A stretch of DNA of 64,000 nucleotides, taken from NCBI RefSeq assembly GCF_009389715.1, contig NC_052400.1, positions 19,375,674-19,439,673 of the forward strand, in the 5' to 3' direction. This stretch comes from Phoenix dactylifera (taxonomy: Eukaryota > Streptophyta > Magnoliopsida > Arecales > Arecaceae). Below, one piece after another: positions 1 through 64,000 of the stretch. Position 1 is the stretch's first letter. The number at the start of each line of letters is the position of its first letter. The notes under the pieces are model-generated. The model worked only from the letters and a program-made list of their open reading frames with translations. It did not search any database and was not told the DNA's origin. The position numbers and the translations under genes are program-made.

Positions 1-1736
1 GGTCGGATTTGGGTTCAATATTAAAATCTGAATAAGAAAAGTCACTTATGACTCGGTCCGGTCTTACCTATTTGCACCCCTGACTATTTGCTATCACAAG
101 GATGTAATGCTAGAATTATACTTTACCTTGGTTTTCAACTTTAGATTACGTTACTGTTACTTATAGGTAATTATTCTTTTGAGTTGCCACTGCTGTGCTT
201 GGGTCGCTCACGCCAAGGCTCGCCTAATTCTTTTGCCGTTATACCGGTCCTTTCCCTTGGTTGGATCTCTTTTAACGGATGGACGCTTTAACTGGCTTTG
301 GTGCTCCGAACCGGCCCATTTACATCGCTGGACTCCTTTGCTCTAAGATCTGATTTTGTCCAAAACATTCTATCTCTTCGCTGCGTGCACTGGAAATATT
401 CAAACCACCAATCTGATTTTTCTTTGTCAAATTAGTCATGCAAACCACCAAATTATAAGGCATAGATCTAACCCTCTCTAGATAATCATTTTTCCATCTT
501 TGCCATGATTTTTATTTCCTCCCCTTATTAAATCCTAATTTATCTTTGTCTAGGCGTTCCAGGCACTCCACACTGGCCTGATTCATTCAATGAAAGCTAG
601 CTTATAACTGTTAAAAGTCATCATTTATCTCATGCAAACGTGATGAATGCACTGGAAACGAACAGTTACCCCACAAGCTTATTTGAAATATTTGACATGG
701 GTCTACATGATAAATAAACCGCAGCCTATTGAGAGGATGGTATTGAAATTATTCCCTTCATTCTCAACACTAGCATGGGGCCTTAATCAATATATGGATT
801 TGATAGTTGGGACTTGGGACCGAGTGGTGCAGGTGGACTTGGACTGTGCTGTGTGCAAGTACGGACTATAATCTTGTTGCTGTTAAAATTCGACGTCTTC
901 AGACAAGTTTCCGGTGAAGAACGTTTATAGAGAAGCTAGCAGGACTGCGGACTGAGTGCCTCATGGTAGCTGATCATTTTAGGGGATCTTGTGAATATGT
1001 GAGGTGTTGTTTTTTCGGTATTTTTAGATATATCTACATTAAAGATGGATGAGTCATCTGTTATAGTGAGAAAAAAAAAAAACACCTTCAGACTTCATGC
1101 TGATAGAATTTAGGCCGCAAACCAGCTATTTGTCACCACTACCATATTCTAGGTTTTTTTCATTTAAAAAGAATTATATTCTAGATTCCTCTTGGCAAGC
1201 AAAAGCTTTTGTTTTTTTCTCCCTTTTCCTCTGCATTCTAAATATAGTATTTTTTTAATGTCGGATTGCGGCATTTGTCCGATCATGCCCATGGGACATG
1301 CTCCCATCAATGCGAGAATCTCATGGAGAAAAATTATTAAATTGAATAATGGGAGATTTTTAATTTTTTTATTTGGAATATAGTGCAATTATTGTTCTTT
1401 TTTAATTAATTGAAGCTCTGTACTGTAGCTTTGTCGGCATCTTTGCTCTACGGCTTCCCCTTCCTTTCGCTTTCCCCCTCTTTAAAATCTCCTTTCCTTA
1501 TTCTTTTTCATTTTTATAGCAAAATAACCCCGCTTCTAAGGGAACCTCTCCTTTAGGACAACAGAGACCGCTGCCGTCGGATTGGCTCTCGGTGCCGTTG
1601 GATTGCTTCTGGCGGACGCTTCAGCCACTCGTTCCTCTTCTCCCGTCCTCGCACCAGTTTCTTTCTAATTTTCTGAGGCTGTTCGATCTCCTCTCCCGGT
1701 CAAAATCAGGGTTTTCTCTTCCTGAATAGACGAATA
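1..1736. other. intergenic, upstream of the DUF641 gene
   Basis: No gene is recognised. The first ~85 bases (a Y-rich 'ggtcggatttgggtt' start and a 'ttgcacccctga' end) look like the tail of a repeat cut by the window edge. Open frames near 650–870 and 1170–1390 match nothing I know. From ~1440 to 1720 the sequence becomes CT-rich, which fits the promoter and 5' leader of the gene that follows. Confidence 0.5.
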
Positions 1737-3201
1737 GTGGAAGAGACGAGGCCGGCGCCATCTAACCTGGAGTCACCGAGCAAGCCCTTCACCAAGATGT
1801 TCCGCATCCGCCGCCGCCGGGACGCCACCGGCTCCGTCGGAGGCAGCGGTAATGGTGTCGTCCCGGGCAAAGATAGGCCAATCATGGAGAAGCTCAAGCT
1901 CTCAGGAAAACCTCAGAGACTACTTCTCCGCCATGCCCTCCGAGCCTCACAAAGGCGAGGATGAGAAGCAGCAGCAGCAGCACTCGCAGAAGAAGCTGTC
2001 CTCCAAGGATAAAGAGGCGATGGAATCCCTCCTCGCCAACCTCTTCGCCAGCATCTCCGCCATCAAGGCCGCCTACGCCCAGCTCCAGGTGGCTCAGTCC
2101 CCCTACGATCCCGACTCCATCCAGTCCGCTGACCAGGCCGTGGTCTCCGAGCTCAAGCACCTCTCCGTCCTCAAGCAGTCCTACCTCAGCAAGCAGCTCC
2201 AATCCACCGCTCCACCGGTCTCCCAGCCGGCCCTGGAGGCCCGGAACCAGGAGCAGCGCAGCCTCCTCAAGACCTACCAGATCACCACCAAGAAGCTCGA
2301 GGCCGAGCTCCAGCTCAGGGACTCCGACATCCTCTCCCTCCAAGCCCAGCTCCAAGCCCTGGAGAAGCAGAACCGAGCCCTCGACGCCAGGCTCCACCCG
2401 GGCCGCTCGCTGTCCGCGCTCGACGACCTCCACCTCTCCGGGCTGAACCCCACCCATTTCCTCACCGCGCTGCGGTACACCGTGAAATCGATCCGGTGCT
2501 TCGTCAAGCTGATGGTTAAGGAGATGGAATCAGCCGGGTGGGACCTTGACGCCGCGGCCGGATCCATCCAGCCCGACGTACTTCGCCGGAAGCCCAGCCA
2601 CCGGATCTTCGCCTTCGAATCATTCGTCTGCCAGAAAATGTTCTCCGACTTCCATCGCCGGGACTTCAATCTTAGCTCCTTGGCAGACCGATCCACTTGG
2701 GACCGGCGCCGGTTCTTCGACGAGTTCACCGAGCTCAAATTCGTGAAAATAAAGCAGGCTTTCGAAGGGGGAACCCAAAAGTCGGCGTTGGGGAAGTTCA
2801 TAAGGGCGAAGTATTTGGCCCTGGTCCACCCGAAGATGGAGGCGTCGTTCGTTGGTAGTCTGGAGCAGAGGGCGCTGGTGAGCTCGGGGCAGGGGTTCCC
2901 GGTGTCGGCGTTCTTCTCCGGCTTCGCGGAGATGGCGAGGCGCGTGTGGCTCCTCCACTGCCTCTTCTTCTCGTTCGGGCCGGGGGAGGGGTCCATCTTC
3001 CAGGCCCGGCAGGGCTGCCGGTTCTCGGAGGTTTACATGGAGAGCGTGGCGGAGGAGGAGGACGACGACGACGACGCTGCCGGACTGAGGCCCCCCACCG
3101 TGGGGTTCACGGTGGTCCCCGGTTTCCGGGTGGGGAAGACGCTGATACAGTGTAAAGTCTCCATCGCATCATCTGCGCCTCAGATGGGTGGGCGGTCATG
3201 A
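1737..3201 (+). CDS. IRKI/GIL1-type DUF641 protein (N-terminus split over two frames)
   Basis: Intronless gene of the plant-specific family that includes GRAVITROPIC IN THE LIGHT 1 and IRK-interacting protein; members act in light/gravity signalling or bind receptor kinases (family knowledge). The frame opening at 1852 (449 codons) carries the body: the DUF641 block from about codon 55 (MESLLANLF…, then AAYAQLQVAQSPYDPDSIQ), a coiled coil at about codons 128–182, an acidic EEEDDDDD run, and the family C-terminus GFTVVPGFRVGKTLIQC. The expected family N-terminus (MEETRPAPSNLESPSKPFTK, then a basic RIRRRR patch) instead starts at 1737 in another frame, which ends at 1964. The switch lies near 1890–1900 and needs one extra base or two missing bases. 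Either the assembly has an indel, the gene is mutated, or translation starts at 1852 (AATGG context). The conserved body is open to the stop. Confidence 0.85.
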
Positions 3202-5752
3202 CCCTTCTCCAAGATAGGGTGGAGATCTTGATGAGCCATCGGACGGCGCTGGAGGCACCTAAGCCTGTTGTTGCCATCCCGGATTTTGCCAAGTGGGCCC
3301 TGCGGTACTTGTCCCGGGATGTGGGGCGGTGGGGAGACAGGTCTGATGGAAAAGGTGGAAAGGACTCTCCAAGCGGCTATTAATAGTAAACAGAATGATA
3401 ATATTATGTATTATTATTTTTTATAATTAAAGCGAGTATTTATTAGGTCTATGTGGATTGATAGATAATGACAGATGGCATATTAGTTTATAGTGTGGGG
3501 GAATGCCGTGTGTGGGAAACTTAGTGGCGTTTTGTCTGGTTGGACATTTTGTTAGAATAAAAATAATGGTGGTTGGTCTTGGGGGAAATAGAATACTAGT
3601 ATTATTTGGGTGGATGGTCGAGCAAATGGGCGTCACGGAACATGAGATGCAGGTGCTGCGTAATTCTCCAGTGCGTCGACATCTTAGAATGGGTGGTTTT
3701 TGTTGGCATTTGCGCTCCGTGGCTGTCCCGGTGGACACCGTGTTCTTGGCACCGTCTGTCCTTCGTGGGCTGCTCCTGGGATTCTTCCATTGTTAATTTT
3801 CCTTGGGGATGATGAAGGGCGTCATCAGTCTTAAGAATGGCTCAGTTTATTTCACCGACAAAGTAGCAGTACAAAACCTAATTCAGACGGGACCAGATCT
3901 AGATATCGCTTCTCTTCATCTACAATATCGCTTCTCTCTTTGTTATCATCCTTGCTGTTCTCTTTTTTGGTTCGTTGCCGCCATGGATCTGATTTTTTAT
4001 TGGATCAGATCTAGATTCAAAATTAGAATTCGAATAAGATACCGAGCTGGATTGGAATTACTCGTGACAGACTTCTAGTCGTGCCACGATCTAACACCCT
4101 GGTGTCAGTTAATTTAATATTCATTACTACCTTGGTTCAAGAAAAAAAAAAATATTTTGCTGCAGTCGGATCTGGGCGGTCAATCAGATAGGTCGCCAAT
4201 TTCGGCGCCATTACCATGGTCGTCGTTGCACTTGGTGCAGTAGGCCTCCTATTTCTATGCTTGACGACGATGACCCATGCCGGCTATTTTAGACCGGACT
4301 TTTGTGTTTAGTTTTGAGTCTCCAACGGGCTAAGCAATTGGAGATGATCGCCTTGCGTTACCAAGATATGTAAAATTTGAAAATAAATGATAAAAACTCC
4401 AGTTGTTTTTAAAACTTAAAGAATTGATGAGAAGAAAGGAAATATTTGGAAAAGCCTTTACTTGATAACTTTGCATGGGACGGGGTGTTACCGAGTGAAG
4501 GCAACAGGCCGTGGGCAAGTCACCGCCTCTCCGTGGTGTTAGGGTCGAACCAAGTCGTGCGAACGTTGAAGTTGATCTCAAGTGTACTTTCTCATAATTT
4601 ACTTCGAGATCCAAATGATGACGATTTTATATTAAATTATAATATTTAGTATGAAAATAGATAAAAAAATTATAAAATAAATGATAGATTTAATATCTAT
4701 TTTTTTAAAAATGTAAAATAAATACTACTATAAAGATAATATTTATTTTTTCTATGCTGGATTACCGAATGAAGGTAATCTAAAATTATCATTTCTCGAC
4801 GAAAATATCCACACTTATAACATATTAATATTATATCAATTATATTATATAATTAATATTAATTATATTAATATATTATAATATATATTAAAACAATATT
4901 TGTAAATAGTAATGTATTTAATATGTTGATATATTTATTAATAAATAAATAGCAAATATTTATTAATTATCAATACATCTAATTTAGGATTTATTAATAA
5001 CTAGTATATTTATTTATATACCAAAATATTTTAAAATTAATTTATAGTAAGAAATATATTTTCTAATATATATAAAATTAATTTAAAATATTTATTAACA
5101 CATATAAAATATATTTTAATATTCAAAATAGCCAATATTGACGGAATTTATATAAGTGGGCCATAAATGGCTAATAAATAGACTAAAAAAATAGTATTAC
5201 TTAAATTCTCTATTCAAAGGTATTGTTATAAAATTGTAAGACTATTTCAAACCAAGCAAAGTATTTTTTTTTTCGATGCTATTTTTTAGAGTAATTTTTC
5301 TACTAATCAAATATGATAAAATTTATTTTCTTCAATAATTATTTATTATCTTATAATCCGACATACTCCAACCAAAGGAACACTAAGGGTTAAGCACAAG
5401 ATTAACCTAAAACTTACATATCTAAACTGGGAGAACGTGTATTGAGATCTTGTGCGGAGGATACAGCTGGCTCACCAGTCAATATAAATTCATAAATCGG
5501 ATCACCGTGTGATGAATTTAATTAAAAAATACATATAACGACATAAATGTCTTGGATGGATGGTTGTCAATCGGCTTGCTTCCTTTTTGTTCAAAGTACT
5601 CTCGGACTAGGTGAGTTCGTTTTTTCGGATAACACCAACCAAAGGTGAGCGTCTGAGGGAGAACATTTATCGGATTCTGAAGTGAGAGATCGACGGGCTC
5701 CGGCCTTTGCCTTCGTGTCGTCGTCTCGTCGATCTTCAGGTGCGATTCCCAG
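3202..5752. other. intergenic, strongly AT-rich at 4.6–5.4 kb
   Basis: 3202–3420 is the likely 3' untranslated region of the DUF641 gene. The rest has no recognisable gene. A short frame at 3803–4078 lies in sequence with several copies of 'cagatctaga'-like words and is not convincing as coding. From ~4620 to 5390 the DNA is almost pure A/T with degenerate TTAATAT words. Confidence 0.5.
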
Positions 5753-6789
5753 TCTGAACGCGAAATAGCGGACAAGTTGGGCGCCTATGGAGTCGTTACA
5801 AGGTAATCGTTTCGTTGCCTCAACAGCTTCCGCTTAATAACTTTCGTGCCCTTTCCTCCCTTCTTCTGATTAATTCCTTTTTATAGTTTTATCCCTTCTT
5901 CTTGTAGTTTTTAGATGTACCATGTTTCATGCTAAATTCCTTCTCTTGGCAGCTTGAACTGTGGGCTTGCTGTCATTGCACGCCACGCGTTTGATGTTTT
6001 GCTTCATGGAATCTGACCACGGTGATGCGTGAATATGCTGTTTTAAGTAATTCTTGTGGTTGAAACCAATGTAAGTTATTCTAATATACGGAATTCCTCC
6101 AATTTGATTGCTCCCTAACTTCTAAACCAAAAAATGCGTGGCTATCTTTAGTCTACCCACCCGCGATCTCATCCTTAACTTACCTCACAAAACAACGGAA
6201 CTACCTGATTCTTGAAAAGGACCGAAATGTCGTTCATGTTGGGTGCATGGTTGAAACTTGGATCACTGGAATTGCATGAACTTGAATCGGCTTTGTCAGA
6301 GATTGATCATTGTGTTTGGTTAAAAGCAACTAATGTTTTTTTATTAACCGTGGTTAAGTCGCCATATTTTCCTCTACATCCTCAGGCCACAGTTAGAACT
6401 CTCCTATTGCTTGTTTCAAATAAATAGGCACTGAGGGCAAGCTTTGAACACTGTATTCAGGTCGTGGATATCATTGCCATATACATATATATTACCTGGT
6501 GCATATGCCATTTTACTTGTTCGAACATGTGTAGTTTACCTGTAGCTCAATTGATATTTGCAGCCCTGCACGTTCATTTAATCGTAGTCTGCTGGTCTTT
6601 CTATTTAGACTTTGTATGGATGCTGAAACAATTTGGTTGTTAGTTATGAAAGCAGCTGATACTAATGGTCTGTTTTGAATAACAACTTTTACCATCTCAG
6701 TGTATGGATAGCAAGGAATTCACCAGGCTACACATTTGCAGAGTTCGATGCCTGTCAGAAAGCAGATCATGCAATTTCTGCTTTAGATG
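5753..6789 (+). pseudogene. RSZ-type SR splicing factor, RRM fragment (two exons)
   Basis: Two exon-like pieces encode the second half of an RNA-recognition motif of the RSZ21/RSZ22 (SRSF7-like) family. Exon A is 5753–5802, after a 'cccag' acceptor and before a GTAATC donor; it reads SEREIADKLGAYGVVT, matching the family's (T/S)EREL-DEF-FGV. Exon B is 6701–6789 (acceptor 'ctcag', donor GTGAGA); it begins with the shared Ser codon and reads VWIARNSPGYTFAEFDAC, then ISALDG. Both intron positions, before VW and inside DG, are those I expect in plant RSZ genes. The RNP2 start (MSRVYVGNL), the zinc knuckle and the RS tail were not found, so this is probably a truncated paralogue. An upstream exon that I failed to see remains possible. 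Confidence 0.55.
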
Positions 6790-9479
6790 GTGAGATGCAA
6801 TCACCTCCTTTACCTTTGTTCAAAATAGTGTTCAATCTTCTAAATTTTTACTATCACCCAAGTCATCTTTTTATTTGTCCTTCAAGTTTTCTAGATGCTT
6901 GCAGTTGTTTTGTTTGATTTTCTAAAAAGTATATTGTCTTGTCTCACATGCTAGCATGAGTGGCTGGCTTTAAATAGTGGTGCATGGACATGAATCCTAG
7001 AATCATACTTGGATGCATATCCAAGTGCCTGACCGGGCAAGAGAAAAATGGGAATACATAGGACAATATATAATTTTAACTAAATTATATTTAAACCTTT
7101 AAATATCATTGACTTGGATATTAAGAAGAAAATATTAAAAAGATAGTTTGTTATGGTCTTCTATTCTACATTTTTATCATCCAGGCTTCCAATTTAACTA
7201 AAGGATATAAGTAAAATGGCATTTTGTAAAGTTATTGCAATAGCTACATCCCCACCAATTTCTGAAAAAAGAGTAGACACTCTGTTATAATGTCAATGTG
7301 GAGGGTCAAACTCATTGTTGGAAGAGTCCAACTATCTACCAATCTTTAAAAGTTATTGCCAGAGAACATCATAACTGTCTAGGAGTTTTATCCAATTCAT
7401 ATGTATCTAACATGGATTTTTGGAGTTGTCCAAGTAATACAGGCTTTAAATTCTCGCCCTATAGAGAAACAAGTTAGTGATTGATAAGCAATGTCATTGT
7501 TTATTAGTGATTATTAGGTAATAATCTAAAGGACTCAAAAGTTATTTTGAATTGTATTTAATTTCACCCTCTACTTTGATTGTAACGCAGTACTATTGAT
7601 ATATTGGAAAAGAAATCCGTACCACATCTTAACGACCAAACTTTACTTTTGCATGTTTGTACTATGACCATGGACAATAGTTAGTTTTCCTTCTTTAATA
7701 GTTCATATTTTATAAGATAATTTCCAGAATCTGTCTAAATTTCAAAAGCTAGATTATCATGGCTGAACAAGCAAACTTATGCTTGCATGGTATGACTCCA
7801 ATTATGGAAAGCAAACTTTCTCCATGATTGAAAGCATTGTTGATAAAACTTAATTCCACCATATTTACCTCTTACAACACCATTTATGAAATCTTTCAAC
7901 AAAACAGAGCCATTCAGATTTCATGACAACAACTACTTTGATTTTCTGGTATGTATTGTTGGAAAACTGATATCTGTAAGAATTTGAGACTTATTGCACT
8001 ATCAGTATACAGCTTAATTTTAGCATATTCTGCACTCCATATAGATGATCTTCTTAATACCAACAAATTCAAGTAGCTGATACTAATATCTGATTATTTA
8101 TTATCCTTAACTGAGACTATACATGTATACCTTGCAAAGAGGTGACTGTTTAGGAAAAATGTTTGGCTATCCAGTCATTAGAAAGGTATTGTGACATACC
8201 ATTGCGCAACCTTTATCGCGAGGATCCTTATCTTATGCTTGTTGGCTTAGACACTGCGAGAGATGCTGGAAATTCATGAAATCTCTTGGCCTTTTAGATG
8301 TATTCCATATATTTGTTTCTGTTAGTTTGGGCATCATCTTGTCAGCTGACCTCAATAAGCTTGGCGAGATTCTACTCAGGATCATTGTGATATTTTGTCT
8401 TTAGTCATGCTGTGGCTGAAGGTCTGGATGGTTATCATCTTGACACAGAGTAGGTTGAGTAGGTTGATTGATGTGCAGCGCATAAGTGGTCTAACCATCA
8501 TATTTGTCTCACTAAGCATTTCATCTGATAGATGCCATGACATCTTATTCTAACTGATGCACTGTCCACTTGAGGCCAGTTCGTTTAGGTTTGCAGATTC
8601 ATGATTTTTCCTTACATGATGTGGTTCCACAGCCTAAAGTATTATAAATCAAGAAATAAGTGGGAATTTATTATAAACTTCTCTGCACTGTCCACTTTTT
8701 TTGTGAAATTTATTCAACATAATTATATTAATGAACATGCCATCAAGGCCAAAAAAAAATTAAAAATCAAGTGAACATTTACAGAACTAAAAGTAGAATC
8801 TGTTTTGTCATGAGAAAGTGGAGAAGCAACATAGAACTATACTTTTTTATTTGTCTAGAAGGAAAGAAAAAAACTATAATTCTAATTTGTTTTTGGAAGC
8901 TTTCATGCACAAGTACAACATTCACGAGTCACATGCTCAGATTTTATCACATTGGTCTAGCTTAAGCTACTCAGATTATTATGTGTAGTTTTTGAAAATC
9001 TCACACTAGGAGGGTCCTGCTGCAAAACTGAAAAGGTCAGTTGCAGCCAGGTGGCCTACTCTATTGCTTATCCACTTTGATTTCATTCAAGTATGAAGCA
9101 CCATAAGGGGTTATTTTGGACTTAATGGGGCCTAATAAGAAACTGCATTTATGTCTAAGGCACAATTTACAAGCCAAGAACAAACAGAATACCACAAGTC
9201 AAGATGTGGACCTACAGGATTTATTCTTAAAAATGTCTAATTATGTCAAAATTTGTCACCATCATTATCAAACATGTGTATTGCTTTTCGATAAATTTGA
9301 TATGATAATTATCAAACATCCACGTCTTAGTACCAACTGCTTTCCTGCATCGGATTGGGACATTACTAATCATTCACGTTCACATGGGTAGTCATGCTGA
9401 GCACTCGATGGACCTCCATAATTCTACCCATTGTGGACCTTGAGGACTTCCTGGAAGATGATTAATTAGGAAAAGTTAG
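6790..9479. other. intron-like or intergenic sequence
   Basis: AT-rich with no recognisable gene. It may be old intron or 3' sequence of the RSZ-like fragment. One short open stretch at 8175–8279 is listed separately. Confidence 0.45.
8175..8279 (+). other. exon-like open stretch, unrecognised
   Basis: After a 'ctatccag' possible acceptor, an open frame reads SLERYCDIPLRNLYREDPYL and continues MLVGLDTARDAG before a TGA. Codon composition and the charged/hydrophobic alternation look more protein-like than the flanks. I do not recognise the family, and its phase does not follow on from the RSZ-like exon at 6789. Confidence 0.2.
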
Positions 9480-11345
9480 ATATCACATTCCGTCTCCATG
9501 CACCAAAGAAAGTCTGCAACCAGATTGCCAGAATGTTGCATTCGAAATCTATTAGGCGCCATGGAAAATATTTAGGCTTTCCATTTGTTAGCAGATCTAA
9601 GAGGCTTACTTTTAAAGAAATCATAGAGTGGGTGAAGAATTAGTTGCATTGCTGGATGGAGAAATTGTTTCTGGCAAGTACGAATGTTTTTGTCAAAGCT
9701 ATAGCTCAAGCAGTCCCACTTATATGATGAATTGTTTCAAATTGCCTATTTTATGTGAAGAATTGAATAGTCTGATGAGCAATTTTTGGTGGGGCCAAAT
9801 GACGGATGGGAGGAAAATACATTGGGTTAGACAGGTAAACTTTGCCATTCCAAAAAGGAGGGTGGCATGGGTTTTCGGGACTTAATAGGCCTTCAATATG
9901 GCACTTTTAACTAAATGGGGGGCCATATTTCTTTGAAATCAGAACCATTATTTGACAGAGCCTATAAGACAAGAACACTCTTTGAATTGTTCATTCTTAG
10001 AAGCCCCACTTAGTTGTGATCCTTCGTACTCATGGAGAAGCATTTGGGAGGCAAAGGCGATTTTAAAGGATCGGGTTGGTTGCCTACAACTCTTCCTTTT
10101 GAAGTGGTCTCAACTCAGAAAACTCTTTGATACGGATGCAAATGTTAGTTGCCTAATTGATAAGAATTGAAAGCATACCTATATATATATATACATATTA
10201 CCCCATGAAGCTGAATTAATTAGAAAAATTCCTTAGAGAAACCCGACCGCGTGGAGATCATATTTTGTGGTATTTTACTTCTTCTGAGCAATTTACTGTT
10301 GAATGTGCTTATCATGTAGCCTGGAAATGGGAGAAGGGTTCAGCTAAGAATTCATCAAGTTTAGGTATGTACAGAAGCTCTTTCATGATAATTTGGCAGT
10401 TCCTTTGGAAATTTAATGTCCCATATAAAGTCGAATTATTTCTTTGGAAAGCTTGTATAGATATCTTACCGACAAAATGTAATCTGGTAAAAGGAATTAA
10501 ATGTGGATAAGCATTTCGAATTGTGTGGCTGTCCAGCAGAGATTATAGTGCATGTGCTTCGAGAAAAAAAATGCCCTTTTGCATGTCAATTTTTTCTCTT
10601 TATGGTTTAGATCCTATATGAGCCAAGGTCTGTCATTGAAGGATTGGTGGAGGTGTATGAAAGGTGGAATTTTGTGGGATAACAGCTAGGTCAAGTAACT
10701 TTGTCTTCAAAGAAAAGTAGAGGGATCCATTAGATACTACCATAGATGAAAATTTAGAATGATTTTCCGAGAGCTTAAGATTTTGTAGTCCAAAGGAGAA
10801 CTCTGTCGACTCATTGGAAACCTTCTTCTAACAATTATTACAAGCTCAATGTTGATGGTGCAATATTTACAAATGAAGCAGTCACAGGAACAAAGGTTGT
10901 TATTAGGAATTACTTGGGGGAGTTCATTGCTGGGATGTCAAAAAGAATAGGTATTCTGAACTCTGCTGAATACGGTGAAGCATTAGCTACAAGAAAGGGT
11001 CGTCAATTTGCATTAGACTTGGGTATCACTACTATTGTGCTAGAAGGGGATGTCCAAAACATTTTGACTGCTACTGCAAAATAACAACTTGATTTCTCTA
11101 ATATGGGAGCAATTATTGGAGATACAAAACTGACTTAAAGAAATTCCAGGAGCTGTGTCATCTCTCCTGTGAAGCAATATGTGAATCTGGCTGTTCATCT
11201 TTTAGCTAAAATTGCTTGCTTTATTGATGATGAATCAGTTTGGTTGGAGGATGCTCTCTCTTTTATTTTGAATAAATTGTTGAAAGATGTGACGAATTCC
11301 ATGACTTGTTATCATCTTTCCATCAAAAAAATATTAGTGTAATTA
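9480..11345 (+). mobile_element. plant L1-type LINE, 5'-truncated and decayed
   Basis: Three successive parts of a plant non-LTR retrotransposon ORF2 occur in order. At ~9490–9885 is the end of the reverse transcriptase (HGKYLGFPF, then PTYMMNCFKLPILCEELNSL and FWWG). At ~10265–10510 is the zf-RVT region (IWQFLWKFNVPYKVELFLWK, then LPTKCNLVKG). At ~10830–11290 is an RNase H domain, with D in KLNVDGA, E in AEYGEALA, D in EGDVQNI and the downstream VHLLAK. The parts lie in different frames with internal stops, so the copy is inactive. The endonuclease and the RT catalytic YADD region are absent, as in 5' truncation. Ends are approximate; the 3' end is placed near a short A-rich run at 11330. 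Confidence 0.85.
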
Positions 11346-14300
11346 TTAATTACAAATAAGAATTACTTATTTGCAGCATGGTGGTAGATTAAAATACTAA
11401 ATATTGTTTTTTCAATATAACTCCTACCACTTAGTAAGAATCTAGGACCTCATTCAAAAAAGGCCAATTGTAAAATATTATATGAGTTCTGTAGCATTGT
11501 TTAAATACCGAAGATCTATTCGATGTATAACTGGTATGGGATTAGACATGCTTGCATAGGGTCCTCAATCCAGGTGCAGTGGGTGTCACGTGTCAACTCA
11601 AATAGTGGGTTTAGGGCCTGACAATTTTGGTATATATTTTTTGCTCATGTATACTAAAATTTAGAATGGGAATCGACTAGTTATAGTCTTAAAAATTCAG
11701 AAGATGTGTGTCAATCATTGGATAATCATTAGAGTCTAGCCTCCAAATAAGTGCATTTCATGGAGCATCCGAACCTCAGAACTCTTTTCTACCTGATATT
11801 TGCCCGTGTGTAGCGTGGAGAACCATAGTTATATCTTTCCATGTATATCCTAATGCGGCTGAGACTTAACTATTCCAATATTGGTCTCTGCTTCACCATT
11901 CATGCTTCTGGTTCCACGCTGAGTGCTACTCCCAAAAGGCCCACAAGTAGGATATTTACATGAAATATAACATGATTGTTTGCACTAACTTTATATATCA
12001 CACGTATATATGAATTCATCAAGCATCTTTTATATGATGGGCAGCGTATAATTAGAAATGCTTTGAACCTTACTGGAAGTGAGGCTTGAAGCATATGTTA
12101 AACTTAATTCGAACGAGCTTTACTGTTTAATGGATACACCCCTTAAGGCTCTAGATTCGTTGGAAAAGGGGATGCTGCAACCGGGAATTATGTTTAGGAT
12201 TCCAAAAGTAAAGAAAAAAAAAAAACTAAATGGCGGATTGGATAATATCTGTTGGATCCATTTTTGTATATGAATCGATCGGGATGTAGATAAAAATTTG
12301 AACATACAACTAGCATCTATGTCCATATGTGTCAAAAGAAAAATGAATATGAATATGAATATGGATAGACACACATATGACCTTTATTCTATTTATAACT
12401 CTATTTAATATTATATAACACTCATGAATTTTTTAAAAAATATATATAATCATATTAACATGTTATTAATTTGATTTATTATTCGCTTATTAATATTTTT
12501 GATTTTTTGGTCATAAAATTTTATTATCTGATTTATATCCGTATTTATATTTATATCTTTAGTATCTGATTTGTATTCGTATCTATTTAAAATAATTATA
12601 AATATAAATTTTTGCATCCGACTAATATCCGTATCTGTATTTGTTAAATAAAATAAGTATGGATATATATATATTGGTGTCGAATCCATATCCAATCCAG
12701 ATTCAGCCTTAGTGGATTAGTACTAAGGCATATATGTCCATGGACTTTTTTCAGCTAAGTTTCTGCCATCTAGAATCCAAAAATACAAATAAGATGTACT
12801 CGAATACCCTAAACAGGCGCACAAGGGCACATAATCATTATCACATCCCACATCAAATGACTGTTCATAAAATTTGGAAGTCTAGATACCATCTTTTAAT
12901 GCAAAAAAAATATAATGTATATTCAAAAAAAACACACAAACGAATAACACAAAATTAAGAAAACTCATTGACAACAATAATTCTATATTTGTTAGTTCAC
13001 ATTTAATAAAAAATGCCTCAATGGAAAAAATTGCTAAGAAACTGTGTCAGTGGTTGCATCCGCAAGGGTTATCTAAGAGAATTTTGGATGCAACATGCAC
13101 TGGTGCCGTCTGGTATGGAGATGCAAAAAAGAAGAGCAGGTGTCAAGGGATGGTTCCTCATGAGCATTTAGGATCATTACTGCTTACAAAATATTCCTTA
13201 TCTTCCATTAGTCATGTGCATAAACATGCCAAATACCACATATTATTATTAAGATTGATCAAGGCATTGGAGAAGAAGTGCTATTAATTTACTAGATTAA
13301 TGTAGTTTGATTTGAGTTTTTTTTTTTTTTTTGGTTGAGGACCAAATTTATGAAAAAAAAGGGAAAATAAATTAGAGTACGAATCATATCATAGACATAG
13401 GTGACTTTTAGTAGAGTTACATCAGCCAGCTTGCACTCGATATGAGACATTAGTGCTTGCTTACACCTAGCTTTCCTATGCTTAACGCCCTACTAAGACT
13501 TAGGATCTCCTACTAATTGGCATTATCCGGTTGGACTTTCGTGCACCTTAGCATCTAATATCCACATTAAATATTTCCCCACTACCAAAACGATAAGGAC
13601 TAAACCAAATCCAAAAAAAAAGAAAAGAAGTGAAAGTAAAACCTAACCCTCTACATCTCTGCAATGAAGTCAATAGCCTTGTGCTGTATTCTTCTTTGTC
13701 ATGTACCCTCCATACAACTGGTTTAGATGGCTTTTGGTCCCTTGAGATCACACCAAGTGGACTGCACGGTTTACTGAATAAAGCAAAAAACAAGGTCGAA
13801 GGAACTTGTATCGGGCATTGTATCGGTTTTCGGCTGCACGAATCGGTACGGTTGTGTCGGGCTTGTACCGACAGAAGGCATGATACTATGGAAGAAAGAA
13901 ATGATACTATAGAAGAAAGAAAAAGAGATGGAGGGAGGCTGGCAGAGGGCGGCGGAGAACCGGTGGAGGCCGCAATAGAAACAGGAGTCCGACTTCACCG
14001 AATTCTTGTTTCGTTCGAGATCGGAAAACCGGTCGCGGCCTCGCCTGCCGCGGCCTCTGCTGGCCCTCCGTCGGCGTTTCGATATTTTTCTCTCTTTCTC
14101 CATCGCTCACTTGCTTTTTTCTTCTTTTTCTCCGGCTCTGACAATGAATTTCATTTTCGTTGTTAGAACTGTACCGGTGAGTACAGTTCGAAATGGCCGG
14201 AATCATTTGGCTTGGGACATTTCGTTGACCTTGACAAAATGGTTTATTATAACTTTATCCAATTTAACCATTGGTAGTGCCGCATGACGGTAGCTCAGTG

Positions 14301-15068
14301 GTGTCCCCCTCCTCACAGATTGGACATGAGTGTGAAATGCATGTTAGCACAAGAGCTTGGCAGCTACTGATAATTCTATACTTGGCTTGTGCACGATATT
14401 AAATTGTCCAAAAAATAGTATTAGCCTATCGATTGCATCTATCCTCCATCTAGAGAAGGCTCCGAGTTCACACGTAGCTTTGAAAGGTGTAGCGCATGAA
14501 TTGGACCCGGATGATTCCTGCAATTCTTTTCTTTGCTTTTGACATGAATATTTTTTTAACTAAAGAATAAATCATGTTATTGTCCACAAAGAGTTTTGTA
14601 GCAGGTTCACCTCAACTTTAGAAAAATAAATCCCATAAACAAAAGGCGATCATGTCACTAATCTTATCATCTCAGTGTGGACTATGGACCGTGACGTGCA
14701 AATTCCTATTGTAAGCTCTTCTCTAATGCTTCTATGCACGCAACCTAGAAGCGTAGGGAATGGAAGCAACCACATGAAGCTTGGCTTATGCTCGGTACTG
14801 CACTGGCAAAATTATTTCTTTTGTTTGCACATAATTGAAGGGACCCAAAAATACAGAGGTGATGGATGGATACCACCCTCCAACACTAGTTTGTCTCGTA
14901 TACACTTCCTCTCATCCTCGTTTACGAAGACGCTCAATACAGCAAACCAAAGCAATGATAAAGTAGGAAAAGAATAAATTATAAGCAACAATGGAGGGGG
15001 AGAGCTGTGTGACTCCCACCTACAAAAATTCCTATTACAGTGAAGCCAAACTCATCTCGGGGAAGAAG
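11346..15068. other. intergenic with degenerate repeats
   Basis: No gene supported. At ~12230–12715 there is a low-complexity block rich in GGATAT/ATCCGTAT words. It begins with 'ggattggata' and ends with the complementary 'tatccaatcc', perhaps an old foldback or miniature element. 13790–14170 is a GC-richer patch with 'ggtacggt…gtaccgg' words and two 'gatacta…gaagaaagaaa' direct repeats. Its 178-codon frame does not resemble a known protein. Confidence 0.45.
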
Positions 15069-15338
15069 TTAATGGCCGATCCCTGGGCTCGGTACCGATC
15101 CCAACAGCCGCTGAGTGTTGCCTTTGGATGTGCCTGCGGTGACCGTCTTGTGACCACTTTTGCTCGGAGAAGATGGGGGAGAGCTTCCCCTGGGAAGGGC
15201 AGCACCAAGAACAAAGCTGGCTTCCAAGGGTGGAACCTTCAGTTTTGCTTCGCTCCTGAGCTTCCTTGCTTGAAGGGATGGTGCTAGGAATAGAAGGGAG
15301 ATCAATAGGACAAGTGTTACCCTCTTGTTTGAGGCCAT
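15069..15338 (-). CDS. secreted signalling-peptide precursor, PIP/CEP-like
   Basis: An 89-residue single-exon precursor. Residues 1–24 form a signal peptide (MASNKRV, then the hydrophobic core LVLLISLLFLA, ending SLQA). A basic, low-conservation spacer follows (RKLRSEAKLK…). The last residues are GSVPSPGIGH directly before the stop (motif codons 15072–15098). A C-terminal S-x-PSPG-x-GH block is the hallmark of PAMP-induced secreted peptides (PIP/PIPL) and is related to the CEP ending PGHSPGxGH. In these families the C-terminus is cleaved, hydroxylated on proline and sensed by LRR receptor kinases (family knowledge). I chose the internal ATG because it starts the signal peptide; the frame is open 52 codons further upstream, but a TATA-like box lies there. 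Without the upstream DxR of CEPs, PIP-like is the better call. Function is inferred from the motif only. Confidence 0.7.
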   Translation of the reverse strand: MASNKRVTLVLLISLLFLAPSLQARKLRSEAKLKVPPLEASFVLGAALPRGSSPPSSPSKSGHKTVTAGTSKGNTQRLLGSVPSPGIGH

Positions 15339-15454
15339 GGAGAAGAAAGGAAGGAGTTTGGTTTGGGGAGAGGTGTTCAGGGTATGGAAGGAATAGAAGG
15401 GGAATAGAAGGTCTGCGATGGATTCGGGAAGCTTTAGAGGGGGATGTGGATGCC

Positions 15455-15461
15455 TTATAAA
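15455..15461 (-). promoter_or_regulatory. TATA-like box of the peptide gene
   Basis: On the minus strand the sequence reads CCTTTATAAGG, about 115 bases before the chosen ATG. This leaves room for a leader of roughly 85 bases. It supports the shorter start over the extended frame. Confidence 0.4.
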
Positions 15462-18400
15462 GGAGATGGTTGGTGGGGGGCAGAATAAGGACAAAGGGGG
15501 AGAGAGTAGGAAGCGTGGGAATGAAGTTAATTGGCATGGCGGTCAAATTAATAGATGATTGTATATTCTATGCGTATCATATTTCTCTCAACTCTTTTCC
15601 AATTTTGAGGTGCCAACTGGTTTTTATTACAAAAAGGAGAAGGTCCTTCTTGGCAAGGTAGAAGCATGAGAAGGAGGTTGGGTGTGAGCTTAATGGAAAC
15701 CTCCGGTGTCCTGCTTTTCCTGGCACCTTCTCCCCGAAAAGTTATTCGGTGGATTTATGAATCAATTGAAACCTCAGATTCATACTAGAACCACGATGAT
15801 TTAATCAAGCAAAGCCTCAAGCTAAACTCAAAGGTTCTCTGAGAAAAGAAGGACAGCTTAAGGTCCATCTAATAATATTTTAACTAAGTAGGCTACATTT
15901 TTTTCGGTTCTTAGGGCAGCTTTGGACTAGTTGAACTATGAGAAATTGTTGGAATCTTTCTTTTTCTGTTTTCATCGTCCGTTTGTTTTAGAGGAAGCTA
16001 TTAACGCCGGCGAGAACATATTATTTCTACTATTTCATTTTGGTGCACCATCGTCTTATATTTCTAATAATAATCGTTAAGAAACTACTGATTGAATTAT
16101 CTTAGTTAAGTGGTTAGGAAAAATCTCCTTCTGACATTCCAACCCAGAGCCTTCTGGCACCACCAAGTACTTAGTGGGATGGTATCACCCTTTCTCAAAT
16201 ACCCTTTTTCAAATTGGACAAAGAGACAGAAGTTGGATTCCAATTGAAGTCATCTCTTGAGAGGTTAGGTAGGTATGGAGTAGTCACGAGGAAATTAGCA
16301 TCTCTCCTAAATCAGAGAAGGGTGCAACTATTGGGGCATGACTCAATTTTTCATCCTGAAACTCTATCACAGTATAGTGTAACTACGTGTTCTCAAAGTA
16401 GCTCGTCATGTTAATTTTTGAACTTGTTCTTGCTCCATCAAATTTTGTTGACGCTATGCATATGTACATTTGAAGTTCTCAAAATTTGGAATCTCCTAAG
16501 CCCCCATTTGATTAAGTTTTCTATAGTCAATAACTAGTTGTACTTGTTGCTCTTTATAATTTAGAATAAGAAATAGAGTTTAGTTGGTGCTCTTTGTTAT
16601 TCTCTGAAAGAGGTGACGTAGACCACCATTAAGAATAGGGAATTTGGTTGCGTTTTCTCTATTTAAAAATGGCTTTGAGGAAAGCAACTGATAAGTTGGT
16701 CATTCCTTCCAAGGAAGTCCTTGCTCTCACCTCATCCCTTACCAAACAGCTAGTGTTTGGATTTGTTGGACATGTACACGAACCAGAGCCTGGATTTTAG
16801 AGCTTGAGGTCTGAAAACAGCTTGTGGGTGGGGTTGTTTGAGCGTGAACGACACCGCTAATTTAGGGCAAGTGTTCCTTGGACCCAATGCCAACATGTCT
16901 CTCTAGAAGGACATTCCTTCTCCTCCTCTACGTGTCCTTGTCTTTGGAGTGAACGGTGGTTTAGTAAGAATTGAAGTGGAGTCCACTTGCCAAAGATAGA
17001 CAAGCTGGATGGAAGGGAGGGAAGGATGGTAGGGGTGGCAATTTTAGCTGCCCATCAAGTATATGATTCGGATGGAGTAGATTTTATCCGTTCCGTTTAA
17101 GCTCATAGGCACGTATGGGTTTTAGATATAATACCTGAAGCAGGTTCTGGTCGGATACGGATAATGGTATGTCCCTTCTGAGTCCGACCCGACGTAATAT
17201 AATCTTAATGCATTCCTTCGCCGGTTCACTCGATAAATGATAACTGCCACAGCCTCATTCATCTTGGTCGTCGCTCTCCCTGTCAGGAATTTATTATTGT
17301 TGAAATGTAAAAATCATATACATTCTATAAAAATCATAAAAGCCAATTATTTTTGTTTGTTTTGCTTCTCAAGCCTTAATTAATTTGACTTATGTATGAA
17401 CTATTTCTCTTTATCTGAATCAAAAATTGGGTCACAAGAAAATAAACTATAATCTCCTCCTATTTATATAACACATGTAATCTCTTTGATTATAACTATA
17501 AGCTATAATTTTTTTCAACCCAACCCGAACGGACTTGATTCATCTTATCTTCCCGACCCGATTTGCCCCAACACGCCCCATCTACATTACCTGACTCGAT
17601 CCGACTCGAGATGGGTACGGGGCAAGCATGGGTATAGTTTTGGTTGCATGGCATATATGAATATTGGCTGAACTGACCCATATCTGATGGGTTATTCTTG
17701 GGAATTTGAAATGTGATTTCATATATATGGTCCTAGTCTAGCTACTTGGCATTTGCTTCTCATAAACGCCGCATGGAGGGTTTGAAAGTAGCATTTATCC
17801 ATTCACCCATCAAAGTCATCACTTACCAAAAAATTTTATCATCAAACAAGAAAATCATCTCAGCAATCACCAATAGTGAATTGAACTAAAAATCTTATCC
17901 ATCCCACAACCAGCCCCAACGCCATGCAGCTAACAGAGAAATGTGAATGTAAGGCTACTCAGATTCAGACTTGGGAAGATTGGATTGTGCAGAATAACAG
18001 TATGCACATCAGCATCCAAAAGCATGTAGGCGACTTTGCAACTTACACTCAACCGCCGATCTTAATTTATCCTCAAGTTGATAAACCTCAGAATGGATGA
18101 TGACGCATCGGTGACTCCCTTATAGCCCCACCTTCATGATTCGAACCCAAAAAAATTACACCCTATATTGCATGCACAATGTGGTCCTATATGTCAATCA
18201 CTTTGTCTCTTTATTGTAGGTTTTATTTAATATTGTACGAACTAATTGGCATGGTGCATGGCCATATCGGTGCATTGTGGATGGACCCCCACAGATAGTT
18301 CTGTGCGGGACCGGATCTGCCGTCCATAGTTCTTCAACCTGCGGGGTCAAGTTTATGAACGGACAAGATTTGTTTGGATCACTAGATCAGTGGCAGAGCA

Positions 18401-19141
18401 GGCTCGCGTTTAGAAGTGTCTATGCGGGCGTCCGGAAGATGGTCTCGACACGTCGGAGGATTTCTAGAAGCGACCCCACCGGTGACAGAGATCTCATGCA
18501 ATCATCTAGAAGTCTGTCCGCGTGCATAGCTTTCACACGAGCACTTGGAAAGATAAGCAGGACAAGAAAAAGGAAAGTTTGTCGTTTTTTGAGAGCATTG
18601 GGACCCGATTTACAAGACGAGGGCACATCTTTATCAGCAAACAAAATTTTTCTCTTCTCTTTTTAGAACTTTATTTTCTTTGCTCTTTCTAATATTTATA
18701 TAAAATACCTCATAAAAAGATAATGATGGAATATAGTGTTAATAATGTTAGATATACTGCATGCTTAGTTTTCATGCTTGTTAAAGGTTTCTATAAAAAC
18801 ATTAAAAGTGTTGTTATTTTAGATAAAAAAATAAATTATGATACATTGGATAATAGGTTAAATGTAAAATAGGTATTGTTTGGACTAAGAGTACCAAATT
18901 TTAATCCTTACCTCGTATAATTACACAAACAAGCATCATGTCTGAAAAAAAATGCATCAAATTACTAACTTGTGCCAACACACGTTGGTTTGATGTTGTT
19001 AGTAGTTTCAAGAACAAGGTTATTTGATATTGTTAGTAGTTTCAAGAATAAGGTTATCTTTGCCTGCATCAAATTCAAATGTAAAATTTCTATGTTGCTA
19101 AAATAACTCTATAATTTTATATCATTTCTTGTGCAAATATT
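15462..19141. other. intergenic
   Basis: No gene recognised. At ~17031 'taggggtggcaatttt' resembles the end of a hAT- or MULE-type element, followed by ~600 bases with 'cgaaccgg/gacccg' words, but I could not place the opposite end. A 129-codon frame at 18277–18666 lies in moderately GC-rich sequence and matches nothing known to me. Confidence 0.4.
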
Positions 19142-19150
19142 CTTATCTTT
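19142..19150. repeat. target-site duplication, left copy
   Basis: CTTATCTTT immediately before the left inverted end. An identical 9-mer follows the right end at 20048–20056. Nine bases is the length typical of Mutator-like elements. Confidence 0.9.
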
Positions 19151-20047
19151 GGGTGGTTCTATATACACCCCCCCTATTGCTCAGGACACCCCCCAAAAAT
19201 TAAAAAAAAATTAAATACTCTCTACACCCCCCCCATTTGCCAAGGACACCCCTAAAAAATTAAAAATTCCTAAATTACCCCCCACCCTCCCCACCCTCTC
19301 ACCTAAATTGCTCTCTACACCCCCCAAACCCCCCCCCACCCCGCTCTTCCCCTCCAAAACACCCGCCGGCTTCTCCCTTCCGCCCAAAAAACATCGCCTC
19401 AAGCACCTCGCCGGCGGCCAAACCCCCTCCGTCTCCCTTTGAACTGTTCCGCCCAAAGCACCTCGCCAACGCCCAAAACCCCCCCGTTCCCCCTTCTCCC
19501 TCTCGTCGCCGGCATTCTGTTCGGCTGCACAGAGCCGGACAGAACCCTTTTGTTCGGCTGCACAGTGCCGGACAGAAGCCTTCTGTTCGGCACTGTGCAG
19601 CCGAACAGAAGAGTTCGGTTGAGGGTTGCCGAACAGAAGGCTTCTGTTCGGCACTGTTCAGCCGAACAGAAGCCTTTTGTTCGGTGATCCAGTGCCGAAC
19701 GGAGCACGAACCGTGAAAAAAAAAAAAAATTCGAAACAAGGTGGAACACGTACCTTTGCGGCCGATTCTTCGTCCCAAATCACTAGTTGCTTGTCCATGC
19801 TTCGAATGGGGCTTAAATCTCCTTCAAAGATCGCCTAAACGATGTAAATGGATCGAGGGGTTTAAGGGGGGTTTGAGAGGTGTTTTTTTTTTTCTTTTCA
19901 AAACGAAACGGAGAAGGAGGAAGGGGGGGTGTACTGTGAAAATTTCAAGGGCAATATGGTAATTACACTAAAGGTTAGTTTGGGTATTTTTTTTTTGGTT
20001 TTTGGGGGGTGTCCTTAGCAATAGGGGGGGTGTATATAGAACCACCC
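19151..20047. mobile_element. non-autonomous Mutator-like element (MULE)
   Basis: An 897-bp element bounded by inverted repeats of about 50 bp. The left end starts GGGTGGTTCTATATACACCC. The reverse complement of the right end is the same, apart from one clear mismatch over the first ~45 bases (GCTCAGG versus GCTAAGG). The perfect 9-bp target duplication identifies the MULE superfamily. Inside the left end the 'caccccc…gacacccc' block is repeated at ~19220 and ~19313. The centre is GC-rich, unlike the AT-rich flanks, and has long but repetitive open frames; no transposase is present. The near-identical ends suggest fairly recent insertion. The GC-rich interior could be captured host DNA (Pack-MULE), but I recognise no parent gene. 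Confidence 0.9.
19515..19703. repeat. array of six short hairpin units inside the MULE
   Basis: Six tandem units of ~28–31 bases each begin (T)TGTTCGGC-like and end GCCGAACAGAA-like, with a 7–12-base loop. They lie near 19515–19544, 19549–19577, 19581–19610, 19611–19639, 19642–19671 and 19676–19703. Because each unit is itself an inverted repeat, the array reads nearly the same on both strands. It also gives repeated peptides in several frames (AEQKASVR, LLFGTVQPNR). Confidence 0.9.
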
Positions 20048-20056
20048 CTTATCTTT
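20048..20056. repeat. target-site duplication, right copy
   Basis: CTTATCTTT directly after the right inverted end, identical to 19142–19150. Confidence 0.9.
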
Positions 20057-21283
20057 TGTTTTGTTAGCAGTTTTTAGCCTAGCTTGGAGTCAAGGTCAAA
20101 TAACTTTAGAGGAGCTAGGAGGGCTGTTGGCTTGCTACTTGTGCCTTAACTTGGGCAAGCCGCCCCGATGGCATCATCATGGTGTTCTCCAAGTCCAGCT
20201 CGACTTGATCCGAGAGTAGTTCAAGTTTGAGTTGGAGCGAAGAGATAGTTGTTCTCCCCCGTTAGATTATTGAACGATAGTAGATCATCTAGATAATATA
20301 GGTCTATTCGTCTTGTACAATTCCATTTTTTCCATGTGATTTGGTCAATTGCGTCAGTTTTTAACTCTTAGCATATACAAAGTACATTTAAGATTCCATT
20401 AGCCTCTATTGATAATTTTCTAGGCTAACTATGCATTATGTTTTTTGAGTTGTAATTGGGAGATTCGTATATTAACCATAATGAAGCACCAAATAATAGT
20501 TCAAGTTGGCCTCTCTCTTTTTGAGGATTTGGGAAAATATAATAAGAGACAAACGGTGAATATTACATGAATAACCCCTCGGCATATTTGTTCAAGCCCA
20601 TGCTAAATTGCACCTGAATTTGCATCAAATTTTGATGAATCGTACAAAATCAAGCATACATCATACTGAATAACACTAACCTATGCATTGTTGAACCTCG
20701 ACAACCACATAAGCCCTACCACATTGTTAATGCTGAAATCTTAGGACTCCCGAGAATTTGACTATAGTACTTGCTTAACTACGAGGATGAATGCTATCTT
20801 GAAACTATTGCTCGCATTGCAGCTAGCAATATATAATATTAGAGAATTTGACCATAGTACATGCTTAACTACGAGGAGGAATGCAATCTCGAAACTATTG
20901 CTTGCATTGCAGCTAGCAATATATAAGATTAATCTTAGAAGTCCATTTCAAATTTGTGCTTGGCATGTTTAAAAATAATGCTACCTTGCACGCTAATTAA
21001 TTCTTAGACATTGAAGTGGGAAATTAAATGTGTCTAAGTTAATCAAAATGGAGTTTATTATGGGCAACTATGATTGTGTCCGGTTCAACCCTAGACCGAA
21101 GAGAATCTTAGCTGACCACAACTTCCAAACATTTTGACCGGATTTTCAGAGCCCAAGCCAAGAGCACTTTCCCGTTTCACCCGCATCGGCTTTCCGGCAT
21201 CTGGCTTGACGGCAACTGGCTTAACCTTAACGCTAACTCCTCCGACCTGGCGCCCGGCTCCTACCAAGAAGCCACCGCGGAGG
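20057..21283. other. intergenic, upstream of the Cys-cluster gene
   Basis: No gene seen apart from the 90-bp tandem duplication listed next. From ~21130 the sequence is GC-richer and is in frame with the downstream exon. It is either leader or an N-terminal extension. Confidence 0.5.
20752..20932. repeat. 90-bp tandem duplication
   Basis: Two adjacent copies (20752–20841 and 20842–20932) run from GAGAATTTGAC to TAGCAATATATAA. They differ at only a handful of positions. Confidence 0.9.
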
Positions 21284-24200
21284 ATGGTCTTCGTGGCAGC
21301 CCTCCGCTCCATTAATCTCCACGGCTTTCTCCTCCACCACAAGGCCGCTTCTCTCCAACTCCTACGACACCCTCTCCTCGATCCCCTCAATCCTTCCCCA
21401 AACCCCAATTCTAGGGTTTCCAATCCTTCTTCCCGGCTATTCTCCCCTCCAAGAACATTCTCCTCACCCGCGGCCCAAGAAATCGACTCGGATTCCTCCA
21501 CCCTCTATTCCAATCCCCAGAACGCCGAATCCACGGACCTTGAATCGAAGCCCAGAAGCCTGTATTCGATCTTCGCGAAGCCCTCGGTGGTTCCAGGGGT
21601 CAAAAAGCTTCCACCAGTACCAGATGGGATCTCCAAGAAGGAGAGGCGGGTGCCCGTATATGGTTCTTCTAGGTATCGGCCGATGGAAGAGAAGGAGTTC
21701 CCCAAAGAACTCTCCCCGGAGGTGCTGTCGCTTGTGAGCCGCTTGGAAGAGGAGGGGTACCTAAAAGACGCAAATTTCTCCCGAGAAGGCCCATTGGATC
21801 CCAAGGATATCCCGTCCACCTTATATTCTCGCCATTTCCTGAAATCAGCTGCGGAGAAGTTCGGTCAAGATCACCAAGAAATTGCGAAGTAAGCAATCTT
21901 CATGATACCTTCACTCTTTGAGTTGTATGTTTATTTCCTGACTGTTATCAATATCCTTGAATTGAATGGTGTGACTCGCAGGACGACGCTATTTTGTGAA
22001 GAGTGTAGAGTTCTCTGGAGAAATCCAGAGTTCTTTTAGACCACTATAGATTTTTCCAGAACGTTTTCCTAGATATATATATATTTTTTTTGGGAATATC
22101 TTGTATCTACATTGTTTTATCTGTTGGATGGACAAGAGGGGAGCGGTTCTCATATGTAACCCAACTCTCTAAAATTGTGGTGCTCACCACTTCTATAGTG
22201 AATACCTATGTTCTATTCATCCATTCTGCTTTCTCGCTATTTTAATCTCCTACTAACCTAAGTTTTAAGGATTGGGTTCGGAGTTGCTAAGGGAATGGCA
22301 TGCTTGCCCAAGTTCTAAGGGTTAAGTTCTAAGTTGAGGGAGTGGCACAAGTCTAATGAAGATATAGCACAAGAGGAAAGGCTAAATCGGCTACATGGAA
22401 TTAATTTGGGTTCCTCATGGACTTTGGACAATGCAAAAATCATAAGTCTGTGATATAGCGAACAACATGGGTTAGATGAAGACGAAGTTATAAAATGTAA
22501 AATTATGGTAGATAATAATAGATCCGTCCCATTTTATTCATGGAGAAGTAAAAAAGGATGATATTTCAGCCAGGTCTAAAGTGCTGAAAAAAATCAAGTT
22601 AGATAGAACCAGAACCACACTTTTATGATGTATATTAGTTTATTATTTTTAAGATATATGAAGATTTACATTGTTCTTTTGCATTCCATTTCAAGTCTAC
22701 TTTTTGTTGGGCTTGGAGTTGATTCAAAGATGACGAGTCCAACATATTGAATTCAGAAACCATATTGGATGCTGCCTTTGATTATAATGTAAGTTTTACC
22801 TGGATGTCTTTTGTCCATGAATTTTGCTAGCAGTCTCTTGATTGGAGATAGCCTATATTAATCATGTTTTTTATGATATGAGGCATGATAAATGTGTTGG
22901 ACCTTTTATCTTGTTGCTACCTTCTGGGCCATGTGAAATCAACTAAACATTGAGAATCATGTGAATACGCCTCTTGCTGCATCGGTCTTGAAAGTTTGTT
23001 CGCTATTCTAGCTGTTTGGTTTCTGAAATACTTTTAACTTGTTTGAGTTTGCCTAGTGACATATTGACAAAAATGCATGTCTCCATATTTGTTTCTCGGA
23101 AGCCGATTCAATTGCATCTTGTCTCAAATGTCAATATGTTCCAATCATGTCTTTTTAGGCTTGCAAACTCTTTCTCTTCATGGTTGTCCAGAAGGCTGTC
23201 AACTATGCATCCATAAGCCTGAAGTGTGATTCTTGTATAGGATATGCATGAAGTCTTTAGTTACAGATTTTCCCATTATTATGGTCCTTAGTGACCGTAT
23301 TTTTTAGTTTATCCTCATAGGTTGGAAAGAATAATTTTCCAACTTCCTAAGTTGGTGAATGGTTAAGTTTGATCATTAGGTGTCATGCATCTTTTTTTTT
23401 TATAATCAGTTTGTGAAATTTTAACATCTTGCCATCACAAGCAGATTTGAGAACCCAATCTTCCCTTTATTCTCTCGTGAAATCTGAAAAATTGGTGGGA
23501 TATGAACTGCTTGATGGTTTTCATTGATCCTAGATGCCAATTTGGCCGATCTGCACGTGTATATAAGTTTAGATATCTGTCAGACAATGATGGGTCAGTC
23601 CTCACTTGTCTTGTTTCTTTTAATAAAATATCTAAGGATTTCTTGGGCCTGTACATGGAAACAATTACGCTTGTCCAAGAGTCCCTGGCTTAAGTTACAT
23701 TACTCAAAATAAACATCCATGAAGGCATCTTCTCGTTACCCGTTTCACTCAAAAAATTTTCTAATCTTTAGCAATTTCACTAGGCCTGCCTGATAATGAA
23801 TGCTGCTTGGGAAGCTTATTATGGGTTGGTGTCCTTCGTACTTTATAACCTGTCTCAGCACACTAGAAGATAATCATATTTTCCATATGAACAACTAAAA
23901 GGGAAGTTTATAGATGAATCTTCATTTATCTTGAAGGAGCTCCTAGAAGAGTTGATACATGCTATAAGAATACAAAATGACTTAAAAAGTTTAGTGCTCC
24001 CACTGGTGATAACAACTTTCTTTGTTACCCTTCTGCTGTTCTTCAGTATTTTCAGCAAGCATCTAGCAGTGGACTGATTGAACCTGGTCGAGTCGAAAGG
24101 CATTAACAACAATTTGTTATTACAGTTCATTTGATTGTCTTGGTTATATACAAGCTAGTAGCTTCTAGGGATCTTTGCAAAATTCATATTCTTAGCGGGT

Positions 24201-25685
24201 CCATGAGGACTTGTTTCTCACTAGTAGTTATGAGTTGAGAGGCCTGTGGTCGTTAGCAGTAGGTGTGCATTCTAGTAACTGTAGAAGATCTTATGTTGTT
24301 GACTGGGATGATAATTTTGAGAAACTCTTTTTACTTATGCTGCTTCAGCAACAATTTTGTTTCCAGCTGCCTTGACATATGAAAATGCTCTTTTTCTGTT
24401 ATTATCTTTTTTTGGAAGTGCTGCGGCATATGGTCCTTTGTTATCCAAATCTTAAAGCTCATATATATGTATGCATATGTATGAATGTATTTATGTATAT
24501 ATGTATGTATGTAAATGTATATCGAGTCAGTTAAAGGGTCCTTTGATTTTGTCATGGTCTGGAATTTACCATTATCATACCTCGCATACCAATTTCTGGT
24601 ATTTGACTTGGTACTTACAATCATTTTCCTCTTTACGTTATTGGTTTTTGGGACTGACTTCATGTATTAGCTATATGAATTCACCTTCCACTGTCATCTT
24701 TAGTTCAATAGAGTGCATCAAGCAAGATTTCTTCTTGGTGATGGGTGAGAAATTTTAGTAGATTCTTTTTTAGTTGTCATCTGACCACAGATTTGTGCTC
24801 TGCAATATTTCCAATTCAATGAGGTAGTTATGTTTTCTCTATTTCAATATTGCTTTGCCTTTGGTGTTTAAATCAGTTACTTCTATATTGATCATATATA
24901 TATTTCTTTATATAGGTGGTCCAACTGAAGTCCTGTGAATGTTGAAAAGGTTTTTTATGCAGTGTTGTGAATTATTGCTGTGGGTACAAAAAACCTCTGT
25001 ATCAGTGTTAGTTTTGTTCAAGTTTAACCACAATTTTATTACTTTCTTCATCACCTTGAAATAGTTATTTTATATATACACCCCTACTTTTTTTTGCTAA
25101 TAGTTCACACAGGCTGAAACTATGAGGAGTTGAAGGTGTACAAAAGAGAACAAGATGGAGGATGCTTGCTTCTTGATTAAGAACCTGATTTAGCCTTCTT
25201 TTAGCTGCCATATGGTGCAAAATATAAATTTTAACTGCGTTTAATTTCGCCTTCTTAATTATCTGAACAACAGGTGGTTGTCTGGAAGTGATTTAAAAAA
25301 GATTGCTCTTTTTGGTTGCCCATCAATAGAGAGAAAAACAGTTTTCTCAGCTAAAAGATTGCGTTCTTTCTTCAGCATTCAGGAGGATGTTGTAAGTGGT
25401 TTCATTGTTTTTAGTGCAGACTAAACCAGATAAATATTATTTAAACTTGAAGATAATTCTCTTTTTTTCAAATTCTTTCAGATATGTCGAGGATGCAAGC
25501 TTAAAAGCTCATGCAAATTTGTGAACCAAAGAGTAGCTAGAGAGGAAAAATTGATCCTAGCTGATGCGATGAGAATTCTTGCTTTATTTGCTTTGGATTC
25601 AGTTCCTCAACAACTATTTATTCCCAATGATCTAAAATTTTCTGTCCGTAAATTACTGAAGGAGGTAGTCAGTCTTAGTAATTGA
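21284..25685 (+). CDS. plant protein with C-terminal Cys cluster, probably organelle-targeted
   Basis: Three exons by hand: 21284–21888, 25274–25391 and 25482–25685, giving 308 aa. The splice junctions keep frame (K encoded across intron 1) and use GT–AG. Residues 1–~60 (MVFVAALRSINLHGFLLHHK, rich in Arg/Ser/Leu and poor in acids) look like a mitochondrial or plastid presequence. A Pro/Ser-rich linker follows, then a charged middle (SRLEEEGYL, LYSRHFLKSAAEKFG). Exons 2–3 carry WLSGSDLKKIALFGCPS, then SAKRLRSFF, then ICRGCKLKSSCKFVNQR, giving C217, C243, C246 and C252 as possible metal ligands. I believe this block is conserved in plant proteins of unknown function but cannot name one. The frame extends 50 codons further up to an ATG at 21134; I prefer 21284 (AGGATGG context, start of the presequence). 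Intron 1 is ~3.4 kb. Confidence 0.8.
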
Positions 25686-28180
25686 CAATTCAAGCAAACT
25701 TAGGGCTTGACATCATCTTTAGTTGAGCACTAGAGTTGCTCTATTTTTGTAGTGGAAATTGTTGTATCAGTGATTGATGCAAGAAGATGGAAATATGAGC
25801 TTGCTTAGTATTTATGGTTCTTAATGACAAAGGTTTTGACCATGTATAGATTTCGTTTTCTATGGAAATGTAATCAGTTGTGCGTGGCAAATTAATGGAG
25901 AAAAAAAGAAAAATTTGTTGCCTCTTATTCTTTCCAAGGTGAGATTAGTTGACAGGGTGTTACTCAAGCAAGATTGATGTATTTGTTACTACCATTTCCA
26001 GCTCTATTGTTAAAAGATTATAATAGTTATAGCTGCTTATCTAGAGTTCTGATTGTTTACGAATATACTCATATGGAAATGTAATATTATATTTATATTG
26101 ATGCTAGGAAAAATATATGTATGATATTTTTATCTAGATGCATGTTTCATGTATTTAAACATCAGGATACATTGCACTTTGAGCTGATAACATGGGATGC
26201 TCATTGTATAATTGCAATGTTGTAAAAACTTTGATTTGAAACAATATTTCCTTTTCGTAAACTAGACATCATTGCTCAGCCCAATCAAGATATACATGCA
26301 GATAGGAATCTTTCATTACATGTGGTATCTGAGAAGTTAACGTTGTTATCCTCTAGCCTCCTTGTGGAAATTTGTCTACCTTTCTTCCAGCTATCCATGA
26401 TCAAACACCAAAATAAGAGTCCAGAGATTTAATTAAACAAATGCAATAGCGGCGACTGTAATAAAATCCAAATGCAGACCGAGCGTTGCAACATTCCATG
26501 TCGATTATCTAATGTTGATTAAAATGCGATACAAACAATGGTGTTAGCTTGGTGGGTGGCGGGCGTTCTCTCTTTAAATCTCTTTATTTTATTTTTTATT
26601 TTTCAAAATATTTTTTCTTTGCTGGTTCCGATAGTATGTGCTCTGCCTTGTGGGTGGCCGGTGCTGCTCGTTCCTGCCTCAGTGCTCTATGATCCTTTTC
26701 TTCCATGTTGTAAGTTTATTGTTTATTGTGCTTGTACTAGGATTTTATTTCAAATTTATCTTTGTTTCTTATTTCAATTTTAGTTGAAATAGTTTGTTTT
26801 TTAGTGCTAATCTTTATTAAGTTAGGTTAAGTTTTAGACTATATATATAAGGGTTTGTTTTTTATGAAGAAGAGGTTGCTGCGGACGACCACAGACCGGC
26901 GGCGACAAGAAAAAAAAGCTGCCTCCCAAGTCCCTGTTTTTTTTGAAGCTGTGGAAGCATTTGACAGGCTGAATTCCCTCACCATATATTAAAACTGATG
27001 CAGCTGAATTCTACGTTCATCAGATACATGATGGTTCTGCATATTTTTCAGCTGAACCAGAAGTAATCATGAAGCAAAAGCAGGAAAATAAGCTCGACTC
27101 AATTCTTGGCTGCTTAGTTTTCCAGCTTCCGGACAGAGCTCGAAACAGAACAACTCGAGAAGGATATCTGATGCCTCGACTGAAGCACCATGAAGATGGA
27201 AATTTCAGAAGCTCCAGTAGTGACTATGCTTCCATTGAGTGCACAACCTACAAACGCACCTGCAGCACAACCATCTCAACGGGGAGCCAAGGAAAGCCGG
27301 AATAATTATATAAGGTGGGGGTGATGTTGGTCCTACATGCTTGGAAGCAAAAGGAATGACAAGCCTTGTGATATTGCCACCAGCATGCATCAAACCTAAT
27401 GTCATTCTCAACAAGTAGGAACAAATAAACCACTGGCATTTGTCTAACTTAACTAGCATGCTTCTTGATGAGAAAACAAGCCCAAATTAACAGTACAATT
27501 TGCAGGTTAATGGCATGAGCAGAGGGTATATACATTTGCAGAGCTTTTAATTGAACACTTACATCTTGAAGTATTTACATTTTTTCTTCGAGTGCCAAAC
27601 TAAGGTTTACAAGAAGCACGAGACAATAGCCAATGACATTTCTCGCATTCAGAGTTGCCTATTTGTATACTGGGAACTCCCTAACACATGGAAAAAGAGC
27701 CTGTCCTTTGGTAGCCTCGCCAATGCAAACTGATAAATGAGTTTCCGGCTGTTACTGTCATTCTTAGCCCCACTATTTGAATTTTCTGGCTACATGTAAA
27801 CATATTGTTGATATCCATGCCTTGATTAAGAAATATAGCCATCTTATTTTGTGTAAAGCAATAGCAAATGATCTTGTTTTGATCATATTGGCAGGGATTT
27901 TTATTTTTTTTCATCACTCTTTACGTATTAATTTGGGTGTTCGGATATCTCCATGGCAGTGCATGGAGAAATATTTCCGTCGGGGCCTGAGAAACTTCAT
28001 TTGTATGACATTCAGCAACTCAGCATGGAGCAACTTGTGATGCTGTTCGCTATTCTCCGGCGCCTATCCGATCCCGTCGGGTCAATCTTCTCAAATATCA
28101 AGTGCTTCTCTCTTCACAAAGTCCGAACGATCTAATATCTATCGGCTGGGACCCACACCGTGATATTTCGCAAGGATTCT
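25686..28180. other. intergenic; small frames of unknown origin
   Basis: 3' sequence of the preceding gene, then no recognised gene. 26530–26980 is T-rich. 26990–27325 has better codon-like composition. It contains a 44-codon ATG frame at 27190–27324 (MKMEISEAPVVTMLPL…, AAQPSQRG, NNYIRWG) and an overlapping 78-codon frame. Neither is recognised, and it could be a relic exon. Confidence 0.4.
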
Positions 28181-28189
28181 ACACGTGTC
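28181..28189. promoter_or_regulatory. ABRE/G-box-like element upstream of the ACD gene
   Basis: ACACGTGTC lies ~157 bases upstream of the ATG at 28346. The ACGT core in this context binds bZIP/ABF factors (known for the motif); its use here is inferred. Confidence 0.35.
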
Positions 28190-28345
28190 ACGACCGCAGC
28201 TCGTCAAAGAAAAGATCTCCTCCTCCTCAAATAACAGCCAAAGAAAAGATTTATACATGGGCATATCCTTCTCCCCTCACGCGGAGCTAGAGCTCGAATA
28301 GAAGAAGGAACGCGGAGCAAGCCGGATACCGTAGTCGTAGGAGAG

Positions 28346-31300
28346 ATGGAGCACGAGATAGCTAGGAGGAGGATGAGTCGGATCTTCGACCACGTGGCCG
28401 GACCGGGTGAGGTCTCGCCGCCCAATCCCCACCTCTTTCCCATGGTAAGCCTCCTAATTCCCACCGGCAAGCCTTTTCTATGTGAAGCAATGATATCTTA
28501 GAACAAATTTTGTTCTTGTAAAGTGTTTGCTACTTCTTTAACATAACTAACTATAAATGTAACACAGTGAGAGATTGCTGATAAAATTAATATTATTATT
28601 GGGTCATGTAAAATTTAAAAAATTTATCACTTTTTAGATATTTATACTGTCCCAGGGGGGTTGCCAACTGATTAAGTTGGTGGAGTGACGGGGTGACATG
28701 CTAGGATCCTATGATATATTTAAGATCCATTTGAATATTCTTACAAGATTGGGTTGAAAATCTTACAGAAATCGGACCTGTTGGCTAATCTACCTCGCAT
28801 TTTCTAAGAGCTTACATAAATCCTAACCCAAAGGCCATGGATTTTTTTTTTCTTCTCACAGATTGGAGTTGGGAGGTATTTGGTTGATTGAGTCGTACTA
28901 AGATTGGCGGCCTAATCCACAAATCCTGTAGGAATATCCAAACACGCCTTTAATTTGAAATGTTATTTTATGCAACATGATTAATAATGATCATTGTGAT
29001 AATTTGCAGCTACCTCCATTTGTGTTACTATTAAATGTTAGGCATCACATCATAGTCATAGTGGCCATTGTTTAACGATGTCATTATTTCAAGGATAGTT
29101 CAGTCCTGTTCAGTGAAAGGATGAGTTTTGTCAGTTTTATGCGTGAAGTTTATACTTGTTAGCAGCCAATTTTGCCTTTAAACTTGATCTAGATAGTTGT
29201 CTGGTTTTATGTTGCATTTGCTATGTCACACCCCTCTGTTTGGTAATCACTCTTTAATTTTTTGCCTCAGAATTGCAGTAGCACTCTAAGCACTATAGTA
29301 CCACGCTATGATAATAGATTGCTTTTCGCACGCCAAGGGTCTGTGTCTCAAGCTTATTTCATGCAGCAAGTTTCTACCAGACAGGTAGTGAATGTTCTTT
29401 TACTTAGTTCTTGAGATCCCTTTCAGGGGCAACTAGCCAAAGTTTAACTTGGTGAAAACCATATGAGATGCCCTTTTCTGTTCTTTTAAGAATCTTAGGC
29501 CCGGTATTTCTTCTCAGCAGAATTCCTGTCCTCGCAAGGGAGATTCTTCTTACCAGCCTTTTGGAGAGCCCATCTTCTCTAGACCAGCTCGGACAGAATC
29601 CACCTTATTGACATCAAGAGATAATTGTTCTGTGAAACAAGATTTAACACTATCTTCCAATGACTCTCCCAAATTTGCGAGACCAAATAGTGGAAAGATT
29701 GAGAAACAGCGGCTTGTATGCAGCAGGACAAGACAGACTTATAATTCTAATGGTATGGCACTTCCTAAGGCTGATTGAATGTTAGCCTTTATATTATCAT
29801 CATGTCCGTGTATCCTTATGTGCAACTGCACAAAGTAACATGCTATAGAAATTTAAAACATGCTCGCACCAGATTAGAGATTCACAGGTATGTGAACTTA
29901 TGCAACCCAGGCTATATAGGTCATTTTTTTTAATGTCATTTATCAGGTATATTCACTTTGCCCTGTAGCATATTGACTGTACATGTATTTCTGAGGCTAA
30001 GGATTGTTGTGAATTATTGTTTTTTGTTCAATGCTGTAATTAATAAATTTGATGCAGGAATGGAGTGGTCACCCCGAATGGATGTTGAAGAGTCGAGGAC
30101 AAATTATGTTGTGACGGTGGAGATTCCAGGTGTCAGCATCATTGACATGCGAGTGGAGGTGGATGACAAAAGGTATGGCATGTTTTATTTTCCAAATACT
30201 GCTAGCATGCTCAAATCCTGATCCAATTCGATGGATTAAGGTAGCGTCGTTTTTCTCATACTAGAGCTTGATCATCATAAATCTATCTTGTAATAAACTT
30301 ACGAGACCATGTTTAACAAGTACTGTTTCTTTTGGAGCATGCAGAGAATTTCAAATTTATCCATCAACTGTAAATTTTACCCAGTTTCATCTTATAATCC
30401 AACTCTACCTTTTCTTGAACTTACAAGACCATGTTTAGGAAGTACAAAATCTTTTGTAGTATGTATAGAATTTCAAATTCAGCCATCACTTGTAAATTTC
30501 ATCTTATATTCTGACTCTACCATTTACTAATCTTACAATATCATGTTTAACAAGTACTATTTCTTTCATAGTATGTATAGAATTTGAAATCATCCATAAG
30601 TTGTAATTTTACTAAGCTTCATCTCATAAACTTCCTGCAGATGAACAAGATTGTGACGATTATTTTTTTCCTAACCTTTTCACACTGTATCCATTCTTCA
30701 TTTTCTTTCCAAGCTTTAAGCTAAGATTTTGCTCATATTGTTCGATGGCTTACCAGTGTAGAACATGAGTATGTGCAGAACATGAGTAAGACTAGAGATA
30801 TGATATTTTTGTGAATCTGGTTTTCGTTTAAAGATTGTTCTTCACTTAACTCGATCTTCCACACTATCTCCCTAAGTTTTCAATCCACTTGCTTATAGCT
30901 TGATGTTAGATGAACTATGATTTTTGTTAGGCTTATATGTTAGTCTGACTGCTATCAACTACAGTTTTTTAATTTTTCGATACTGATATACCCTTGTCAT
31001 TTGTTTATAGCCTGACTATAATAGGTAAACGGTCAGCTCAGCAGCGGAGGATGCCCAATTGTGCTGGAAACTCAAACCCTGTTTATCACCAGAGGGAGAT
31101 CTTACAGGGGCCATTCCGAGTTGTTTGGCCTCTTCCAAATGATGTGAAGAAGGACAGTGTCTCAGCTGAATTTGTGTAAGTGATATCTTCATTTATTTTT
31201 CATCTTTATGCATCTTCTCAAAAATTCCTTGTAGATAATTTCTATTGTATCTGAAATAGACTTCCATCTATGAATAACTCTTTAGCTTCTTCCATTTGTT

Positions 31301-32545
31301 GGAAGCTAATCTATTTTTTACTTGTAGTGAGATGTTATAGCATGGCTTATGGAAATGGTCAACTGGTAGGAACGCTAATTTTGTCATACTCTTTTGCTGT
31401 TCTACTAGCAACTGTTACACATGCACCTGGATATTGGATAGTTTGCTGAAGGGGCACTATGCGTCAACATCTGCACTATAGGATAAAAGATAACATTTTG
31501 CTAGTTTTCTTTTAGGTCAATAAGTGGATGCTAACATTAATGCAGGTGATCGATTAACAAACCCTGTTCCATCTAACTGGAATGACCTAACGAATCCATG
31601 CTTGATTTGTTTCTACAACTACCAGATTGTCTGAACTTGTGCATTTGTTGATTCCTTGAAATCGTACTAAACTTCAATTCTCCGGATCAACATTTTTAAT
31701 ATTATTATCACATTTTCATTACACATTTTTTTAAAAAGTCATGATTGGGAAACTTGTATCACCTACAGAGGAAAATAGAAATTGAACCAGGAGTCTCGTC
31801 TTGGTATGAACCTCCTCCTGATGACATGCTCCACAACAATGCAAACCTGCCACCGGGTATTTCCAGGATACAGATTCACACCAGTGTATTTTCCAAATAT
31901 GCTACCATCGCATGTGTGCTGATACATAGCACATTCTGAATTGACCGCATTCTCTCATAACATTGCATGGGTAAGTGAGGAATTACAAATTGTTTTTGTG
32001 TCTCTCTCACTTCCGTTAGGCCTTCTGAAAGGCTCAGATAATCTCCGTCTTGTGAGGAATGAATATGAAACATGATCATATAAGTCTGTGCCCTGCAGGT
32101 GCATCTCCTTTTTTTGAAAAACATGAAATGTGATTTGTCTACATGACTTTTTATTGCTGAGAACGCAAATTCTGAATTTAGTATTCCATATGAAGTTCTG
32201 ATATGGTCTAGACATTATTTTTGTGTATAAAAACTTGACACACTGTAGGCTTGACTATCCAAAGTTGAGTTTATATTATCAAGTTTTAGCTAACATCCTT
32301 TCATATTCTTCATCTATTAAGTGTAAATGGATCCTTACAGCATTGTGAGTTCTTTATACAGTTACATGGTTGAGGTTTACAAAGGCACCCTTGAAGGGCC
32401 TGTGAAAATGTAGGTATATTAGTAGCTATTCAGATTGACTGCATAATTCACTGATGGTGGTCGCTTTGGATGCAGGGATGGCTTTCTGCAAATCACTCTC
32501 CCTAAAGAACCGGTAGGCAGATGTGTGCTTGCAAGATCGATATAA
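28346..32545 (+). CDS. alpha-crystallin-domain (HSP20-like) protein, IDM2/IDM3 type
   Basis: Six exons: 28346–28444, 29271–29384, 29521–29752, 30058–30172, 31011–31175 and 32476–32545, all with GT–AG introns and consistent phase, giving 264 aa. The N-terminal ~148 residues are variable and Ser-rich (MEHEIARRRMSRIFDHVAGP…, NSCPRKGDSSYQPFGEP…). An alpha-crystallin domain follows: WSPRMDVEESRTNYVVTVEI, then PGVSIIDMRVEVDD, LTIIGKR, YHQREILQGPFRVVWPLPND and SAEFVDGFLQITLPK. The RxVWPLP variant and the GFLQI ending match plant ACD proteins such as Arabidopsis IDM2/IDM3 (active DNA demethylation complex) better than the cytosolic small HSPs. I am sure of the domain; the IDM assignment is inferred from memory of the family. 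The protein ends 12 residues after LPK. Confidence 0.85.
28730..28942. mobile_element. possible MITE in intron 1 of the ACD gene
   Basis: A 21-base left arm (TTTGAATATTCTTACAAGATT, 28730–28750, given here in two overlapping readings: TTTGAATATTC and CTTACAAGATT) matches the reverse complement of 28922–28942 at 18 of 21 positions. The spacing of ~213 bp fits a small non-autonomous DNA element. No clear target duplication was seen. Confidence 0.35.
30298..30640. repeat. three ~115–120-bp tandem copies in intron 4 of the ACD gene
   Basis: Copies start near 30298, 30419 and 30532 with CTTACgAGACCATGTTTAAC-like sequence. Each continues through 'gtatgtatagaatttcaaat', a 'catcac/aacttgtaa' segment and 'cttcatcttata'. 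They are diverged by substitutions and small indels. Confidence 0.8.
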
Positions 32546-34302
32546 GGACAGTATGCTGTGTTCTTATGTGCTTTCAAAAGCCTTTGGTATGAGGGTTCAA
32601 AACCCAAGAAAAGGAAGTATGTGGCATGGAAGTAAAAGCTTCAGGTGCAGTCACATGGCTATGGTGGTTGCTGTTTTAACAAAAGCATCAGTGTTGAAAA
32701 ATCCAATCCTTATGCCATGGATTGCATGACTTGCTCAATGGTAATTATGGCTCTGTAACTAGGAGGATATAAAAGGTTATAAATAATAAATCCCTGCGTC
32801 CAATTGAGACATGCTTCTGTTACTCTAAAACCAGCCCATTACTAGTCCATAATCAGATAATTTGTGAATGAGAGGATGGCGTAGCAATTTAGATACCATT
32901 GTTCTTCGTAATTTCAGGCATATGTAATTCTATGTATTGCAACAAATTATATGAAAATAGGATGATAAGACTTCTTGAACCAACTGCTACTAAAAATGAC
33001 ACCTCTTTCATAGTGGTGGCATCCTTGTTAATCAGGTGGGCAAGTTCTTATGTGATACAGCTAGGTCTGGATGGAGTTAGCCTATCACTGAAGTCTTCTT
33101 TTTCATGAAAGTATCATGCCTCCTTTTAATCAGCCTGTTCCAGTGGATTTATGTGATGGACCTTCTGTCTGAAGTTGCTTTTGGAGATATGGAACTCGAC
33201 TAACTAGAAATACTATACAAATGAGAGAAAGCTCTTGGCTTTCATGTTTTAGGAAATGAAACATTGTCGGTATGGATGTTTGTGAATGATATGGAGCAAG
33301 TTCTCTTGGGCACAAGAACTACAATTGGAGTTGTCAATCCAATAAGACAATTACTATACGCCCAAGACTAGCATACTTTTCCACGAAACAAATTTTTTCA
33401 ACTTCTGATTGAGAAACAATTCATATACTTGATACCTTATCTTATCTGGGGAATTATATGCCTGTCCGCTTACTCATAAAATCCAACAAAGGACTATGGC
33501 AAGAGATAAGCATCAAGATCATAAGCAAGGCTTGCAAGGATGTAAACGAGCCAAGTTCAGCTATGACATGAGCGACTCAAACAAATTTATAATGAGAAAT
33601 TCCACCTACAATCAAACTCCATCAAGCAGCATATGTATCGGGCTGGGTAATCAGAAATCAAACAGACTATGACATGCTGCCTCATATCCTCCACTTGAAA
33701 CTCTCTCCCCGAAGAAGTGCTGGGTTCTGGTCTTTGTGGGATCCAAGTTGTAGATTTCCTGGATATTATCTGTTTTCTCTTCCCTCTTTTGAGCTCCTCT
33801 TTGAGGCAGGCTTTCCTTCTTTTCCCCCTTTGCATGTAATTTCATTATCTCAATGAATTGCGATCGAGTTCTGTCCAATTTTCTTCTCAAGAATCAGTGC
33901 TCTATTCATATGTTTATCAAACAAGCCATGTGACCTTTGACTTTATACTTAAATCCTTTAGAATATTTACCTTCTAAAAGTATCCAAATTTGGTTTCGTG
34001 AAGAGAAAACCATGCATTTGATTGAGCAAATGACAGTATCACTTTGCTTAAAAGATCAGTTCTTCATTTATTTTAGCCATTATAGCTTCTTTCCTACTCA
34101 TTGTTCCGGTTTGTCTGAAACGGTTTTAATGGTATACACCCCACATGCGAACCCCAAGGTCACGCTCCATCTGCTACCGTGCATCAATGCGGCCTTCTAT
34201 CCTTCTCCCCTGCTCGCTCTCTCCCGTTCCAGCCGATATCCTTCTCGCCGCCCCATAAAAGCCCCTGTTTATAACTTTTCTGCTCCGCTCTCTCTCCTAT
34301 CC
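32546..34302. other. intergenic
   Basis: 3' sequence of the ACD gene followed by AT-rich DNA without recognisable genes. Pyrimidine-rich promoter-like sequence begins near 34180, ahead of the lipid-transfer gene. Confidence 0.5.
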
Positions 34303-34310
34303 TATTTAAA
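34303..34310 (+). promoter_or_regulatory. TATA box of the lipid-transfer protein gene
   Basis: TATTTAAA 80 bases before the ATG, in a CT-rich promoter. A transcript start near 34335 would leave a leader of ~55 bases. Confidence 0.55.
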
Positions 34311-34389
34311 CACCGCCATCCCTCCTAATCTTAATTCACTCAAAACTTGTAGAAAACCGTCTCCTACGCTTCACCTTAGGACAAAACTA

Positions 34390-34737
34390 ATGGCCTCTTC
34401 TGCCTCATTTGGCCTGCTGTTCCTCCTCTTCCACTTGGGCGTACCCATGACAATGGGTGATATTTCTTGCATCCTGATTTCTGGACCCCTTCTGCCTTGC
34501 CTTCCCTCCTTCACATACCGGATTGTTGATAAGCCATCAGAACTCTGCTGTGCTGGTGCTGCAGTGGTTGCGGCAGGGGCTCGCTCATATCTGGGGAAGG
34601 CAGTGGTGTGCAATTGTCTTAAGAAAATAATGGAAGAGCACCCGCTGGTCACTCCTGAGAAAGCCCAGAATGTCTCTACTCAGTGCCACGTTGAGCTCCC
34701 GTTGCCCAGCACCAATGCCAACTGCAGCATCATGTGA
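34390..34737 (+). CDS. non-specific lipid-transfer protein (secreted)
   Basis: 115 residues. A signal peptide spans about residues 1–23 (MASSASFGLLFLLFHLGVPM…). The mature part has the eight-cysteine motif of nsLTPs: C27, C37, C53–C54, C74-x-C76, C99 and C112, forming four disulfides around a hydrophobic cavity in the family. The spacing (x9, x15, CC, x19, CxC, x22, x12) is close to type 1. Family members carry lipids in the apoplast for cuticle or defence; which role applies here is unknown. The frame is open 151 codons upstream, but the TATA box and signal peptide fix this start. A GT shortly after the stop (34744) and an acceptor at ~35446 ('gcatgcag') suggest a 3'-UTR intron, as many LTP genes have an intron at this end. 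AATAAA-like signals lie at ~35504 and ~35559. Confidence 0.88.
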   Translation: MASSASFGLLFLLFHLGVPMTMGDISCILISGPLLPCLPSFTYRIVDKPSELCCAGAAVVAAGARSYLGKAVVCNCLKKIMEEHPLVTPEKAQNVSTQCHVELPLPSTNANCSIM

Positions 34738-36439
34738 ATCACAGGTCTTTGCTTTGCTTATGATTTTTGACGTATTTGAGCATCCATGAGATTGATTGAC
34801 TGGAAATTTTCACTTGCACGGTTATCGACTTCTTTCATTGACTGTCATTAATGAATTCGTTGCTCGTATTACAAGCTAGGAAAACTTGCAATAAACTAAA
34901 AGTTTCATGATGCAATCGCAATGAAAAGTTGAAGGTATAGTATTTTATGCCAGAACTATAATTGTGTGATATTATATTGTAATCGTTTGTGATTTTTGGA
35001 TGGTTTATCCGTCGTTCAATATTTCTTTTGCATATCTAATCTCAAAGAATTGTCTTCCAAGGCATTAGAGAAAGAAATTCAGCAACATAAAACATAAAAT
35101 ACTTTTCAGTGACTGAATTAGTAGAATGATTTAAACACTATTAGTAATCATAAGAGTGGTTTTTGCATCAGTTATGACAATGGTAAATATCAAGTATATT
35201 ACGCTCATCATCATTTTAGAATTTTACAGATTGAAGGGAAGAGAGAGAGAGAGAGGACAGAATCTCATTATTGTAAGTAATAGTATAAATTATTGTCCCC
35301 TATATGTTTTTATGACACAGAAGATATAGCTTTATTGGAAGATCGATCTATGTTAATTACCTATGAGACGTAACTCTGTCCTGTAGATTGAAACATCATC
35401 TCTCCAACTATTAACAAGATCTAACGACGGTATTGTTGCATGCAGGGAAAACTGAAGTACGAGTCTATCTACCTAGCTGGAGAGTGTCATTCATTGAAGC
35501 AGAAATAAAGCTTTCTGAACCTGGCAATAGCAGCCTGTTTACTATAGTCGAATTACAATAAAAAAGAGAATCATAAATGTTCATGATTCCTGTTCCAATT
35601 ATATGTTGCGCTATGATAACTTGATAAAGGCCTCTCGTATCTTCTTATATATGTGATTCTGCTTTCTTAAAAACATTTTAGCCAATACTGGTAACAGATC
35701 ATAAATATGACATGAAAAGATGCCGAGGTCTCTCCGTTTCTTTTGCTGTGAAGGGTGGATAGCATGCCTATGCTAAATGATGATTGGTATGTTTACAAAT
35801 TTCATCGAGCAAGCTATAGGTATTCTAAGATCAAAAGTGATCAAATCATACAGAAAAAAGAAAGTAAAACTAATATCTAGAGCACGGTGAGGTTCTTGAA
35901 CATTAATTAAGCATGCTTTCACCTTTGAACAATCAAATCAACTTCCAGTGCAAACTCGATACAAGCTTTACACTTATATGCAGACCCTATGTTTCTCGAA
36001 TTCATTGTGACTATGAAAGGATTGTGTCACCTGATCAGCAACAAGAGTAGGAAACTTTGCACTTATATTTCACCAAATCAGCTCGCACAGCATGCAGTGA
36101 ATTGTTAAAATGTTTTGCGAAAGGTACCAGACAAAGAGACTGAAGTTCCTGCCTCCTTCCATCAATTCAAATGCCACAAATGAGCCACAAGACAAATTTC
36201 ACAACCGAAAGAATAAACTTAGATTAAAAATAAGATTCGTTATGTTTAAGAATCTAAGATGCAATCCCCACTATTACCACAACGAATCAATAGCCTGCAT
36301 CGCCATTCTGCCTCAGACTGAATGGCGCATTCAGGAAGATCCTGAAGGCCGCACAATACCCTCCTTTGTCCAACAAAACTTAGCTGCTGCAACCTAAAAG
36401 GCCCTCTCTGATAGTAACTCGACTCTACTTCTATCCTGA
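34738..36439. other. 3' region of the LTP gene and intergenic DNA
   Basis: Probably contains a 3'-UTR intron and exon of the LTP gene (exon ~35447–35570). A short GA run lies at ~35241. No further gene is recognised. Confidence 0.4.
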
Positions 36440-36998
36440 AATCAATCAATCGGCCATATCTCATAAGCAAGGACCGAGCTCAGATCAGATCTGCGGTTTC
36501 TGATTCGTGCTCTCTGAGAGATGGTGCAAGATGGCATCCCGTGGATCCTCAAAGAGAGGAGCAACCTGGAAGAATGTCTGAAGCTCCCGAGAGCGGCCAC
36601 CGGAACTGCATTCTCCGGCTGGAATGCGTAAGAACTCGGGTTATCATCCACACTCACCACCCGATCCTAACCCCTCCCCATCACCGACCCGACCGATCCT
36701 TCACCAACTTCCCCTCCATCTCCTTGCAGGAGTCCCTCAACGTACAGGCGGAATGATATGATCTCCCCTCTTGGATCGAGGTGATCGGGTACGAGCGACG
36801 CGTACTCCCTGTTGAGCCCTCTGGTGAGCACGACGACCTCGAAGGCCTTGGCGTCCTCTTGGAGGAGCTCGTCGACACCCGGGGCGCTTCCAAACGTAGA
36901 CCTCGCCGTTGGTTCTGTGGTGGACGATGAAGTCGTACCTCTCGGAGGGGGTCGGTCTTGGCACGGGTCAGGGTCTCGTCGAGGTCCAGAATGACCAT
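36440..36998 (-). pseudogene. NIF/SCP-type CTD phosphatase-like pseudogene
   Basis: Minus-strand remnant of an FCP1/NLI-interacting-factor (HAD) phosphatase. From 36998 it reads MVILDLDETLTRAKTDP, with the catalytic DxDxT intact. The homology then continues in a second frame (ERYDFIVHHRTNGEVYVWKR), a third (VDELLQEDAKAFEVVVLTRG, then NREYASLV), and back in the first (RDSCKEMEGKLVKD). Near 36660 it ends with VSVDDNPSSYAFQPENAVPV, the family's conserved VDDNP/QP-NA-P block. At least three frame changes within ~350 bases make it non-functional as a phosphatase. GC content is much higher than the flanks, typical of monocot coding DNA. Upstream to ~37290 the sequence stays GC-rich and probably belongs to the old 5' part. 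Confidence 0.75.
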
Positions 36999-39760
36999 CT
37001 TTCTCCCGGGGAATGAGGACTGGGGGAGGAGTATAGGGGCGGCGGGAGGAGCGAAATCCTCGTCGGGATGCGGCTCCAGACGAGAGGGAGCGGCGGTGAT
37101 GGACTTGACATGGGACGGCTTCTTACGGTGGCGGCGGGTGGATCTTGGGGTGGATTTGGAGAACTTTGTGGGCGTTTCCGACGGAACGCGGTTGCATCCT
37201 TCGCGCGAAGGAAGGATACATCTTCCTTCGCGCTGGACGACCGTTGGATCTTATACAATACAGATCTCAAAGCGCTTCGAACCGTCATTGCACGGACGAT
37301 CTAAGCGCATTCTTCTTTTGCGCGTAGGAGATACCACCACGACCCGTTTTGGTCTGCACTCCTAGCTTATTAGTTGAAAGTACCATCATTTCTTTTCATT
37401 CCAAATTGATTAAAGAATGATAGAGAAAATTTTGGGGCAGCAATGGTAGGATGACCATTAACTTCCAACTTGATCGGCCAATGATATCCATCCATGTCCC
37501 GGATGATTATTATGATAGCATTCATTCTTATAGATCAAGGTGATTTCTTTAAATCCTACACAGTTCTTCCAGGGTCCTGTCCGGCTAAATTAGCTTGCAT
37601 AAGTTAGAAGTAGGCTGGTTAGACTCGTAGTTTAAGCAAAAACTTGCTCTCGTTTTTTTATGGCAGGATGAAGTTTAAATATATATGTTTTGGCTTAATT
37701 ATGCCATGTCACACGCGTGTTCTTGTCGACGCTCTTCTTTAGATATACTTAAATCTTTATAGAAAAAAGTGAAGGATCTAAAAATTCTTTAATATAATTC
37801 TCTTCATCTAGATCGAGTAAAATTTATCTATTTTACATAATATGATTATTGGCGTACATGGTCACATAACGCACATGATGTAAAATATAAGTTCTCTGAT
37901 AAAAAATGAGGATAGTCAAAAAGGAGAAATTACTAGATGAATCCGATTTGGCCGAACATTTTAGTAGTCGCTGACCATATTACCTTCTCCTGTATTTAGG
38001 CTATTCAAGATAAAACATAGTAGTCTTGTCATTATGACTCTAGTGCAATCCTTGTTAACAAATCAAATTGCTCCCCTTACATAGAAGAGACAATTAGATT
38101 AGACTGGGTCCATGTGTAGAATTGATTCAGTAGAAGGCTAAACATGATCCATGTGACAAAAAGGACATGAAAAAAACAAACTAGATAGAGTAAAGGAAAA
38201 AATCAAATTAGATGACAAGACAATCCAACCTCCATGATTAAAAAAAAAATTGAAATGGTAAAATATGTGACTTGATCTGACATCCCACCAAGTCCATCAA
38301 CAAGTGTAATTTAAATGAGCTAGCTTTGCGAACAACGATAGATGTATATACCACATTAAATAACAGTATAATTTTATACTTGTACACCCCATCCTCAACC
38401 CTCAAACAACAAAAAAAACAAATAAAATAAAAGAAAAGAAAAGGTAAAAGAGTTAGGTTTACATTAAACCGCCATAAGCTGAGCCCACGTTTTGACCATC
38501 TCGTCCTCGACAGGTTCCCCGTTACCTGGTCACGGCAGCAACTTCCATATCACCATTCATGAGATGAGTTTGCATGACCGTAGTCTTTGACTTGGTATTA
38601 GTTCAAACCTATCTTGTTTTCGGCTTAAATAAGCTTTATCGATTTGTTTATTGATGATATAATTACAGTATGACGAGATATCACGTTATCACCTCATGCT
38701 TACGTGCCGGGAAGTTGGCCGAACCATTTAGCTTTATATGATGGTTGATGGAAACGGAAAGAAATATAAATAGTCTGCTTTATATTTTATCCCTCGTGCC
38801 TGCTCCATACAATTCTTTTTCCTTTAAATCCTATTAGTTAGCAGCCCAAACGGCAAATCAGTCTCATTATTAAGATGCCATATGTTTAGGTTTTAAAGAT
38901 TAATGCTTGAGGGCAGGGTAATTCGTAGTGATTATATATAGAACATTTTCTCTTCTCTCTCTTACTCTATCAGTTCATAGGCATGCCGTGATTTTGGATA
39001 AATCCGGATACGGATAATCTTAGCTAGCCAAGCTACCATTCTTTGAAAATTCTAAACCCGTAATAACGTATCCTCTAAAAACAAATTTCGAATGAATAGA
39101 TCGTTAATTTATTTATTACCAAAGATTAGGATCAGTATATATAGCGTGTTATATTTCTACCTTTATACGATATGACCGTTCAATATTGTTAAAACAAGCA
39201 TTTCTCTGGTCGCATACACGTTCTTACGAGCCCAAAGTAACCCTCAGTGTTGCCAAACACTCGCACGTGCTGGGTTCTGCGACTCGTTCTGCACGTGTTT
39301 TGGTCCAAGAGTTGGTGTAAGATGTACCTGGAGATTTTACAAATATATTTTTTAATTAAATATATGTTTTAGCTGAAAAATTAAACTAAAGCATGGTACA
39401 TGCAATGCACGGCATCGCGAATGGGAAAAGAGGGAAAGACTTCGTAAGCCTATCGATCCACATGGGGATTGTTATATAAAGTATCAATTTTTTGGGTATC
39501 ACCCCTCCCCATTCCGTTCACTTCCTCTGCTGTCCAATACCAGCTTTTGGCCTTCACGCCTTCCAAATAATTCCTCCATTAGAACCGATATTCCCTCGCT
39601 CCATCACTGCTATCCATTCCTTCGGCCAAGAATACCGTGAGATAGTGGTCAACACAGTGTGAAGAAAACGAATATAAAAAAAAGTTCATTAAAGAATAAA
39701 GCCAAGCCAGAGTTCTACCGGGTCTTCTCCTCCTCCTCCCCTGGCTGGGTCTCCATCTGC
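36999..39760. other. intergenic
   Basis: 36999–37330 is GC-rich and likely the decayed 5' part of the phosphatase pseudogene. The rest is AT-rich with no gene. A TATATAAA at 39473–39480 could serve the aquaporin gene if its leader is ~390 bases long. Confidence 0.45.
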
Positions 39761-39800
39761 CGATAAATACAAGCCCAAGTCGATAAATACAAGCCCAAGT
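39761..39800. repeat. perfect 20-bp tandem duplication upstream of the NIP gene
   Basis: CGATAAATACAAGCCCAAGT occurs twice back to back (39761–39780, 39781–39800), ~100 bases before the NIP start codon. Confidence 0.95.
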
Positions 39801-39848
39801 CGAAGTCTTCTTCTTTGTCCTTGCAGTTGCTCTGTCCATCTCTTGGTC

Positions 39849-39850
39849 TG

Positions 39851-39882
<32 letters not shown>

Positions 39883-39895
39883 AAGAGATAGAGAG
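39849..39895. repeat. GT/GA microsatellite in the NIP leader
   Basis: A (TG)n run passes directly into (AG)n and ends at the ATG. GA-rich tracts are common in plant leaders and bind BPC factors; here it is a length-variable tract touching the start codon. Confidence 0.85.
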
Positions 39896-42228
39896 ATGGG
39901 AGGGAATGGAGAGAATTCGGATGCTAATGGGATGCAGGAGAGGTATATGGAGGAGGGAACCGCTGGGTTTCCGAGAGAAGAAGAGCGTGCTATTCCAGAT
40001 CATGGCTATGGGAATTCTACTACCATCGAACGCTGTGGCTTTAGTCTCTATATTCCTTTCCTCCAAAAGGTGAGACTTCTTCTCCTATATTTTGTAATTG
40101 CATTCATTTTTTCCTTTATTCTCATGTGCTCACTTTAGAGATGGATTTAATAAGTACCGTAAAATAGAGTTTCTTTGTGTGTGTTTGAGATCTCTATTTC
40201 CAATACATCTATGTATTGTCGTGATCTCTGTCTCTATTTAGTGAAAATATATCGTGCTTCGAAGGCGTTTGCGGGTTCGACCATTCTTACTTTCAATCGT
40301 TGATCAAACTGGATGTGATTCCAAAACGTACGCATCATCATTTATTAAAAGCACCAGCATACGTGCACGCCAACTGCACGTCTAATAATTCTTACTTAAC
40401 AATTGTTTTTTTTTTTGAAAAAAAAATTTAATAGCAATCTGTTTGGTTGGACTTTTATTTGCATGTTTTCTTAAAGAAGAAAACAGAAGGCTTTCCAAAC
40501 GTAGAGACAAAATCTAGTTCCTTTTCTGATGTAAGGGGTTGGACCGTCTCCTAGCTAGGTTTCACTCGCGAATACTATTATGTTCCTTTTCTGATGCAAG
40601 GGGTTGGACCGTTTCTTTTTTCCATTTCATTATCCTCCATCAGCAGAAACAGGAACATATATAACAGTATTCGCGAGTGAAACCTAGTTGGTGAATCTTC
40701 TCACGAGATTTGATGGTGGCATTTTGAAGCTATGGTTGTAGGTAGTTGGCCAACTCCTTGATCACCTGTGAAGCAATTCCATTGGTTTTTCGTGCAGACG
40801 ATTTATCAGCCATCTCGCCATACTGTTATATTTTATTGTGATGGACAAGATTCAAACAACTTTAATAGAGATGGTGATTGCTTTTTTTTCACTCAAATTA
40901 TGTGCAGATAATTGCTGAAGTGTTTGGGACCTACTTTTTGATATTTGCCGGGTGTGGCTCGGTGACAGTTAATCTAAGCAAGGGCACTGTTACATTCCCT
41001 GGCATAAGCATTGTGTGGGGGATGGTGGTCATGGTTATGGTCTACTCGATCGGCCACATCTCCGGAGCTCATTTCAATCCCGCCGTCACCATTGCCTTCG
41101 CTACCTGTCGAAGGTTTCCATGGAATCAGGTGTTTGATTTGATTGAACTCTAGTCCATAGGTCGAACAATCTCAGCTTGATTGAGAAAATTCCATGCTTT
41201 CTATATGACCACTCTTATCTCAAGCTATCCCTTCAACCTTACGTTCATGTAGGTGCCGGCATATATATTTGCTCAAGTGTTGGGATCGACCCTTGCAAGT
41301 GGTACGCTGCGGTTGCTGTTCGGAGGAAAACGTGAACTCTTTGCAGGAACCATTCCGGCTGGCTCAGATGTACAGTCGCTGGTGCTTGAGTTCATCATCT
41401 CCTTCTACCTCATGTTTGTGATATCTGGTGTGGCCACTGACAAAAGAGCGGTGAGACAAACAGCTCTGAAAATATAATATAAACAAGTATCGAATCACTC
41501 ACTGGATAAAAACTTGCGGCTTTTGATTCTGTCAGCCAATTCGCCTTCAATTTCGAAATCAAATGGCCACAAGTTTCTTCAAAGGGTTTTTTTTAGGTTT
41601 ATCTGTTGGTGAAAAGTTCATGGTGATCTTATTTGACCGTTTCCATTGTCCAGATTGGAGAATTGGCAGGGCTAGCAGTTGGAGCTACTGTCCTCCTAAA
41701 TGTGCTTTTCGCCGGGTATATATTCAAACATCATTAATCAAATCTACAATGAAATGTTCATACATGCATACATACATACGCACAAACATATACACATATA
41801 TACTTTTATATGCATATACATGTACCTATGCATACATAGATACGTACGTACATATATATTGAATTGCTCGATATAGCATGTTTAGGTCATAATCCTTGGC
41901 TTGAAATGTTCAAATCCCTCTGTGGTTCGAAGTCGAGCACATCATACATGCTTTTCATGAGAAAGCCAACGTAGCATGAATTATAAGCCTGGTTAATTTT
42001 TGTGACAGCCCTATATCAGGAGCATCGATGAACCCGGCGAGGAGCCTAGGGCCGGCGATCGTGGCCAACCGATATGAGAGTATATGGGTGTACATCGTTG
42101 GTCCAATCTGTGGGGCAGTGACAGGGGCATGGGCGTACAACCTCATCCGCTTCACCAACAAGCCCTTGCGTGAGATCACCAGGAGTATCTTATTCCCTAA
42201 AAGCTTGAGCAGGAACAACTCCAGATAA
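39896..42228 (+). CDS. NIP1: NIP subgroup I aquaporin (nodulin-26-like intrinsic protein)
   Basis: Five exons: 39896–40069, 40908–41129, 41253–41450, 41654–41715 and 42009–42228; 291 aa, all GT–AG, frame kept throughout. A ~58-residue hydrophilic N-terminus is followed by six membrane helices. Both NPA boxes are intact (SGAHFNPAVT, N115–A117; SGASMNPARS, N227–A229). The selectivity-filter positions, aligned to soybean nodulin 26, are W95, V215, A224 and R230, the W/V/A/R set of NIP subgroup I. This group passes water, glycerol and small uncharged solutes including undissociated acids and arsenite (family knowledge). The C-terminus is basic (SLSRNNSR). The ATG is chosen because the upstream in-frame extension is only the GA-repeat leader. 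Intron 1 contains a foldback repeat, listed separately. Confidence 0.95.
40517..40687. repeat. foldback with nested direct repeat, NIP intron 1
   Basis: The left arm 40555–40586 (CTAGGTTTCACTCGCGAATA…TGTTCC) is the reverse complement of 40652–40687, apart from small differences, giving a ~33-bp stem. A ~30-base direct repeat (TTCTGATGTAAGGGGTTGGA core) occurs at 40517–40547 and 40582–40613, one copy just outside and one inside the left arm. Confidence 0.9.
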
Positions 42229-43180
42229 AGAGCATATAGTTCTATGCAGTCCATTATTGCTGTAACCCTCTCATTTTCCTTCTTCCATGGATATATACAG
42301 AAAGAGAGCTCTCACTGGTAGCGTGTGATGCAAGTTGGTCCATGGAAGAAGACTTGTATTTGTCATTATATTTTTTCCTTATTTATTTATTTATTTTGAA
42401 GATTATGTTTTCTTAAATTTATTTCGCTTTCTGCGCGTAGATCTCTGCTTGAGTTTGGAACAATTCTCATATTCCTTGCAAGCCATATTCTATGAGAGAG
42501 CACTTCTTAATGTAATGTTGAATGCTCCTGAACTACTGAGAAGATCATCTGTATAAATATTGTAGGTGGGTGTGCTTAGGTTAGCTATCTGATAACCAGC
42601 AAACTTAAAATCTTATAGACTAAGAGTCTAAAAATGCAAAATAATCAGGGACAGACATTTTACCGCTTATAAGGTTGCGTCCTCTTATTTTTTTAAGATG
42701 ATGTGAACTCGATGAGGGTGAAATTGTTGGAATTGATGGAACCGCCAAGTAGACAAACAAGATCTAAGGTTTCCTCGCCAAACTTTTTGAACAAGTGAAA
42801 GGAGAGGTTAGTTGGCTAGCTTGTTGGCAGATACTTAGCAAATACTTTTTTTTTCGAGCAAATTGTTAGCAGATAGCCATGAAAATTCTACAGAACGATT
42901 CTTCTTTGGAATATCCTCGGATCCTTTATCTTTTTTTTTAAATGTATTTTTCTTTTTAAAAGATGAGGCGTAATCTTTGCATTGATAACTCTATGGAAAT
43001 AATAAAGGTAGCATTTAATAGCAAGGAGGTTGAACATGCTTGGCAGAATCAGGAGGGAAAGGAGACTCTGTTGAGCTTAACTATATTTGACTTTGTAAAA
43101 TGACTTGAGAATGTAGGATAAATAGGAGTAAGTGAAATTCCACTATTTTTAACGTTATTTTACTTATTTCGAATATTACC
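42229..43180. other. 3' region of NIP and intergenic DNA
   Basis: Likely NIP 3' UTR to about 42560; no gene beyond. Confidence 0.5.
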
Positions 43181-43325
43181 CAAGCTTGTCGGCCAAGGCT
43201 ATCGACTCATTAGATAAATTAGTGTAGCATGCGTGACCCAGAACATCTAAGAGCATCACAGACTTAATATTGCCTCAAACTTCTGTAGCCTAAGCGGCCA
43301 TAGTCCCTCTAAGAAGCTGACCGCG
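43181..43325 (-). pseudogene. 18S rRNA gene fragment
   Basis: About 145 bases on the minus strand match the 3' half of plant nuclear 18S rRNA. Landmarks are CTTCTTAGAGGGACTATGGC then CGCTTAGG, GTTTGAGGCAATA, GTCTGTGATG, AGATGTTCTGGG, and ATAGCCTTGGCCGA. Many former CG sites now read TG or CA, as expected of methylated, non-functional DNA. It is far too short to be a working gene. Confidence 0.85.
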
Positions 43326-43329
43326 TTTG

Positions 43330-43600
43330 CAATACTCCTTAGTACTTTGGAACTCCGGGACCGGCTTTGGGCGGATGCCCTACTGGGGTGGTAGGGGGCG
43401 CCGCCGCCGCGGCAGCAGGTGCCCGACAGAGCCCGAGCGGGGTGGTGGAAAAGGGCGCGGACCGGCGATGAGCGCAACACAGGTCCCACGCGAGCCAAGG
43501 GCCTTGCTGCCTCAGCATGCCAGGGCCGGAAGGCTCCATGTGCCGGGAAGCGGCGTCTGGCGTCGTGCGGTTGCGGCCGTGTCAGCATGTGAGCTGTGAA
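43330..43600. other. GC-rich block adjoining the 18S fragment
   Basis: About 270 bases of markedly GC-rich DNA (gggcgccgccgccgcgg…), open in several frames on both strands, in an otherwise AT-rich region. It does not continue the 18S sequence. I do not recognise it. Confidence 0.5.
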
Positions 43601-45214
43601 ATTGCTGAGGAAAATTAGAGAGTTGGAGTATTGGATTTGGATATGGAAGAAATAGTCTTTTTGGGCCTTCTGGCTAAGATCAAGTAGGAGATCTCACATA
43701 CTTTTTTTTGGCGGGGCATGTGTATCGCAATTGGGAGAATCCAGCTCTTAAACTATGCCAAGCCCGCATCCCACCCATGTTGCATGTGAGAGATAATATC
43801 CAAACTGTCAATGACTTTTGGTAGCTGCTCTACCAAAAATTTCAGGGCTCATCCAAAGTGGATTTGAATATAATTAAGAGGTTTCTAAGATATATTGTTC
43901 CAACCTAATAATCCCATGAATACCTCCTCTTACTCCTTGGCTTACCTAGACAGTTCCGGTTCAAAACATAAAATAATATAGATGATCTCAAATGTGTTAT
44001 TTTAAAGCCTTTATCGATACTAATAATTTTTTTGAAGAATACACCATAAAATTTTTCTCTGAAGAATTTAATTGCAATAATGTCATGATATAGAATCTGG
44101 ATTGCAATTAGGTAGACCCTCAAGTGTTCGAAAGAAATTTTTCTTTTGTAAAAATGCCGTCCAAATGCGCCAATTAAACGGAGTAGTCTTTTTGAGTCAT
44201 GACGGCATTCCCAATGGTGAGTTTCTCTTTAATTTTTTAAGATTTTTTTAAGATACTTTTCACCTTTTCTTCCTCCTCCAGGCAAAATCAAATTTCCAAC
44301 TCGAAAAAAAAAGGCAATTAGAGGACTAGTCCTCTAAATTTCTCATGCAAAATATGTAACGCACGCATTTCGTAAGGGCCAGTTTGGCATTTATTTTTGC
44401 TTTTGTATTTTTGTTCTCTACAAATTAATGGAATACCTCAATAGAGGTTAATGTTGAGGATAGCATTTGCATTAAACTTCTACTATTTCTTAATTTTATT
44501 TTCACTCCTATTGCAAACAAAGCATCGAATATTTTACAAATAATTTCCAAAAAAAAAAGATTTCACCATACAAGTTGTTTAATCTAGTTAATTTTACTTC
44601 TTAAATATTTGAAAATAAAAGCAATACCAAAAAAAAGCTCTCAATATTCAGTCTGAGTTTAGGTTTAGACAAAGCAAACACTTCAATTTTATGCCTTTAA
44701 GTGAGTGGTTGAATGATAAGATGGATGTTTTTGGCAAAAATTTTACGAAAGGAAAACCATGAACAATGAGTAAAAGGAATTTTTGTTCTTTTAATTAGGA
44801 ATGCCTCCACGAGGACAAGTGCCCGACTGTATTAATATATACACGCATAACTAAATCTCACGAAAACATAAAAGTAGAGAAGAAATATTACTCTTAAGGT
44901 TGCAGTGCCAAGAACCCCCATCACTGATGGAAGAGACTCATAATCACTTTCACTTTACAAAGGTCAAAGTAATAACCGCTACGTATAATAGATATTTCTC
45001 AACAGTTTGTGTCCTTATCATTCACATACAGAAGGCCTTGCACCCAAAAAGAAGGGGGGAGAAAACCAGAAAAGAGAGATGAACCACAAATTTTACCACT
45101 AAGGTCAGGCTGATACAGCCCCAAAAATTTTCCATGTCAGTATGACATTGCAAAATAGGGAAGTAATTGGTTATAAACAAGCTACAGTAATTTACAGCAT
45201 CCAATTTGACTCAC

Positions 45215-45292
45215 ATGAACTACATGCATATCATCATTCTCTGAGCCAGGGATTTCTGGTGTTGCAGTGGGGTTCACTTTATCCCCATCCAA
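45215..45292 (-). other. exon-like 26-codon block, unrecognised
   Basis: On the minus strand, between an acceptor 'aatcttctag' and a donor GTGAGT, 78 bases are open in phase 0 and read LDGDKVNPTATPEIPG then SENDDMHVVH. Composition is protein-like. No neighbouring exons were recognised. Confidence 0.3.
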
Positions 45293-46084
45293 CTAGAAGA
45301 TTGTATGAGTTTTCTAGCTGCAGTCAAGCCTTCACAACATATATTCTGATTATATGGCCTCTCAAACTTGTCATCCTAGAAAAACATGGATTTTATGTGA
45401 TTCCAAGGGCAATCAACTTTCAGGAAGTAAATAAGCAAATGAAGACATAAATGTCAAAAAATAATACAATGCATCAGGTCTGAAAGAACAGTGATATACA
45501 ATTTCACTAATTCTGAAATAAGTGATTGACAGGAATAATAATACAGTTCTCCAAGAGAAGTTTCTCTTGGCTAGTGCCAAAGGTAAAGTATGTATCTCCT
45601 GTATACAACTAATTCGTATATTGTGATCCTGTGCTATCAGATTAAAACAGAAGGAAAAAAAAAAAAAGCAAAAAGATTGTTTCCCTTGCTTCAATTTGAA
45701 TTTTCTTTTTACCCCCCCTCTTAAAAACTCTGCTTCCATCTGTGTTGAACTTCTCTAAAATCTTTACTATTGCTCAAGTTTTTATTTATTCAATTAATTT
45801 ATTTATCAAAGCAGAAAAACTTTTGCTATCCCAATATTTGATCTCTTTTTACTTTCAGTGTTAAGCGTGGATTATTTGATTTCGTCTGCACATAGATTTC
45901 CTCCCACCAACAACTAAAAGGAGTCATTTTTAGATACATTGATAAAATTTTGCATCTAAAAATATTGACGAAGAAAATATATTAATCATTTAGTTAAAGC
46001 TGTCTCCATGACCCACTCTGACTGGGCAGTGAGACTCTAAAAATATCCAGCGAGCTTACCACATGGTATTAATTTTCTTATCCT

Positions 46085-46300
46085 TACTTCCAGAACAATC
46101 AATATTATTATTTGTTGATAAATTTGTATTTTTACTTATTTTATATTTTTTCTTATTTGTCAATATATTTGCACGTTTTCTTATTTATTCAATATTTATT
46201 GATATATTTGCATATTTTCTTATTTTATATATCATTATTATCAACATATTCTTATGCTTCGTTATTTTGTATCTTTGTATAAATTATCAAAGGATTTTAT
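46085..46300. repeat. degenerate T-rich tandem repeat
   Basis: About four imperfect ~45–50-bp units with the recurring words 'gatatatttgcatattttcttatt'-like (here split: GATATATTTGCA and TTTTCTTATT). Confidence 0.5.
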
Positions 46301-46951
46301 AATTATTCTATTATTAGATGAATTTCCAAAGCAAAAAATCAATTAATAGTTTCAAGCCTTTAATTTTTTTCTAATTTCTCCCTGCGACACAAGGGTAATT
46401 CCCTAATATCCATCTACACAACTATAAAGGAGAGAGAAAGCAGGAGTGGAGGAGAGATTGTCACCTTTTTATCTCAAAAAAAAAAAAAAGAAGAGAAAAT
46501 TCCACATCATCCCCCTACTTATTATTTCTCTCATCCCCAATCCCCTCTCGAGAAAATTCCCTCTTCCTAATCTGTACTCATATATTTCTATCATCTCCTA
46601 ATTCCACATCAAGTCCCACCATTTCCTGGAAAGTGTAGAAACAACATCTGCAAGATCTGCACGAGTCCAATATAAAAGATATAAATCTATTTCAATCCCA
46701 AAGAATGCAAATCATAAAAAGGAACTCAAAAAGGGAAAGAGAGTGCAGTTTACATCTACGACATCACAAAAACTGAACATGTTTATTAATATTCATTCTG
46801 ATAACATTATTCTGAGCTCGTGATGACCAAGAACAATTGCTCGGTGTCTCAGGCTACAACACAGCTTCAGCCCTAGCATTATAATGCTACTACAGTAAAA
46901 AGGATTGCCTGCTTGCTTTTATTAAAGCATTTGCTGCAAGTCAGGGCTAAG

Positions 46952-54201
<7,250 letters not shown>

Positions 54202-54533
54202 TATCCGCAGGAGAGATCAAAACCCTAACACTAGCTGAATTCTTTGAAGGAGGAGGGGTTCGGAGCGAGAGGGGACGAGGAGAGGCGGTTCCGTGCGGAG
54301 ACAAAGCGAGGCGTCACGAAAGCACGCTTTTATAGGAAAAAGAAAAATAAAAATCCAAGCCCAAATTAAATTTCTAGGCCTAAAGCATTATCTGTTCGCT
54401 TCGTCCATATGCGTCGCGCTGACGCAGTTTGTGGACGGGCGTGATGTCTTTGGGTTGAAAAAATGGATCTTTATGCGCATTCCACTGCTCATCAGAACTC
54501 GTGACTTCCTAAATTATTGCCTGTACTGCATTC

Positions 54534-54543
54534 GCCACGTGGC
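54534..54543. promoter_or_regulatory. G-box upstream of citrate synthase
   Basis: The 10-base palindrome GCCACGTGGC lies 333 bases upstream of the citrate synthase ATG. It is a perfect bZIP/bHLH G-box; its use here is inferred. Confidence 0.45.
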
Positions 54544-55100
54544 AGTGCGCGCAGCCAACGATCTTGATGCACCTTACCATAAAAACCAACGATCGTGATT
54601 GGTTGTATGTGCAAGCTGGTGTAATACAGTGAAGACAATAATTACCTCGAGAAGAGAGGTTTGGATGGGGATTGGGTTGTAAGTACGGAGCCCGCCTCAG
54701 AGATATGGGTGCTCAAATGTAAGAAGTATTCTAGTGAGACACGCAACAAGGGTAAGCAACTTGCAAGATCCAGTGTATCGCAGGCATGCATATTAGGACA
54801 AAGCGGGGCCCAATTATCGCAAAGCAAGGGAGTTCTGTGTGTTTCCAGCCACATCCTGCCGAGTGTGCAAACAAAACCTGCCAAATTATAAACATAGCTG
54901 AACTTGGTTTCCAAGATTCAATTTGTATCAGTTTTTTTTAATTCAATTTAATGTTAGTTTGAGAAAATTTTGGAACCAAAAAATCTATGTTTAATTTCAA
55001 TTTAAATTTTTGAAAAACCAATTTGATCCTATCTAACCCAACCCACATGCAAAAATATAGATATGTGCATACAAACCAATCCGACTTATCTTTATCGGTT

Positions 55101-55104
<4 letters not shown>

Positions 55105-55190
<86 letters not shown>
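55105..55190. repeat. (AT)43 microsatellite
   Basis: 86 uninterrupted bases of alternating A and T. Open frames across it (Ile-Tyr repeats) are artefacts. Confidence 0.97.
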
Positions 55191-55194
<4 letters not shown>

Positions 55195-56083
55195 ATTGAT
55201 TCGACCCAAATTAATCCAAACCAACTAATATATATATTTAAACCAACCTATCCATATAAGGATGTCAACAAGGATGGATGCTGAAATATTTTACTCATTC
55301 TTGAGTTGGATGGGATGGTTTTAACTGGAATTAAATAAGAATGGTTTTGGTGATGATTTTAAAAGTCAAAAACTATTTAGTTTTAGTTTTAGTGTGATCT
55401 GAAGTCGAACTCGAACACGAAACCAAACATACCCAATATCGCGCAAAACCTTTTATTTAATATAAATATTAGCTCTTTATCCCATTCAATCGGAACCGTT
55501 CATAGATTATGGATGGGTAAATAACTAAATGGACAAATACTAGAAACTAGAGAGGCATCTTTTTTTCTCCTTTTGTTTTTTTTTTTGCGGTTATTGTATT
55601 TGTTGGACTTATTTTCTTTGATGCAGTTAGACTTATTTTTAACTTAGATTATTATATTTGTTGGATGGATACATTATTATTTTAAAATTATTGAGTTTGT
55701 TGGACGATTGTGTTATTATTTTTGGATATATTTATTAGTTAAGTTGGTATGAATTATATGAGCATTATAGATAATATCTTTAATTTGGGTATTTATATAT
55801 GAAAATGTTAAAATGAATAAAAAAGTTAAATAATATTTGGTTTGAGTTTTGTTGCGGCTGTATTTTTTTATTCCAAAAATCATTGGATTTTTGTTTTGTT
55901 TTTGGGGGGCGGTGGTGGATTGCGGGTTCGGTTTCTGTTTTTTCCGTAACCCTATCAAATCTGCCCTATTGACATCACTAGACCCATATGTGTTTACACA
56001 CACACACACATATATATATATTAATTTTTTTATATTTTTAGACTTAGTCCAATCTATTAAGTTAGGTCATTGAACATCAATCA

Positions 56084-56086
<3 letters not shown>

Positions 56087-56121
<35 letters not shown>
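56087..56121. repeat. (AT)n microsatellite
   Basis: 35 bases of alternating A and T, ~900 bases from the longer tract. Confidence 0.95.
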
Positions 56122-56126
<5 letters not shown>

Positions 56127-58057
56127 AATATGTTTAGACTTAGTCGAGTTCATTAGCCCAATCTATTGAACATCAACTTGATAAATCAAATTGAGCCAAA
56201 ATTTTTTGGCTTGGTTTGGATTTATTTTTTTAATAGCTCGGTTCAATTTCGATTTCGATTCTAGGAATCCAATTTAAGTTGGTTATGTTCCAAAAATAAC
56301 CCTAAACCAACCTGATCTGAACCTCTAGCGGTGTTGCTTGGCACCTTGGGAAGCTAAAATTGAGTCCGATGGAAGGCGTGGCATCTTATTGAGCAATGCT
56401 CCGCGCAACCATGATGGAACCACGGGAAGAGACATCGAAGGGTGACGCAGTCAAGCACATTTGGTCTGGTCTAAATGGGATGAGCTGTTTGAAATAGATT
56501 CGGCTTCTCTCACGCCAAAGTTATTTCTTCTTTTTTTTCGAAATAAGAATTTTTTTGTAATCTTCTTCAAGTTAATCAAGTACCCAAAATGCGCCCTCCT
56601 GAGTTCTAATGTCTAGTTACAAGCCACCAAACAAACGTTTTAGTTACATTCATGCCTCAAAAAATAGATGCGTCCAGAGATTTTTGCCCATGAATTTTAA
56701 GTTACCGGCAGATTAACAAAATGAAGGCAGTAAGCATGAAAGATTTTACAGAAGCCACTTCATGGATACTTGAAACCACGTGCTATATATGTTTGTCAAA
56801 TGTTAATACTTATGCAATATTTCTGCCATATATACCTATATTAAGTAATTTACTTTTTAAAATTAAAAAAAGCTTCGGATTCTTCGAAATGCTCCTAAGA
56901 TACTTATGTGATGCCTCCAGAAATGAGGGGAGGGTTTCTTTCTTTCTTTCTTATTTTATAAATAATAAACTTTTAATAGTGACCGTTTGATTTTTGAGTA
57001 TGATTTTAATATTAAAATATAAAGTATAAATTATGATCTAAGATTTGAATGATGATAAGATGACAGAGTTTGCAGAACTTCATGCTAACATGCACAAACA
57101 TATGGCTATGTTATTTTGATAGTCTATTATATTTTATTTGTATTTTGTTTTGTATACATTTAGTAAATGTATATATCGCCATATCTTGGCCGTACTGTAT
57201 TTATTATATGGGCGTATTTGTGCTGTAATGTACCTTGCATCCATCTATTTCTTCTTGGATGTTATAAATCCCGCTAGTTCATGCATCTTAGAGAGACATA
57301 ATGCCTACTACTGGCTACTTGAAAAACTTTTCTTAAGATTAAGTGAGGGCGATGAGTATTAAAGTGGTTAATTTACTTTATTCATTTTTAGGTAAGATGG
57401 CCGAAGCTCCTTAGATGGCATGTTTTAGATATGTAGATGGTTGATTTAGCAATGGGCATCAGTTGCTCGATCTGGTCTCCAAATATTGTCTGGACCTCGC
57501 CAGGCTTGGTGCCATGGCGGCTCTGTTCGCGGGGGTTTCCATCAGACAACCAGCCTATCTCGTTGCTCTTGCATGGATTACGAACCATTTTACATATTTA
57601 GCCCCTACAAAACCTCTCGACATGCTAGTTGTGATGCATGGATTGCATCATAGTATTCACATGCTACTTAAATCATTTCGCTTCATTTTCATCATACAAA
57701 CTAGATTCTATCATCTCATGTTCTCATTGAAAATAGCTTGATGCCAATGGTCAGGAGGCATGAGCATGGTATTAATGCTTGTGAAGCCAAAGAAATTTGC
57801 CTGCAGTGGCAGATGGTAGATTTTGTTACTGGTGCACGGTAAAAGCAATAATGCATCACCTTTAATTTTAGTTGTGATGGCTCGGCAAAGGGCAGTGTTG
57901 TCTGAGTGATGAATAGTACTAGGCTGGGTTCGCTGGAACTTAACAATTAGATTTGGGTTCTCAGTTGACAGTTGGCTCGGGTCCGGTCGAACGTGGTCGA
58001 ACCTATTTCTTCGAATCGCCGTGGCGCTATCCCCCCACCGCGTTTCGCGAACACCCG

Positions 58058-58067
58058 GCCACGTGTC
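58058..58067. promoter_or_regulatory. G-box/ABRE in the right-edge promoter
   Basis: GCCACGTGTC in GC-rich promoter sequence just before a CT-rich leader. Confidence 0.4.
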
Positions 58068-58099
58068 GACAGGCACCGAGCAGTCGTCGGGGCGGGAGC

Positions 58100-58420
58100 G
58101 CCGCCCGCTTCCGCTCACCCCTAATAAACAGCCAGCCGCCCGGCGGCCGAGCTTCTCCTTCCCCGACGGTACGCGAACCATTGCCTTCCCTTCTCGCCAG
58201 ACGCCGCGGCTGTTCGAGGCAACTTCTCGCTTCCTTCTCTCTTCTCCTCTCCTCTTCTTTAACGTCAGATGTCATCAGATTGCCGCTTCTTTTTCCTTCT
58301 CTCGTCGCCCTCGTAGGGTTTCGTTGCTCGCCCAAATTGGGTCTTGGACCGTTCGCTATCATTTAGGGTTTCGAAATTTTATCGTTCAACTCCTGGATTT
58401 TTTTAAAGGATTTTGTTTCT
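58100..58420 (+). other. probable promoter/5' leader of a gene continuing past the right edge
   Basis: Abrupt GC- and then CT-rich sequence (ttctctcttctcctctcctc), followed by 'agggtttcg' words typical of plant leaders ('tagggttt', ~58313 and ~58364). After this the DNA is AT-rich and intron-like. I cannot pick a start codon. Frames open here (136–137 codons) overlap each other and look like leader. If right, the coding exons lie beyond 64000 and the element at 58.9–62.4 kb sits in the first intron. Confidence 0.5.
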
Positions 58421-58859
58421 TGTGTTGCTAATTGGAATCTGGGTCTTCTCCGTCTCTGTAATTTTGTGGTTTTTCTGATGGACTTTTTAATGCCAACCAT
58501 TTCAAGATTTGATGTGCCTAGGGTTTTGGATATATAGTTACTTGAATTGTTATAGAAGCGGTCATTTCAAGAGGGATCGAGAAGACCACTTGATCGTAGA
58601 ACAGGCCTGTGGCTTGTTTTGCCATCATTTCTTTATTTTTATTTTGTATGCGTTATTTTACTCAGAGGGTTTGCTGATAATTTTGCCGGATCTCATCTTG
58701 AGAAAATGTTTATTATTATTACTTATAATTTTAATTAGGAGTAGAAGCATTTTATGACTCTATACCCAGTGCTTGTAATTTGTAAGTAGTTTCAATTTAG
58801 GGGTAAGATTGCCTTTACCTGGAAAACTTGAACAGTTTTTGGTAGTTGAATACTCATAG

Positions 58860-59295
58860 TTGAAATGCCTGCTCGGATTGCTGTGCTCGGACTGGTTTGC
58901 TCAGATGAACAGATATGCTTGGAATAATGAGTCCGACCTAAAAGCAGAAGAGAAAACACCAAAAGTCATCGAACTTTGTCCGGTGGGGGATCCTCTAATG
59001 CCTAAGTAAGGATTTTGGGGAATAGTGGAGGCTTGAGAGAAAGCAAGAGTATATTATTAGCGTCAGAGTAAGCGTGTGTGTATCTAGAGGTCCTCTAGGT
59101 GTTGTTTTGATAAAATGAGAGACGATGTCCATTATTGAGAAAGGTAGACATGCGTCTTAACTGCTCGGCAATCCTCGCATGTTATGCACATCGCTAGGCC
59201 TAACTGCATGGGATGTGCATTCGAGGGCCGAGCTATAACGACCGCCTATTGGTCGGCTTGATTAGGTTAGCAATGGTCGGATCCGAGGTGTATCA
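58860..59295 (-). repeat. 3' LTR (left copy)
   Basis: Aligns with the right copy from about 58866 to the shared end GTGTATCA at 59295. The outer ~40 bases of the right copy have no match here, so this copy looks shortened at its left end. Confidence 0.8.
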
Positions 59296-61879
59296 CTTGC
59301 CTCTTACTTTTGAGGCCGAGCTGATTTTCTTAGCTCGGACGAAGGAAATAGTTGTGCCATTTCATCGAGCCAGTATGTTGAGCTGACTTGTTGAGCCAAG
59401 TCACCGGGGTCACCTTCTTGAGCTATTCTGGAGTCTTTTAGAGGGTTTCAGAGGTAGCATTTATTATCTAGTGGTGTTCGACGATCTTTCCAAGTCATCA
59501 TCATATATGGTAGGATCTCCAAGGCAATGATTGGACTTCTCAAAATGACGATCTGTGTGGTTGCCCGAGGTCGAATGTTATGGCAACACGTGGCATGTTC
59601 GAGGCTGGCCAAGCGAAGACATCTGCATTGGCACGAAGAAAGTTGATGAGCTGGATCCTAGTTGCTTCATTCAGCTGCGAACCAATCTGAACAATTCGGT
59701 CTGTGCCTTCATCGTAAAGAGGAATAGGGACAAGCTTCTTTGCCGGTTCTCTTCTTTGTTCCTTCTATTCGTCCTGAGCATCCAAGCCTTCGATTGGGAG
59801 AGTTTCGATCAGCCTGTTTTTTCCTTGAAGGGTGGCCACGTAGCATTGCCAAGCCATTGCTTGGTTACCTCGAACTTTCCTCACTCCATTCTTCAAGGAA
59901 AACCGCATCATAAGTTGATAAGTCAACATGACGGTTTGCACCATGTTCAAGCCAAGCTGACCTAAAATGGTGTTGTATGCCGATGAAACCTTCACCGCTA
60001 GAAAATCAAGCATGGCAATTCACCCATTGGGGCTCTTGGTCGGTAGTGACTGGGAGGGTAATTACCCCCTCAATGGGTACGGACTCCCCTAATAAGCCGA
60101 TCAAAGGGGAGGGAGTCGATTCTTCTCAACTGATCTAATGGCAAGTTCATCCTTTGAAAAGCATCATAAAATAAAATATATGCTGAATTTTCATTATCAA
60201 CTAAAATTTTTCGTATAGATAATAATTGTATTGCTGTGGAATGTTTGCTCTAGGTTGGCATCCGAGAAGAATATGACCTCTCTGGCCCTTGGCCTCTTCG
60301 GGGTTGTGTCTCCTGCTGGGGCAGCCTGAGCATAGATTCTCTGAGCTGTTGAGCTTGACCCTCTAGCTGTAGGTCCATCGGAGATGTTGTTGATCACCCT
60401 TGCTGTCGTTAGTTGTTAATTTTTCTCTTTGGGGGTTTGTCGATCTCGACCAGCATCATCTCGACCCTACTGGTCATTCACATAGCGATCAAGCTGCCCT
60501 CGTTAAATAAGAGTCTCAATCTCATCCTTTAGATGTAGGCACTCAGTGTCGTGCCCATGGTCTTTGTGGAACTGATAGTACTTCCTCCGATCTCTTCTGC
60601 TTGCTGGCAACTTCATCCTCTGAGGCCATCTCAGATAGCCTTGATTTTCAATCCCCAAAAGTTTTTGCATCTCGGAGCATCAAGAGAAGTATACCTCTCA
60701 AACTTTTGAGTTGGACTCCTTTGTTGCTGGAAACTCCCTTCATCTCGTCTAGGCTTTCTTCTCGGCTCCTCTTATCAGTTTCTTCTCTTTTTCTCGGCCT
60801 TGCCACCAGCTGACTCTCAACAAATTGCCATTGCTTTCTCAGCGTTGATATACTTCTTGGTTCGAGCGAGATGCTCATCCAGGTCCTTCGGAAACCACTT
60901 CACCAGCGAAAAGAGGAACCAAGAAGGCGTCAGACCATTCTTCACGCGTCTGAGTGATTCAAATCTCGGATCTCCAGTCTAGCCGGATTAAAATGGTCAA
61001 TAAAGCTTCTAAGGGACTCATCTTCTCTCTTTGAAAGCAGACAGGCTCTTCGAGCCTCTTCTTTGCCTCCGGCTACTGATAAAGTGGGCAGCAAATAGTT
61101 GACCAAATTGCTCGAAAGAAGGAAGTGAGCTTGGCTGGTGGTAAGTGTACCACAGTCGATCCGCCTTCTAAAGAGTTGTTGGAAATACCCGGTATAACAC
61201 TGCATCGGTTGCGTCTTGGAGCATTATGAGAGCTTTGAAGCTCTTCAATTGATCCAACGAATCTGAAGTGCCATTGTAGATTTCCAGCTGAGGCATCTTG
61301 AACCATTTTGGGAGAGCCTCCTCGATAATCCTCGGTGAAAGTGGAGGATCTGAAGTAAACTCCAAATCATCCCTGAGCTCGAGGTTCTTGCCTCTCAGGG
61401 CTTCAATGCGGTTATTCATCTCCTTGATCTTATGATTGAGGTTGGCCTCCCTCTTCGAAGCCCGCTTTGGACGGCGAAGGGAAAAATGGCATGGAGTGGA
61501 GTCCTCCTTAGAATGGGAGTTTAGAGGACTACGTCTTCGATCTCGTTCTAGACTTCGAGGAGAAGAGTGATGGCCATGTTGCTCGGTTCATTTGCTTGTG
61601 GCAGGTTGGTAGTCTGTTGTTGTAGGTTCTGGACAACCGTTGTAAGGGCTTGGACTTGTTGGACGAGCAGGTTTAATTGCTTGACGTTGACAACTTTGGC
61701 TGCTGACCGAGAGACCTAAGGAGGTTGAGCTCTTTGGGTGCTGGCTGGGGACCCTAAAATGGAATTGCGGTATCAGGATGTGTTCTTCAGGATTTCATTA
61801 TTTTTGATTTTTGGATTTCTTAAATCTTCAAAAAGGACTATAGTTTTCCTAGCACCAATCTATTGCCGCCAAAATCCGA

Positions 61880-62414
61880 CCCGATCAAGCTAGATGAGCT
61901 GGCGAATGGTGATTGGTGAGTCCTTCTTGGATTGGTATGCTTGGACTGTTCTGCTCGGACGGACAAATTTGCTCAAAGTAATGAGTCTGACCTGAAAATA
62001 GAAGAGAAAAACACCAAAGGTTGCTGGACTTTGTTCGGCGGGGGACCCTTCGATGCTTATTAGGCAAGAATTTTGGAGAATAGTGGAGGCTTGAGAGAAA
62101 ACAAGAGTATATTATCAATGTTAGAGTAAGCATGTGTGTACTTGAAGATCCCCCAGGTGTTATTTATATAGAATGAGGGTCGGTGTCCATTATTGAGAAA
62201 GACAAACGTGCACCTTAGCTGCTTGGTGATCGCCTACACGTTGCGCATGTCGTTGGGATTAATTGTGCGGGACATGTGCTCGAGGGTCGAGTTGTAATTG
62301 CTGCCCGTTGGACGAGCTTTAAGTGGCTTTATGGCACTTTTAGTGGAGGCCACTTGGCGAGCTTCTATTGGTCGGCTTAATTAGGTCAGCAACAGTTGGA
62401 TCCAAGGTGTATCA
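61880..62414 (-). repeat. 5' LTR (right copy)
   Basis: Homologous to 58860–59295; shared landmarks are GAATAGTGGAGGCTTGAGAG, then AAGAGTATATTAT and GGTGTATCA. The inner boundary is approximate and was set by the primer-binding-like sequence. Confidence 0.75.
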
Positions 62415-64000
62415 TTAATCATGTCTCATCTCATGTAATGTAACTAGTGGCCCTACATGCATTTAAAATTTTTCCCTGAGCATGGCAAGGCATGTACATT
62501 AGTAACTGTTCTAACATGGACACCCTCATCATAAACTATGCTTTTGTAAAGATTTATATAACTTGAATGAAATGATGGTTCTTTGACATTGGTCTATATA
62601 TTACATTTTGCTTGCTCTATATTTTCTATTTCTGTAGACATGTTTTGTTTTCATATTTTGATGGCTGAAAGAAATGATGCCCAAAAATACACGGAATTCA
62701 TCCAGTGTTGCTGTCGTACTTTGTTATTTATGGTATCTTTGTTTTTTATATAATTGAGCCAGCATTTTTGATATGCTATAAGTAGTTTTTGCATTCAAAC
62801 ATATCTCCAATATGATGTAAATCAATAACAAGATGTAATTATCATACAGTAGAGATTGCAAATTTCTAGATCCACTTTTCTAATATTGCAAATCATCCCT
62901 AGTTTTTTCCTCATTTATCTCATTTTGTATTTTTTTAATTATTTTGGAGACTTCTTATGTTCTGTTTTATGAAGTATCAGGTTCTAAAATAATTGTATGT
63001 TTGCGGCCTTGTTTCATTTATAGAAGGTTCTACTTGAATGATTGAGTTTATAATAGAAAAAATTTCATTATAAAACTTTGCATAAGGATGATTTGTATAT
63101 ACATTATCAAAGAAAAAAAGTTGGAGGGGTAGGTCGTGGCATTTGATAACAAGTCAAAGAGAAAGGAATAATTTTAGCCACTGGATGATTTCAGATGTGA
63201 GGAGGCATGTTGAAATTGCCTTAATTCTGGTAATGGTGGCCACCATGCGAAGTTTTGACTGAGACTGAGAATGATCTAAAATGGCTAGAGCTTTGGTAGG
63301 CCAAGTTGCCTAAAACTGATCATAGGTGTGAAATCTAATAAATACTTGTATGTTGTTTTTGCTTCTTTGTTTATTTTGTTAAGCATGGTTGGCTAAGTAA
63401 TGCCATTTGTTTTTTTGGAGGGGAGGATTAAAAGAGAGAGAAAATTTCATGTGTAATGAAAGATTTAACATGTTTTTTCTAAGATCTGAGATCGTTGGAA
63501 CTTGGAAGCCTTTGGTTGTTCAAGTTTTAGAAATGTGGAGAAATCTAACCATTTTAGGTTTGAAATCTTTATAAGAGGAAAGCGTAAATATAGTTTGTGA
63601 ATCATGGAGTAGATTGGGTCCCTCTGAAGAATGAATTCTTAGGATTTGAGCTCAAACTTCTTGAGATTTGAGCTCAGATCTTAATTGTTCAAATTGTCAT
63701 GTTTTATTTTTTTAAGAAGATAAAATAATATGTCATGTATAATTATGTGCTTTACTTTGTCTCAAAGCTTATGCTGCACAGACTTGGTAGGCATTTGAGG
63801 GTGTGGAAATGTGTGCAGTTGTTAGATCCTTCTAGGCCTAAAAACTCATGCGGAACCTCGTATTTTTACTGATTTCTAAATGTCAGGTGTGGGTGTTTTA
63901 GTTAGAGCAAAGTTCTGGCTAATGTAGCTTGAAACAACCAAAACTATATAAAAGGTTTCGGAAAATGTGGTATTCTAAAATGGTATCTAGAATATTTTCT
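62415..64000. other. intron-like AT-rich sequence at the right edge
   Basis: T-rich DNA with no recognised exon, consistent with a long first intron of the right-edge gene. Confidence 0.4.

Follow-up and report, generated by a model that had tools for sequence, protein, structure and literature searches.

An internal array of tandem palindromes in a non-autonomous Mutator-like element as a probable source of hairpin small RNAs

Within a 64-kb stretch of DNA (64,000 nucleotides, hereafter the window), we find six small palindromes lying in tandem inside a non-autonomous Mutator-like element (MULE), and we consider it probable that this array is a source of hairpin-derived small RNAs. Its family most likely gives rise to siRNAs or young-miRNA-like products that act on the family itself. 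Close counterparts of the array sequence are present among small RNAs published for date palm, and these, together with the predicted folding of the array, form the core of the evidence.

The array is embedded in an element of 897 bp, delimited as follows.

19151..20047, no strand assigned: non-autonomous Mutator-like element, 897 bp, with 63-bp TIRs and a perfect 9-bp target-site duplication (TSD)
19151..19213, plus strand: left TIR, starting GGGTGGTTCTATATACACCCC, 59/63 identical to the reverse complement of 19985–20047
19985..20047, minus strand: right TIR, with a TATATA motif that could serve as a minus-strand promoter
19142..19150, no strand assigned: left TSD CTTATCTTT, 9/9 the same as the right
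20048..20056, no strand assigned: right TSD CTTATCTTT, 9/9 the same as the left

A target-site duplication of 9–11 bp is a criterion of the Mutator-like superfamily. The element has a 9-bp TSD and long, 63-bp TIRs, a structure that identifies it as a MULE; the placement of the array inside such an element, as given in the original prediction, is therefore borne out by the TIRs (59/63) and by CTTATCTTT on both sides. Six of the eight element ORFs of at least 60 aa were scanned for a MuDR/MULE transposase without any Pfam domain above cut-off, and on this basis the element is read as non-autonomous, a kind of copy in which the absence of a transposase is expected. Neither the TIR nor the array has a second copy within the 64-kb window. 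The TATATA motif is present in both TIRs and, as a sign of the transcript strand, is only suggestive.

Several further repeats were seen in and around the element. The left TIR has its inner part duplicated in tandem (19164–19206 and 19223–19266, 86% alike), and self-comparison gave no counterpart of this second copy at the right end of the element. The interval from the left TIR to the array contains a C-rich direct repeat of 46 nt (19395–19495, 78%), possibly captured sequence. Outside the element, two 34-bp tandem copies (18989–19057, 94%) are found ~85 bp beyond the left TSD, and two 90-bp tandem copies (20752–20931, 92%) between the element and an ORF at 21116–21892. Farther away, the frame at 1738–3201, in which DUF641 is joined by a GIL1/IRKI C-terminal domain, represents a plant gene and marks the window as plant nuclear DNA, and a dispersed direct repeat (58868–59295 and 61922–62414, two pieces 78% and 88% alike, ~3 kb apart) is perhaps a duplicated gene or element.

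The array itself consists of six palindromic units of 30 nt at 19515–19704, each with 11-nt arms and an 8-nt loop.

19515..19544, no strand assigned: unit U1, loop TGCACAGA
19548..19577, no strand assigned: unit U2, loop TGCACAGT
19581..19610, no strand assigned: unit U3, loop ACTGTGCA, the exact inverse of the U2 loop
about 19613..19638, no strand assigned: unit U4, loop TGAGGGTT, 5′ arm without its first ~4 nt
19642..19671, no strand assigned: unit U5, loop ACTGTTCA, one base off the U3 loop
19675..19704, no strand assigned: unit U6, loop GATCCAGT

Six near-palindromic units of ~30 bases side by side had been claimed from the outset, and the delimitation of U1–U6 agrees with this. The units follow one another with a period of mostly 33 nt, the exception being the step from U3 to U4, which is 28 nt (a 5-nt shortfall). 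Comparison of the loops likewise upheld the presence of three loop types: a TGCACAGT-like loop in U1 and U2 that is inverted in U3 and U5, TGAGGGTT in U4 and GATCCAGT in U6. The stems had been described as perfect, which holds for U3 and U5 and fails for U1, U2, U4 and U6, which together have eight G.U pairs on the plus-strand RNA, with four more unpaired positions at the truncated arm of U4. The 11-bp arm motif TTCTGTTCGGC occurs in 12 copies (one truncated) of alternating orientation, separated by gaps of 8 and 3 bp. A 61-nt direct repeat (84%) within the array indicates that units were duplicated as pairs.

Folding the array as RNA, a check suggested with the original prediction, gave the multi-hairpin structure that had been envisaged. 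The MFE was −149.1 on the plus strand versus a shuffle mean of −68.8 (z −17.5) and −122.7 on the minus strand versus −62.3 (z −13.3), with 0/200 shuffles as good in either case; the predicted folding is thus far beyond chance on both strands. Because loops lie in opposite orientations, neighbouring units are predicted to pair with one another, giving two hairpins of ~30 bp, a feature absent from the original prediction, and the predicted plus-strand fold comprises these two stems and a 12-bp hairpin formed by U1.

19547..19611, no strand assigned: hairpin A, U2 paired with U3, 31-bp stem and 3-nt loop on the plus RNA; mismatches interrupt it on the minus RNA
19623..19690, no strand assigned: hairpin B, U4 3′ arm, U5 and U6 5′ arm (U4–U6), 30-bp stem and 8-nt loop on the plus RNA

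The unrestricted plus fold reached −146.8 kcal/mol versus −106.5 with a pairing span of ≤34 nt, a limit that permits single-unit hairpins only. This arrangement of the plus-strand array was kept when the whole element was folded, and the whole-element fold was somewhat better on the minus strand (−433.1 versus −409.7 on plus). With its two predicted stems of ~30 bp, the array has the hairpin precursor expected of a plant MIR gene. Membership in an Rfam miRNA family was rejected: there were no matches at gathering score in the window, and at a lax threshold the region 19100–20100 gave 30 matches, the best with an E of 1.5e-07; all fell short of the gathering score and most were spread over a variety of miRNA families, which we read as a generic hairpin score.

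The strongest external evidence comes from a study that sequenced small RNAs of date palm under salt and lists novel miRNAs in its Table 3 (PMC4633500). This table holds 40 rows in 20 5p/3p pairs, with 38 distinct sequences, all of which were compared with both strands of the whole window. Six of the 38 matched at 0, 1, 1, 1, 1 and 3 mismatches, and all six fall in the array, within 19546–19703.

19661..19681, minus strand: pda-5p-131814, exact 21/21 match (PMC4633500, Table 3)
19683..19703, minus strand: pda-5p-58294, 20/21 match (PMC4633500, Table 3)
19556..19576, minus strand: pda-3p-21009 (2653 reads), 20/21 match; equal match on plus at 19643–19663
19589..19612, minus strand: pda-5p-367016, 23/24 match; equal match on plus at 19546–19569
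19634..19655, plus strand: pda-3p-231836, 21/22 match; the minus site consistent with hairpin B (19646–19625) has 2 mismatches
19671..19694, plus strand: pda-3p-224491, 21/24 match (PMC4633500, Table 3)

The remaining 32/38 sequences need 5–10 mismatches anywhere in the window, which is the range of their own shuffles (20 each; mean 4.8–9.3, best single 3). Among 12,000 shuffles of the six matching RNAs, none came within 3 mismatches of 19480–19760 and the best had 4. Three functions had been offered for the array in the original prediction, namely a multi-hairpin RNA, a seed for small RNAs and an array of protein-binding sites; of these, the small-RNA seed has gained independent support from six of 38 sequences at 0–3 mismatches with the other 32 at 5 or more. 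The same matches contradict, at the level of the family, the circumstance under which the array was to be dismissed as a neutral local expansion, that is, a unit occurring only here and without small RNA.

The six small RNAs make up three complete 5p/3p pairs: 367016/21009 (pair 1), 58294/224491 (pair 2) and 131814/231836 (pair 3). A loop is included in four of the six, and all four loops are identical to a window loop at 8/8 positions (U2 or inverted U3, U5, U6 and inverted U6); the loops of U1 and U4 have no exact counterpart among the six. Pairs 1 and 3 lie in correct 5′–3′ order on the two long hairpins of the minus strand (1+1 and 0+2 mismatches, respectively), and pair 1 is in order on the plus strand too (1+2 mismatches). 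Judging from these alignments, hairpin A is likely the equivalent of the date-palm 5p-367016/3p-21009 precursor, and hairpin B on the minus strand likely that of the 5p-131814/3p-231836 precursor. Pair 2 has no corresponding hairpin in the window copy; it would need an inverted pair of U6-type units, which is absent here, so the date-palm array is presumably arranged differently. These small RNAs belong to a separate dataset and probably represent other copies of the array; just one of the six is an exact match. The matches suggest that the window derives from a palm or a close relative.

In PMC4633500, these small RNAs were assigned to hairpin precursors and annotated as miRNAs. Its main text, searched for one identifier per pair, contains each only once, in the table, and its passages on 'transpos' or 'repeat' name no transposon origin for the three pairs; they state in general terms that 24-nt RNAs may derive from repeats and transposons. 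The sizes of the six are 21, 21, 21, 22, 24 and 24 nt; their published read counts, ranked separately from high to low, are 2653, 439, 82, 68, 41 and 24. Pair 1 is dominated by 21009, a 21-nt RNA with a 5′-U that accounts for 2653 of 2677 pair reads (99%) versus 24 for its partner 367016, which looks like precise processing; by the published counts, such dominance is weaker in pair 2 (439 and 82) and pair 3 (68 and 41). On the minus-strand hairpins of the window, the partners are offset by 10 and 7 nt in pair 1 and by 7 and 6 nt in pair 3, and neither pair forms a miRNA/miRNA* duplex with 2-nt 3′ overhangs there. Offsets of 6–10 nt, where a Dicer duplex would show 2-nt overhangs, make the miRNA label doubtful. 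The mixture of 21, 22 and 24 nt fits the early stage described for TE-derived MIR genes, in which mixed siRNAs are produced from a perfect hairpin and a true miRNA appears only later (PMC10004981).

All six small RNAs were up in salt-treated leaf (3.5- to 11-fold); we nevertheless claim no role in salt response, as the median leaf change was 5.4-fold among them and 4.5-fold among the remaining 34 rows of the table (p 0.45). A 10-mer, TCTGTTCGGC, and nothing more, is common to an array arm and to small RNAs of fennel and Acacia. These look like miR858 (one so named, the other by resemblance), a miRNA that targets MYB genes, and the match is probably a coincidence. A sea-cucumber literature match was also set aside. 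Literature searches returned no match for a 21-mer of the TIR or for longer DNA motifs of the array, and a joint query for MULE, hairpin and siRNA matched nothing with all terms together; for the longer RNA motifs, the match was the date-palm study (PMC4633500).

Evidence for the strand of an array transcript conflicts. Outside the truncated arm of U4, 8/8 non-Watson–Crick pairs are G.U on the plus RNA and none is A.C, a bias that favours a plus transcript (two-sided p 0.008 if the eight are independent) and that is weak when shared changes are counted once (5/5 by hand count, p 0.06). Of the six date-palm sequences, 131814 fits minus better (0 mismatches, against 1 on plus), as does 58294 (1 against 5); 224491 (3 on plus, 4 on minus) and 231836 (1 and 2) fit plus better, and both members of pair 1 fit either strand equally. 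Our first reading of the G.U bias, as RNA constraint on the plus strand, was dropped because the small-RNA matches are split between strands. On the minus strand, a speculative feature precedes the array.

19754..19798, minus strand: possible first exon, beginning ATG, 15 codons, ending at a donor-like GTACGTG

A course of events consistent with these observations would begin with one 30-nt palindromic unit that was tandemly duplicated and inverted to form the array. A transcript of the window copy, if made, would fold into two long stems of ~30 bp and a small hairpin, and Dicer-like enzymes may then cut the stems into RNAs of 21, 22 and 24 nt. These would act on the element's own family through RNA-directed DNA methylation (RdDM) and transcript cleavage, a situation that would resemble the early phase of the siRNA-to-miRNA transition that has been put forward for TE-derived MIR genes.

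The most serious rival, which we regard as possible if somewhat doubtful, is a neutral palindromic minisatellite, which would have grown from a chance palindrome by replication slippage and hairpin extrusion, with any small RNAs as by-products of silencing that have no selected function. It can accommodate the small RNAs as such and overlaps with the preferred reading, since hairpin small RNAs could arise unselected, so that the likelihoods of the two are not expected to add up to one. The visible duplication of a unit pair (61-nt copies, 84% alike) and the truncation of U4 are both in keeping with it, and the mixed 21/22/24-nt sizes and the pairs that are without 2-nt overhangs on the window hairpins fit general repeat silencing. 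Against it, arms are more constant than loops: 8/128 arm positions differ from consensus versus 11/48 in loops (all six units; Fisher p 0.0045), and 5/40 versus 9/16 in U4 and U6, the two with the most divergent loops (p 0.0014), although the signal comes mostly from U4 (p 0.0045 alone, versus 0.16 for U6) and the p values are optimistic, as the tests omit the U4 deletion and compare units that share ancestry through duplication. The concentration of 2653/2677 reads of the best pair in one 21-nt 5′-U species exceeds the precision that bulk repeat siRNA would lead one to expect, and the preservation of three loop sequences in date-palm small RNAs also speaks against neutrality.

A protein-binding array, in which inverted pairs of TTCTGTTCGGC are bound by an element-encoded or host protein that shields the family from silencing, is improbable. 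The regular alternation of the motif and the conservation of arms over loops would suit such an array, and there is precedent in TnpA of Spm, which binds repeated motifs. VANC target motifs offer another, being short motifs repeated in tandem in the noncoding parts of VANDAL elements, which are of Mutator type like the element described here; these target-repeat regions are also RdDM targets (PMC5735166, PMC10398659). The VANC motifs YAGTATTAY and AGTTGTCC/AGTTGTAC differ by eye from the array unit, the portions of both papers considered here report no palindromic units, and 'palindrom' and 'inverted' have 0 occurrences in the main text of PMC5735166. In addition, no protein gene was recognised among the six scanned ORFs of the 897-bp element, and protein binding does not predict the exact preservation of loops in small RNAs. 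That the array codes for a protein repeat of 11 residues, one repeat per 33-nt period, is extremely improbable: the period is divisible by three and open frames cross the array on both strands, but tested frames gave no Pfam match above cut-off, and U1–U3 are out of frame with U4–U6 owing to the 5-nt shortfall at U4.

Patterns resembling the unit were also sought outside plants. At least 118 bacterial or archaeal and 103 viral stretches matched the unit pattern, none of them with the TIR (≤3 mismatches), and none of the 36 loci with at least two relaxed units among the matches listed had the 33-nt spacing; viral contigs contained 0 matches to the TIR and inter-unit patterns. With no TIR and no 33-nt spacing, we read these matches as chance.

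The proposed hairpin source of small RNAs inside a MULE has relatives among known systems. Mu killer, a hairpin that silences maize Mutator in trans, reportedly carries inverted MULE sequence and yields siRNAs that silence the family, as proposed for the array; it is said to have arisen from an autonomous element by duplication and rearrangement, whereas the array lies in a non-autonomous copy. The siRNA and MIR hairpins derived from MITEs and other TEs (PMC10004981) are alike in that a short non-autonomous DNA transposon gives a self-folding RNA and RNAs of 21, 22 or 24 nt, but their stem comes from long self-complementary arms of the element, whereas the window array has internal tandem small palindromes that permit alternative pairing registers and can accommodate several different small RNAs. 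The MuTAnT MULEs of Medicago (PMC4486113) are likewise short and can form a hairpin, but from 144-bp TIRs rather than an internal array, and they target TA microsatellites. Closest are the date-palm pairs (PMC4633500), at 0–3 mismatches, with the same loops and two pairs in the same minus-strand hairpin order; they differ in being annotated as miRNAs and in the inverted U6 pair that the 58294/224491 precursor would need. The internal palindrome array, as opposed to folded terminal repeats, is best read as a new variation on the known TE-to-small-RNA theme.

A bolder reading, which we hold to be unlikely, is that palms and their relatives harbour a MULE family with a maintained, polycistronic-like small-RNA cassette, in which alternative pairing of palindromes would give several 21–24-nt RNAs, the stems would be under selection, and silencing of the own family or of host genes would be tuned. 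More immediately, the matches point to a possible transposon source for 3 of the 20 5p/3p 'novel miRNA' pairs in the date-palm Table 3 (PMC4633500), including the entry ranked second in summed reads among its 40 rows. This has a bearing on the true number of transposon hairpin siRNAs among lineage-specific plant miRNAs. Should the array prove to move with its TIR family, the copies would differ naturally in their number of hairpins, type of loop and register of pairing, and comparing them may then reveal how an siRNA hairpin develops step by step into a MIR gene.
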